A DNA stretch of 64,000 bases from Steinernema hermaphroditum (lineage: Eukaryota > Nematoda > Chromadorea > Rhabditida > Steinernematidae): positions 10,936,769-11,000,768 of the forward strand of contig CM059624.1 of NCBI GenBank assembly GCA_030435675.1. The letters are read 5' to 3'. A program made the position numbers and the translations under genes. The notes beneath the pieces were generated by a model. The model saw only the letters and a list, made by a program, of their open reading frames with translations. It had not been told where the DNA came from and did not search any database. The stretch's first letter is position 1. Each line of letters begins with the position of its first letter. Shown in pieces: positions 1-64,000 of this stretch.

Positions 1-807
1 AGTGGCCACTTTGGACTTACGACGGAGCAGAACGACCCTTGCTTGTTACTCAAATTCAGTGTCAGCATGTACAACCTCAACATCAATGGCACTAACATTA
101 AATCTCCGGTAAAATCGCCCTACTAAAGATCGTTCCATGAAAATGCAGATGGTCGACCTGAGCGCGAGCAACGTGAAACTCGATGGGTTCTGCGCCAACC
201 CAAAACACAGGAACAAGCACGCCCAACTGACCGGAAAATGGATCGAGAACGGAAGGGAGAAGATATTAGGCCTGATGTTCACTACCGTATGCAGAGTTTC
301 AGTACAAATTGTGATATAGAAGAATTCAGGAAACGATTAAGTCTCCCATTCATCAAGTGGAAGAAGTTCGATGGGCGCTCAGTACCGTAACCTACTCAGA
401 GAGTTATCAGGACTCTTCAATCGATTTTAAAACGGCTAACGACTCCATCGCCATCAGCGCCCCTCAGAAACAGCGATTCCTCTGCAAAGATCGCATCAAC
501 ATCACTCTGCGGAACAGCAACTACAAGGACATCGTGTTGGAGTTGGAGCCTGAAATCGAAGCGCAGCCTTTCGGGACTGTCAGCAACAGTAATTATATCA
601 TGGTTTCTTGATTCTGTTTGGGTTTTGATTTCAGTCTTCGTGTGCGAAAGAACGCGCCGTCGCACACTCTCCGAGGCGTTCCAAAACAAAATGACGATCT
701 TCTCTGGAGTCGTGCTCGGCCTCAGCTCCGTCTCCGTCCTCACGGGCTACAGCCTCCGTCGCCAACTGATGCCCGAACGATTCCGCCAGTACGAGGCGTT
801 CAATTGA
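1..807 (+). CDS. LAMP-family-like type I membrane protein (UNC-46/LMP-like), 3' part
   Basis: The 5' end lies outside the window. Exons read as <1-108, 149-286, 330-588 and 635-807 with 40-46 base introns. The first exon reads ..DPCLLLKFSVSM.., which resembles the Cys-containing core of lysosome-associated membrane proteins. Further Cys residues follow (DGFCANP, RFLCKD), along with NITL and NGT sequons typical of a luminal domain. The last exon has VCERTRRR, one membrane segment around GVVLGLSSVSVLTGYS, and a short basic cytosolic tail ending RQYEAFN. YEAF fits the YxxPhi endosomal sorting signal found in LAMP tails. In C. elegans the candidates are the lmp genes and UNC-46, a LAMP-like protein that sorts the vesicular GABA transporter. 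I favour UNC-46 because of the tail but cannot prove it without alignment. The role is inferred from the family. Confidence 0.55.
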
Positions 808-1375
808 ATGTGCACAGTGCGATAAATGTTCTATCGTCGTCTGCGCTCTCTCGCGCCGCAGCGCTCAAACGGTCGGCTGCGAAAAGAGTGGCCGGCCAAA
901 GAGCCGGTGGCAGAAAAGTACGAAGCGGGCACGCTGCCTATCGGGCGTCGTTCGTCATAACTTTTCGAGAGGAAAGCACCTCGGGACAAGTTCCATCATA
1001 ACTCTCTGTGGTTTTGGTGGTGACAGAAGAGGCACATTTAAAATCTTCATCAGCGAGAGCAACAAACCAGGAAAGCTCCGCCGAAAAAGGAGTCGAAATG
1101 AAAGCACAAAACGGTGTATCTAAAGTAGTCAAGATCAGGTATCTATCTTCTTCGAACTTTCAAAACACATCTGAAACAGCCCGACGAACTCTATCTCTAG
1201 AAACCCAGAGATTCTCTCGAAGTTCGGCTGAGAGAGATCGCGAAGAATTCGCAACTTGCGCTGCCGTAATCGAAATGCCCCAAATCAAGCCAAGTCTAGA
1301 CAGTCCCACGGAACTACAACGGAGAAAAATATATTTATTGTGCACACAAAACAGATAAGTGTAACACATGTGACC
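808..1375. other. Gap between convergent genes
   Basis: Open frames on both strands here have no coding character. On the minus strand an AATAAA (about 1331-1336) lies some 40 bases past the stop of the next gene and probably serves as its polyadenylation signal. Confidence 0.4.
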
Positions 1376-2069
1376 TCAAATTCTGTGTCCAGGGTCAGTC
1401 CGCGCCATGGCGTGAAAGTCAACGCCGAACATGAGGCCAAGAGCGGTAGCAGGGCTGCTTGGACGAGGAGCGGACCGCCGAGGAGGCGGAGGCGAAGCGC
1501 CTCGTTCGACGTACTCCCTGCTCTCGAGAGGCATTTGTTGTCCCGCTGAACTGTTGCCGATTCCGCAGATTTCCGGCTCAGCTTCTGGACGTTCCTAAAA
1601 CACGAGGCGTAACTGTGCCTTAAGAGGAAGCTTACGTATGGGTTGAAGCCAGCATCGAAATGGCGTCTGTAATGTTGAAGGTAGTCGTGGAAGCGCTGAA
1701 GCAGATTCGTAGAAATAAAGCGAAAGGATGTTAACTCACTGGCTGGAATCGTTTGTTGTATCGTTCCTCGAGGACAGGCCGATGGTCTACAACGTTGATA
1801 AGCGCTGACAGTTGCGTGCCTTTGTTGATCTAAACATACCGGTTTGAACGCAACAGAGATTATTCTTACCATCACAGGCCCAACTTCTTCGCCCGCGTCC
1901 CAAAGCAGTTTGGCACTTTGCTAAATCACATAAACATTATAGCTTCTGCTATCAACCGTATCCTTACAAGCAAGGTGGCAGTAACTTCTTTGTCCTCGTC
2001 AACCGCTTCAATTCTTGCTACCAGAGGAATCCAAATCTGAAGAGGTATCCAGATAGGTGTGTATTTCAT
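1376..2069 (-). CDS. Unrecognised protein with Pro/Ser-rich C-terminus
   Basis: Exons read in one phase-compatible frame on the minus strand: a first exon from ATG 2069, then ..QSAKLLWDAGEEVG.., ..LINVVDHRPVLEERYNKR.., ..RFHDYLQHYRRHFDAGF.. and a last exon rich in Pro and Ser, ending ARTDPGHRI at 1376. Introns are 39-45 bases with good consensus ends, and a minus-strand AATAAA lies just downstream. The fold looks soluble, with no signal peptide or membrane segment, and I do not recognise the family. The start is uncertain: a 3' splice site (CCTCTTCAG) lies inside the predicted first exon, so the exon from ATTTGG could instead be spliced to the gene upstream. The ATG is preceded by an ATAACAG acceptor and lies only 49 bases from the stop of the next minus-strand gene, which would suit an operon. 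Confidence 0.45.
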
Positions 2070-2118
2070 GTTGAACTGTTATCTACCTTTTCAAGAGGGA
2101 TCACACTTATCTCCGTGT

Positions 2119-2957
2119 TCACAGATGCATCTCGCTTAAGCGCACTCTGTAAATGACTGCAATGAGTACCAGCAGCCACAAGAGAACAACCCGAAGAAGA
2201 GCATTCATTTCGTTCGCTATCATCGCATCCAATTCCGTACGCTGGAACGTTTTTCTGTTGACCTAAAAATGAACCATTACAACAAGTCATCGAGACGTAG
2301 TCTTCTTACTGTTTTCCACGCGTCGGATGCTTCATTCCACTTAAACTTTCTTCCAGGCACCTAAATTTCAGAGGAATAGTAAAATTGTGAGACGAAGAAT
2401 ACCGATTTGATGTTGTATTTGTCCAATTCTGTGCCGAGAGTGGTGACGGGGTTAGTAATTGCGCCCTAAATGAGCAAATAGGTACAATATCCGATAAACT
2501 CGCACACAGACCTTTGCGAGTTCATAAGTGATTTCGGATCCACCGCTGAAGTCCGATGGTTTCACCTAAAAGGGGAAAGCAATACACCGGTGGTAAGTGT
2601 GATGCTTACATAACGAGGTTCATCGCCTCTACGTTCGTCACCTGCAGAGACGCTTTCATCATGAGCAGGCTCAACGCCCCAGCCCTCCGACTCGAGATCG
2701 CTCGGTGCAGAACGGTAATTATCTTCGATCTTAACAGACCACAATATTTCGAACAAAGATACGACTTACGCTTCCACTCCTGATGCTGACGTAACGAGTC
2801 TCCGCAGGCTGACCGTAACTGGCGGGAATGAACTAAATGACCATATTAGGTCATCCAAGCAGTGACTCCTTACTTCTTCGTAGGTGATATCCCCAAGAGG
2901 AGTAGCCGTAGGAGGCGGGAGCATTTCATGCGGAAGAAATCCAGATTCGTCACTCAT
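2119..2957 (-). CDS. Probable tail-anchored membrane protein
   Basis: Exons join in one frame from ATG 2957 (MSDESGFLPHEML..) through acidic, Ser-rich exons (..SDLESEGWGVEPAHDES.., ..GSEITYELAKGAITNP..) to a last exon ending in one strongly hydrophobic segment (RVVLLWLLVLIAVIY) and a short basic tail RVRLSEMHL. There is no signal peptide, so a C-terminal anchor facing the cytosol is likely, at about 190 residues. I do not recognise the family. Introns are about 41-45 bases. An alternative reading removes the membrane segment as a 44-base intron (donor GTTGTT, poor) and joins the protein in frame to the gene at 1376-2069. The membrane-anchored reading uses no weak splice site. Confidence 0.45.
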
Positions 2958-3390
2958 GCTGTCAGAGAACAATCAATAAGCATGAACAAGGTTGTACACG
3001 ACGTCTAGCGAAGCAGCAGGTGCATCAAGCAGTCAAGAATTCGCTGCAAGACGCAGCACAGCCATACAAATTTAGTAGACTAATTCCAAGCTCGTTTTGC
3101 GTTTGTCTACAGCTATTATATTTTAGACGTTTTATGAGTCTGTGTCTGCACACACAAGACGTCTACTTCTGTTGTGGATTGGCCGTTCCACTTTTGAAGC
3201 CCGTATTGTTTTGTGTGGTGACCGTTGGCGGGCAATTTTTGACGAAGATAAAGCGACAATCAAACATTGCCGCTTTCCGTGATGCTTTCTTCGTTTTCCG
3301 TTTTCTTTGTTAGTTTGCTCAAATGTTTCATCGATTATTTAAGGATGTACACTATTATATCCTGAAACTTCATTCATTTCAGGCTGCACA
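2958..3390. other. Divergent intergenic region
   Basis: This stretch lies between a minus-strand start and a plus-strand start and probably holds both promoters. An open frame at 3020-3313 has low-complexity hydrophobic composition and no splice or start context. A TTTCAG at about 3377-3382 is the likely trans-splice acceptor of the next gene. Confidence 0.35.
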
Positions 3391-3847
3391 ATGGCCGAGG
3401 TACTGCAAAAACGAACGGATCCACGCACCATCATCAAGGAGAAGAACGCCATCAAGGCACAGAGGGCGCGCGAGAAGTGAGTGATGTTTTGTTGCCATGT
3501 GATTGGTGAATTCCGTTCGCAGATATCACAGCATGTCGGAGGAAAAGCGGAAGACATACAACAAGAAGCGCAACATCTACTGGATTCGACAGAAAGAGCG
3601 GGAAGCCAGAATATTACAGAAGAAACTGTCAGAAGCCAGTGCTCAGGATTTGGAGCATTTGGAGAAGATTATCGAAGAAAGGGAGAGAAGAGCTGAAGCC
3701 CAGCGAAGGCGCTACTACACGAAGTCGTTCGAAGAACGACGCGCCATGAATCACAAACTTTATCTGAAGCGGAAGAAACAGCAATACGGCTCTTCAACTT
3801 CTGGTGCGCTTGCTGGCGCATATGTACGACTGGGCAATGCTACGTGA
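3391..3847 (+). CDS. Small basic coiled-coil protein with repeated EEKR-type motif
   Basis: ATG 3391 follows TTTCAG directly (trans-splice site). There are two exons, 3391-3476 and 3523-3847, and the 46-base intron keeps phase. The protein has about 136 residues, very rich in Lys, Arg and Glu. The element YHSMSEEKRKTYNKKRN recurs further on as YYTKSFEERRAMNHKLY, about 65 residues later, with a predicted coiled coil between. Such repeated Tyr/Ser/Glu-Glu-Arg motifs occur in poorly characterised nematode nuclear or nucleic-acid-binding proteins; this is recollection, not a search result. No catalytic or membrane features are visible. A nuclear location is inferred from the charge. Confidence 0.7.
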
Positions 3848-4093
3848 GCTGCTGTTTAGGAAGGGATCTTTATCTAGTATATCATTATCACCATATATGT
3901 TTTCTGTAAATATTATTTCGGTATATATATGTTTTTGTAGTGCGGATTTGTAGTCTTTTTTGGTTCTTTTCGCCATTCTCTGTATTCATCCGATGTCTCA
4001 TAGACCTTTCTTGGCAGCAGGCTGTCTCGCGAGCACTTTTGCTCCATTTCACCCATGCTACCTTGTTAGAATTGGTCTGTTGACCGAGAAGCG

Positions 4094-5561
4094 ATGAGGG
4101 ACGTTTCGAAAGTGTTTCCACTCATCCTCTCTCTAGTGACGTTCGGATCTTCAACATCTGTTTCTGATGGTACAGTCAATGATTACTAAGTAACCACACT
4201 ATTGTATTTCAGAAACGTGTTCATTACGACAACTGCAGAATATCTATCCGTTCCGGAAAACCATTATCTACGCGATCACTCCCGACTGCCATCTACATGT
4301 GTTCAGAAGCTGGAATCACAGTTTGAACCTGAATTCTATTTCGTACACACCGATTAGGAAGTCGTTCTGCGCATTTGACAAGAATTCAAGGCTGATCCAC
4401 TTTGTTCACCGTCAACATCAGATGCCGGCACTTCTTATCATAATTATTCGTTTGAGCACCAACGAATATCCCCTCTTGGAGTACGCTTCCGTTTGTTTTC
4501 GTTGATGTGGGATCATTTTTTAGATTCAATCTGGAGGAATTATTGGGTGATCTGCGGGAAACCACCGTGCCTCTGATCGAACACATACATAAAAGCACTA
4601 CAAAGGTGATTGAAGCGAAAGAGCCGATTGCTTCTTGCACATTTGTGAGCACTGAATTGTTTTGCTTTTGGGTTGACGCCGAGAAGAGGCGAGTTTTCCA
4701 GCAGAAATTCGAATTCGAAGAGGAGCTTCTTCGCTATAGGCAAGCTTTTCTGTATCTTCTTCAACTAACATCTGGAATTGATTTAGACCAAGGAAAGATG
4801 CTGTTCCGTTCGACAAGGCCGGGATCCGTTATTTGAGCCAAAAAGTCATAGCGAGTGTGTGGGACCAGGAACAGCTGGAATCCGCATCTGTATTTCTTTA
4901 TGATCCAATCACGAAAGGATGGCTGTACCGCGTGTCGAATACATCTTTCCCGGCAGGCCGTCAGAGACGAAAGAACATGCATCACATTCACACAGTAGAT
5001 GATGGTAACACAGGCATGTCTTATTCGTTGGTAATTCCAGACTCAAGGAAAGCTCATGAATCTTGCCTCGATGGGCAACTCAGTTTTGATGGCTACAGAA
5101 TGTGATGCAGCGGGAGGCTGTCGATACATCGTCAATTTCCTTCAGATCGTATGTTTATAAAGTGACAGATCTACAAGTATGATTTACTGCTTTAGATGGC
5201 GTTTTCTCCGCATGCGTGTGTGTTTAAATCGGAAACTCTGATGGCCGTTGGACTCCTGACGGATGTGCGAAGCGAAGATCCACAAGACACAGAAGGAAAA
5301 GATGTATCTCCTGTCATCCTGACGCCTGAACAGGTCGAACATAGAAGACCCGTATCACAAGGATACGAGCCTATAATCGCTCTCGCTACGGTAACCTTAG
5401 TCTCAGTGGTCATATATTTGCTAGCAGCATTCACTCGCGAATCTGCATCAAGCAGAGGACATTTGTGCTGCGAAGGCAAGCTAAACCAATTTTGGACACG
5501 GTGTGTTGGCCGATCACCTTTGCAGTCAAATCCAATTAATAAATATGGGAGTGATGCGTAA
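4094..5561 (+). CDS. Signal-peptide type I membrane protein, unknown family
   Basis: ATG 4094 starts a signal peptide (VFPLILSLVTFGSS). Following exons are phase-compatible: ..ETCSLRQLQNIYPF.. with Cys residues; ..FNLEELLGDLRET..; ..YDPITKGWLYRV..; then, through an intron with donor GTAGATGA, ..LMATECDAAGGCRYIV..; then ..AFSPHACVFKSET... One membrane segment (IIALATVTLVSVVIYLLAAF) precedes a Ser- and Cys-containing cytosolic tail ending KYGSDA at 5561. The mapping between 4600 and 4790 is the least sure part. I do not recognise the ectodomain; paired Cys and Asn-X-Ser sites suggest a disulphide-bonded surface protein of about 400 residues. A 13-bp hairpin sits 28 bases past the stop. Confidence 0.6.
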
Positions 5562-5589
5562 AGACAGCGAACTCATTTTCCTGTTGTTC

Positions 5590-5628
5590 TTAAATGCCCG
5601 TGTACTGATTCAGTGCACGGGCATTTAA
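5590..5628. repeat. Perfect 13-bp inverted repeat (hairpin) after the gene
   Basis: TTAAATGCCCGTG at 5590-5602 is mirrored exactly by its complement at 5616-5628. The 13-base spacer can pair further through ACT/AGT around a GATTC loop. It lies between the stop of the plus gene and the 3' end of the convergent kinase gene. Confidence 0.75.
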
Positions 5629-5925
5629 ACTCATTTTTCGTGGATATCGCTATTTTACCGTAGAACATGAAGAGAGGCCTGACAATTGCGGGTTTCTACT
5701 CACTGCGATTGGCATATCTCTCTATTAGTATCTTTATTGTACAGTTCACCTGAACATACACATATTTCTCATGTTGAGGGCTTACGCTTGGTAGGCATTT
5801 GTATCACATTTCGCTTTGAACTAGTTCGAATTCGCATTTTGACTAACGGGAAGTGCACGGGATGGAGGCGCTGACGCTTCTTTGCTTCTGGAATGTGCTG
5901 TGGAGTATGGTAGATTCGTGGAGGA

Positions 5926-8900
5926 TCATCCTTGGGATGAAGATGCGGTGTTCAGTCGCGGCGACGACTTTGGAGGCAGCGCCGGGGGCGAAGGCGTCGC
6001 CTTCTGTCTTCTGGGAGGCACCGGTGGAGGCGTCGACCTCACTACGGGTGGTGGTGGCGGAGGCGGACGCTCACGCGGAGGACTGAGGCTCCGCTCCTTG
6101 CTGCTGGAGAGGATCGAGCTGCTCTCGGCGGTAGCGATGCCGCTCTCCATAGAGCTCGTCTTGAAGTCGAGCGTCGCCGGACGGATAGGGACACTCGGAG
6201 CGAGGGATGTCGGCGCCGGGAGATTTGTCGGCGGTTTGATTGGCACAGGTGAATCCAAAGTGTAGCGATGCTCCGGCGTCGGAGGGTCCGGATCGCCTAC
6301 GCTGATTCTACCATACTGTAGGGGCTTAGGTCTGGGCATCGTGTCCGGAGTCACTGCTACCGTACGCGTTGGGATTTCAGGTTTCGCCATCGGGAAGTAG
6401 ACGGGGTTGTGGGCACCCTTTCGAGCCTGTGGCTTCGCTGGAAAGTATGACGGCGAAGATACGGTATCCGGAGTGGTCGCGGTCGGTGGAGCCTCCGTAT
6501 TCGCTCTGTTCCGCGTGACGTAGGCGTTGTTGAGGACCGTTTGGTGACGATCTTCAGTGGTGGAGCGGGGACGCGGCTCGTGGCTCACGTAGGCACTATT
6601 GTGGATGGTGGCGGCCGGTGAGTGAGAAGGAGGATTTCGGATGGGAGATGCGAACTGGGCGAAGGCGAGCGGCTGTTGGCTGACGGGGACGTGGTCGTTG
6701 AGGGTTGGGGAGATCGAGGACGTCGGCGACGGATGCTCCGGTACCTTCAGGCCGCTCTTCCGCCCATACACTCTGAAGAGCAGGATTTAAGGTGAAAATT
6801 CGATTGGTTGAGACTATGTACCACCGATCCACCTCTTTCCTAAATAATACACTTCCCAGACTGTTAGACTATTTAGGAAAGGGTGCATCGGTGGATTGGT
6901 TGTGCATTATGCGAACCAATCAACTCGTTTTTCCTTTCTGTTAGTATCGATCTTTACCTCGTTTTGTCGGTTTTTTCGAACATTTCCGACGCGCGTCCTG
7001 TCTTCTGTGGTTGCTTCGATTTAGGGGGCGATCCCTCGAAGCCCGGGGATCTGAAGTGGCTTCCAGAGAACCTGTGTTGGTGATAGCGCGAGAGGGAGTT
7101 GAAGTCGGAAGTGGATGGCACTTCCCCCTCGGGCGTCGCGTGCTTCTTGATATCACAGCCAGTCGGCGCTGCGAGCACGCTGCCTGCCTGGAGCATCAAC
7201 TGAAAGCAGCTATCGTAACCCGGACATCATTAATCTGTCTTCCTACCCGACTGAGGCAGGCGAGTGTGGGGCGACTCTTTCGCGGGGAGCACATCTCCGC
7301 TGTCGGCGTTAGGCTCATGTTGGTGCTCCGCGAGAGGAGCGAGGACACAGAACTCGACCGTCCAGCGGTCGAGCGACCAGGGGACATCAAATCGTGACAG
7401 GAATCGTCCGTCGAGTCGAAGCGGTGCTGATCTACACGAGAGCGTTGAGGTGACAATACGGTAGCTGAGTGTTAGGGGCTTTTGGCGGTGTCAGTGCGGT
7501 GTTAGGGAAAGACAAGCGAAGAAGCGGGGGGAGATAGAAACCTCGTCGCGCGCGGAGGGCCGGCTGGTAAAAGTCCTCGTCGGCGTCTTCGGCCGGGAAG
7601 GAGATCCGCGACCAGGAGTCGCGTTCGTCCGAGGAACAGGCGCCGCTGACGTCGGTCACCACGACATCTGGAAAAGGAGCACACGATACGACACGGAGAA
7701 CAGAAGCATGCTGGATTTCGACTCCACTCAAAACTCAAACCATGCTCCGGCGCAACACAGGAGCCCCGCACTACCTGGAATTTCGTCGGCTACAGTAACA
7801 CAGCTGTCGTCGATGTCGGTGGAGAAGACTGCCTCGACGTCTTTGTCGGCGAGCTCGACGACGTCATGATAGAGGGACTTCGCCTCGGAACTGCTCGCCT
7901 CCGTCGAGAATGTGGACCACGTGTCAGGCTCGCCCTTTTTCGAGGAGCGGATCCTCACGGCTCCACAGCGACTCAACTGAGAGGGAGCGCGACTCCGAGG
8001 CTGTGGCGGCGAGTGCCCGATGACGGCGAGATTGGGCGTCGACTTCGAGAGGTCCTTACGCTTGCCCGCCATGTCTTCGCTCATCCTCCGCATCTTCTCG
8101 AGCATCATCCTCTTCGCCTCCTCATTGCACTTCGGCTTCCGAGGCATCGTGAAGAAGAGGATGTCCTGCTCCTCACCTGGAACAATGCCACACATGCGGA
8201 CTACCACAAACACGAGTGGGTGGGACACGGATTCACGACTTCGAGGGCGACGAGGGTCACAGTGTTCTTAGAAGGAAAAGGACCTACTTTTGACTCGATG
8301 CGTTTGGGACGGAGTGTCCGTTTGACTCATTGGGGAGATGCCGTAGATGTGCCGGAAGTCGCCGGGTTTTCCGATCTGTGTCGCGTCCAGTTTGTGGTTG
8401 TCTTTGCCACAGCGGCGCTTTTTCGGATTGTTCTTCGTCGATTGCGTCACGATATCTCTAATGTACTCGGACATCGAGTTGAACAATTTGGTCCGTTCGC
8501 TGAAAAGTACGGTATTCAGTCTTCCAGAGGAGAGCACAAAGAGAGGATCACTTCGATAGATCCACCACTCACCGCTTTTCTTTCATCACTTGATCGTGAT
8601 CCTTTCCTTTCGGCAGTTTAATGTACAGGCTCATCTTCTGCTCGATGTCCTGGCGCATGTCCTGCTGGAACGTATCCAAGCCGTCGTCCACGGCGCCGTA
8701 CTCGTTCTTGAGCTGCGAGAGCCTGTCTCGGATCTTCTCGAAGTCGGGACGGTCGTCCGGATTCGTCTCCCAGCAATCGGTCAGCAACTGCTTGATATCC
8801 GTCGGGCAGTTATCGGGAATGGGGAGTTTCAGATTCTTCTTCCCAACCTGAATCTTCTTTTTTGAAAGGTTAGACTGCGGTCAGAGTTACATTGTAGATG

Positions 8901-11900
8901 ATCGAAGCTTCTTCGAGCTCCTTAAAAGGAACGCACTTTGTGAACAGTTCCCAGATGACCACTCCGAAGCTGTAGGTGTCCGAAGTGTTCGAATAGCCTC
9001 CCTTCGCGATAACCTCGGGAGCTTGGTACGCTACCGTACCGAAATCGCTCTTTCTAAATGCCCCCTGTGAGTGACACTAAGAGTGCATGATTCGCACCTA
9101 TTGTCCCTCTCCGATCGAGCCATTCCGAAGTCGGAGATCTTTAGGGTAAGTCTGTTGCAAGCGGTCCCCTTGCAGTTGCGGCAGGAGCCGTCGTCGCTGA
9201 TGTTCTTGTGGTCGTACATGTCGGAAAGGCGCTTCGTGTTGTTCACGTTGCACGTGCAGACCAGCTGCTTCACGAGAACTAAACAGACTCTTGAGTTTTC
9301 CACCGGAATGCGATGCCTACTATTCGAAGTGGTCAGATCCCTGTGGAAATATCGCGTATCCAAGCCGTAATGGATATGGTGCATCCCTTCAGCTATCTGA
9401 CTGGCCCAGTCGATGATGATCTGCGCAGAGATGTCGGGCAGCTTATTGTAGACCTCCTTGAGCCGTCCACCGTGGCAGTATTCCAGGAGGACGCCGATGT
9501 TTGGCTCCTCGAGGCAGATTCCCTCGAGGCGGACGATGTTCTCGTGTCGGAGAGCGTTGAAGATTCCCGCTTCATGTTCAAGTGCTGAAAGAAAAGGGAG
9601 TGAAGGACGACTCTTTCTAAAGGAGAGAACGTTAGAGGTGTGAATCTGCTCAAAATATGGCTATTCAAGTTGACATGCTTTTGATAATATTACAAAGAGG
9701 GGTTCCTTATCTTTTTGCACTATCTATCAACAAAGCACACTTCTCAATTTCAATGTTGTCGTTTAGGAAGCAGAGGTTGAAGTAAACCCCAAAAAGGAGA
9801 ACGTTCCTAGCTTCCACGAAAGATTTCTATCGCTGAAATATGACTAATCGCTGCGGAATGACCACTAAAACCTCAGTCGTATCGGGAAGAATCGTTGACG
9901 ATGCGTCCCTTTGTGACGTCATGGGACGAGCTACATGGAAGGCTAATCCCTTAGGCAGTCAAGTGCCGCGCAGAGCTCTCACAATCGGATTCGATTTCGC
10001 AAACGGCGCCGATGAGTCAGAGACGACGAATTACCATCGCTTCGTCACCGCGTGCCACTCACCCTTTTTCACTTCTCCGATGTCGTCCGGCGTGTAATGC
10101 GGTTTCTTAAACGCCACCACCTTGCCGACCCCGCGTTTCCTCCGAAGACGCGCCATGTAGACGACGGCGAACCCTCCACTGCCGATCTCCTCTCCGATCT
10201 CGATCGCTGCTGTAGAGATCTGCTGTGGCACTTCGCCGATCTTGATGACGGCGTCCTTCTTGAAGAGACCCTCCCTGCCGTCGCATCTTCCGCGCCAGAG
10301 GTCGTCATGCTCTCTGCAAAGGAGAAGAAGGTAACGGTGGGTGTCGGTCGGGCGCCGCTTCTCACGTTTCTATCGAGACGAGCTCGATAATCGATCCTCG
10401 TTCCAAGGCGAGTTGGCCGTCGCCGCTGGAGTTTATGTCCTCTTTGCAGGCGAAGAGTAACTTTCGGTACTTCACACCTGAACTGAACCTTTAGTGTTGC
10501 CAAGGGGATGCGCGAGAGCAGCTGCTCTTCTTCAACGCTTAGGTTAGACGCGTGCTTTTGTCCTTTGTTGCCAACAATTAATTCTAAGGGTTTGAATTGC
10601 TTTTTTTCTGGATCACTCTTATACATGCACCTGATTTCCAGATTAACTATGTATTATATGTCTCTCCGACTTTTAATATAAGTAATCTCTACGTCACTAT
10701 GCAGGTGAATCCATGAGATTGGAAAGAAGACTATAAATATGGATAAGATCGTACAAAGAATCTGGGTATGGGGAAGCAGGATGAATCTGGAAGCCAGGTT
10801 TTTGGACATTGGACAACGCGTGCCAAAAAAGCGGTTGTTGTATTGTTATTGTAGAGTGAGTGTAACAACAAACAAACGTCAAGGCTTAAGCATCAAGATA
10901 TGAACGCTTAGTGCTCCGTTTTATTGCACCGCTTTTTTCTTAATGCTTCTCTTTTGGTCGTTTTGATGATGTTTTGACTCGAGATGGAGATGAGATCTCT
11001 ACGTGCCACATGCCGATCATGTGACTTCTCATGTTGGGGATGTTAGGCGTGCTTTCGGTTATTATTACACTCACTCGACTGGTTCATTTTTCTCAGCATC
11101 CCGATGACTCAGCGGCAACGCCCAAAATGTCAGTTAATTAGCGTTACTCAACTCCTCCATTCGACACTCACGCGGCCTACAAGCCGCTCGCCGTTTTGTT
11201 CTCTGTTTGGCGTGCTTTTTGGGGCGAATTTGGTTTCGTTCAGAATAGTCAATTGTTCTGTGCTAATTCGTTCGCTTAAGACTCAAAAAGGTCGTATTTC
11301 GGAAGGTACTGCTCGTCCGATAGCCATTCTGAAAACTTTTGAACAGAATCCGAGCAATTTTCGAATGCTGTTTCAAAGATTACCCATAATGACGTTCCAG
11401 AGATCGCATAAAACATGCAAACTGCACTTTCAAAAAACGAAACTTGTATGCGCTTTTACCATGGTTTCACAGAAGCTGCGTCAGAGGCGGGTTATTTAAA
11501 ATTACGCATTTTAAGACGTACAAATTAGGTCCACTTTTGAGTCATTCCTTTCATACGTGTCTAGAATCAAACTTTTGTGGATTGTCCTAATACTTAGCCG
11601 CCTAAAATACAATTTCAACGAATTCATCATCCTTCTATCCCGGATTCGACCGTTTTCCGATCGATCTTTGGTCGATCTTTTGATTTTTCAAACGCAATCT
11701 AACAAGCAGCATCAATAGGTCTTTGCCCCGATCAATAACAAACCAGCTGCAGGGAGAAGAAGGAACGCACAGATTGGTGAATAAACGAGCATAAATTACC
11801 GCTGGTGTCGACGTCGTCTTCGCTCTCCGAGGGACGTCCGGCAGGAGTGCGCGACCGGGAGCGAACCGCCGCCACCGGTAGACCCAGAAGCATGGGTGGG

Positions 11901-11986
11901 GAGTCAGCGGATTCGGTCACATGGGGCTCAGCGGAGGACGGCGGCGACGAGACCATGAGAAGCGCCGCGGACGTCGAAGGCATCAT
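5926..11986 (-). CDS. mlk-1: Mixed-lineage-type MAP3K: SH3 + protein kinase + Pro-rich tail
   Basis: About 14 exons and roughly 1,150 residues. Exon 1 (11986-11800, MMPSTSAALL.., Ser/Pro-rich) joins in phase, over an intron of about 1.3 kb, to an SH3 domain (10477-10366 and 10313: ..LLFACKEDINSSGDGQLAL.., ..DDLWRGRCDGREGLF..). The kinase domain follows: Gly-rich loop GSGGFAVVY, Lys in VVAFKK, Glu in ALEHEAGIF, catalytic loop HRDLTTSN, DFGMAR, QAPE for APE, then SDTYSFGVVIWELFT and DCWETNPDDRP. Lobe sequence and SH3-before-kinase order fit MLK MAP3Ks, which act above MKKs in JNK/p38 stress signalling. After a helical stretch the tail is long, Ser- and Pro-rich, with PPPVPPRR-type SH3 ligands, ending ASSSQG at 5926. 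Odd features are a Cys-rich insert before DFG and a short activation segment. The exon 1 link rests on phase only. Confidence 0.85.
9098..9278 (-). other. Cys-rich insert exon within the kinase domain
   Basis: This exon carries the bases between NILV of the catalytic loop and LKISDFG. It encodes about 42 extra residues with CTC, CRNC and TAC clusters and many charged residues. It stays in frame with both neighbours, so it is not a retained intron. MLK kinases are known to have short insertions here; a Cys cluster is unusual to me. Confidence 0.7.
9914..9922. promoter_or_regulatory. CRE-type palindrome TGACGTCA in a kinase-gene intron
   Basis: The 8-mer TGACGTCA (CREB/ATF-type site) occurs here, and an AP-1-like TGAGTCA lies about 100 bases on (about 10013-10019). 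Other copies in the window are near 12704, 13837 and 18894. Function is inferred only. Confidence 0.25.
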
Positions 11987-14600
11987 GGCGAGGATTCGGA
12001 CTCATCCACGACGCGAAGGAACGAGCGCCTGAAGCGGAATTGATTTCGTCGATGTCGTTCGGTTCGCGTCGATCGCACGAACGCGCCCCAATCAAAATAT
12101 TCCCACGACGGCGCGGCGGCGCCCTTCCGTCGCCCCTCGCGATGTTTTCGGCGATCACGGAAACGCTTCTCCTTCCCCCCTTTTATTTTATGCAAATCGG
12201 CGCCTTCGGGGTGGTCGGGCTCCTGCACTTCCACTGGAGCGATCGTGTGAGGGCGCACGCCATGAAGGACCGTCGTGGTGGGACCGAGCGATCTGTGATG
12301 TTGGGTGAGGGTCATTAGGGGTGAAGGCGCTCTTCGACACGAGGCGCTCGACGTCTCGGGCGGAGCGCCACAGGAGGCGTGATTAGGCTCAGGTGGGCGA
12401 CGTCAAAATGAAGGGATTGGGGGGAAGGCGTTATCGTAATCCAATCATGGATTAGGATTTGTTCGTGATGTGTTTCGGAAATAGTGCAAAATGCGGACAC
12501 GAGGGGCTACAGGGCTATGTTATTGGGTTGGTGCATGGGAAATTGCATTTTTGTGATTATTTACTAACATCAAGGTATTCACTGTTCTTATGTACAACTT
12601 CGGCCCAATATCCGGAATCCTCTTTCGTAGAATATGTGGGGTATAGAAAAAAATGTTTTTGGTCCAGTTTTCGACCTCTTTACATTATTGTAAGTGATTT
12701 CCTCTGACGTCATCACCTATCGATGAGGGTAAGATAGAGCTAAGGGGGTGCTGTGTGTTCATTCCACAGAAATTATTTAAACAGACCATATTTCGTTTGA
12801 TAACGCTGCCTTCCAAACTAAGCATTTGGTAAATAGTCAGAGGCACAATCCAATCCAAAAGGCGTAAGCGCTTAGTGATGGATAATTTAGATAAGTGACT
12901 TAGATAGCTTCATCATCCGTTTTCCTTCTTTTCTAAGAAATGTATACGACTGTTTTGGCTGAAAAGAAATTCTGAAATCTGAGGCGTCAAGACACTGGTT
13001 GTTATTTTCATTTTTCACCAGCTCAATAGAAGTCCTACAGTCCAGCTCTGGAGCTAACCCGACATTTAAAAACATCAGTTTCCGGAACGTCCACACAGTA
13101 AACGTCTATTATTCGCCAAAATTCTCACGATCTCCTCTGCTACATGTTCATATTCGATGAGCTTCGCTCTTCGCTCCCTACGCGAAGCGGCACTAATTAA
13201 ATTAAACACACCCCGCGCACATTTTCTCTCTTTTCCTTACACAACACGTCTGGATCTAATGTGGCTTCCTCATCAGAATTCAGAAAACAATCTCAAATGG
13301 CCTTTTCAAAAATTCGAATATTTCTCCCTACTCAAATGCAACCTTCAAGGCGATTAAATGGAAATCCAAAAGATCGATCGCAATTCCTACGCAACACCTG
13401 CTCCGAAATTCATCAATTTCTCCTGCACCAACGCAATTATCACTCACACAACACTCCGGTCGCCGCAAAAACGCGCCTTTGCAGCCGATTGCAGCCGAAC
13501 TCACAAAAAAGGTCGGCGCATCCGCGAACCGAAAGAGGAATCGATCGAATCGACGGCGAATTCAAATTTCCGGTGCCGACGACGCCGTCGGCGGTCGCAA
13601 AGTACAATCGCATTTCGGTTCGCCGAACGATCACACAACTCCTCGGCGTCTGCTTGCAAAAAGCGCCAAATAAACACACGTTGATGCACACGCGACCGAT
13701 TTCGTCATGTCGGCTGTTCCAGCTGGCGGAGCCAAAAATAGAGTGTGTGTTGCGTAAGAAAACCAGAAAAAGTGGCGTCGAAAAAGTGGTCGCAAAAACG
13801 ATTTCGTTTTTCAATTCCGCGCGCGTCTCCGCTCTGACGTCAACGCCGTGTTGTGTTCCATTACGAGTTCTCAGAGATAGGCACTTCCCGTGTGAGGGGC
13901 TAAAGATTAATCGACGATTATGGGCCGACGGTTCTGCTCTCGCGACGAAAGCAGTCGTATTTGGTGAGAGCGTCCCTAATTAAACGATTTTATGGGACCA
14001 AAACAAAGATCGTTAATTCATCTCCGTGTTAATCGTCTGTGTCGGCGGCACGTCTATGGCTTTTAATCAGACAGAGACGTTTCCATGAAAGTTCTGAAAT
14101 CTCAGCGGATTTCAGAGTGAAACCTAATTTATGAAGGAATTCTGGGGATAAGCATGATGTGATAGTGTTAAACAGATTATCTGGAGTCATCTTCGACTCG
14201 ACTATCGTATCCCATGTCGAAGAACGTAGAGAATTTAGGGTATGAGGATTCAAGCTCACACTAAAGCACAGTCCAGATGCTAGTCTCTACCGAATACGTT
14301 CATGCACATCAACACCAGGTGGTGCCTTGCAGGCACGTAGACGTAATTGTGGCGCCCGCTGTTGCAGATGTTTTCAATCGGAGACAACAATTGACGTTTG
14401 TTAGATTTTCCGCGGCGATGAAAACACGTATTGTGGAAAATGATCTTTGGTTTGCATTCAGCCACGACTTCCTGCCTCGTCTCCAGCCGTACTCCGATTG
14501 ACCTCATTAGTGCTGCCTTTAGAACTTAATTAACTACGGGGAAGTTGAAGAAGAGAGAAGATTGTAACTTTCATAAAATGGAGTTCCTTTAGAGTCTCAT
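11987..14600. other. Probable promoter region upstream of the kinase gene
   Basis: The first 350 bases are GC-rich and then composition becomes AT-rich. TGACGTCA occurs at about 12704 and 13837. A 240-codon plus frame at 13261-13983 overlaps several other open frames, is very rich in Arg, Ser and Thr, and has no splice or start context, so I treat it as chance in a CpG-containing regulatory stretch. I see no convincing gene. Confidence 0.4.
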
Positions 14601-16609
14601 TCGATTTAATAAGAGTTAAATGAATTGTAAGCATGTACAAACTCTAACTAAGGAAGTACTCGAGGTGAATATGAATATCAATTCAAGACGGAATTCATGA
14701 GATCGACGAGGATTCTCTGTTTGAGATGGAACTCTCCTTTAGGTTTGACTGGAGGCATTCGCGATCATTAAAAGCAGCCGCTGCTTTTCCTCAAACACAC
14801 CCAAATCGTTAATTCTCAAATTCTGACAAATCTTTCAACGTGTCGTGAACGTTCCATGCAGGACATGCAGACAAGACCATGCAGGGACGCATCTACTTAT
14901 TGATACAGATATTGAATTGGATGTTACACACTATGAGCCCGAATAGTAGATTTTAGAAATTCTTGTGACCCTTGCTGTGAAAGTGACTTAAAAGTTCGGA
15001 AAATGACACAAGGAATTGAATTAGCAATAGTAGAGTGATCTAAATAAACGATACGTTCCCTTAAATCCTGACATTACATAAGTCACGAATTACATTGGCG
15101 AGGAAATGGGCACCCATTAAAGAGGCGACTAAGGGTTAACAACGCTACAAGCCTTTCTTTAGAAGGGAAACTTCCCAGTAAGACTAAACGTCTTAGGTAT
15201 TCTAAGAAACAGTAGCAGATTCTTAGCTTTACAAGAAGAAGATAAGCTTTCACACAAAGCTTTGTTACCAATATAGTTTCTTATCCAATAAGAAGAGCTG
15301 CGAAACAAAGCTCTTTCTATCAATATAATTTCTTATCTATCCAATAAAAGGAGCAACGAAACACCTCATTCAAAATAGATTTACAAGTTTCACCCATACA
15401 GAAATCTGTGGAATTTAATTATGTGTTGAGTGCAATAACAACAAGAATAACAAAGGGCTTTAAGGTGCCAACCCTTAGGAAACAGTGGGATAATCCAAAG
15501 TTCAAATTTCAAATTCTGACATGGGCTTTTCATTTGATGTCCTTAAAAACTCCGTGAAAACTTCGTTTTGAGCGCGATCGAAGACAAAAGGCCATGTGAC
15601 AGAATTCTCCGGGGAGCACATGTGTTGAATGTGACGTAAAATGACGAATTCGATTCTTGTATCATTTGCATTGGAAATGCAGAAATTTCGCCAAAGGATG
15701 GATTATAAAGCACACATTCTACTAAAGAAAGCTCGAAAATGCATCAGCTATGCAGAGTGCATATGAGTCACGTAAAATACTTATGCTTTGTAGAGCCACG
15801 CACTCTCTTCTTTAATTTAAGGTTAATGACATCAGAGGCCGAGTTCTGTGACGCACGATTGTGTTTTCGTTATGATACAACGTGAAACAGTCCATTGCAC
15901 AGTCGATACTTTATGCCATCCCCGCAATTGTGGGTTACAGAATTTGGCCTAGCTATTTGAGTTGAGACAGATTTAGAGTCTCGCTTGGAAGGCCGAACCT
16001 ATTACTTTTCCAATCTACGAAAAACAGAGACATTTCCATGCATGTTTACTCAAAGAGGAGTCAGATCAAAGAGTGTGTTCCGTTTTCACACGCAGCCATA
16101 CAAAAAAAAATCTTCACACGGTTGCAAACTTCAATGCGAAGTGGTGCCGTGCAGTCGTTATATGTCTCCAGCATTTCCAAAACAAACCCATGGGAAAGTG
16201 GCCCTGTGACACTGCAAATATTTTGGGAGTTTTCTGGTGAGAGCGCACAACCCTCTCCAACGAGCGTGATTGTCAGATTCCAAAGAGAGATAACAATATT
16301 TTCCACACTGACGTTGTTTAGTGTGGAATGACAATGGTGGGGAGTAGATTCGTCCGCTAAGCCCGTCTTAGAAGAAGGGACGATAGCAAGAAGGTCACCA
16401 CGTTGAGACTATGTTAGGATTGTGTGGCATTTACATAAGCACATAAATAAGTATATATGGAACTCTGCAATTCCGGAGCTCAAAAAGGATGTTTTTTGAA
16501 CTTTTTAAATGAAGATAAATTCATGAAACACAGGAACCGTTTACCGCCTAACTTCAAGAATCAACGTCATTTCGCAGGCGAGAACAAATAGGCACTTTAT
16601 CATACCGTA
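14601..16609. other. Gene-free AT-rich stretch
   Basis: No coding signal. About 15245-15365 holds two imperfect direct copies of a unit of about 60 bp that includes AATATAaTTTCTTATC and CAATAA. The rest looks unique and non-coding. Confidence 0.4.
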
Positions 16610-16860
16610 GTCATCGGTCTTCTTCTGGCTTCGGCACAGGGCACGGCATCGGAGAACTCGAATAAGAACAACCGCTCGCATGACTCATTTCTGGCAGATT
16701 CAACCGATCGCCACCGACAAAAATGAAAGTTGTCCTTTCGTGGATACACAGAAAGATCCGTGGAAATGTGGAAATGAGTGGAAATGAGAAATGAGTCGTG
16801 CGAGCGGTCGTTCCTGGCCTGCGCCAAAGCCTGAAGAAGACCATCGACGAACGTGCATAG
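16610..16860. repeat. Imperfect inverted repeat (foldback) with exon-like arms
   Basis: The left arm, about 16616-16692, and the right arm, about 16788-16852, are inverted copies. The best block is 26 bases (16666-16691 against 16788-16813, 24 matching), flanked by a second block (TCGGTCTTCTTCTGGCTTCGG-like). Both arms read as similar peptides: ..GLLLASAQ..NRSHDSFL on plus and ..GLLQALAQ..DRSHDSFL on minus. The right arm continues upstream on the minus strand into an open frame to about 17010. Confidence 0.6.
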
Positions 16861-17550
16861 TTCTACAGCAATAAGTTCAAAGAGTAGGTTCGTCAAATAT
16901 TTGTAATATTCGGGCTCTTTACATATCACTACGGTCTTTTTGTTGCACTTTTCAATTAATTCGTATGAATTATTTTCAGAGGGTAGAGCGTCATTGAAAG
17001 TCCCAAACAAGTACGTTCATTTAGGACACGTATAATTTCTAATAATGCACACAATAGCGACATGATCCAGTGGAAATATAGAGTGTAGTGGACCTATTGA
17101 ATCAATTATTTTAAAAATGCTGTTTTTCGGTTATGAAAACAAGCAAGCTGTCAACGACGAGTCTGGAAAACAAGGAAATTGTCGCCGTCCCTTGTTATTG
17201 CAGTCCATTTCCCCGGTTCTGACATTTCGCTAATTGAAATGTACCCACAATCTGGGACTGGAAAACCGATTTGTGTCCATATTCAACGAGGATCTGCGAT
17301 AAAGTGCTCTCGGGTATACTCAAAATTAGGTTGTAGTATATAAAAAAGAGTTCTCGTAGTTTAAGCTGGTCGATCATGTATTCAGGCAAACATCTCAACA
17401 AGCGCTCTTATTGTAAGGCAGAAGATTTTTCTCAAAAATATGTGCGTAGTTTATGCCGTTGTTTGTGTTCGCGAAACCCTCAAATCTAAGAATCGTAGTA
17501 AACAAGGAACAAGACTCCAATCCGGATTGTAGCAATTGGCTTCCGCGGAT

Positions 17551-17961
17551 TATGTGAAAAAAGAGCACAGGTGAAAAAAGAGCACAGTGAAAAAAGAGCA
17601 CAGGTGAAAAAAGAGCACACTTTTTCATGAACAGAATTTGTGTGACCGTTCTGATGATGGCTTTATTTAGAAGTGCTAGGATATCAGCGAAGCTGTTAAG
17701 ACTAGAGGCTCGCCCTTCGGGCTCGCTTTAAATCGATAGGCATAGTCCTAAGCCGGAGCCTAAGCCAAGCCTGGATATTAGGCCGCACGCAAAATGAATA
17801 CGGGGCTCGCTTCGCTCGCCCGCAGCTGTCTGTGTGCACAATCCGAGGAGAGCGTGGTCTGAAACTCCATTTCAAATATCTATCTGTGTTCATGAAAAAA
17901 GTGTGCTCTTCTTTCACCTGTGCTCTTTTTTCACTGTGCTCTTTTTTCATGAAACCGCTTC
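17551..17961. mobile_element. MITE-like element with repeated-unit TIRs
   Basis: The left end has four tandem copies of GTGAAAAAAGAGCACAG-like units (about 17552-17627) running into CACTTTTTCATGAACA. The right end (about 17891-17960) is the inverted copy with three units. TIR identity over about 65 bases is near complete. The centre (about 260 bp) holds GC-rich palindromic bits (GGGCTCGCTTCGCTCGCCC) and no transposase. I could not see a clean target-site duplication. A non-autonomous DNA transposon or foldback is the likely nature. Confidence 0.7.
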
Positions 17962-19029
17962 CGCGCCCTTTTGCTAATTGAGATCGCATGCACAAATTCA
18001 AAAATCCAGATTCATCTAACGAAAAAAAGCCATGCAGGAACATTCCTTTGAATTTGAGGCATTCTTGAAAGTAGGTTCAAACGGACCTGAAAGGTTATAT
18101 TCAGCCCAGCGAAATCTGTAAACATAAAAAAATCCTTAATCTTTTGTCGCCTGCGCACTTTGTGGGTAATCGCATAGGTTTCTTGTATATTTTCGTCGGT
18201 TCATTTGAACTAAGTATAACTAAGTATATAACAGGGTAACGTAACAGGTACAATAGGTGCATTTCTAAAGGTCGTCTTTGAACCTTCAATCGAATTTTCT
18301 ATCGTTGTGGCATATGTGTTGGATCAATCGTTGAATAGAGGAACCTAAGTATTGGCTTTTGGGGTCTCAAAAGAAGCTGAAATTATACCATTTGACGCTG
18401 ATTTGTAGACCTTAAGCTGCAAGGCTACATTACTAAACGGTCACTACTTTCGACAATAGCGACGAACTACAACATAAAATAAGGATACGGATCGCATATA
18501 ATAAAGATGAAATAAAGCCTTTTGAATCAGGTTCACTCCGAATCTGATGCAGATTCAAAGGTCGCTAGTACGACAAGAATTTTAAGGCACACAGACCCCA
18601 CTTTGTCGCCAGGAACCATGGAAAAACAAGAGTGGAGACTAAAATTGGAATAACAAACGACTCGCAGACAACTTCGGCGTGTGCGCGCCGGGAATTCTCT
18701 TCGGCGGCGACTCGAAAACGATCGCCACAGCGACGAATTCGATGACGGCGGCTCCTCACTATCAGCAACCACCCTAACCGCTTTCCCACCAGGGAAGAGG
18801 AGTCCTCTGAAACGGTGTGTCCAAACAGCGCACAAAAATAGAGGAGTACGTGCATTGTGCAAAGTAATGGCGGCCGAAAAACAGAGCCGTCCGTTGACGT
18901 CACCGGATGCTCGCGGCTGGGAGTCGCCAGGAATTTGTTTATTTTGCTATTTTAGTGGCTGGCAGTCAATAACACCAAAGATAAAAGTTCTTTATTAGTT
19001 GCTAACACTACGAATCGCAAAAGATTAGA
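17962..19029. other. Stretch without a supported gene
   Basis: Two overlapping minus frames at 18533-18903 are open; one starts with a hydrophobic segment (MHVLLYFCALFGHTVS) and ends in a second one. Neither has clear splice sites or a recognisable domain, so I do not call a gene. TGACGTCA occurs at about 18894. Confidence 0.3.
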
Positions 19030-19049
19030 CACTAGACCACTCAGCCACG
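19030..19049 (-). repeat. Inverted copy of the tRNA-Pro 5' part
   Basis: These 20 bases are the exact complement of 19167-19186, which covers three flanking bases plus the first 17 bases of the tRNA. The similarity stops in the D arm; no anticodon or T arm follows. It looks like a truncated tRNA copy in opposite orientation 120 bp upstream. Confidence 0.7.
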
Positions 19050-19169
19050 ATTTACACGTCTCTGGTTCTGTTGAGACGGTGGCTGACCGACGGAATGTTG
19101 CAAAAGAGACCTTTCGGTCAGCGGCTGCGCGACAGACGTGAAGGTGATGCAAGCGAATGCGAATAGCGT

Positions 19170-19241
19170 GGCTGAGTGGTCTAGTGGTATGATTCTCGCT
19201 TAGGGTGCGAGAGGTCCCGGGATCAATCCCCGGCTCAGCCC
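19170..19241 (+). tRNA. tRNA-Pro (AGG)
   Basis: A 72-base cloverleaf. The acceptor stem GGCTGAG (19170-19176) pairs with CTCAGCC (19234-19240), with discriminator C. The D arm contains TGGTCTAGTGG (box A). The anticodon arm TCTCGC..GCGAGA holds anticodon AGG (CTTAGGGTG). The T stem is CCGGG/CCCGG. The T loop reads ATCAATC where TTCGATT-type is usual, so the highly conserved T54 is A and box B is weakened. It folds well but may be poorly transcribed or a young pseudogene. Confidence 0.75.
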
Positions 19242-19527
19242 GAATGTTTTGCCTTTTGTATTTCCAGTAAATGATGGATACGGTGATTTAGCGACTCTTT
19301 CCCAACGAGGTTCGCCCGAAAACGTCGCGATAGATAGAGTCTTTGGCAGTTACGGCGATTCACGGATGATCATTCAAAAGAACGCTTAGCACGATATATG
19401 AAATATGTAGAGAAGTACAGAAGCAACAACAAAGCTCTGAATAGTGCACACATTGGATACATTTGAAAAATAATACAAAGCAAGGAATGGGAAAATAGTT
19501 AGAAAAGTGGTGAATGCTTAACCTAGA

Positions 19528-19668
19528 TTATGAAGCTTGCTTTCTGAATTCCGTCTCCTGCTGACTGTTCGCCTTCTGTGCCTCTCGCAGCAATCGCTGA
19601 ACGGTTTCCGGATCGTTGTATTTCTTCTGCTGGTCATCCGGCACTCGTCGATGGTTAACATCATCCAT
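19528..19668 (-). CDS. Very small hydrophilic protein (46 residues)
   Basis: The reading frame runs from ATG 19668 (MDDVNHRRVPDDQQKKY..) to TAA at 19528. The start follows a strong TTTCTTTCAG acceptor by two bases, so the message is probably trans-spliced at this point. The product is charged, probably helical (DPETVQRLLREAQKANS), without membrane or signal sequence. I do not recognise it. It could instead be the last exon of a longer gene, but no matching upstream exon is visible before the CT repeat. Confidence 0.5.
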   Translation of the reverse strand: MDDVNHRRVPDDQQKKYNDPETVQRLLREAQKANSQQETEFRKQAS

Positions 19669-19847
19669 GGCTGAAAGAAAAACCACGATTAAAAACAAAA
19701 CACAGACCTAAAGTACGAAGAAAGGACGAAAACAACCATTCACGAGGCACTGCAGCCGCAGAAATGCAGATCTGAAGTCGCTTTTGTGAGACACCAAAGA
19801 GAGACACTTCTGAGACCTCCGGGTAATCTCGGTGAGATCCACAAAAT

Positions 19848-19851
<4 letters not shown>

Positions 19852-19896
<45 letters not shown>
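19852..19896. repeat. (CT)n microsatellite
   Basis: About 22 uninterrupted CT units, about 150 bases upstream of the acyl-CoA dehydrogenase trans-splice site. Confidence 0.95.
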
Positions 19897-19901
<5 letters not shown>

Positions 19902-20047
19902 TAGGTAATTTTTGCGCGGTTATTATATCCGTGAGTAAATCGTGCAAAAGTGAGATTTATCCCGAAAGATTTAAAGTATCATCTCGTTTACGCCTTACTC
20001 GTCCATCTCCACAAACTAATTACCTTTGTGTTTTTTCAGGTTAAATC

Positions 20048-22204
20048 ATGCGATCATCGGCTCTTCGTCTCCTCAGTCAGACCCGGTAGCTTATGAAGAA
20101 TTCGATATACCTTATCGTAATTCATTTAGGTACTCGCCAATCATCAACGGACGGGCTGTGTCGACCGCAGCCAAAAAAACTAAGACAAAGACAGAACCTC
20201 CGGTACTCCGTTATCTCCTCAAATCTGTGACTAATTAAACTGTTTTAGAAAAAAGAAGACTCGTTCTGCATGAACCTGTTCAGAGGGGAGGCGAACCTCA
20301 AGCAGGTTTTTCCATACCCGGTGAATCTCAACGACGAACGCCGTGAGATGCTGAGCATGATTCTGGGAGGAACAGAGAAGTTCCTTGAAGAGGTCAACGA
20401 CCCTGTTAAGAACGACGAAAACGCCACAATCCCGAAAGAAGTCCTCAAACAATTCGCCGAGTATGGAGCTTTCGGTGCGCTTGTTCCTGAGGAGTATGAA
20501 GGGGCCGGACTGAACAACACGCAAATGACACGACTAGCTGAAGTGGTCGGCCGTCATGACCTCGGCCTTGGCGTTGTTATGGGCGCGCATCAGTCGATTG
20601 GGTACAAAGGTATTCTCCTGTACGGAAATGAAGAGCAGAAGAAGAAGTACCTGCCCGATCTCGCTACGGGACGCAAATTCGCCGCGTTCTGTTTAACCGA
20701 ACCGAGCAGTGGTTCTGATGCAAACGTAGGAAAAGGATTTTTCTTGCGTAGATGACCAATTTTATTCAGTCGATCCGTTCGCGCGCAGTCTTGTCGCCCG
20801 ATGGCAAGTACTACATTCTTAACGGGAGCAAGATCTGGATCAGCAATGGTGGTATTGCCGATCTGTTCACCGTGTTCGCCCAAACTCCTGTTGAACAAGC
20901 TGACGGCAGTGTGAAAGACAAGGTATCGGCTTTTGTGGTCGAACGCGGTTTTGGTGGTGTCACCAACGGACCCCCAGAGAAGAAGATGGGCATTAAAGGA
21001 TCAAACACTACGGAAGTGTACTTTGAGAACGTCAAGATCCCCGCCGAAAATATGCTTGGAGGTAAGTGTGGTGCTCTAAGTTGCAGCTAAAGCCGTGTCA
21101 GTTGGACAATATGCGTTTTAACCCGAGCACTTTTCAGAGAAAGGAGAAGGGTTCAAAGTTGCCATGAACATTCTCAACAATGGGCGTTTCGGTATTCCCG
21201 CTGCATGTACCGGTGCCATGAAGCACTGCATCCAGAAAACGGTCGAGCACATCACTACGCGTACTCAATTTGGACGAAAGCTTGAGGAGTTCGGCGATGT
21301 TCAAGAGAAGCTCAGTGACATGGTGCTCCGACATTATGCTACGGAGAGCATAGTGTACATGCTCGCTGCCAATATGGACCGTGGAATTCAAGACTACCAA
21401 CTCGAAGCCGCCATTGGAAAGGTTATGAGTTCGGTTAGTCACATCATCAAAACAAAACATAAACTATGTTTAAAACCTTCTAGGAAAACGCATGGATTGT
21501 CTGTGACAACGCTATTCAACTCCATGGTGGCATGGGATTCATGAAAGAGTGCGGGCTAGAGCGAGTGCTCCGCGATCTCCGAATTTTCCGCATCTTCGAG
21601 GGCGCCAACGACGTGATGCGACTGTTCATCGGCCTCACCGGAATGCAGTATGCTGGAAAGCACCTGCAACACACTGCGAAGCAGGTCGCTTCTGGGAATG
21701 TGTTCGCCTTGTTTGGCGCAGTTGCGCGGCGTACTTCTCGGTGGGTGGTGAAAATATAACGCTGAAGTTATGACTATCCGTTTCAGATCAACTGGCGGCG
21801 ATTTCGCCAGTGTCGTGCACCCATCCCTCAAGTCCAGCGCTACACTGGTGGACGACGCCATCGTGCGCTTCGGAAAGACCGTCGAAGCTCTCCTTACGAA
21901 ACATCGCAAGAACATCATCGAGCGCCAGTTCGAAGTCACCCGTGTTGCTAACGCCGCCATCGATATCTACAGCATGGTTGCGGTTCTCTCACGGTGCACC
22001 CGAACGCTCAATTCTACCGATGGTGACTCTAACCACGAGAAGCAAATTGCCGAGCTTTTTGTCCGCCAAGCCAGTCGACGGGCTGTGAAACAGCTGAAGG
22101 AAACCGACGGTGCCACTCTGAGCAACCTCTCTTTGATCACCAGCATCGCCAAGGACGTTTGCAAGAATCAGGCGCTGCCTCAGGTGCATCCCATTGATGT
22201 GTAA
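20048..22204 (+). CDS. acdh-12: Very-long-chain acyl-CoA dehydrogenase, mitochondrial
   Basis: ATG 20048 follows a TTTTTTCAG acceptor. The first residues ([13 protein letters not shown], then a basic stretch) look like a mitochondrial presequence. Seven exons join in frame. Domains in order: N-terminal helical domain; beta domain with [12 protein letters not shown] and KIWISNGG; C-terminal helical domain with [11 protein letters not shown] and [12 protein letters not shown]; and [15 protein letters not shown], whose Glu is the catalytic-base position of this subgroup. A further C-terminal domain to VHPIDV matches the VLCAD/ACAD9 type of about 620 residues rather than short or medium forms. 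It catalyses the first step of mitochondrial beta-oxidation of long acyl-CoAs with FAD, passing electrons to ETF, at the inner membrane. All key motifs are intact. The symbol is by resemblance to the C. elegans VLCAD gene. Confidence 0.9.
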
Positions 22205-22471
22205 AAGTTACTGATTTGTTCGTATGTTTTTTTTCCATGTGTAAATAAGCAGGAGTTAGTTGTGAACTGCACTTTATCTGATGACCGGATATTTTTAATG
22301 TTTCTACCGTAATTGGGCATCTGTTTAGTACTATACGATACAGCTCGCTATGTTCACTCTGTTTCCTGGGGCTCGAACTCGAAGCTTGGAGAACAACTCG
22401 AAGAGCGATGTTTGACAAATAAAAATTTTATCTTTTAATTCGGAACATAAGCAAAATGAGTAGAACTACAT

Positions 22472-23774
22472 TCACCACCACTTGTTAGGACCGTATCTGT
22501 GTCCTTCAGGGGCGCCATACTCATGTCCGTGAGGAGCACCGTATTCATGACCATAAGGGTGAGGAACACCGTATCCGGCGTCTTGTCCATGGGCGCTACC
22601 GTACCCGTCGGCGTGTTGCTTTCCGTAGGCGTCGCCACTGGCGTGCTTCTCGTGGCCTCCGTAGTTCACTCGAAACGATCGGCAGCACCCGGACAAACAA
22701 TAGTACCGTAATCGTCAGGGCGATCGCGACGGGACCTCTCCCGTCTTCCCGATTACCGTGTTTTCAGCTGCATTTCAGCGTAGTTCTCGCGTTCTTTCGT
22801 ATTTCTGAGCAAAATCTCAGCTGAACTCAGCTCTAGTTCATCAAACATAAAGTTCTCGTGATATGTTAGATTTTTTTCAGATGCAAGCCGAGTGTTGCGT
22901 ATGCTTAAAAACCTATGCCTCTGCTGTTCTGCTGAACAACCACCTGCGAATCGTGCATCGCGTCTTCCAGCGCTCTACGAAGAAGACGTCAGAAGATTTT
23001 AAATGCTCAGTACAATCTTGCGACTATGAAGGGTCTTCGGCAGAAGCTCTCAGGAAACACAAGCAGCGCAGCCACGTCATTGTCAGTCAATCCGTTATTT
23101 TGTGCTTACATCTCGTGTTTTCGTACTTCAGCAGCCGAAAATCGCAACTTATCACTGCCAACTGCGTTGTGCCTACTGTGAAGCTCGACTGGAAACGCAG
23201 TTGGCTTACATCGCTCACGTTCAGAAGCACCATAATAGTAACCATACGATCGAGAGGAAAATACTGGAGTCAGAAGAGGAATTTCAGGTTCACGATCCTT
23301 GTTGTTATACTATTGTATTCGTGATGGTTTCAGAGATGGGTAGCCAGCTTAAAGAAGAGATATGGTGTGGATTTCGTGAAGAGGCGCGGCGATAAAAAGA
23401 CAGCCGCTGGTCGGACTGTCCGCATGTTTTGCTCCCGTAGTGGTTCAAATGTTAAAGGATCGAAACTTACGCAGAGCGGAATAATTCCCAAGATGTCGGT
23501 CAGATGCGGCAAGGACTGCACTGCTTTCCTAATCGTGAGTTGAAAATTGTGTGCCGTAATGTACTGCCAATCTCAGGCTCACTTCACGGAGAGTAACGTC
23601 AGCGTGGAATACTGCCTTGAACACGCTGGACATATCATTGATGCTGAAGACGGAAAGTGGATGCGTCTGAGCAGGCGCGGCACCGTAGGGGCCTCCGTGG
23701 GGCCAGAAGCCGTCGGCGAGCGCCGAGGCGACGATGAAGGCGGAGAGGAGGGCGAGGAGACGGAGGGAGGACAT
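22472..23774 (-). CDS. Secreted Gly/Tyr/His-rich peptide
   Basis: The exon from ATG 23774 encodes a clean signal peptide (MSSLRLLALLSAFIVASALA) followed by DGFWPHGGPY. A second exon ending at 22472 encodes Gly-Tyr-His repeats (GYGVPHPYGHEYG, GAPHGHEYGAPEGHRYG) and ends PNKWW. Both exons have matching phase (phase 1 donor GTGCCGCG, acceptor after TTTCGAG), giving a product of about 95 residues. The pairing over an intron of about 1 kb is inference; the acceptor is weak. The composition recalls nematode YGGW/GY-rich antimicrobial peptides (nlp/cnc type) but also cuticle or metal-binding proteins. A zinc-finger gene lies in the intron on the other strand. Confidence 0.5.
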
Positions 23775-23783
23775 GCTGGATGA
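22881..23783 (+). CDS. C2H2 zinc-finger protein with Cys/His-rich transposase-like domain
   Basis: ATG 22881 directly follows TTTTTTTCAG. Exons: zinc fingers CCVCLKTY..HLRIVH and CSVQSCDYEG..HKQRSH; then CQLRCAYCEARLE..HVQKHH; then RWVASLKKRYGVDF and VRCGKDCTAFLI; then VSVEYCLEHAGHIID. Introns are about 45-55 bases and phase 0. The last part, with spaced Cys/His and a GHxxD-like end, resembles the FAR1/CARF-like region near MULE-type transposases that recurs in nematode nuclear proteins. The frame stays open to 23783, but the final 35 codons are antisense to the signal-peptide exon of the peptide gene and look biased, so the true 3' end may be a splice at about 23683. Confidence 0.55.
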
Positions 23784-24045
23784 GGGGAATCCGAAGGATA
23801 GGAGTTAAATACGGCGAGAAGTAGGCCGCTTGCGGGCTTTTTCGATCCGTTCGGAACCTGTTCGGTCTTCCGCTTAATTGCACCGTGCGAAGAAGAATGT
23901 AAAATGATCGCGGATTTATGTATATTCTGTTTTGATCACTGACCCTTGGATGGCACCCCAGAGAGCAAACAAGAAGCACGTTTACCGGTGAATAATAGCC
24001 TTTTATCTGTTAACAATAGAAAGTAAATAGAAGTGCTACTTAGGC
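23784..24045. other. Short intergenic stretch
   Basis: Holds the presumed promoter of the secreted peptide gene on the minus strand. No gene seen. Confidence 0.3.
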
Positions 24046-24372
24046 TCATTTCTGAGAGTCCTCCTGTTCGCGCATTTGCTGGTAGCGAGAGTACATGGCG
24101 TCCTTGTCCAAGAAGTAGGTGTTTTGGATCTTACGAATGGCATCAGAGGTTTTGCCGTGAGTTTCCTCTTGAGTAGCCACGGAATAAGAGCCAGAGCGGC
24201 GACCTCTGAAACTCAGGCGGGCTACAGAACGCTGGAGGAAAGAGTTTCTGCTCAGCAGCTTAGGCTGGGAATCTTCAGAAGATGACCGTTCAGTAGAAGT
24301 CCTGCTCTGAAGATCGACTGACCGACGCGACCTCGGTTTTGAGAAGACTTTGGTGATCGAAGCCAGCTTCAT
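24046..24372 (-). CDS. Small basic Ser/Arg-rich protein
   Basis: A single-exon frame from ATG 24372 (MKLASITKVFSKPRSRRS..) to TAG at 24046, 108 residues. The N-terminal two-thirds is rich in Ser and Arg (RSRRSVDLQSRTSTERSSS) and the C-terminal third is likely helical (SDAIRKIQNTYFLDKDAMY). No signal peptide, membrane segment or known domain. Ser/Arg clusters suggest phosphorylation or RNA/nuclear binding, but that is guesswork. Confidence 0.5.
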   Translation of the reverse strand: MKLASITKVFSKPRSRRSVDLQSRTSTERSSSEDSQPKLLSRNSFLQRSVARLSFRGRRSGSYSVATQEETHGKTSDAIRKIQNTYFLDKDAMYSRYQQMREQEDSQK

Positions 24373-24712
24373 ATCCAAGCTATTCCATTAGCTTGTTTAG
24401 ACTTGTCCTTATATGGTCTGAATCATCACCAACAAACAATGCTTTGGTCGCCGCTGTTTTTTGAAATGTTTGCGAAATTCTTGCTTATATGGGTCGGACC
24501 GACAAAGCGATGCTCGTGAATGGATTGCGGAATCTGGTCTCTCTTCGGCGCCTCTCTCCTACCCGAATCCCGCTAACTCTTTCTGAGCGATCTTCTGAAT
24601 TTGAAAACCATCTTTTTACCGTAAGCGGCTTGGCACTTCTGCTTCTAAAAGTCTACTTTATTTTGCACAAGTAGGTAGCCAGTTTTACAACGTATAATCA
24701 CTTCAAAAAAGA

Positions 24713-26193
24713 TCAAGCTTGCTTTGCCACTTGGTATCGCTGAAGTATCACTCGACTTTTCGTGTTGCCATTCGTCTGCGCCGGACAGGGACAGTAGACG
24801 GCGTCTTTTCCTGGCACTCCAGGCTTCCCCGGTAGTCCGTCTCCTCCATCGGTGCCCGGAGTTCCTTGAAGTCCTTGCATCCCGGGCGCGCCCTCCGCTC
24901 CTGGTGGTCCCTCGGGACCGGGAGTTCCCGGATCTCCGACAGGACCTTGTAGCCCCTGATCTCCAGGGAGTCCCCGAGGTCCTCTTCTGCTCACCAACTT
25001 TTCGGTGTCGATTCCTTTGCCACCAGCGGGTCCAACTTTTCCTGAGGCGCCCGGTTCCCCGATGGGTCCCATTTCTCCCGGTGCTCCGGGGAATCCGTCC
25101 CTTCCAGGCGCTCCCGGAGTCCCCTTCGCTCCTCTCATTCCTCGGATTCCTGGTGCTCCAACAGATCCTGGTTTTCCAGCTGGTCCAGGGGGACAGTGAT
25201 AGCAGATCTGCACGGACTGCTGGATCGTGTCAATTGCGTCTTCTCCCGTGTGGCCTGGAACTCCGTCGCGTCCCGGGACCCCCTCGAATCCCTTTGGTCC
25301 AGGTACTCCAGGGGATCCTGGAGGACATTGATTCGCGGAGGGGGCGGCGGCACATTCTGAAGGGAGCAATCAGGCACAAATCTACAGATCGAAACGAACG
25401 ACATAACGAAGAGATTCCTCCTAGCTGCGGTGCTTGTCCAATCGTGGGTATCGCTTGGCGCTTTCTCTCTACAAGATGGGAATGTTTAGGTCGGTTGCTG
25501 AAGTGGTACCTGAAGGGAACTTCTTCTCTTCGTACCCCACAGATTTGTATTCGAACATTTGTCGTCGGATTCGGCCGATTTTCGACGTTTTCTCCGACAG
25601 AGAAATCATCTTCTTCCAAAGGAAGTTCGCTTCGTGCTAAATTTGAGTTAGAGCGCACAGGATGTTATGTTTCTTCTTCTTTCACAGCAATTTGGTACTC
25701 ATTTTGAGTGTGCACGATTCATTGATACATTGCGCATATTGGGACATCAATTGCTTCAGAATTAGTAGGGCTTGAGACCCAACTTGTCCTGCTAAACGGG
25801 ATATAAAAAACCGATTCTCCTTTCAATGGTTGGGGATTCCAACCGAGTCTAAAACTGTCGGACAAGAGCGCTACCTCTCGACCATTAGAGCATATAGTGG
25901 CCACTTTCAAACAGTCTCAACATTGTTTTAGATGCGTAGGTTGATCGATGGTCGCGAAGTTTATGCTCCTTCTACTTATTCACGCACCCTATACCATCTT
26001 AAGTCTGTCTTCCGAAGACGCTCATCATATGTATTTAAATTTTACAAACCTCGAACATGGCCATATCGTGGTCCACTTCACGCCACATCTCGGATATTTC
26101 GGTGCTGATCTGGACCACTTCGAAGAGAGAAATGGCACATACAAGGCAACTTGTGACGAGCGCCGTTGAGACGAGAGTTCGGAAGGCTGCCAT
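24713..26193 (-). CDS. Cuticle collagen
   Basis: Four phase-compatible exons: 26193-26050, 25636-25510, 25468-25400 and 25356-24713. Exon 1 ([20 protein letters not shown]..) is the N-terminal membrane anchor and collagen N domain (VVQISTEISEMWREVDHDM). Exon 2 has NFLWKKM, typical of nematode cuticle collagens. Exon 3 has RKRQ, the likely subtilisin/furin-type cleavage site, and the Cys pair CQC. Exon 4 has Gly-X-Y blocks broken by QICYHCPPG and ends with CPCP. It is secreted from hypodermis into the cuticle and cross-linked through Cys. Intron 1 (about 410 bp) is far longer than the others and contains a tRNA-like sequence. I cannot assign a col/dpy/rol number. Confidence 0.88.
25828..25900 (-). 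other. tRNA-like (SINE or pseudo-tRNA) sequence inside collagen intron 1
   Basis: On the minus strand, TGGTCGAGAGG (25884-25874) fits box A and GGTTGGAATCC (25844-25834) fits box B with one change, about 30 bases apart as in a tRNA gene. Acceptor and D stems do not pair well. This suggests a tRNA-derived SINE head or a decayed tRNA. Confidence 0.4.
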
Positions 26194-26620
26194 GGTCGAA
26201 GGAGCTCGCTCCTACGAAGACCGAATTCCTTTAAATGGCCGTTTTGTGCATGTATAAATCTCGAGTCTGATCCGGGTTGCGCCATTAGTCACCTCGAGAC
26301 CCTCAGGCGCTCGCCGCTTTCCGGAATTCTCACGCCACGTCGTATCATAGTAGGATTTATTAGAAAATATGCAATATAATACGCGAGTATACGGTAGGTA
26401 ACTACATGAGTGAATGAGTGCATCGTGGAATAGAAGTTCTCTAGATATTCTGGATGGGGATAAAGGGAAGCTCTGATAGATCATGTGACAAGAATCAAGA
26501 AAGATACAAAACATGGGACGCGGCAGATTCGGGTCAGTCATCATTCAAACGAGCCGACAAATACCCGTAGTAGACTATGCGTTCTGCTCGGTAACCTATA
26601 TAGGCGTCACCTGCGCGCGC

Positions 26621-29214
26621 CTAAACGGCCGAGGAGATCTGCGGCGGAGGAGTCTTCGACTGCTGTTGTTGGGCCTTGCTCTTGCGGTCGAGCGAATCCC
26701 AGGCGACTTGGCACATCTGCTGGAGGATCGCCGTCTGCTTCGTGGAGAGGCCTCGGTTGCTGCGGCGGGCGGCCATCTCGTGCACTCGAAGCACCTCCAC
26801 CGCCTCGGCCAAAGAGTCGCGTGGCGCCGAGTAGTTGGGTACTGTAAGGGGAGCGATAAGGGGAGAGAGAGTGGTCAAGCAGTACCTGGCGGACGGTGGA
26901 TCTGGGAGATGTCGTCGGAGAATCGACTGTTTCGGCCAGAGGAGTTGGTGACGTCGGAGGAGCATGAGGACAAGCGACCCACGGACTCCTAAAGAGGCGA
27001 CTTGATGCAAGATCGAGGGAGGGGGCCGTGGTTACACAAGAAGTGAGGCATGCAAGAAGGTGCGGTGTTAGTGAAAGTGGAGAAGTTTATTAGTATCTAC
27101 AGCGGTGTTAGATCCGGCGTCAGACCAAAGTGGTGAACGACTCGTTCATCTTTTCCACCCATCCACTTACGCTGATCGGGGCTATTGGCGGTGGAAGTTC
27201 CGGAATCGTCTTCTCAGTGGCTGTGCTGTCTTCTTCTTCGTCTATAGGCCCCAAGGTTCGAACCTCGAGGTTTTCGGATACAGGAGGGTCCATGCCGTCC
27301 CCCATCACGAGCACGGCAGCTGTGCCACTGTCGTCGGTCAGCGAGCTACAGTATGTCGTGCCCGAACTCGTCGATTCGGCCATCTTTCCGTTAGATGGTG
27401 ACATCATATCCTTTGATCGGCCGTCACTGGAGACCGATCCACTGAGGCTGGCCGATTCGAGCGTTTCGCTGACGTCGTCCGAACTGGCGCTGCACCAGTA
27501 GGAGCCCTTCTCGATTACGGTAGCGTTGTTAAGATCGGAACTCTGCGAGGGCCAGAACGACGACTGCTGAGGGGAACGGTTAGGAGACCAAAGGATCGAA
27601 CGTCCCTGTACCTGATGGGGACTGCCGCCCAATTCGAGCTGCTTGATCCTGTTCTCGAGGGACTGGATGTAGGAGATGATGCGATCGCCGTTGTCGTGCG
27701 TTTCGAAGTGCTGGGAAGGCTGCGAGTCGAGGCTTATCGAAGTTTGCATCTCTTTCGTGATGAGTCGAATCGCCTTCTCGCGTTCCTCGTCCGCTTCCGG
27801 CTCGTCCGCAGCATCTGATCCACGTCCGCTGCTCTCGCAGCCTAAAAATGCATCTTCTTTATTAGGTACTTTCAAGGGATATCCAAGTAAGCCGATCGAC
27901 AACCAGCTTACTGTACTTGTAGAACACCCTCGAACTCACCCGAATTATCGTTTTCATCGAAACATCCGCTGCTGTTGATCAATGTTTGGCGCTGTTCGTC
28001 GAGATACAAACACAGCCTCTTCAGCTGGTCGTTTTCCATCACCATCATCTGATGACGGTCTTCCATCTCCCTCAGCCGTCCCTGGTAAGCGTGCACCTCC
28101 TGCTTCATCAGATGACTCGTGTAGTTCGCGAACTTCTGCCACTCCTTGGCCAGCTTTCGACTTTTCTGTCGGTCGTCGTCGAGGAAGCAGCACAAATCGC
28201 GAAGCTCCTTGTTCCCCTTGCGCAGATTGCGCACTTCCTCCTTCAGAAGTCCGATTTCGTTGAGATGAAGCTGAACACAGAATGTCACAAAAGCGATACA
28301 GAACCATTTTCCGCACCAAATTCTTAAAACTCCCAGAAATCCAAGAGCACCACCCACCAGTGGCCATGGCTGCGCAGCGCTGGAGCAGCACTGATTCAGT
28401 GGCTGCCTTAAAAGGGGCCAATGAGTCAGCGCGGCGACGCTATGAATAGCCTTAAACCAAACAATCGCCCATATGACCCACGAGAAACTATTGCTCATGA
28501 ACAAACCTTGGTAGCCATCGGCGAAAACCACGATCGCCCCGTGAAGATCGTCATGGTGGCGCGCAGCGGGAACAAAAAGCGTTTTAATGGTGGGTAATAT
28601 ACGTACGAGTGGATCCACTCGACGAAGGACGTGCGTAAGGAGGTGCAAAAGAGGATGTTCGACTTTTTGCAGGTCCTCCCCTCGCACCACTTCTGCTTCA
28701 CACTTTGCTAGCATGTTGCACAACAGGTTGCAACGTGCCAACAGGAAATGACTGATTGAGAGTGTTTTTGCATCACGTTAAAAACTTGACTTTCGTTGAT
28801 TCGGCAAGGGCTTTGTTTGCCGGCTAGATCCGTCTTCATCCCCGAACGGGCATAATTTTTTAAATGTACACTCTCTTTTACTGACGAAGATAATGTTAAT
28901 TGTTAACTGAAGCGTAAGAAGGAGGTCAAGCATTTAAAGATGATTCAAGATATCATCTTTTTGGTACGTTCTTGAGCAGCTCTTGAAACACTGTCACCTC
29001 CCCTCGCAACAACCTCCACCTTTTTCCTGATTGACAAATGTTTCCAATCACTCACCTCCGTCTTCCTATTCGACTCGGCAATGAGTTGACCTTGGCTGGC
29101 CATGAAGCGTCGGTTTTCGGCCTCCAACATGACGACCTTCTTGCGCAGCGCTTCGAGCTGCACGGCCACAGGCGGCTGGCCCGACTCGGAGCCCCAAAGA
29201 CTTTCTCCGCTCAT
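26621..29214 (-). CDS. picc-1: CCDC85-family coiled-coil protein
   Basis: ATG 29214 (MSGESLWGSESGQPP..) begins a first coiled coil (EALRKKVVMLEAENRR). The next exon (from 28270) has the family hallmark: EEVRNLRKGNKELRDLCCFL, DDDRQKSRKLAKEWQKF and MENDQLKRLCLYLDEQR, nearly as in vertebrate CCDC85 proteins. Downstream exons are Ser/Thr- and acidic-rich (..SASSDDVSETLESAS..) with a further helix (IISYIQSLENRIKQLEL), and the last ends PPPQISSAV at 26621. In C. elegans, PICC-1 is a cytoplasmic junction-associated protein that links the RhoGAP PAC-1 to cell contacts. Intron 1 (about 780 bp) is long and contains overlapping long open frames. The family assignment is firm; the symbol follows C. elegans usage. 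Confidence 0.85.
28300..28741 (-). other. Long open frame inside picc-1 intron 1
   Basis: A minus frame from ATG 28741 (MARCNLLCNMLAKCEAEVV..) stays open for about 480 bases up to the next picc-1 exon, with HLLTHVLRRVDPLV, IVVFADGYQGLFM and hydrophobic stretches. It could be a nested gene, an alternative first exon, or chance. A GTACGT donor lies within it (about 28608). No family recognised. Confidence 0.2.
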
Positions 29215-29660
29215 TTTGCTCGTCGACAGCTGAAATCGTCGAAATCGGTAGGGATGATCGCACTTATATGATTGATGGAAGCACGTCGGATCTCACGCAA
29301 CAAGACAAACACTAGTTTCGTGATCGAATTCGCGCAGTGATTAATCAAATTTGACTTCAAATGAGCGCCGACATTGTATGCAGTGGACGGACAAAGGGGC
29401 AGTTCGTGGATTTAGACAGTAAATACGTTTTTGTAAATTCCTGATTGAGGTAAGGTCGCAATCCAGAGAGTAACTGTCATTCCGGGCGAAAATAACATGA
29501 AGTGGGCTGTGATTGGTAGCATTACCGTAGCCATAAATCAAAGTGAACATCAAATGAACGCCGCCACCGCAGAAGCTTCCGAATGTGACAGCCGGAATGT
29601 GATCGGTGTCCCCGAACACTGGAAATTAGCCTCGTGGCACTTTTTTTCCCCACAAAAACA

Positions 29661-29817
29661 TGAGTTTCTGGGGAAATCAGTCGAACGGTCGAGTCGAAGG
29701 ACTCGCCAAGAAGGAGCTAATCGCGAACAGATGCTCGCTCGATCTGATTAGATTCCGAGCGGAGACACCCACCGCCGGCGGCGGCGAAGCCAATCAACAT
29801 CGGCGATCTGAAACTGT
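29661..29817 (+). CDS. Possible first coding exon of a long-intron gene
   Basis: ATG 29661 (MSFWGNQSNGRVEGLAKKEL..) opens 52 codons ending exactly at a strong donor, ACT|GTGAGTCA. It lies head-to-head with picc-1, about 450 bp away, so the two may share a promoter. I could not find its next exon with confidence; candidates begin only at about 36415. The composition is ordinary and coding-like, but the family is unknown. Confidence 0.3.
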
Positions 29818-32800
29818 GAGTCACGCGACAAAAACGCGGTGGGAAAACGGAGATTTCGCTACAAATAACATTCTTGGTTCAAATGGCTACATGAAGTGGC
29901 CGTCTGAGTTCTGCAAATCGCTGAGTCATGCCTACGGCAAGGTAAACATTCCAGATTCGCACGTTGCGACGCTTTTCACAAATGTTTTGCATGGCTTTTG
30001 GGTGAATAGGAATGTTTTTGAATGGGAACGGTGCTGCGAGAAGGGCGGTTGATTTTGGAGTTTTTAAGATGGACTGACGACAGGACTGTCCACGAAATGA
30101 AGATAGCGATTCCCTTATTTTTGTCCTAATGTGCCATGTTGAGAGAAACGCCAATAAGCAACGTTTCAGCTAGGCCAACTAAGAAGACGAAAGGGTGGGG
30201 ATTTCAAACCGAACCTAACCACTCTAACATATTCGGGTTCGGTTCGAAAATAGGGACACAACTTGGGTTTCTAGAATTTTGGGTTCTAGAAGTATCTAGG
30301 TTTTATAAATGAGGATGGCAATCTCTAGCACGGCTAGTACTGTGAAAAGCAAGGTCATTTAAGAGCCAGGCCCCTGGAACCCGATCTTTAGAACCTTGGT
30401 TGTTGGATTTGGTCGTTTTTATGATAGATAAAGTCATCTTCATATCGATCTTGGCACGAGCAGTATTCTGAAAAATTACGCCCTTTGAGAGAAACCATAA
30501 GGGGGGTGAACCAGGCCTGAGTAGATGAACCAGAACACCATCGCTTTTCTAATATTGTCAGTGCATAGTCCGTTTACAAAGATACAGCGGTTTCTACTGA
30601 TTAAGAAGCTAGACCGCAATCTACAAGACGACAGCTTATGCCAAAAAATCGCTTAAATCTAACCCGAAATCGTCAACACAACCCGAGAAAAGCAAATCAC
30701 ATTTCCGCAATCACTCACGCCCCATCGAGCAGTCCCAGTGAAACGAAGTACGTCAAACCCATCCGGGACGAAACGAAATTAGCGAAAAGCTGCAAAAGTG
30801 CGAAGTCGTAAAACGGCGGCGGCGACGGCGCTTGACGGCGGAAAAGAACGTAAGACAAACATTCGGCCGCACGCGTCAACAAAACACTCCGTTAAGAGCG
30901 CATAAAACGGCACAGGTGCGGGACAGGAACTCCTGCAGGCCGAACGTCGAACGCTGGAAAGCAACAAAGAGTCGTGAAGTACGAAGTGCAGAAGGAGACG
31001 ATCGCCACAAGATCACCGAAAGATAGCGGAGATGACAAATTGGGGGACGAGGAGGTGGACACGACTGTTTCGCGCAACGAGAAGCTCCCGAGAAGACCTT
31101 GAAAACGGTCACCCCAGAGGGAGTAGGGGCGGGACACGATCTGTGCAGAAAGTCGATCACGTGCGACGTATAATTATGGGGTATTTATGGTGTTTACATA
31201 ATTAAAAGGTCGTCAACAGGCGATTGATGGCGTTAATCGGTCACTCAGAGAATTAGGCAATGCGGATTTAAGGTGAAATGTCTTTGTGGTCGATTTATCG
31301 AAGTGAATTCAGCTGGGGAATAACAAAACTGTGGATGAGATACGGTTACTTGAATTAGATCTACATCATCTCCTTTTTTCACTCAAAAAGGCTTTGGAAA
31401 ACTCCCATTCCAACAGATCGCAGCGTATTCAATTGCCAAGTACCATCCTAAATCGACTTTTAGATTTATTTCAATTAATAAACTAATAAAAATTTAAATT
31501 AATAAAATTTTCTATACAATAAAAAAGATGAAATATGGTCACTTTAGTGAGAATTATTAGAATTATATCTACAACAAAGCCTTTTTTGATCCAAAACGGC
31601 TTTGGAAAACTGAATTCTCCTTACAATCACGGCCAAAATGTAACAGAAAAATCAAAATGGGTCTAAAAATCTTGACAGAACGCAGTTCCATCGCAAATGA
31701 ACTGTATTAATTATTAAAAAATAAAAAATGGAACTTTCCATTTCAATTGACAAGTACCATCCCAAACCTACGTTTAAATTGTCTTTTAAATTGATAAATT
31801 AACAAAAATTCCAATTAGTAGTACACAAACATGCTGCCTTATGCTTGATATCCTGTGAAAAATATCGAGATGGCTATAATCATCGTGTTGACAAAGATCG
31901 CAAAAATCGGACTTATCACAAAGCCTGTAGTTGGTACCGTTTCTGGGTTTTTGGAATGCAGAGAACATGATTGAGAACTCCTTTTTTAATGAAGCCTCTG
32001 GATTTAATGGAGCCTTCCTACCCTTTTTAATCCAATTGAATCAACATGAATTTGACGCGTCTAAGCCTGATCCTAGAGGATGTAAAATAAAAAGATCCTC
32101 AAAATCCTCACAAAGAACTCCACGAACTCCCAAATACTAGGAAAGCTCTTCAAAAAGCTTTCGGCGGCTAACTAAGTGAATAAGTGGGCAGCTAAGGGGT
32201 TTCTGCGGCAGAAGCGCGGCTGAAGTGGGTCGATCACGCGAGTGAAAGGTCGCGCGAATTCCTCAAAACGGAGTCTCTGTCTTAATTGGACGAGCTCTGC
32301 AAAAAAAAGTCGAAGGATATACGTCTTGTCGGAGGAGATTAATTCGGATTAATCGGCGACAAAACTGGATAATTCGATGTGGGAAGAAGAAGACGTCATT
32401 AATGAAATAAGGATTGGCGAAGAAACAAAGCGAGTGAGATTAGAGTGAACGGCTTCGATTCGGAAATAGGACTTTTGTTTGCGAGGTTAATGGCGAAAGG
32501 AAGTAGTGAAAGGGGCGACGTGGACAAGAACTGATACGCGTTCTGGAAGCTAAACGATAGATCAGTGGATTACCAAATAAAACAGGATCTAGGAGGAGGA
32601 AGACGTAATTAATCGGACAGTGGCTGCTTTGGGCAATTACCGTTTCTGCAATAGATCAGGATCCCAGAAGCTGTCATGTCTCCTTCTCTTTCCGGAAGTA
32701 TTACGAGATTGCTTTCACTTTGCAAAAAAAGAGAGAAAAGTGCAGACTTAACGAACGCTTCGATCTGTGTCCCTCCCCCCGAAATGAGAACGCCCTATCA

Positions 32801-34590
32801 CGTTTTCCATCAAGGATTAAAATTGAAGTTCCTCCGGGGGCTGTTCCATTCCAGCACAAGATGGCTTTTGAATGTTTTGCAAGAGATTAAAGTGATTCAA
32901 AATATTATTTTAAATGACTAATACCAAAAAGTCAATATTTGCCTAAAATTTCGTTAAAAATAAGTCTATAAGAAGATTACATCAAAATCACATTTGAGTC
33001 CTAAAAATACTTTCATGTAGATGTGAAACGCAAGTATCTTTCCCAAAACAAGGGATTATCGCGATTGCGAAGTCATCGCCAGTCCCGTCGAATTGTGTGA
33101 AGCAACAGATCGGTTAGTGGTCGTGACCACAAATCGATCACCGAACACCGTTTTTGACACCTTTTTACAAAGTCAAACAGATCGAACGGACCGAAAGGTG
33201 ATCGTCCGAAAGCGACACCGTTGCCATCTGTCCGGTCGAGAAGGAAGTGATCGCGGATTAGGTGTCGGTGTCGGAATAAACAAAGCTGACCAGTTGGGTT
33301 GTCAAGTCGCCGATTCACAGAAACTCGTCTTCGCGCGGGCGGCGGATCAAAGCAAACACAAATCAGCGACTAACATGCCCGGCCATTCATCCCTTTCGCG
33401 CTAATTATCGGACGGAGGCGCCAAGTGCGACTCTTAGCGCATTTTTGCCGCCCATCCGTCTGGTTTCGTCCGTTAGGCGCCGCGTTGAAGTGCGTATTAA
33501 TAAGCGGAGAGGTGATAAGTAGCGTTCGTGAAGTGGTGGGAAGAGTCGATATGACACTAGATTGAACAAACATCAAAGGAGTGACGAAGGTAAGAAGTTT
33601 TGAAGTGACTAATTACGTGTTTAGTACGCGAGATTTACGCGAATCCTGTCATAATCAATTCATAATTTCGAATCATTTCGCTTGCTTACAAGAGACAAAA
33701 TAATTCGGTGCCTGTTTGGTAAACACACCTTGCAGACATTGACAGTAATTTTTTCAATCAGAGTTTTTTCCGAAATCTCCGTCTGTAGAAGGGTGGATAT
33801 GGATATTCAATCGGTGACGTTTTCATCAAATCTGCTTCTTTTCGTTCAGTGAAAATTATTCGATAGTCCCATGGAACATTCCCTCAAACATTACCATTCC
33901 ACCTGCATGACTTCCAACCTATACGACTGAGGTCGACGATGGCGACGGAAGGGCCAAGCGGGTGATCGACGTATGCGGTAATCGGCGCGCGTCGAGGCGA
34001 TGGGCCATGAAATAATTCATAGAGCGATTATCGACCTTCGACGACAGGTGAAGAGGTAGTGTAGTGCGTCATGTTTCCGGTGTCGTCGTTCTGGGTCAAT
34101 TTGGAGGAGTGAAAAAGTGGAAAATTGCGAAAAATGCGAAACCAGTTCGTGGGGAGGTAAACAGCTGTTGGGGAAGCCCTGCTTTCGCGCACATCTCGAC
34201 CACAACGCAGCTGGAAGTCGCTACTGCTCAGTGATGATGTGAATTGGAACGCCACAGGGTGCATTGAGTTGGGTGTCAACAAGATGGTTGTTAGTAGTAG
34301 CCGGTGAAGTTGTGGGTTGGATCGGGAAAACCACTTACATTGCAATGAATATCAGGACGCGTGTAGAGCTCTTCGAAAGTCAACCTCTCAAGTAGATGAA
34401 CAAAGAACCCCGTGACAGTTTCAAATCCCCGTAAACCGGCCTTTTGCCCCTTTCCCTTTGCCCTCGTCTCATTAAGGCGCACCTCCCGGGGCGAACGTCA
34501 AGGCCGACGCACGAATATATTAGCGCCTATTGACAGTCGCCGATCGTTCGCGCAGAGGCGAGAGGAGGCAAAACTGCGAACGGCACAGAT
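29818..34590. other. Long gene-poor region
   Basis: Mostly AT-rich with GC-rich islands (30780-31160, 33080-33590, 33930-34250) where several frames are open on both strands, as in unmethylated promoter-like DNA. A good donor (GACGAAG|GTAAGAAG, about 33588) may end a 5'UTR exon on plus. Diverged direct repeats lie at about 31350-31500 and 31560-31815, sharing CAATTGcCAAGTACCATC. No protein gene is supported. Confidence 0.35.
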
Positions 34591-34594
34591 TTCG

Positions 34595-34661
34595 ATGGCG
34601 CCAAAAGATAATTTACAAATTGTCCCTGAGATGGCGTTCGAGATAGAGATCCCCTCTGGAG
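34595..34661 (+). CDS. Possible short first exon
   Basis: ATG 34595 (MAPKDNLQIVPEMAFEIEIP..) runs 22 codons to a GTGAGATG donor in phase 1. The exon at about 36415 continues in that phase. Low confidence, since only frame and splice consensus support it. Confidence 0.25.
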
Positions 34662-35039
34662 GTGAGATGAGTGCGCGAAAAAATAATGGCGCAAATGATG
34701 GATGCCTGACTATAAAACGGAAAAAAGATGGCGCGAAGTTTGCATTTTCAAGGTCGGAAGGAGAGATTTTTGAGAGAAAATCGACAAACCATTGGACATC
34801 GTACTACGTACTGAGCACTCCAGCATCTACATTCGAAGAATAGACGAGCACCCCTAAGCTACTCGCGCTTGACAGGGAACATCAAATCCAAAGGATTTGC
34901 AGGCTAGTAAGATCGATAAAGATCGAAGTCTATATGCGCGGTAAGATTCCTTCAAAAAAGGAAACGTCACGATGACTAGTACACTATCTGAGCAGTTCCA
35001 TCGCTGCAAGGTCGTTAAGCATAGTAGAAGTTCCAATGG

Positions 35040-35410
35040 GCCCTGATTAAGGTGGCAACCAGCTAGCCAGCATGCTTTTTCAGATCTGCCTTTCAGGTCT
35101 ATCTTAGGTCGTATAAGCAGGCGCCCTTTTGGGACTGACGATCACTAATGATGTTGCCTACCTGCAAGCCAATTTTCAGCTCGATCCTAGACGTACACTT
35201 CGGAAGGTTCATTTGTTAGATCATATCTAATTTTGGGCAGCAGAATTATTTAAGTGGCGAGAAAGTATGTTCTTTGAGAAATATATTAAGTGGAAACCAC
35301 AAAAGAAAATTTCAGCCGAAGAAGGCAAGATGGCAACCAATTATCCAGGCTTTTTCAGGTCTACTTTTCAAGTCTATCTTAGATCACATAGACTTAGAAG
35401 GCAACCGTTA
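35040..35410. repeat. Diverged direct repeat
   Basis: About 35051-35115 and 35331-35397 share a unit of about 65 bp (GGTGGCAACCAGCTAGCCAG and a variant), roughly 80% alike by eye. Nature unknown. Confidence 0.5.
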
Positions 35411-36414
35411 TTTGATAGGTTCCAGTAGGCTCACCTCAATCTTCTCAGTTCATAGCGGAGTCTTATTAAGCAAGGCTAGAAATCCAATCCAAAAAAGAGG
35501 TGATGTCAACACAGATACATTCCATCCGAACGACCCGAAGACACGAACCAGTAGTAGTAACCAGTAACGAGCACCACCGCCTGGAGACCAAACCACAGCG
35601 CCGGGGTTCGCAGATAGGGGCGAGCGGCTGTTACAGCGCATTAGCAGCCAAAGTGGCGCCGCGCGACGTCGGCCCGAGAGTTTCGCCGTCAACAACAACA
35701 GTTGCGAACCTCCGTGGGTTCCGCGTGCGCGCATAGTAATGTCCCGACTGCGATCAATCAGCGGCGATCGCGAACGGACTGTCAGCTTCCGAAGCGCAAC
35801 GAAGCGCGGAACGCGGGCATAACTCATCGGAACACCTTCTTGTATTTGTTTTGGGACGCTTTGGCGAAGCGGGAGCACAACATTTTGTTGTGCGAATTTC
35901 TGTTTTGGGAAATGTTTTGCCGAAAGGACACAAAGAAGGAGGCGGTGTAATTGCGGACGGATGGCCGAAATTCAATTTGCAAAAAATGGAGAATTTGTTT
36001 GGGATGGCGCAGTTCGAATGAAGCAACATCTGCGAGTTGTTAGGGGTTCATCAATTATTTACGAAAGAGTGATTGATAGGTGCATTCAGTCGACCTTCCG
36101 ATACGCTCGTTTTATGGAAGTGATGATTTGCTAATGATAGACATATGTATATCCACGCAGAAATAACGCATTCACTGACTTTCTGCTATCGTCTGTCTGG
36201 TACAATCATTTCTTGCCAGCACACCGGTGTACTGCCGGGCGATTTCCATTGTGTCCCATCGCTTTGCACTGATTTATAGCACAAAAATGATTGCCTGTCT
36301 GCAGCGCTTGTCTAGACAAGAAACACACACAAAAGAGGGAGGAGACTTCTACTTTTTTCTATTTTATTATAAAGGGTACCATCTCCAACCTCAGAGCTGC
36401 AAATTAATTCAGTC

Positions 36415-37149
36415 ATCGGACATCGTGCTACCGAAACGTTTCTTATGTTGCGATCACGAGGAGTGCAGCCATCAAAAGTTCTATCTCTCGGCGTTCGACG
36501 TGACATATCGATCTTTCAGCTTTCAGAAGATCCAGACGTAAGTGCAGGACACATGCTTGGTTCGCTTGTCCTCTAAAGCACCAACATTCCATGCAGGATT
36601 TTATGAAAGGAGTCATGAAAAGGATCATGATTTATGTCTAAAAATGGCGTCACCACTCCAGAAATGAGAGATTTAGCATTCTCGAAACTTGACACTCTCC
36701 TATCGTTATCTATATTTTTGAACTCTTTTTGATATGCAGAGTAGGAACTTATGTTTCTTCTCACATATGTGAAAGATTAGCCAAACAATTCAACTCATAA
36801 ATCTGTCTATCAAATATGCACACGTGTCTACAACGGGATTGTACCTTGCGTACACGCCAACTTTCAGAGCTCTCTCAGAAATAGGCAACAAGTGGCAAGG
36901 ACAGTCGACCTTTAGCAGAACACCTTGTGACCCGGAGTATGCCTTCTTCTACCTGCATAGGCTACTTTTGCCAATTGATTCCAAATGCATAGATCGTAAA
37001 ATAGCATCACTGGTCAAACACTACATCGGCGATCGGCCGAAAATATCCTGTGCTCGTCATGCGACGCGCCAAGTGCCCCATCGAATGAGATCGAGTGACG
37101 AACTTTGTGCTCAGACAGCTGCTTGTCACTTGATTATCGACTCCTCGTA
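36415..37149 (+). CDS. Possible 3' exons of an unrecognised gene
   Basis: A chain of exons stays in one frame across consensus splice sites: about 36415-36538 (..LRSRGVQPSKVLSLGVRR..), 36598-36634 (DFMKGVMKRIMIY), a short exon at about 36740 (SRNLCFFSHI) and 36809-37149 (..ALSEIGNKWQGQSTF.., ..SLVKHYIGDRPKISC..), ending in TAA. The last exon has balanced, coding-like composition. The first exon is also open in a second frame (..RFLCCDHEECSHQKF..), so the frame is not certain. Domain unknown. Confidence 0.3.
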
Positions 37150-37241
37150 AGTGACCTTTGTAAAAAGCCCAGAAAGTCGCCACTCTCGAAAGTTCACGAC
37201 CAGTGGAGTGGCTTCCTCCTTCGTTATTAGTCGCTTCCCCG

Positions 37242-38926
37242 ATGGCTCGACTTTCCGAGGACGTTCTCATCAAAATCATCGAGAACTGCGACGGCCAAAC
37301 CGTTTTCGAGGGAACGCGGACTGCCTCCAGCGCCCTCCACGCTCTGTCCGTGAAATACGGACCGAAGATAGAACTCACTTTGAAGATCGAGTAAGTCGAC
37401 TTTTAGTTTTCCAGTCGGAAACGGACTTTAGTGATCACTCGCACGGTCGACGGATCAGTATCCAACCGCGTCACAGTCACAATGACGCAAGTTCGTTTTC
37501 GACGAAAAGGAACAAAAGGTTCGGGTGCTTGTTGAATCCCGGTGGGAAGGAACTGACGGCAAGGGCTTTGCTTTCGGGGTTACAGTAACACAGTGACCTT
37601 GTACAGGAACTGACTTTGATCGAAGCGGAGAAGGAACTCTCTGAAATGCCACATTTCTTCATCATCACTGAACTCAGTTTGAAGTTGACGAGGAGGGATC
37701 GGAGAGAAAAGGACTCCGATCTGAATACGGAAGAGCTCTGCCGCTTTGCGATGACCCACAGGCGACTCTTCCAAATTAAGGACGTGTGCATCGAACACGG
37801 AGACCTGCAGGTGGGTCTTTCCTGTTGGACAGTCGGACAAAAAGGTCTTCCTTTGGCTTTTTTCGAGAAGAGTTCCGTGAATCCATTAAAGGGTGTACCT
37901 TTATAGGACGAGAGGCAGTTCCTAGAACTGGAGGGAATCATCAAGACCTTCGGCCTCCACGGTCTTAACGTCGATTTGAAACTGAACATCGGTCACTGCG
38001 TGAAGAAGTTCACTCAACTTTATCAACAGTACCATCTCCACGCTAAGGTAGCGAGCCAATCCTCAACTCCTCGACATCGCCCTTTAGACACTCCGCCTGA
38101 AACTCTCAAGTCAGGCGGAACTTGACCAGATCCTCTTCTTTCTCATCTCCAACGCAGACGAATATCTCAGCCACAATGCAGCTGTTTTCTTGAAGGTACA
38201 CGCAGAGATCTCCGTTCGGGACCTTTTCGAGAAGGGAAATGTCTTTGCCAAGGTAATTACAATCCCTTTTTTACTTAACTAGGGGACCTTTCAGGCCCTG
38301 TCCATTAGGCAGCACTCAAATCTCCACTTTTTGAGTCTCAAAGCGGTGGAGCCTGAATTGGCGGAGTTCGTGGAGATCGAGAAACAGTTCCATCGCTTCA
38401 AGAAAAGTCAATCTGTGGGATATTCGGTCGACTACTCTTATGGAGTGAATATTCGATTGGCACAGGCGTTCAACACCTCGAAAATTTCGTTTGACGACAA
38501 GATGGGATTGGATAGTGGAGTTCTGTTTGAGTGCAAGGTAAGTGCATATCGATATATCCATCTATGTCCGTTTTAGATAACAGCCCAAAAGCCAGTCCTT
38601 CTTCGGCTCATTATGCTCGGCGTCATCGACACCATCATGGGCATACAGTGCTGCAAACTGCGCGCCGGCGAATCGAAAACGTTCACGGCGAAACCTCGTA
38701 AGAGAGGCGACGACGAACCTGAAATCGGATACTGCATTCCGATCGCTGTAAGAAACTATCCTCCCTTACGGTAATCTCTGAGAGTGTTTAGCTGATCACT
38801 TTCGTCGAACTCTCCGACGATTCGAACATCGAAGAGGACTGGATCAACCTCTACAGCGGTGTCGAAATGCCCGAAACGAAGATAGAAGAATGCCCGTTTT
38901 CAATCGAAGCCGTTGAGATATAGCAA
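37242..38926 (+). CDS. F-box-like protein of a nematode-expanded family
   Basis: ATG 37242 opens MARLSEDVLIKIIENCDG.., an F-box-like start (short Leu-Pro-type motif without the usual Pro). Exons from 37610 on join cleanly in phase 0: ..EKELSEMPHFFIITELSLKL.., ..RQFLELEGIIKTFGLHGL.., ..QAELDQILFFLISNADEY.., ..PVLLRLIMLGVIDTIMG.. and a last exon ending FSIEAVEI. The 5' part is difficult: between 37392 and 37610 coding-looking pieces (VRVLVESRWEGTDGKGFAF) lie in a frame that needs introns of only 22-24 bases or non-consensus ends. The gene may be mis-modelled here or frame-broken. F-box proteins recruit substrates to SCF ubiquitin ligases; that role is inferred from family type only. Confidence 0.5.
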
Positions 38927-39171
38927 CATACTCAATGTTTACCTTGCACATAATACACAAAACACTTAAATCTGCTGGTACTGGTGACAACCGATGAGGA
39001 CCCAGCTTCGCTTCCTTTCAGTGAGTACAAATAAAGAAGTACTACTGGAAGGGACCCGCGCCCATCAAAGGGATCGAATCACACACAAGAGATAACAATT
39101 TATGCTGCAAGCAGCGACAACAAACTGATAATATGACAGATCGCCTTTCGGACCACACAAATCGCACTTCC

Positions 39172-40566
<1,395 letters not shown>

Positions 40567-40961
40567 CCTGCAAATACGATATCACATCAAAAGCGATCCA
40601 GGAGAAGAGAAAAAGAAGTCGCGGTGTGTTCAACAAACGAAGCCACAAAACAGTTCATATCATGAAGGGAATCGTGTTGGGACACGATCTGAAGCTACGT
40701 TCCCAAACAATTAAACAAAAAAAAACGGGCAATTTCGAAGCTGTCCAAGCTATTATCCAATATATATCCACTTTTCTGAAAGCTTTTGGAGCTTTATGTT
40801 TCAGCTATAAAGCAAGGCGTTGATCACTCCGGGTCCCTTGTTTTTATCGAATTTTAACCGATTTTTTTTTGCACTAGAATAACACATTTATTTTGCAGAA
40901 ACCGTCTACAATGTTGCAGGGATTGACTATAGACGCATGTCTACGCGAACGGTATAAATAA

Positions 40962-43085
40962 ATGGATTCGGGCGCATTATCTAGTCTTTGTGAGATGGAG
41001 ACTCGTGTGTGGTTGTTGCTCGCCGGTGCTTTGCTCTTCTACGAAACGTCAGCTCAAACAATCGAGATTAATACCATGGACTACGACCATAAGTTGAATA
41101 AGAAGATCAGCGTAACTGAGAGATGTCTGTTTAAATTCAGTTCTCGTGATCTTATTCTTACGTTTTAGTCGACCGATGCCCGCAATACAACTTCAGGAAC
41201 AATTTCTACCACGCCTTGACCTGTGCTGGGTTTGTACGTGCGCACATGGACGATTTGGAGAGAAAGCGCACCAAAAAGAGATTGGATTGGAACGCAGATA
41301 TCGATGAGAAATTAGCAGAGAACGCAGATAAACCGTGTTTTGATAATGCTCAGTTCAAAGTATTCTACTATGACGAAAAGCGGTTGATCTTCTTGCGCTT
41401 TGGCGAGCACGGTTCGCATGTGAGTTATTGGATTACGGAGAATTTGCAGGATGAGTACAAAAATGAGTAAGTCATAAGCCGTTTGCTAGTGCTGACCGTC
41501 TTCATCTTGCAGGACTGTTTTCGTACAGTTTCCACACCCTTTGAGTGACAAATGGAAATTTATTGCATATGCGAATTTAGGGCACTCTCCTCTTTCGAAT
41601 CACGTCTGTGACCCTGAATTGGCAGTTTACTATCCAGCCACGAAGCAGTTCCAGTTTTCTGATCAAGGTAGCTATTTTGACCTCGAAACAAAAAGGCATA
41701 CGCTTGTACACTTATGTACACCACCGATCCCCTATGTGAGTGAGATTTTCAAATGATTAAAGCAACGCATTTTCAGTTCTCAATTCGCCAAGTCGATCCG
41801 ATGATGTCTAACCCGCGTGTAAGTACTGCTAAGATTATGGATGTGATATTCCTAAATATTATGATTTCAGTCTGTCCTTCTGATTGGGGCAAACCTCTAC
41901 CCTTACCGACATATGCAGTACTACAATCAAATATACGATCAGCATAGCATTGTGAGCTTCAACTAGTATGTTTTCGTACAATCACAGCTGTTTCAAAATC
42001 TAGCTCATTTAGCCCGTTACCCGGTTATGTGAAATCGAAATATTACGCTGTGGTCGTTTTCAAGAATGACGAGTAAGTTCGAATAAATAATAAACTGATG
42101 ATCCTTTTTATGTTTCAGGAAGGAACGTAAGCTTTTTGAACAGAAGCTAGCTGAGCGGTTCAATATGCTCGAGCCGTGTTACATTCGAGTTATCAGACCA
42201 GACTTGCACGAATCACACGAAATGTTGATGACGCCTTACTCTGTCAGTCACAAATTGTAAGTTACATGCTTCCACCCTCATGACATAATATGTTTAAGCG
42301 TAATTCCTGATGTGAAGGCACCTCGTCTTATAGAAGCCACGACGACGACAACCACGACGACGACGACAACAACAACGACGACGCCCACTACTACATCCAC
42401 GACGACGACTACAACCACGTCGACGCCTACAACCACGACGACGACTACAACCACGACGACGCCTACAACCACGACGACGACTACAACCACGACGACGCCT
42501 ACAACCACGACGACGACTACAACCACGACGACGCCTACAACCACGACGCCGCGAACTACACAAGCACCCAAGACTAGGAAAACTTCGCCCCTTACGGCGA
42601 CCACAATCACGATGACAACGCCAACAACCACGACGACGACAACTACCACGACGACGACAACTACCACGACGTCGACAACTACCACGACGACAACGCCAAC
42701 AACCACGACGACGACAACTACCACGACGACAACGCCAACAACCACGACGACGACAAGTACCACGACGTCGACAACTACTACCACTCCGGTGCCAACAACA
42801 GTAGGGGTGATCAAGCTCGCACTGCCTCGAAGAAACCACTCTCGTGGATATAACGACGCCCCCATTTGGAATTACATTACGGATGTCCCAGATAAAGTTC
42901 AACAAAAGTCGAGGACTATCGTTCTCTCCATGGATTATTATGATGATCAAGACGCTGTCGATATAGCCGTGAAAAATAGAATGAAAAAACTCCAACCAGT
43001 GGAGGAGAAGTTCACTTCATCTACGAATCTGAACGCTGTGTCCTTCGTGTCACTTATTATTGTCGGATTGGTCTTTTACGTGTAA
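40962..43085 (+). CDS. Secreted mucin-like surface protein, paralogue A
   Basis: Eight exons: 40962-41122, 41169-41466, 41513-41735, 41777-41818, 41871-41965, 42013-42072, 42119-42256 and 42299-43085, all in phase. Signal peptide METRVWLLLAGALLFYETSAQ; an ectodomain of about 290 residues with Cys (DRCPQYNF, HALTCAGF, DKPCFDNAQF, SNHVCDPE, LEPCYIRV); then about 150 residues of nearly pure Thr with Pro and Ser, the substrate type for O-glycosylation; then a globular piece and a hydrophobic end (SFVSLIIVGLVFYV), which suits a GPI-anchor signal or a terminal membrane segment. An in-frame ATG 33 bases upstream of the signal-peptide Met is conserved in paralogue B. TATAAAT lies just before the start. 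Family unknown. Tandem paralogue at 44822. Confidence 0.75.
42336..42795 (+). repeat. Thr-codon minisatellite within paralogue A
   Basis: ACG/ACA/ACC repeats with CACGACGACGACTACAAC-like units of 30-40 bases coding poly-Thr/Pro. Near-perfect unit copies suggest recent slippage. Paralogue B has a much shorter version (about 45907-46040). Confidence 0.9.
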
Positions 43086-43181
43086 TTGTGTATCTAACAT
43101 CTTTATTAAATTTAATTTTTTCTTTTCAAAGATGTCTAGTGGGGAATCCATCTGGGGATGCTATCAGAGCCATTGGTTGTC

Positions 43182-44158
43182 GGCTCTATTAGCGAATAGC
43201 GGCCAAAAGTATTTTTGGACGGCCAAAAGTATCTTTGGACGGCCAAAAGTCGGAATAGCGGCCAAAACTATTTTCCAACGGCCAAAAGTCGGAATAGCGG
43301 CCAAAACTATTTTCCAACGGCCAAAAGTTTTTTATCAACAAAATTTATCACAAACAGAAAAGTAACTGTTCAATAGTCATCCTCTTCGGACTCCTCTTCG
43401 GGCTCCTCTTCGGGTTCCTCGTCAGGCTCTTCGTCGAGCTCTTCGTCGAGCTCGTCAGAGCTTTCTTCGGAGCCCTCTTCGGAGCTGGGCTTCTTTCTCT
43501 GGCGTCTCCGGGGCGTTGCGGGCGGTGGGGCGTTGACGTGGACGACCACGGGGATGGAGAGGTTTTGGTTCAGGTGGTTGTTTCCACCCGTGATGCGCCC
43601 TCCGTGGACGCCACCATGGTGCATGCCGCCATGACGCATGCCTCCGTGTCGGTTCCCACCATGGCGCATGCCGCCATGGCGAGTGCCCCCGTGGCGGTAC
43701 GAACCGCCACTGATGTCTGCGGCGACATCAGTGGCGGTGTCGGCCTGCACTTTGGAGTCGACGGTGACGTCGACGCCCGCCAGACTAGAATTATAAAGCG
43801 AGGCTATTTAGTGGCGGTGAGGCATTGAGCACCTTCTTGGAATCCGGAGGACGACTTCGCCCCCCTCTTCGTCGATCTCGACGACGGGGAAAGGGGATAC
43901 CACGACGATCAGGAGGAGCAAGGAACACACAAGATACATGATGAGTCTAAAAACTTTTGGCTTTAAAAATATACTTTTGGCCGCTATTTCGACTTTTGGC
44001 CGTTGGAAAATAGTTTTGGCCGCTATTCCGACTTTTGGCCGTCGAAAAATCGTTTTGGCCGCTATTCCGACTTTTGGCCGTTGGAAAATAGTTTTGGCCG
44101 TCCAAAGATACTTTTGGCCGTCCAAAAATACTTTTGGCCGCTATTCGCTAATAGAGCC
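43182..44158. mobile_element. Element 1: cargo-bearing long-TIR DNA element with 8-bp target duplication
   Basis: The ends are exact inverted repeats starting GGCTCTATTAGCGAATAGCG (43182) and ending with its complement (44158). They are flanked by the direct repeat TGGTTGTC at 43174-43181 and 44159-44166. Each TIR (about 150-200 bp) consists of subrepeats built on CGGCCAAAAGT with TATTTTTGGA or CGGAATAGCGGCCAAAACTA linkers. Between the TIRs is a complete two-exon gene on the minus strand and no transposase. An 8-bp duplication suits hAT-like or Merlin-like elements; the TIR sequence alone does not decide. The paralogous 3' flank of gene B (about 47880-47930) lacks the insertion. Confidence 0.85.
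43370..43939 (-). CDS. Secreted His-Gly-Gly repeat protein carried by element 1
   Basis: ATG 43939 opens a signal peptide (MYLVCSLLLLIVVVSPFPVV) and an acidic stretch. Exon 1 (43939-43833) splices in phase to exon 2 (43784-43370). Exon 2 encodes tandem RHGG pentapeptides (RHGGT, RHGGM, RHGGN, HHGGV), then a Pro/Val-rich linker, a basic patch (RRRQRKKP) and a C-terminal run of about 45 residues that is nearly all Glu/Asp. It has 173 residues and intact ends. His-rich repeats suggest metal binding or antimicrobial action, and the acidic tail may neutralise a basic part; both are inferences. The start lies 6 bases inside the right TIR boundary and the stop about 30 bases from the left TIR, so promoter and 3' signals must lie in the TIRs. 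Confidence 0.65.
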
Positions 44159-44235
44159 TGGTTGTCGCCATATCGGGGTAAACCACAGAATCTTTGCGAA
44201 CGTCCAGAAGACTAGAAGGTGAATCAGCAAAAAAA

Positions 44236-44577
44236 TTAGGGTACACTGTCATAAACGTACAAGCAGCTAGCATTAAAGCTCGTGAGGCACAGGTCAACTA
44301 CGCTTGATTTGCTGAATGAATTATAATGGTGCTTCTTCGTATAATACATAAATGCCTGGACTGCAACCTGCGTCGCGCGTCGTGGGCAGAGGGCCTCCTC
44401 GAGAAGCGCTTCCTCCTTGGGGACCAGGTCGCTCATCATCGTATTCTGAGAGTCGCTTTTCTGCACATCGAACACTTTGAAGTCCGATGAGGTCAACTGC
44501 ACGGGCCATCGTTGGTTATTGTTGGAGGCATTGAGCTTTCGATGATGGCACGACGCACGACGCAGCGAGCGACGCAC
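44236..44577 (-). other. Uncertain open frame between the paralogues
   Basis: A 113-codon frame including MMSDLVPKEEALLEEALCP and YYTKKHHYNSFSKSS. It has no signal peptide, recognised family or splice support. The first part overlaps short GACGCACGACGCA repeats. It may be a gene remnant. Confidence 0.2.
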
Positions 44578-44821
44578 GACGCAGATGAAAATCCCCCTTT
44601 GTACCGATCCCCGCGAACTGTCGGACTTTTCCCTATTTGGCGCACTCCGCCCCGTTGGTCACTCAAGGTCCCTCGTTTTTTTCGAATTTCAACCGATAAT
44701 CAGTTTTTTTTCGCACTAGAATGACTCATTTGTTTTGCAGGAACCGTCTACAATCTTGCAGGGATTGTCTAAAACAGCTGCAAAAGCCGTTCCAGACACA
44801 TGTCGCGAAGGGTATGAATAG

Positions 44822-46161
44822 ATGAATGCGAGCGCATTGTCCAGTCTTTGTCAAATGGAGACTCGTCTGCTCGGTGCGATGTGGTTGTTGCTCGCCGGTG
44901 TTTTTCTCTTCTACGGAACGTCGGCTCAAACAATCAAGATTGTTAACATGCAGTACGACGAATACTTGCAGAGGTATTTCGGTCGAAAAGAGTATTGTCA
45001 GTTTAAATTCAGTTCTCGTGATCTTATTCTTACGTTTTAGTCGACAGATGCCCGCAATACAACTTCAGGAACAATTTCTACCACGCCTTGACCTGTGCTG
45101 GGTTTGTACGTGCGCACATGGACGATTTGGAGAGAAAGCGCACCAAAAAGAGATTGGATTGGAACGCAGATATCGATGAGAAATTAGCAGAGAACGCAGA
45201 GTTTACTATCCAGCCACGAAGCAGTTCCAGTTTTCTGGTCAAGGTAGCTACTTTAATCTCGAAACAAAAAAGCATACGCTTGTACACTTATGTACACCAC
45301 CGGGCCCCGAAGTGAGTGACATTTTGCAAATGATTAAATAATGAATGATTTTTAGCACCCATTTCGCCAAGTGGATCCGATGATGTCTAAACCGCGTGTA
45401 AGTATTCCTAAGATTACGGATGTGATATTCCTAAAATGATGATTTCAGCCTGTTCTACTGAAAGAGTCACTGCACTTCCCTTACCGACATATGAAGTACT
45501 ACAATCAAATATATAATCAGCATAGCATTTTCAGCTTCAATGAGTATGTTTCCGTGAAATCACAGATATTCCAACATCTAACTCATTTAGCATGATACGC
45601 TCTTACACGAGATCGAAATATTACGCTGTGATCGTTTACAAGAATGACGAGTAAGTTCCAATGAGTAATGAACTGATGAGTTTTTTATCTTGCAGGAAGG
45701 AACGTAAGCTTTTCGACCAAAAGAAAGCTCGTCACTTCGCTATTCTCGAGCCGTGTTACATTCGAGTTATCAGACCAGACTTACACGAATCACACGAAAT
45801 GTTGATGACGCCTTACTCTGTCAGTCACAAATTGTAAGTTACATGCTTCCAGCCTCATGACATAATATGTTTAAGCGTAATTCCTGATGTGAAGGCACCT
45901 CGTCTTATCACGACGACGACAACCACCACGACAACGCCGCGGACTACGCCAGCACCCAAGGCTAGGAAAACTTCGCCCCTTACGACGCCAGCAATCACGA
46001 CGTCGACAACAACCACGACGACAGCAACCACCACTCCGGTGACAGAAACAATAGGGGTGATGCAGCTCGTACTGCCCCAAAGAAACCACTCTCGTGAATA
46101 TAATCTGAGCGCTGTTTCCTTCGTGTCACTTATTATTGCCGGATTGGTCTTCTATGTGTAA
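44822..46161 (+). pseudogene. Paralogue B of the mucin-like surface protein, with internal deletion
   Basis: The start, signal peptide (METRLLGAMWLLLAGVFLFY), second exon (45041 onward; about 140 bases almost identical to paralogue A), short middle exons and C-terminal end (SFVSLIIAGLVFYV) are all recognisable, with the same intron positions. Relative to A, a segment of about 310 bases is missing at 45200, including an intron, and the join (GCAGAG|TTTACT) puts what follows out of frame, giving a stop at 45315. The Thr-rich stretch is shortened to about 40 residues. Promoter and 3' flanks are also duplicated. It is either a pseudogene or encodes a truncated secreted protein; downstream exons remain open, so the break is recent. 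Confidence 0.65.
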
Positions 46162-46473
46162 TTGTGCATCTAAAAGCTACAGTGGCGGCCGTATAAATAG
46201 CCGCACCCCCTACATAAAGTTTCTATTGCCGATTTACCCTGGATTTTAAAATGTGGGCACTAAACCAAGGGCACTATCAGATGTAGAATTTATCAAGTAG
46301 CAAAATGGTGTTACTTATTTTCCGTACAGGACCCACCATGCAGATAGGGAATGTAATACATTCGGCCGGCTCATATTCGGCGCGGCATTATAAATAGCCG
46401 CACCCGGAGTTCCACCATTTTCTGAGTGTTTTTTGATGAGTTTTTTGCGTCGTATCGTTTTATTCTTTATTCT

Positions 46474-46947
46474 ATGTTATTTGTGCTCCCACTCTGGTAT
46501 TTAGTTTATCTCGAACAGGGGAAGGGGTTAACCTATCACATCAAAAAAGAGCCCCGATGCCGATACCCTAAAGAACGACGGTACTTCCCGGGGAATAATC
46601 GCCGAGTAACTGAAAATCTCAGAGACACATGCACTAAACGCTGTAGAGATGGTGTAGAACAACGGAGGAAACCTGAAGAATTCCGTATGAATGCCAAATT
46701 CATGAAAGAGGTCGGCCTTTATCGATATAAAGATCGTCCAAATCTCAGAAGCAGACCGAAAAAAGTCGTTTCTTTGCCGAAGTATCCAATTTCGGCCTGG
46801 TTTTTTGGGCTGTGTGTAGTTACAACACACTCTTTACGACGTTCACGAACATCTGGCTGTCAAAAACGCCTTCACTGTGAAAAATCGGATGGATCTTGGA
46901 CCGCCGGATGCCAACTCCCACTATTTCAGAGCCACCGTCATGCTTGA
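46474..46947 (+). CDS. Small membrane/secreted protein in the left arm of element 2
   Basis: A hydrophobic start (MLFVLPLWYLVYL, with further hydrophobic residues upstream in frame) is followed by a basic, Cys-containing part: CRYPKERRYFPG, CTKRCRDGVEQRR, YKDRPNLRSRPKKVV and FFGLCV. The homology with the right arm ends near 46815, so the last about 45 codons are spacer-derived. No known family. Whether it is expressed is unknown. Confidence 0.4.
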   Translation: MLFVLPLWYLVYLEQGKGLTYHIKKEPRCRYPKERRYFPGNNRRVTENLRDTCTKRCRDGVEQRRKPEEFRMNAKFMKEVGLYRYKDRPNLRSRPKKVVSLPKYPISAWFFGLCVVTTHSLRRSRTSGCQKRLHCEKSDGSWTAGCQLPLFQSHRHA

Positions 46948-47065
46948 TTGTGGCCTCCGTATGTACCGATCGAATTCTTCTCCTATGCACCGTCGTATAT
47001 ACGTTTTCATAACCCACACTAGACGATATAAGTTCAATTTGTCCGTCAAAACAGTAATTTGGCCT
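46820..47065 (-). pseudogene. Tc1/mariner-like transposase remnant
   Basis: The minus frame includes ATIKHDGGSEIVGVGI, matching the region KHGGGSVMVWG of Tc1-family transposases, and upstream IRSVHTE as in the RRR..P..T stretch before it. Only this middle piece of the DDE domain remains, stops interrupt it upstream, and the catalytic triad is not complete. Confidence 0.55.
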
Positions 47066-47117
47066 TGTCTACGGGCTGCTAGTCGAAGTGCTGCTTGGCG
47101 GAGGCCATGTGGGCTTG

Positions 47118-47600
47118 TCAGTGTATTCTAGATACGTCTGATTTTTCGCGGGCAACGCACCGCATCGCCCCTCGTTTGTTTACCTGCTGTCGAATAGCCT
47201 GCGCGCTCACGCACAGCCCAAAAAACCCGGCCGAAGTTGGATACTTCAGCAGAAAAACGACTTTTTTCTGTCTGCCTTTGAGATCCGGACGATCCTTTAA
47301 TCGATAAAGAGCGTTCTTCTTCATGGCTTGCGCTTCCCTAAAGCAGTCGCTAGGTTTCCCCCATTGTTCTATGACGTTTTCACAGCGTTTTGTGTAACCA
47401 TCTCCGACATTCATTGTTTCTCGGAGACTCTTTCCCGGGAAGTATCTTTGTTCTTTGGGTACCGGCATGGGCACTTTTTTGGGGCGTAATACGTTAACCT
47501 CATCCCCGGGTGTAGATGAATTATACAGCAGAATGGGAGCACAAATAACATAAAATAAAGAATAAAACGGTACAACGCAAAAAAACTCATCAAAAAACAC
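47118..47600 (-). pseudogene. Inverted, frameshifted copy of the element 2 membrane-protein ORF
   Basis: It aligns with the left-arm protein (YFPGKSLRET, YTKRCENVIEQW, LKDRPDLKGRQKKVV, GFFGLCV). The signal-peptide-like start (MSFFALYRFILYFMLF) is in another frame; compared with the left arm, one base is missing close to the CRYPK codons. So this copy is broken unless spliced around. Confidence 0.5.
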
Positions 47601-48048
47601 TCAGAAATTGGTGGAACTCCGGGTGCGGCTATTTATAATGCCGCGCCGAATATGAGCCGGCCGAATGTATTACATTCCCTGTCTGCATGGTGGGTCCTGC
47701 ACGGAAAATAAGTAACACCATTTTGCTGCTTGATAAATTCCACATCTGATAGTGTCCTTGGTTTAGTGCCCACATTTTAGAATCCAGGGTAAATCGGCAA
47801 TAGAAACTTTATGTAGGGGGTGCGGCTATTTATACGGCCGCCACTGTATATTAAATTTAGTTTTTCTCTTCTCAAAGATACCTTGTGGGGAATCCATCTG
47901 GGAATGCTATCAGAGCCATTGGTTCCGGGGCAGGGTTGTGCGAGATTCAGAGTCGAGACTCTCAAAATCTTCAGCAGTATAGCATTAGGATCTCTCTGCA
48001 AGCAGTCTCCCGAATTTTTGAACTGACCAACCGCCACATCAATTCAAC

Positions 48049-48263
48049 ATGTCTCCGTCAAAACCGCATTTTTCTTGACCTTGACTCCTGTTGAAAGCAC
48101 GAAAAAACTCTCCAAATCGGCGCAATTCGCATCCGGCACAAATCCGGTTCTGGTGTTTACCGCGACGGGCTTAGTCATTCTTCTCGTTTCCATCGCTAAT
48201 CTCCCAAATAAAAGCGAACGCCGCCGAGGTTCGAAGGTCGCTAGAGCTACATTGAATGGATGA
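48049..48263 (+). CDS. Small single-pass membrane protein, upstream ORF of an overlapping pair
   Basis: ATG 48049 with an 8-base first exon, a 41-base intron (donor GTCAAA, acceptor TTGAAAG, both weak) and an exon to TGA 48263. The product has about 57 residues with one membrane segment (VLVFTATGLVILLVSIANL) and a basic tail (KSERRRGSK). If the intron is not used, the ATG frame stops at once, so this model depends on that splice. Its stop overlaps the start of the next ORF. Confidence 0.4.
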
Positions 48264-48378
48264 GAAAATATTCTTGTTCCTCACCTGGCTCATACTAATC
48301 TTCTTCACTCTCGTCTTCTTCTACCAGCTGGCGCGGCTTCTCTTTGTCACGAGGACCGTTCCCGACACTGTAACGTAA
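48256..48378 (+). CDS. Small single-pass membrane protein (40 residues or first exon)
   Basis: ATG 48256 overlaps the preceding stop in the sequence ATGGATGA. It encodes MDEKIFLFLTWLILIFFTLV.., one membrane segment and a basic/polar tail. The TAA coincides with a strong donor (AC|GTAAGT), so the ORF may continue in a downstream exon (an acceptor at about 48500 would add about 15 residues). Confidence 0.4.
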   Translation: MDEKIFLFLTWLILIFFTLVFFYQLARLLFVTRTVPDTVT

Positions 48379-50945
48379 GTTTGAAACCTCTACAGTTGCC
48401 ACAAACCTTGTTGACCTTGCAAAAAATCGACTTTGCGTGCGAATTTACTGAATTTCTTTGTACTTTACTGAATCACTTTTTCTTCGTCCGTATCTCAGCC
48501 AGGGCAAAGATCGCAACGGACACTTGTGCAGTGAACACAGTAGTCCGAAATTAGCAAAGGGAAACTGGGTTACGAGTACAAGAATCTCTTACTGAGTGTG
48601 TTTTCGAGTGCTCAAGAGTTGAGTTCGCTAGATTTCTGGCCTTCTTTCATCAATTACGTTCAGGTCGGACGACTTTCAGGAAGTTCGAGACAAGCGAAGA
48701 TCGGCACCACACCAGTCCGTGTCTGTCTCTCAAAAGTACAAAAGATACGTACTCATGTTAAATTTAGCTTTTGAACTCCCTATCTTCAGTCATTAGCTCT
48801 GTTTGAAGATTGCGGTCTCTAGATTTGGCCAATTACGTTTCGGCTATAGACTGCTTAGTCTGGCATTCTTCTATGAATGCCGTAGTATCCGGTATTTCGA
48901 ATGATCGAATGTCCGTCCGCGCTATGTCAAAGACAGGATTCATGGACGGACTCATTTGTACGTATTTCGAGGAACGCGGGCTTAGTTGTAGTTGTTTCGC
49001 TAATTTATGGAACATTACATTTGGGAGCTTTCTATTTACGATGGTTTGTCCTCATATCAATGGCCATAGTATGCTCTGTCGTACATCTCGTGTACCCCTG
49101 AGAATAGGCTCTTCAGAATCGGTTCGCACCTCTCATGTGATTTTAATTAGCTGTGGCGCAGTTACATTCCTTGAATCTCCTTAGCGCAGACAAACAGCCA
49201 AAACAATCCGACAGAATCTGGTTTTAACTTGGACTTTAAACTCAAGTGACTAATTGCTCAATGTAAATCCGGCTGAAGTAGGGACTAACATTGATGAATC
49301 AGCGAGCAGTGGAACGTTGAAAATTAATGAATCGGCTCTGAAAGGCTGTGTTCCCTTTGAGGTTTTTTCCATTACCTTGTGTCTTTTAGTTATTTTAGTT
49401 AATCTGTTACAAAACGCCCCAAAAATGAGTTGCATGAGCCAGTGAAATGTCCATTGTTTATCGCTTATTTGTCACTCTTCTTCTCGAAAAGACGACAGCC
49501 GCTGCACAAAGCCAGAGTTTATTTGTGTCATATGCTTGAAAATTTGTTATTCTCCTTGTTCAGATCCGTCTCCAGTGTCAAACAGGAGATCATTTCAGGC
49601 CTTAAATCACTCAATTTCAGGCCTCAATCGTTAAATGAACTCACACAGCGTCTAGTTCAAACTTTGTCAATAAGTGGACTTTCTTTGAAAGAGTATGATC
49701 GTATAATACCCGAACAAAGCTTTTCAATCGAACCGCATAATAACATCAAAGTGCTTCGCTCTATTCGAAAAGTATTTCAAGTGATGTCAGAAACATTCTT
49801 TCTGCATAGTTTCTTTGGCATTTAAACTAGGATTACCGTTGGTACTTCGCATTCAGTCGGTTGCCCAATTAACATACGTTTTCTTTTTGTCCCTGCTGTT
49901 TTTTGGTTCCTTGAGAAATGGTGTGACGATTCGTGTTTATGCGCGGGAATACTGGAAATAGTTAGTGCAATATTTCCGGTTCCGGCTGCGTATTGGTTCC
50001 TCTAAAAGCACACACTGAAGGGATCCACGTTTTGTGTTAAAGAACTTAGCTATCTAAATAGACCTTCTCATGTTCGCCGTCAAAAACGGCGTGTGGGTTG
50101 TGAAACTCTCAGAAAGATTTGAGAACATTTTTTTTGCGACCCTGTTCCTTTAAATAGACCTTCTTAATAATATTCCTCCAAAAGTTTCAAAGGCGTGTAA
50201 TTCAGAAATTGCGCATTTCATAAAGTTACCGTACTCGATTACTCCTGATTTGCGGAAGTATTGGGTTGAAACATTGAAAATGACCGTTTTTAAAAGTGAA
50301 TGTTTAAAGACCACAAAAACGCTCATTTCACTTAAGGTATTCACCATTCGATTGCTCAACGTCAGTCGCCTTTTCGGACAGGAGCCGGATCCTTCCTTTG
50401 GTAGAAAGTCCGAGAAAGTTTGAGAATCCGAGGGTCATTTTTTCAACATTTTGCCTCTGTTTCTATAACGCAGAAGTGAACTCGTGGAGCCGCTATGTGA
50501 GCTTAGTAGCTGTTGGTAACAGCTACCTGCTAGATGTCCCCGTTGTCTTATATAGTACTTAATCGATTGGAAACGCTCGAATTAACAGCGGTCATTTTCA
50601 ATGTTTCAACCCAATAGATTTGGGCCTTCTTTGTTAGTGTTCGCAAAGCAACAACATATTCTTTCCAGGAAAACTTCAATATTTAGAGGATCTCTGGTTG
50701 CGATTGCAGAGTGCTTCGAGCATAAGTGCATTCTAGAAAGATATCTCTTTTGTTGTCATAATCGAGTCTTTTTCCTAATAAGAACATCTTCTTGGATGTG
50801 CTTTGCACAATTCATTATTCGAGTCCATACTTCTGCAAATCAAAGAAGCATGTATATTTTGGCGCCTCTGTCAATCTCCGTTTGCGAACATTCCTAGAAA
50901 ACCCCAATATTTCCCAGAGTTTAGAAAATCGAATTTCAGAATACG
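48379..50945. other. Gene-poor stretch
   Basis: AT-rich; open frames at 48810-49184, 49254-49445 and 49430-49825 lack starts, domains or splice support. A 27-bp perfect inverted repeat lies at 50260-50286 / 50589-50615. TTTCAG at 50935-50940 is the acceptor for the next small gene. Confidence 0.35.
50260..50615. repeat. 27-bp perfect inverted repeat with a 302-bp spacer
   Basis: ATTGGGTTGAAACATTGAAA and seven further bases at 50260-50286 are repeated in complement at 50589-50615, and similarity ends sharply on both sides. It may be the ends of a small element or internal repeats. Confidence 0.65.
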
Positions 50946-51092
50946 ATGCTAGAGACGTGGCAAGTGGTGGTGCTCATCTACGCCTGCATCGTCCTCGCCT
51001 GTGTCGTCGCCGTGGGACTCATCTTCTGCGTGTGTGGCCTCTGCCAGTTCTGCGCCTCCTACTCGAAACCGAAGAAACCGATCGATCTCTGA
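50946..51092 (+). CDS. Small Cys-rich single-pass membrane protein (48 residues)
   Basis: A TTTCAG acceptor lies 5 bases before ATG 50946. The product is MLETWQVVVLIYACIVLACV.., with one long membrane segment, then CVCGLCQFCASYS and a basic end KPKKPIDL. The juxtamembrane Cys cluster could be palmitoylated. It resembles other one-pass small proteins nearby in design but not in sequence. Confidence 0.55.
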   Translation: MLETWQVVVLIYACIVLACVVAVGLIFCVCGLCQFCASYSKPKKPIDL

Positions 51093-53873
51093 GCCCACTC
51101 CACCATTTCCTCTAGCCGAATCACGCCTCCTCCTTTCCCTGTTCTGTGCACTCGACATCCAAAGAAGACAAACAACAAAACGGCGCTCAAACTGAACGAC
51201 GTCTGTGGCGGCGGTCGGTGACAAACGGCGCCGAATCGCCGCCATTACCCAATGGCTTATTGAAGGAGTTCTTCTTGTTGACGTAATTGTGTGCTGTTTG
51301 ATCTTTCGATGAGTAAAGCATGACGACAAGAAGCAGATGCTGCGGTTTAGGTGGTCATATGGTGATATGGTTATGACCAATGAATTTGAAGACCGGAGAT
51401 AAGAAACGTGTATTTAGGTCAAGTATCGAGTTCTGGGTCATGCATTGGATCACTGTTTACAAAGAAAAGTGAAGCCAAAGACAAATCATGTCATTTTCTG
51501 AATGTGGTTGAACTCATCCGATTAAATAGATCCCAACAGATGTTAACTTAGGACTCCCTCCGATTCGGCGTAAACACGCGTGAGGGTCCATTGATTCCTT
51601 GGAGTCCAAAGGGCAAGCCCACGTAGATTTGTGTTGATTCGCCCACATAAACTATCAGTGCGAGCGGATTACATTTCGCGATGTAAATAATGGATGTTCC
51701 TTGCAATGAATGGGCCACGTCGCTTTAACCGAAAACATTTTAAAGGCACATTAAAACATTTTTAAACATTTTTTAAACATTAAAAGTTTGTTCTATCAAA
51801 TAAAATAAAGAAAACGCGTTTTATCAAATATTTAAAGACGTTGATGAGATTAACATACTGTATACTGTATAGCCTTGAAGATATAGGTAATACAATTTAG
51901 GAACTGCTTCGCCAAGGTGTCGAACGATTCAGAACAACTAAAGGAGTTTACGTATATCGAAATAAAATAAGTGAATCAGGAATCGGATTAACCAAAATGT
52001 TCAACTATCGACGTTAAAATTAATTTCATATTATGGTTGGTGCGGTTGATGGCAATCCAGGTTCCAGAACTTATTAACGTTAGATTCATTAGATTTTCGC
52101 CGTTTGATAAGGATGAGTTCAAGTTCTCGATAGTCGGGCCTCTTCACCTTCTCATAAGCCACGGTTTACGATTACCTGGCGCTCGATCGGTCATCGGACA
52201 TCCGGTCTCTTCTTGGATTTGACAAGTGACTTGACTGTTGTAGTGGGTTCAACCCTTGGTTCAAGCGCATCTCATAGAATTTATGAGCACTTCCTTGTCT
52301 CAAAATACCGATTACTGCTAAACAGTCGAAAAGCATCTGGACTGAATAAAACTGGAACTCCTAAGCAGTCCATTTGAAGTTTGACGGCGAAGCAGTTGAT
52401 CACTGTGTGAAACGATGGTTGTTTGTTCCACTAGCGTCTTTAAATGGTGAGCAAAGTTGAATGATCGGTAACGAGAGGCGACGAAAGCGTTTTTGCGAAC
52501 ATTCTATCTGATATAAGTGTTCTGCTGCTGAGAATAGGCTGACTGAATCCGAAGCTGAATGAAAGAATCAGTTATGTTCTCATTCCGTCACTTCGTCTTT
52601 TTTTCGATTTTTTTAGCAAACACACTCTGTCCTTTAAAACCCCAATCGAATTGCGTCCGAAATTGTATTTTAACCATGAATACAATATAGGACAAACATC
52701 TTAGTACGTCCGTCCTCTGACACCATGTGCATTGGTGGCTCGAAATGACCGTCCAATCCCACATTACATGTTCTGCTCTAATCCCAATCATCGACGATCC
52801 TTTCTGATGGAAATTAAAAACACTCCAAGAGCTCTTCTATGAAATTGTTTTCCAAGAATTTTACATGTAGAGTATGTCAATGATTACCAGAAAAGAATTA
52901 AGTTAATGATTCTACAAACAACAACGTTATGACTGATTCCCGTGTTTTGGGACAAAATGGAAAACAGCGTCTAATGGGCATCCTCGCATCTCTTGATTTA
53001 TGCTAATTAGAAGCCCAAAGACGAATTCGAAGAATGCGAATGTCAATAATCACTTTTGCGAAGAATGTCATAAATAGCCTTGACATTTAGGCGGAAGACA
53101 ACAGCTCGTCCATCAATAAACACGTGAGAGTCATGTCTCTGGAAACTAAAAAAAGTGCACAATTGGATATGCATGGATCCTGGATGGCCGTTAGTATGAT
53201 GTTGCATGTATGAAGGGGAAGGGAACTTGAGCAATCTTTGGCGCTTAAGGACGATGAACTATCCACAACGAATGGCTTTCTCATAGAATTTCGATAAAGA
53301 ATTGAGCGATCAAGGGAGATTTGTAGTGAGTGAGCCTATTTTCAAATCTGGAGAACTGAGTTTTTCATTTACCTCTGTATACTTTGTATACTCCCTGATG
53401 TGTACGGTAACATCCCAGCTAACCGCCGAAATGTATCTTTTGTCCTCCTCCAATTTATCAAAACCAGATAAGAAACATGAACCATGTGGATCCCGGACGG
53501 TCAATCAATCTTCGTAGAGGCTAAAGTTGCGGCAGCTGCTATCGCCGTCTCGACATCACCACGATACTTTTTCTCGTCAAAAAATATGCGTCATGGACTA
53601 AGAAACATGTCCATCATTTTACCGATTATCTTCCTGAATTCAATCTAGTGCAAGACGTCTTAGGCTGTCTGGAAGGTATCTATAAGCGTTTGCGAAGTCA
53701 AGACTGATGAAAGCTGAAGAACGCGAAGTACTCGAAGAAAAACTAGCAAGCAACAGTACTCAAATAGCTCCTGTAACAGACTTAGTTGCCGGCCACTCGC
53801 TCAAATTACTCAAGGAAAGCTCATCATTTATACATATGTACAAATCACATTGACGGGAAGGTTCAGTTGAAGA
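51093..53873. other. Gene-free stretch
   Basis: No coding signal that I trust on either strand. Frames at 52037-52222, 52588-52791 and 53302-53517 have no start context or domain. Confidence 0.35.
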
Positions 53874-54089
53874 TCAAACAGTGACATAGGAAGAAGACCA
53901 AACGGCGTAGATGCTGGAGTTCCGAGAGTCCCTTCGGTTCTCGCAGCCATGGGGGCAGTCGCAGCCATACTCAGAGTCCGCTTTCTCCGAGTGTTGGCGA
54001 CCGAAGATGATCACACAGATGACGAACATGAGCGCGGAGATGAAGAGGGTCAGCAGGAGAATTATGAATATTTCGCCGACGTCAAGCAT
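53874..54089 (-). CDS. Small single-pass membrane protein with Cys-rich tail (71 residues)
   Basis: ATG 54089 lies 7 bases from an ACTTTCAG acceptor. It opens MLDVGEIFIILLLTLFISAL.. (one membrane segment), then a polar tail with CDCPHGC and many Arg/Ser, ending SSSYVTV, a C-terminus of the PDZ-ligand kind. Single exon. Unknown family. Confidence 0.55.
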   Translation of the reverse strand: MLDVGEIFIILLLTLFISALMFVICVIIFGRQHSEKADSEYGCDCPHGCENRRDSRNSSIYAVWSSSYVTV

Positions 54090-56997
54090 TGATCATCTGA
54101 AAGTGACTCTGTTTTGGCGAGTTCGAGGGTCGCGAACACGCGTTTTTCGCTTTGGGTGCATCGTAGTAAGCCGCACAGGTATCGTTCTTGGAATCATTTT
54201 GATGAGTTGAACTACGAGAACGTGTTCGCATCATTCTATGGTCACACTTAAGGACATTTCCATCACGTGGACGACAACTTTACACTGCACCTTTCAATGT
54301 TTTTCACTCCACTCAATTTGTGAGATGAGCTGAAAATGGTTTTTGGGCGCAAGAGTGGGTTCTGTGGTGTCTAAAACGACCAAAACATTCGAAAGTAAAC
54401 ACGCGAGATTCGAGGAAAAACAATTTTGGCAGAAGATATGATAAATAGTTGTCTGAGAGTGACGTTTGGATGTCAAAGAGACCTCAATGGGAGTCCCCAT
54501 TTTAGAGCACCATTGAGAGACTGGGTTCCACAGAAGACTGAAAACTCGTTAAAAATCCCGTACTCATACCCACGGCCGCCAGTATCGAAAAAGGCAATTG
54601 GGTCCTCCAATCGTCGACGGCGTCCCCATCAAAAGGAAATGTTTTCGGCTAGGTTGGCTGGAGGGGCAAAGTAAGGGAGGGGCCAAGCAGGCGAACCCTG
54701 CGGGGCAAAGAACGATGATGGCGATGACAAAGCGATGTCGTCGACGAAAACACTCCGCCCGCGGCCGAATCGGTGTTTCCCAATTACTTTAAACGTATCG
54801 GGAGTGCGCACTTCTGATTGTCGGTGCCGAAATCGATGCTCGGGGCTGTTCCGGCAGCGGTTTTCTTAAATTAGAAACACGGAAAACAGTTAAAGTCGCT
54901 TTCGTCGCTTGATTTATGCGATAATTATGTGGGAGGGAGGTCGAGATGGGGGGGGGCGATAGGGACCCCAGAAAAGAATAATTGTGCTGTAGATTTAATG
55001 TAGATTTAATAAAGAGAAGACGCTGAAAGGCAAAAGTGAGTTTATACAACGAAGAAAGCCATTTACATTGTGATATTATTCATAACGAACTCGAAGACAA
55101 ACAAGTTTCACGCATCAGAGAGCCTGCACTGCGAATCCTCTTTCTTTGTTATGTTGTACGCATTTCGTCAGGAAACATCAAAGATTGGCCTTAAACACCA
55201 CTGAAGATCCTGGCCATATCAAGAAATTTCACATTATACGGGGTGCTCTATAGACATGATAGAATTCACAGGATTTCAATGCTTGAATATCTGAACAAAA
55301 GTAGTCAAAGCCGCTTCTGAAGAATGCGCTGACCGTATCTCTACAGAACCGTATACAACGAATAGTTTGAATTCTAAATCGCCTCTCAGAGAACTGAGAA
55401 ATCGGACGCTAGTGTTACAACTGTCAGAGAGCTAAAACAGAGAGGAGAAGGGACACGTTTTTGAAATCTTTCTGACCCAGCCCGACTAGCAAAGCAAACT
55501 TCGCAAAATCATTACACACAGGAAATTACGACTGCGTCCCATGTAAAAGCAATATAAAATCAGCGTTCCGATGGATGTGAGGGTGTGCTGAGTAATCATA
55601 CTTAAACGTCATCTATTTAGTATCTCACTATCTTGCAAATCTTTAGGTTTAATGGGTAATCCGTAATAACAAACCACTCTTGACCTCATTATAATTTTGA
55701 GCATCGACGAAGCTATTAATGCTGTTCTTTTCAAAGTTGAATTGAATTTCTAGAAATCCCCCTATGATCTCTAAAAATTTGCGGGATTGTTTACCACAAA
55801 ATACGCCAAGAAGCTGCTCACAATCGCTCGATTTATGCCGAAGATTCGCGTCCCTTCTGCCACGTGGAACGAGGATGGCTCTCCGCTTCGCCGTGCTACC
55901 GGCATCTTAATTCAGTATCTTCACTGTTATCCGATAGCTGCAATCAGGTCCGACGAAGAAAGAGGAATGCCAGCAACTTCTATACGATATATTGATATAT
56001 TTGTTACGTAAAAAGGTGTTTTATGTAACTTCAGAATGAGTCAAATGTCAATAGACTTCAAAGACTAATACTTCAAAGGGACATTTCTGTGAAGAACTCC
56101 TCGATAACTCATTAGTGGAAACGCGTGGGATCAGACGAACAAAGACGAACCAAAATAGAACCATAATTAGCCAAGAACCATAAAATCTTCTGGTCATGTG
56201 GATGAACAGCAAAAATAGAATTTACTGCTTAATGCTCGTGTTTTTACCATATCGCATGCAACATCTCATGCAAATGGAACATTCGTCTTCACGCACGCAT
56301 TTCTCGCAGCGGCTAATTTGATTGTGCCATGTGCATAACGAGCAAAACACTCGATGGACTCGACTGAGAAGAAGTGGATTAGTGAGAATTTGTAAACAAT
56401 TAAGTCAAGAGTCGACAGAAACTGGAAAAACGTGGCCAAATTACGTTAGACTAACTAAGCGCCCAAACAACTGGGATTTCTGAGAATAGAATGCAAAACA
56501 GGAACTTCCGCTAATCGGATGGGATATGTGGATGACAGCTAAAAAACAAGAGAAAATAGGAAATTCGGACCTATCTAGAGCCCTCTCATGTCATAGGTAG
56601 ACTAGTGATTCAACCAGACAACCAGTTTAAAAATCGATGTAGGATTTCTATATGTTTTACTTCTAAACATGACCCACTTTTTGCTCTTCCTTCTCTTTCC
56701 AAAACCCAAAGACCCTAATGGTTTCTGATATACGATGATGTAATTATTGAGTTTTACTCCCCCTTTGGCGCCAAAGGATCAGAACGGCGACGAACCCCAT
56801 GTGTTAGTGACCTTCTCGCACCTCGCCCATCTAGCTCGACGACCACTCCATGGCATCTAAGGACCAGAGATCAAGGCGGCGAGTTATCGCCTCATCGTTC
56901 ACACTTCCGTTCTCACACCGCACCGCTCTCTCATCGTCCACGAGGTCGTCGATGCACTCGTTCCTTTCGTGGCGCCCTTCCCTCCCATCCGATCTAC
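54090..56997. other. Gene-free stretch
   Basis: AT-rich with a short GC-rich island (about 54590-54790). The frame at 55787-56011 has balanced composition but no start, splice or family support. I see no convincing gene. Confidence 0.35.
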
Positions 56998-57978
56998 ATG
57001 GAGCAACTCTTCCAAAAGCTCCGAATCGAGAATCTCCCCGACGACTTCTCCAATCTACCCCTCAAGATAATTAACGATGTCGTCGAACATGTTCTTCTCT
57101 TCTCCCACAACAAGTACCACGAGGATCGCGACCCCGACTTTGCCGTCTATCTTTCCGAAATTAAAGGTCCGTGGGCGGAATGCTTTCGACTCCAAAAAGA
57201 TGCGAGAACCGAAGTGTACTTCTCAAATTTTGGACAGATTTTGGTGAGAAATTTCAATGAAATCGCATGGAGAAAGAAAAAAACTGAAGATCTAATCGAC
57301 CTACAATGTGTGGATAGGCTGACTGTGGACAACGCCGACTGGACAGAGGAACAGATTGAGCTGATCAAGATGGTCGCCTCGAGGACCTCAGGTATCGTCA
57401 CTTTCGACTTCAGCTTCGACGACATGAACGTGGAAAAGTTGGCTATTCTTCTGAGAGACTTTCCCGCGATTCACCGGCTCAAGATCAACACTGACGACGA
57501 GGAGAGTGAGGTGGCGTGGTACTCCGACGAAACCCCGAAGCTCATGATCAGAGACTTCCTTCTTCACCATCTCAATCAGCAGAATCTCCACACGTTGATC
57601 CTCTTGGACTGCCGCGGAGATCTCCTTCCCGATCGGGATGACCTCTTCCGTCAAATGGCACATCACCCCCAGTTCGAGTGCCTGAGGCTCGACTGTGCGA
57701 TTGAGAAGTTGGAGAAGATGTCAAATTTCTGGGACATCTGCCTCGACTTCAAGAACTCCGACGTCCTGTGCCGCCATAGGAAGGCGATCTCCACAAAGTC
57801 CTGCTTCGAGGCTACGAACAACGTCTTCAACCGCCTCAATGCGAAGTTCAACCGAAAAGTCAGCAAGCGCAACATTCCGATCTTTCAATTTCGGTCCCAA
57901 GTGGCGACACAGTGCGACGGAATGGAGATCGAGCTCAAGACGCACAAGCAGTTGACTGTGACTTTGCGAATGAAATAG
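56998..57978 (+). CDS. F-box-like/LRR-like protein, single exon
   Basis: 326 residues without introns. The N-terminus has LPLKIINDVVEHVL, the F-box-like motif common in large nematode-specific families, followed by KGPWAECFRLQ. The middle has leucine-rich-repeat-like stretches (VEKLAILLRDFPAIHRLKI, LHTLILLDCRGD, ECLRLDCAIEKL). The C-terminus is basic and beta-like, ending TVTLRMK. Probably a substrate adaptor of an SCF-type ubiquitin ligase, by family analogy. ATG 56998 is the first in-frame Met. The lack of introns, unlike its neighbours, suits a retrocopied or rapidly expanded family. Confidence 0.6.
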   Translation: MEQLFQKLRIENLPDDFSNLPLKIINDVVEHVLLFSHNKYHEDRDPDFAVYLSEIKGPWAECFRLQKDARTEVYFSNFGQILVRNFNEIAWRKKKTEDLIDLQCVDRLTVDNADWTEEQIELIKMVASRTSGIVTFDFSFDDMNVEKLAILLRDFPAIHRLKINTDDEESEVAWYSDETPKLMIRDFLLHHLNQQNLHTLILLDCRGDLLPDRDDLFRQMAHHPQFECLRLDCAIEKLEKMSNFWDICLDFKNSDVLCRHRKAISTKSCFEATNNVFNRLNAKFNRKVSKRNIPIFQFRSQVATQCDGMEIELKTHKQLTVTLRMK

Positions 57979-58245
57979 CTTTTGTGTTGTGCTCTAATGA
58001 AATACACTTTGACCTCACCTCATTTCTGACTCTTGACTAAATCATCAATACGTTGGCTTCGCTTCGCCTCTTCTCAACTCCTTTCCTCATTAGAAATAGA
58101 ATTCTGCACTCTCCTACGGCTCTCCGGAGACTCTTCATCCTCCGAACTAAAGAAGACTGAGAAAGATGCCGTGGATGCTCGCGAATCTCCGACAGGAGAG
58201 ATTACTGTACCTCCCCGGTGCCGCTACATTGCTCGTCAGCCTTCC

Positions 58246-59809
58246 ATGCATCTTCAAAAGCGACAAAACCACGCAAACTGCTCCGTCAGAAGATCAGAAA
58301 TCAGAAGAAATCTCAGAAAATGGCTGCAAGCCTCTCGAATACCGTATCATCCCTCTAAGTCGGAAAAACTCGATTCGTTGGCGCCTTTGAAATTCGCGAA
58401 GGCTTACGTTCGACGGCAAGAGATCTATGCCCGGAACAAAGTGCTCAGGCAGAAGATCAGAGAGGAGAAGATGATCTCGGAGGGTAGATCATGGAGTTGG
58501 AACACCGCGCCACTCCGGAATTCAAAGAAACTCAGAAACCATTGTTGTGAGACGCTGCTGCGCCAGAATCCACTCCCGCGCTCCTGCGCCTCCAGCTAAT
58601 TATGCCTCATGCGGCTTCGTCGAGCACTTCGAGGTAAGGTCATTCTGTCTGTCTCGTGAGTCAGACAGATGACCTCTTGCAGGTCTCAGTACCAGACTTG
58701 CGCAGAATCCGGGGATGCCGCGCTAGTCGTCAGTCATCACCGATCGTCGCCGCGAGGAGAGGTCGAATCTGCGCTCAGCATGGAAGTCGCCGCAGCCGCT
58801 ATCGTTCGCCGCACGCACTTCACCGTCGAAGAGGACGACCAGTTGTGGCAGATCGTGCTCGGCCAGCTCCGCGAGAAAACCGAAGGAATGAACTCGCTGC
58901 CGCCCGGGCTGAATCCACTGTGCGCCACGTTCTGGAGGGAAGTGAAGGAGAACAACAAGGATATTCAGCGTGGCGTGAGCACCTTAACCAAAAAGTGAGT
59001 TTCCGAATATTGGTTCTGGATGATAGTGTCTGTTTCCAGATTTTCGCGAATGTGGAGGCGCCAGGAATTCGACCGACTCAAGAACGAAGACGTGGAATTC
59101 CTGCGTATGAAGCTGGGAGACGCGGAGACGTCGATGTATGACATTCCATTATCGTTCGTGGCCGTTAAACCAGAGATGTTTACTCCCTTGCCGCAGGAGG
59201 AATACGCCGATCAGTTCAATCAGGACATCACTGTATGCAACAACTTCTCCGAGAACTCTCAGAACGTCGCTGTTGATCCATCCGCCGAAGCCCACTTCCA
59301 GTATAACGTAGAATTCACGATGAAGTTGAACAACGTGCTGGAACAACGGGATCCCGAACTTATGCGGCGATGGACCGACGTGTGCGACAAGATGGGACAC
59401 GTGATCGTAAATGTGATGGAAGAGTATGGTCTCTCTCAGGAGATGTCCGAAGCTGTAGCTGGTGAGTTCTGGATGATCGCCGTCTGTTCTATCCACGCAT
59501 TCAGCTATGCAAAACGCGTTTGCCTCCTGTGTTGTCCCCTCTGCGAAGAAACGAAAAGTTTACGCTACCGACGAAGAACGCTATGTCGCGCGATTGGAGT
59601 CACATAAGCGAACAAACGAGAAGCGAAGGATGAGACGAGAACTGGAGAGGGCAATGGGGGCGAGGAAGAGTAAGGACCACAGATCAGAATTTAATGTGTT
59701 TCATCTGTTCATTTCAGCCGACTTTGCGACTCTGGGTTTGCCTGCCCCTGCTCAACGGAAGGCAGCAATCAACGAATCGAATCCACACATGTACTCATCA
59801 TCGCAATAG
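58246..59809 (+). CDS. SPK/Myb-like domain nuclear protein
   Basis: Exons join in phase: a basic helical N-terminal part (..AYVRRQEIYARNKVLRQKI..), a 55-base intron, ..NYASCGFVEHFE.., then YQTCAESGDAALVV.. leading into a helix-rich domain (THFTVEEDDQLWQIVLGQLR, PLCATFWREVKENNKD, KKFSRMWRRQEFDRL). The middle is acidic, then a basic end (SAKKRKVYATDEERYVARL, KRRMRRELERAMG) contains a likely nuclear signal. The Trp-spaced three-helix pattern is that of SPK/Myb/SANT-type DNA-binding domains of nematode chromatin and telomere proteins. The start is uncertain; in-frame sequence is open to about 58033, and 58246 is one of several possible Met codons. Confidence 0.5.
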
Positions 59810-59915
59810 ATGCGACCCTACAGTTAATGAGTTCTTCTGGAAAACGTTTGCAGCTTGATTTATTTGTGTAGTATCTTATTTAGCACATGTATATTTATCT
59901 GAAATTAAGGAATAT

Positions 59916-60182
59916 TTACTCGGATCTTTCGGGCTGTTGGGTTACCGTCGGCCTTTTTGTGCTTGGATAGAAGAGCACAAGAAGCGGGGAAGGACGGACA
60001 AATTGGATTGCACCGGTTTCCGAAGTCACTTTGTCCGGACACGACCGTTCCAAGCGACACAGATCGGCGAATGAATGAGTTCGTCTTTGCTTGATGAGCT
60101 CCATTAGTTGTGAAGAGACAGTCTGACGTTGTTGCACCGAAACCATCTTCACTGATTTGGTATTTTGTGAAGTGAGTTTCAA
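59916..60182 (-). CDS. Small hydrophilic protein (uncertain)
   Basis: A single frame of 88 codons (or 76 from the second Met: MVSVQQRQTVSSQLMELIKQ..) ending PERSE at 59916. Coding-like composition and a helical first half, but no family. It is convergent with the SPK-like gene, with about 107 bases between stops. Confidence 0.35.
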   Translation of the reverse strand: MKLTSQNTKSVKMVSVQQRQTVSSQLMELIKQRRTHSFADLCRLERSCPDKVTSETGAIQFVRPSPLLVLFYPSTKRPTVTQQPERSE

Positions 60183-60956
60183 TGCTGCATGATGATTAAT
60201 AGGTTAACAAAACGAAACCAGAAAATCCAGATGAAACCTCTTCACACGCTCTGCTGAGGTTGAAGTTTGAAGAATCGATCTCAACCGGAAACTCAACTAT
60301 TTAAACTTTCTTTGCATCAGAACCACTGTGACAAGAAGCATGTACGCTACGGTGGTTAGGCACACCTAGCGCATATCTTTGAGCGTCTGGTTTTGGTGTT
60401 GTTGGTTACACTACGCCTGCGTCTGGTCAATAGACTCTGGTGGATTTTGCGTATTCGTGATGTTACGACGGGCGGTTTACTTTGGAATTTTTTTTCGGTG
60501 GAAAGGAACTGAAACGCTGGACTACTTGTTTCGTTGTCTGTTGTAGATTCAATAGATTGACGTGCTGGGCACTTTCATAAGTTCATAAATTGGTGATATC
60601 TGGTATGAGCCGTGCATACCGCACTCTGTTTGAAGTCTGTCCTGTTTCTGTGTAGACTGCGTGTTCCTCATGATCTCCGTTGATTGGCTGTGTGCCTCGC
60701 GATCACCTGTACATATTTACATTGGATCCGTTCGGAGAAACGCTCTCTTTTGTGTTTTTTATTTTCTTGATACAGTAGAAGAAGCTGTCTACACTGTCTA
60801 GCAGACTTTCATTGCTGTCTACGTCTGCTCTGCTGTCTGTTATTACTCCATTGTTGCCAGCTTCTCATTTAATGCGATTGCTTGTGCGCCTCGTTTACGT
60901 GAATTACAGCATGCTCAATCGTTTGCAAACCTTTGTATCTACTTTCAGAATTAAAC
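60183..60956. other. Upstream region of rpb-11
   Basis: T-rich; repeated CTGTCTA/CTGTCTAC motifs at about 60785-60835. TACTTTCAG at 60940-60948 is the trans-splice site for rpb-11. No gene seen. Confidence 0.35.
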
Positions 60957-61354
60957 ATGAATGCTCCACAAGCGTTTGAATCGTTCATACTGTTTCCGGG
61001 CGAAGAGAGGATCAGTTATCAAAAGGACACCAAGGTCCGGAATGCAGCTCTCTTCACGATTATGAAGGAAGACCACACCATTGGAAATATGATCAAACAG
61101 TGAGTGCTACTGCTGTGTATCTCTTCTCATTCGTTCATTTTAGCCAGCTACTAAAAAATGAAAAAGTCCTGTTTGCTGGGTACCGCGTCCCGCATCCTCT
61201 GGAGCATCGCGTCGAAATACGCGTACAGACATCGCAGAACACGACGCCTGTGAAGGCGTTTATCCAGGCCCTCCGGGAGTTGCAGGAGGAGGTGCGCAGC
61301 TTGAACAAGCAGTTTGAGGTATTGGATCAGCGTCCTCATATCGCAACCAGATGA
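60957..61354 (+). CDS. rpb-11: RNA polymerase II subunit RPB11
   Basis: ATG 60957 follows TTTCAG by 8 bases. Exon 1 (60957-61099) and exon 2 (61144-61354) give 117 residues: [20 protein letters not shown].., then [20 protein letters not shown] and [20 protein letters not shown], the signature of the RPB11/AC19 alpha-like fold that dimerises with RPB3 in the Pol II assembly platform. The C-terminal helix ([16 protein letters not shown]) is as expected. The final [12 protein letters not shown] is unusual and matches, base for base in large part, intron sequence of the acetyltransferase gene downstream. A donor (GAG|GTATTG) and acceptor (TTGCAG) would remove it and continue into a Met/Glu-rich tail ending at 61479. 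Confidence 0.88.
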
Positions 61355-61509
61355 GATGTTGCAGATGGAGATGGAGATGGAGGCGACGAAGGTAATGAAG
61401 ATGGAGGCGACGGAGGCGATGAAGATGGAGGCGTCGGAGGCGATGAAGATGGAGGAATCGGCGTCGGCTGTGGAATCTTATTCTTGATTGTCGTCCTGTT
61501 CATCGCCTC
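61355..61509 (+). repeat. GA-rich minisatellite running into a copied membrane-segment exon
   Basis: Repeats of GATGGAGGCGACGGAGGC-type units (61366-61452) are followed by ATCGGCGTCGGCTGTGGAAT.., a copy of the membrane exon of the gene at 62467 (62719-62790). In the rpb-11 frame, after its stop, it reads Asp-Gly repeats then GIGVGCGILFLIVVLFIAS and stops at 61509. Confidence 0.65.
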
Positions 61510-61674
61510 TGCTTGTGTTAAATACTGATATCGATCGATGGTGCTTGTGACTTGTGTTCTTTGCGTCGCGCGCCAATTTGTGTGGGTTGACTACCATTGC
61601 ACTATCGCTATCAGTCGGTTCTTTGGCTTTCTCTTCTTTCAAGATGCGATTGGTGTTCATTTCAGTTCCAAGAT

Positions 61675-62352
61675 GGTTTCTTCTCTCGTTGTACGGCCCG
61701 CTGTTCCCGAAGATGCGTCCATCATCTGTGGCCTCGTTCAGGTTCGAACCTTCTTCTGGTGCCGGATTGATCTGTCCTGTTTTCAGGAATTGGCCGACTT
61801 CGAGAAAATGCCGGACGGCCCTCGAGTGACCATGGAGCAAACGGCCGAACACATCCGGAACAAGGTGTTCCAGGGGTTCCTCGCCATGGACGGTGAAACG
61901 CCCGCTGGAATGCTTCTCTTCTATTTTGCCTACTCGACTTGGAAGGGACCTGTGAGTGCTCTCGGGAGATAATCTGGTCATACTCTGTATTTTAGTTCGT
62001 CCACATGGAAGATCTCTACGTTCGTCCTCAGTACCGCCGACAGAGAGTCGGACTCCGTCTCTGGACTGAGCTCGGGAAGGTACGCAATCTCTCACAGATT
62101 TGATTTCAAACAAGGTGTTCAGTTCGGTGTGAAGAACAACTTGCCGCGCATCGAGTGGGACGTCCTCGACTGGAACGTCAACGCCATCAAGTTCTATGAA
62201 AAGGTGTTAAATAAGCGTCCTCGTATCGTAACTAGATGAGATGTTTGCAGATGGAGGCGACGAACATGCACAAAGCCGAAGGATGGCTGAAGTACCGACT
62301 CACCGAGGAAGGAATCGACCGACTCGCCCACTTTCTGGACAACAAACAGTGA
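61675..62352 (+). CDS. GNAT acetyltransferase, SSAT/thialysine type
   Basis: ATG 61675 follows a CATTTCAG acceptor. Five exons: MVSSLVVRPAVPEDAS.., ELADFEKMPDGPRVT.., FVHMEDLYVRPQYRRQRVGL.. (the acetyl-CoA binding motif A, R-x-x-R-x-G-x), RIEWDVLDWNVNAIKFYEK and a last exon TNMHKAEGWLKYRL.. to NKQ. ELADFE, LYVRP.YR..G and DWN..AI.FYE are hallmarks of the diamine/thialysine N-acetyltransferase family (SAT1/SAT2; C. elegans has a thialysine enzyme). It moves acetyl from acetyl-CoA to primary amines of polyamine or thialysine type. The last intron (62203-62252) shares a 45-base block with the 3' end of rpb-11. Confidence 0.85.
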
Positions 62353-62466
62353 AACTATTATATAGGTTCTATAAATTAATATTTGAAGAATATTTCACTC
62401 TTTGATGGAGAGTCCATCTGCAGGTCATAGGGCATTTCTTCTCCTGTCAGGCAGTGGGTCGGTCGG

Positions 62467-62825
62467 ATGGGTCGTCTGCTGTGCGTTTGCCTCGTTTTGA
62501 GTTTCTTGTCTGTTGTGGCCTCTGAGAGCGCCAACGAACCCAATCGCGACGCACTCTTCCTCCAAGGACATCGCCAGCGTCGGGCTCACGGCCACTACCA
62601 CCCGCACATCCACAGCAGCTTCGTCGTCGACAGCGCTCCAGGGAGGCCTCGTAAGCTCAACTCTTCAAGACACATCAGTAACGGTTGCTCGTTTCAGTGA
62701 CGCGGATAGAGTGGATCGGAATCGGCGTCGGCTGTGGAATCTTCTTCTTGATTGTTATCCTGCTCATCGCCACTGGTGTCGCCTGCGCGAAGTGGTGTCA
62801 TCCTCAAGGGGAGGTCGTTCGTTAG
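62467..62825 (+). CDS. Small type I membrane protein with furin-like site and His-rich stretch
   Basis: Exon 1 has a signal peptide (MGRLLCVCLVLSFLSVVASE) and HRQRRAHGHYHPHIHSS; RQRR is a furin-type site just before a His-rich segment. A 47-base intron keeps phase, and exon 2 has one membrane segment (WIGIGVGCGIFFLIVILLIA) and a tail CAKWCHPQGEVVR. About 103 residues. Cleavage would release a short luminal peptide and expose the His-rich stub; that is inference. A partial copy of exon 2 lies at 61452-61509. Confidence 0.65.
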
Positions 62826-63018
62826 TGCAAAGGAGAAGAATAAACGAACATGAAGTCGATACTCCCATCTCCTCGAGGGGCGTGATGACCACTCTCGGCA
62901 ACAAGGGTGCCTCTCCGAAGAGTCTATTCAGTTTTGGCACTTCCCTCTGTTGCGGCCTACCGTAAACCAATTGATTTTTTTTCGATTTTATTGGATCATA
63001 ACTCATGAAACAAAATTC

Positions 63019-63307
63019 TCACACAGCATTCGTATTCGAGGAAGTGTCATCGATCTTCAAGTCGGGATTCAATCTTCCCCAGTCGCTCTCAGCATCCGGA
63101 AGACGTCCTGTGGCACAGAAGAAGAGCGCGAGGGCGGCGATGATTAATAGGAAGACGAGTCCCATGGCAGTGAAGCCGACGACGATGGGAATTTTCTGAT
63201 CATCTGGAGAGCAGTCGACGGGAGTGAACAAAAGAGGGCCTACCGATCGCCTTCGAAGGGTTGACAAGAAGTACGAAGAACACGAAGAGGATTGCAAAGA
63301 GAGACAT
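63019..63307 (-). CDS. Small type I membrane protein
   Basis: ATG 63307 opens a signal peptide (MSLFAILFVFFVLLVNPSKA). A 40-base intron (63243-63204) in phase leads to exon 2 with a membrane segment (IVVGFTAMGLVFLLIIAALA) and an acidic tail (CATGRLPDAESDWGRLNPDL..) ending SSNTNAV at 63019. The mature ectodomain would be only about 8 residues. It lies tail-to-tail with the gene at 62467 and has the same two-exon layout, with the splice between signal peptide and membrane exon, which suggests an old relationship. Confidence 0.6.
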
Positions 63308-63530
63308 ACGACCGATCGTAGAGGAGAAGAGAACATTGAGTGGATTGCGAACAGAGTGACAATAAATGGAACGCATACTGGTGTAGCTTGGACGTACATT
63401 TAGCGTCTAGTTTACTGATTCCAAAGACTGTATACTACAGGCAATTACTGCAGGCGTTTGAGATGTTTCAAGACGGAAAGGCCCGGTTATAGTTTATACG
63501 TTTATACAGCTTATGACAATTTCAGAGAAC

Positions 63531-64000
63531 TCAAAAACTAGTTATTGTCGAACGACAAGCTGCCGTAGGCGGTGGACAAGGAGGCTTCACGCATGGACGA
63601 GAAGTCAGCACGCACGTATCGTTTGATTTGCATGGAGGACAACAATCTGAATGAAACGAAACATCACGAATTCTACAAACGCTTTTGAGTATCGTTTCCA
63701 ACCATTAAGAGCTTCACAAAACACGCAACCTACCGTATCTCAGTCGTGAACACTCCCAGATGCTTATACAACTCGAATTCTGTCTCACAAGGTAGGGCGT
63801 ATCTAAAGCCACTATCATTCAACTCTCATCCACACGCCCACCTGGATCGCAGAAACATCCTGGTCGACATTTCCCGGATCGACACACCCTACTTGGACAC
63901 TCGCACGTGTTGTCGCATCCCCCGCAGTCCAGCCACACTTCTCCACGAGCACAATTCCGCTTAAGGGCGCTTAGGGAAACATCGGGAACCAACAGAAAGA
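63531..64000 (-). CDS. TIL-domain protease inhibitor, 3' part
   Basis: The 5' end is outside the window. Exons <64000-63842, 63802-63734 and 63646-63531 join in phase. The first reads ..NCARGEVWLDCGGCDNTC.., then CPSRVCRSGKCRPGCFCD, and the second ..NSSCISIWECSRLRY, giving the ten-Cys spacing of trypsin-inhibitor-like (TIL) domains with the usual CGGC and GCxC. The third adds a Pro/Cys-rich tail (CCPPCKSNDTC, KPPCPPPTAAC). Secreted TIL proteins inhibit serine proteases in nematode cuticle, gut or parasite-host settings; here the target is unknown. The start of the first visible exon (an acceptor at about 63960) and upstream exons cannot be fixed. Confidence 0.65.

Follow-up and report, generated by a model that had tools for sequence, protein, structure and literature searches.

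An apparent deletion derivative of a Merlin transposon in Steinernema hermaphroditum retains the second gene of its family, which probably encodes a secretory-routed accessory protein

The window analysed here is a stretch of 64,000 nucleotides of the S. hermaphroditum assembly (C4:10936769-11000768; the genome searched comprises 90.6 Mb), and positions given below refer to the window unless another locus is named. An element of 977 bp occupies positions 43182-44158, between direct copies of an 8-bp target, and its interior is taken up by a two-exon gene that reads on the minus strand. The features of the insertion, with its terminal inverted repeats (TIRs), are the following:

43174..43181, unstranded: left target site duplication, TGGTTGTC, a sequence that the paralogous empty site has just once
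43182..43340, plus strand: left TIR, beginning GGCTCTATTAGCG, with subrepeats of ~20 bp and ~39 bp
43370..43784, minus strand: exon 2, with the HGG-repeat region, the NNHLNQNLSIPVVVHV block, the basic patch, the acidic tail and the stop codon
43785..43832, minus strand: intron of 48 nt, GT..AG (GTGCTC...TTCTAG), 47-50 nt long in six other two-exon copies
43833..43939, minus strand: exon 1, with the start codon and a signal-peptide-like segment, MYLVCSLLLLIVVVSPFPVV, recognised by hydrophobicity alone
43940..43949, minus strand: remnant of the gene leader, TAGACTCATC, ten bases that match the related copy L010 before the ATG, followed by the deletion junction to the TIR
43950..44158, minus strand: right TIR
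44159..44166, unstranded: right target site duplication, TGGTTGTC

The outer 67 nt of the two TIRs (43182-43248 and 44092-44158) are perfectly complementary and the arm pair 43200-43328 / 43992-44120 shows a complementarity of 93%. The inverted-repeat ends and the perfect 8-bp target duplication reported in a preliminary description of this DNA are confirmed. A paralogous stretch on the minus strand, 0.5 Mb from the window copy (C4:11484225-11484613), is a candidate for the empty site. It matches the left flank at 87% and the right flank at 92%; the left-flank match reaches base 341 of 342, the right-flank match begins at base 1 and, by their coordinates, the two adjoining matches overlap only over the target. 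The stretch thus appears to represent the flanks joined without the element, as expected of an empty site. Repeats are also found around the insertion. A dispersed repeat of ~153 bp lies just to the right of the element (44394-44546) and accounts for 20 of the 21 other right-flank matches elsewhere. On the left (42600-43085), a Thr-rich repeat gene ends ~90 bp before the insertion; parts of this flank recur inside the window at 46102-46173 and 47849-47924, and C4:11484271 and C4:11717586 hold further matches to it.

The gene has an intact two-exon frame for a protein of 173 aa, which comprises an N-terminal hydrophobic segment, an RHGG-repeat stretch (34 residues, 8 of them H and 14 of them G), the conserved NNHLNQNLSIPVVVHV block, an RRRQRKK basic patch and an acidic tail in which 25 of 39 residues are D or E. 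Mean Kyte-Doolittle hydrophobicity of the N-terminus over 12 residues is 3.5 in the window copy and 2.4 in the copy L044, and both N-termini are hydrophobic although their sequences differ. The exon junction is identical in the NCBI proteins QR680_010195 and QR680_006804, which derive from other copies. No transposase match was found inside the window element, which is thus not autonomous; a transposase-free element whose content is a two-exon gene with a signal-peptide-like start is what had been described for this locus. With its intact frame, the window copy also departs from the definition of a MITE as an element with no coding capacity.

The protein matches no Pfam family above the cut-off, and searches of 5.8 billion proteins returned only S. 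hermaphroditum matches and a single metagenome protein with HGG repeats (in one of the searches the best 7988 candidates were scored). This metagenome protein (P0052, E 5.9e-4) was discarded, having by eye the HGG repeats alone in common with the query, and four loci on viral contigs were likewise discarded, for which only the RHGG repeat stretch matched and which gave zero matches under low-complexity filtering. Genes of transposons are often masked before annotation, and S. hermaphroditum was the only nematode whose genome was searched; therefore, the lack of a convincing homologue among the proteins of other species should be taken as weak evidence.

The TIR of the window copy has at least 56 matches in the genome, and longer copies encode a transposase (PF12762); a search for other copies, and for a full one encoding an 8-bp-duplicating transposase, had been suggested in the preliminary description. 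Among the loci fetched, 33 elements of 397-2318 bp could be bounded by the terminus GGCTCTATTA or a sequence one base off, and 8-bp duplications flank all of them (28 perfect, five with one mismatch). The ends of 31 of these elements were paired via the terminal motif alone, the duplication not being a criterion, while a scan in which a duplication was demanded supplied L063 and L065; in seven further fetched loci (L015, L016, L028, L048, L050, L051 and L064) at most one end could be recognised. The TIRs share their first ten bases and diverge thereafter into subfamilies, typified by GCGAATAGCGGCC (the window type), GCGAACAGTGGCC, G(A/G)GAGAAGTGACC and CCGAACAGTTGCCGG (L044).

According to passages of PMC8101967, Merlin transposons, described by Feschotte 2004 as cited there, are relatives of IS1016 (IS1595 family) and are defined by TIRs with a terminal GG and target duplications of 8 or 9 bp; passages of PMC5120318 already list Merlin among the DNA transposons of S. 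carpocapsae. All the 33 bounded elements start with GGCTC and so carry the terminal 5'-GG-3' of Merlin, with a duplication that is 8 bp throughout. There are 36 matches to DDE_Tnp_IS1595 (PF12762) in the genome, 34 of them above the cut-off, and the open reading frame of L010 reaches 52.8 bits (cut-off 27). CBG21232 of C. briggsae (50% identity over 40% of the query) is one of 48 database relatives, and the motifs EIDES, SDGW and IEATWG, picked out by eye, may contain the catalytic DDE residues. Thus, on the GG-ending TIRs, the 8-bp duplications and the DDE_Tnp_IS1595 transposase of the long copies, the family can be assigned to the Merlin superfamily. A MITE or solo inverted repeat was rejected, since transposase-bearing long copies exist. 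The hAT and P elements also make 8-bp duplications, and were set aside on the basis of the PF12762 matches in the long copies of the family.

Some of the loci inspected hold further transposon sequences. In L029, the Merlin copy (2400-4676) contains a nested insertion with a frame that by eye resembles a Tc1/mariner transposase. L034 and L035 (1215-2250 in each) carry 1036-bp elements of another Merlin-like family, which start with GGCACTTATTTACTTTCC and have perfect 8-bp duplications and one PF12762 piece. L039 (G000:C2:15247243-15250641) encodes an open Merlin-type transposase of 370 aa (1372-2398, minus strand) from another lineage, with 64% in the DDE part and no recognisable TIRs; neighbouring frames resemble, by eye, a PDZ-guanylate-kinase scaffold gene, and this transposase is possibly domesticated.

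The distribution of the two-exon gene was examined in relation to that of the transposase. Its DNA gave 52 matches, and after removal of ten short antisense rows within listed loci the remaining 42 were merged into 40 loci. Elements with both ends and a duplication enclose 23 of the 40; three were fetched yet unbounded (L048, L050 and L051), and the other 14, outside the fetched set, include four beside a PF12762 match and ten without one. Conversely, the gene lies within 5 kb at 13 of the 36 PF12762 loci and has no match at that distance from the other 23; those inspected among the 23 include truncated copies and other lineages (such as L034/L035 and L039). In all 13 loci that hold both genes, the two stand back-to-back, with their starts facing and their ends outward; these loci share common descent and hence are not independent events, and some of them keep the gene end only. 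The gene recurs inside elements with diverged TIRs, and the order is identical in L051, whose TIR subfamily is unlike that of the window copy. Because this order holds in 13 of 13 loci, L051 included, the two-exon gene appears to be the second gene of the Merlin family and not cargo of the window copy alone. A private capture of a host gene by the window copy was rejected on the presence of the same gene in many copies and several TIR subfamilies; the host-type gene packaged by one odd element, as the locus had been viewed earlier, gives way to a second gene of the family.

A captured passenger is the main alternative. A host gene for a secreted protein may have been taken up once by a Merlin element, in the style of Pack-TIR elements, in which case any selection would act for the worm and not for the transposon. 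The intron and the signal-peptide-like start give the gene a eukaryotic style, and intron-bearing genes for signal-peptide proteins are usual for hosts and unusual for transposons. The gene was not found with the intact-looking transposase of the other Merlin lineage, L039, and the ten unread loci lacking a PF12762 match leave room for a host parent. Nevertheless, no clear parental gene was seen in the genome, and the 23 loci in bounded elements together with the four beside a PF12762 match tie the gene to the transposon, so that a captured passenger is considered a real but rather doubtful possibility.

Five relatives that retain the 5' region carry a TATA-like motif upstream of the gene: TATAAAAGCGG in L010, L051, L052 and L053, and TATTAAAGCG in L048. 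The ATG is immediately preceded by AGACTCATC (with ATT in place of ATG in L048), and a GCGCCGCCGAC-type stretch lies farther upstream of the TATA-like motif. In L010, L051 and L052 the TATA-like region sits between both genes and, from its motif, would be the promoter. Upstream of the ATG the window copy has ten bases only in common with L010; absent from it are L010 element positions ~207-249 to 1487, which include the transposase and the TATA-like region (position 1459). By this comparison, the window copy is a deletion derivative, and its TIR now meets the gene leader 10 bp upstream of the ATG.

In the window copy, the TIR end that now precedes the gene is AT-rich (TATATTTTTAAAG) and might act as a substitute promoter. 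Earlier, the TIRs had been supposed to supply both the promoter and the 3' end of the gene. As the ancestral promoter the TIR is not supported, since relatives that retain the 5' region have the TATA-like motif upstream of the gene; the part concerning the 3' end stands uncontradicted, with the stop codon of the window copy ~30 bases from the inner edge of the TIR. The 3' stretch near the stop is common to seven of the eight copies compared. In L044, which belongs to another subfamily, the TIR is likewise fused close to the leader and there is no TATA-like motif; such fusions could conceivably go on being expressed from the TIR.

Substitution patterns were compared among copies of the second gene. 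Both exons are present in seven copies, four of which (the window copy, L010, L051 and L052) have the start codon and a full open frame. Between the window copy and L051, dS is 0.53 and dN 0.08 (ratio 0.15), and the differences at codon positions 1, 2 and 3 number 18, 10 and 49, respectively. Comparisons of the window copy, L010 or L050 with L051, L052, L054, L055 and L056 gave dN/dS values of 0.11-0.20 at dS >0.5, and those with L048 higher values (0.22-0.43). As controls for the window copy and L051, the two other sense frames gave 1.38 and 1.89, and on the antisense strand the ratios were 0.90, 0.32 and 3.62. Over seven pairs, the second of these antisense frames stays low as well (0.24-0.47), which weakens the test, because low-complexity sequence can produce such values. 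The substitution patterns thus support purifying selection on the second gene between the subfamilies.

If the frame were instead junk, non-functional and kept open by repeats and base composition, broken copies would not surprise, and they do occur (a stop in L053, a frameshift in L044, no ATG in L048 and truncation in several others); the antisense frames are open too, one of them with the low ratios given above, and the TATA-like region is missing from the window copy. Such a frame is, however, difficult to reconcile with the low between-subfamily ratios beside the values of the other sense frames, with the distribution of differences over the codon positions and with the conserved GT..AG intron, whose junction is the same in the two NCBI models, and is therefore regarded as very unlikely. 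Similarly unlikely is an intracellular transposition accessory, comparable to those of other DNA transposons, whose N-terminus is no working signal peptide and which would engage nucleic acid or chromatin in the nucleus through its RGG-like repeats, its basic patch and its acidic tail: the RHGG repeats, the RRRQRKK patch and the 39-residue tail with its 25 acidic residues resemble nucleic-acid-binding and nuclear features, but the N-terminal segment is strongly hydrophobic and keeps this character despite the sequence difference between the window copy and L044.

The second genes of L010 and L051 differ at 45 of 118 synonymous sites, whereas transposase pieces (the N-terminal parts from L026 and the DDE part from L010) differ from L051 at 96 of 127 (p 4e-9, assuming independent sites). 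The second gene seems to have split later than the adjoining transposases. Since it is less diverged between the subfamilies than the transposase beside it, it was probably exchanged between Merlin subfamilies by recombination; constraint on the synonymous sites is the alternative.

Taken together, the window copy is probably an internally deleted, non-autonomous member of a two-gene Merlin family, and the second gene would encode an accessory protein that is borne by the element and destined for the secretory pathway. The ancestral order would be a TIR, the transposase ending towards that TIR, a short TATA-like intergenic region, the divergent two-exon gene and the other TIR. Comparison with L010 shows that, through a deletion, the TIR on the transposase side came to adjoin the second-gene leader; the transposase and the TATA-like region were lost and the protein was spared. 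The transposase of other copies presumably moved the window copy in trans through its GG-starting TIRs, thereby generating the 8-bp duplication. The second gene would have been held by purifying selection across the subfamilies, as the substitution patterns indicate, and probably passed among them through recombination, as their divergence suggests, and the accessory protein, most likely routed to the secretory pathway, may have made those elements that carry its gene more successful.

A more far-reaching proposal, and an improbable one at present, is that of a cut-and-paste transposon that encodes its own secreted protein, which is selected, traded between lineages as a promoter-gene cassette and active through the extracellular space. 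If true, the RHGG protein, with its RGG-like repeats, could attach to nucleic acid or metal in the extracellular space and aid the passage of the element between cells or hosts; alternatively, the secreted protein could bring the worm a benefit in return for the element it carries.

The family shares with the Merlin superfamily the GG-ending TIRs, the 8-bp duplications and DDE_Tnp_IS1595 in the long copies, and differs from it in a second, divergent and spliced gene with a signal-peptide-like start; Merlin has been described as a transposase between TIRs. Passages of PMC8101967 mention an extra reading frame in one Symbiodinium Merlin family, a 1-kb antisense frame overlapping the transposase that its authors deemed due to chance. 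In the portions seen of the open-licence PMC literature, no Merlin with a conserved second gene was found; the superfamily is known, and the conserved second gene is the new content. A DNA transposon of any kind would be unusual in carrying a second gene that is conserved among subfamilies, seems to have passed from one to another and appears directed to the secretory pathway.

Like the present family, PIF/Harbinger and other DNA transposons with accessory genes hold a transposase and a second gene within the same TIRs. Accessory proteins of the PIF/Harbinger type are DNA-binding, for example Myb-like, whereas the second protein here looks secreted and has no Pfam family above the cut-off. The window copy resembles Pack-TIR and Pack-MULE elements as a non-autonomous TIR element with a gene and without a transposase. 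Those elements carry varied pieces of host genes, whereas one common gene is found here, beside the transposase in longer members and with no host parent seen. With MITEs and internally deleted elements the window copy shares the status of a deletion derivative, presumably moved in trans, but its protein-coding gene is intact. Because S. hermaphroditum serves as a laboratory nematode, the reason for which a selfish element would encode a secreted protein could be put to a direct test in this species.

Pieces of the second gene are also used by two annotated proteins (P0050 and P0051) at the L044 locus (G000:C2:12453012-12453541). The model QR680_010195 contains the signal segment and the start of exon 2, and in QR680_010196 exon 1 is joined to a protein with Pfam PF10318, a chemoreceptor family; exonisation or an annotation error could account for these models.
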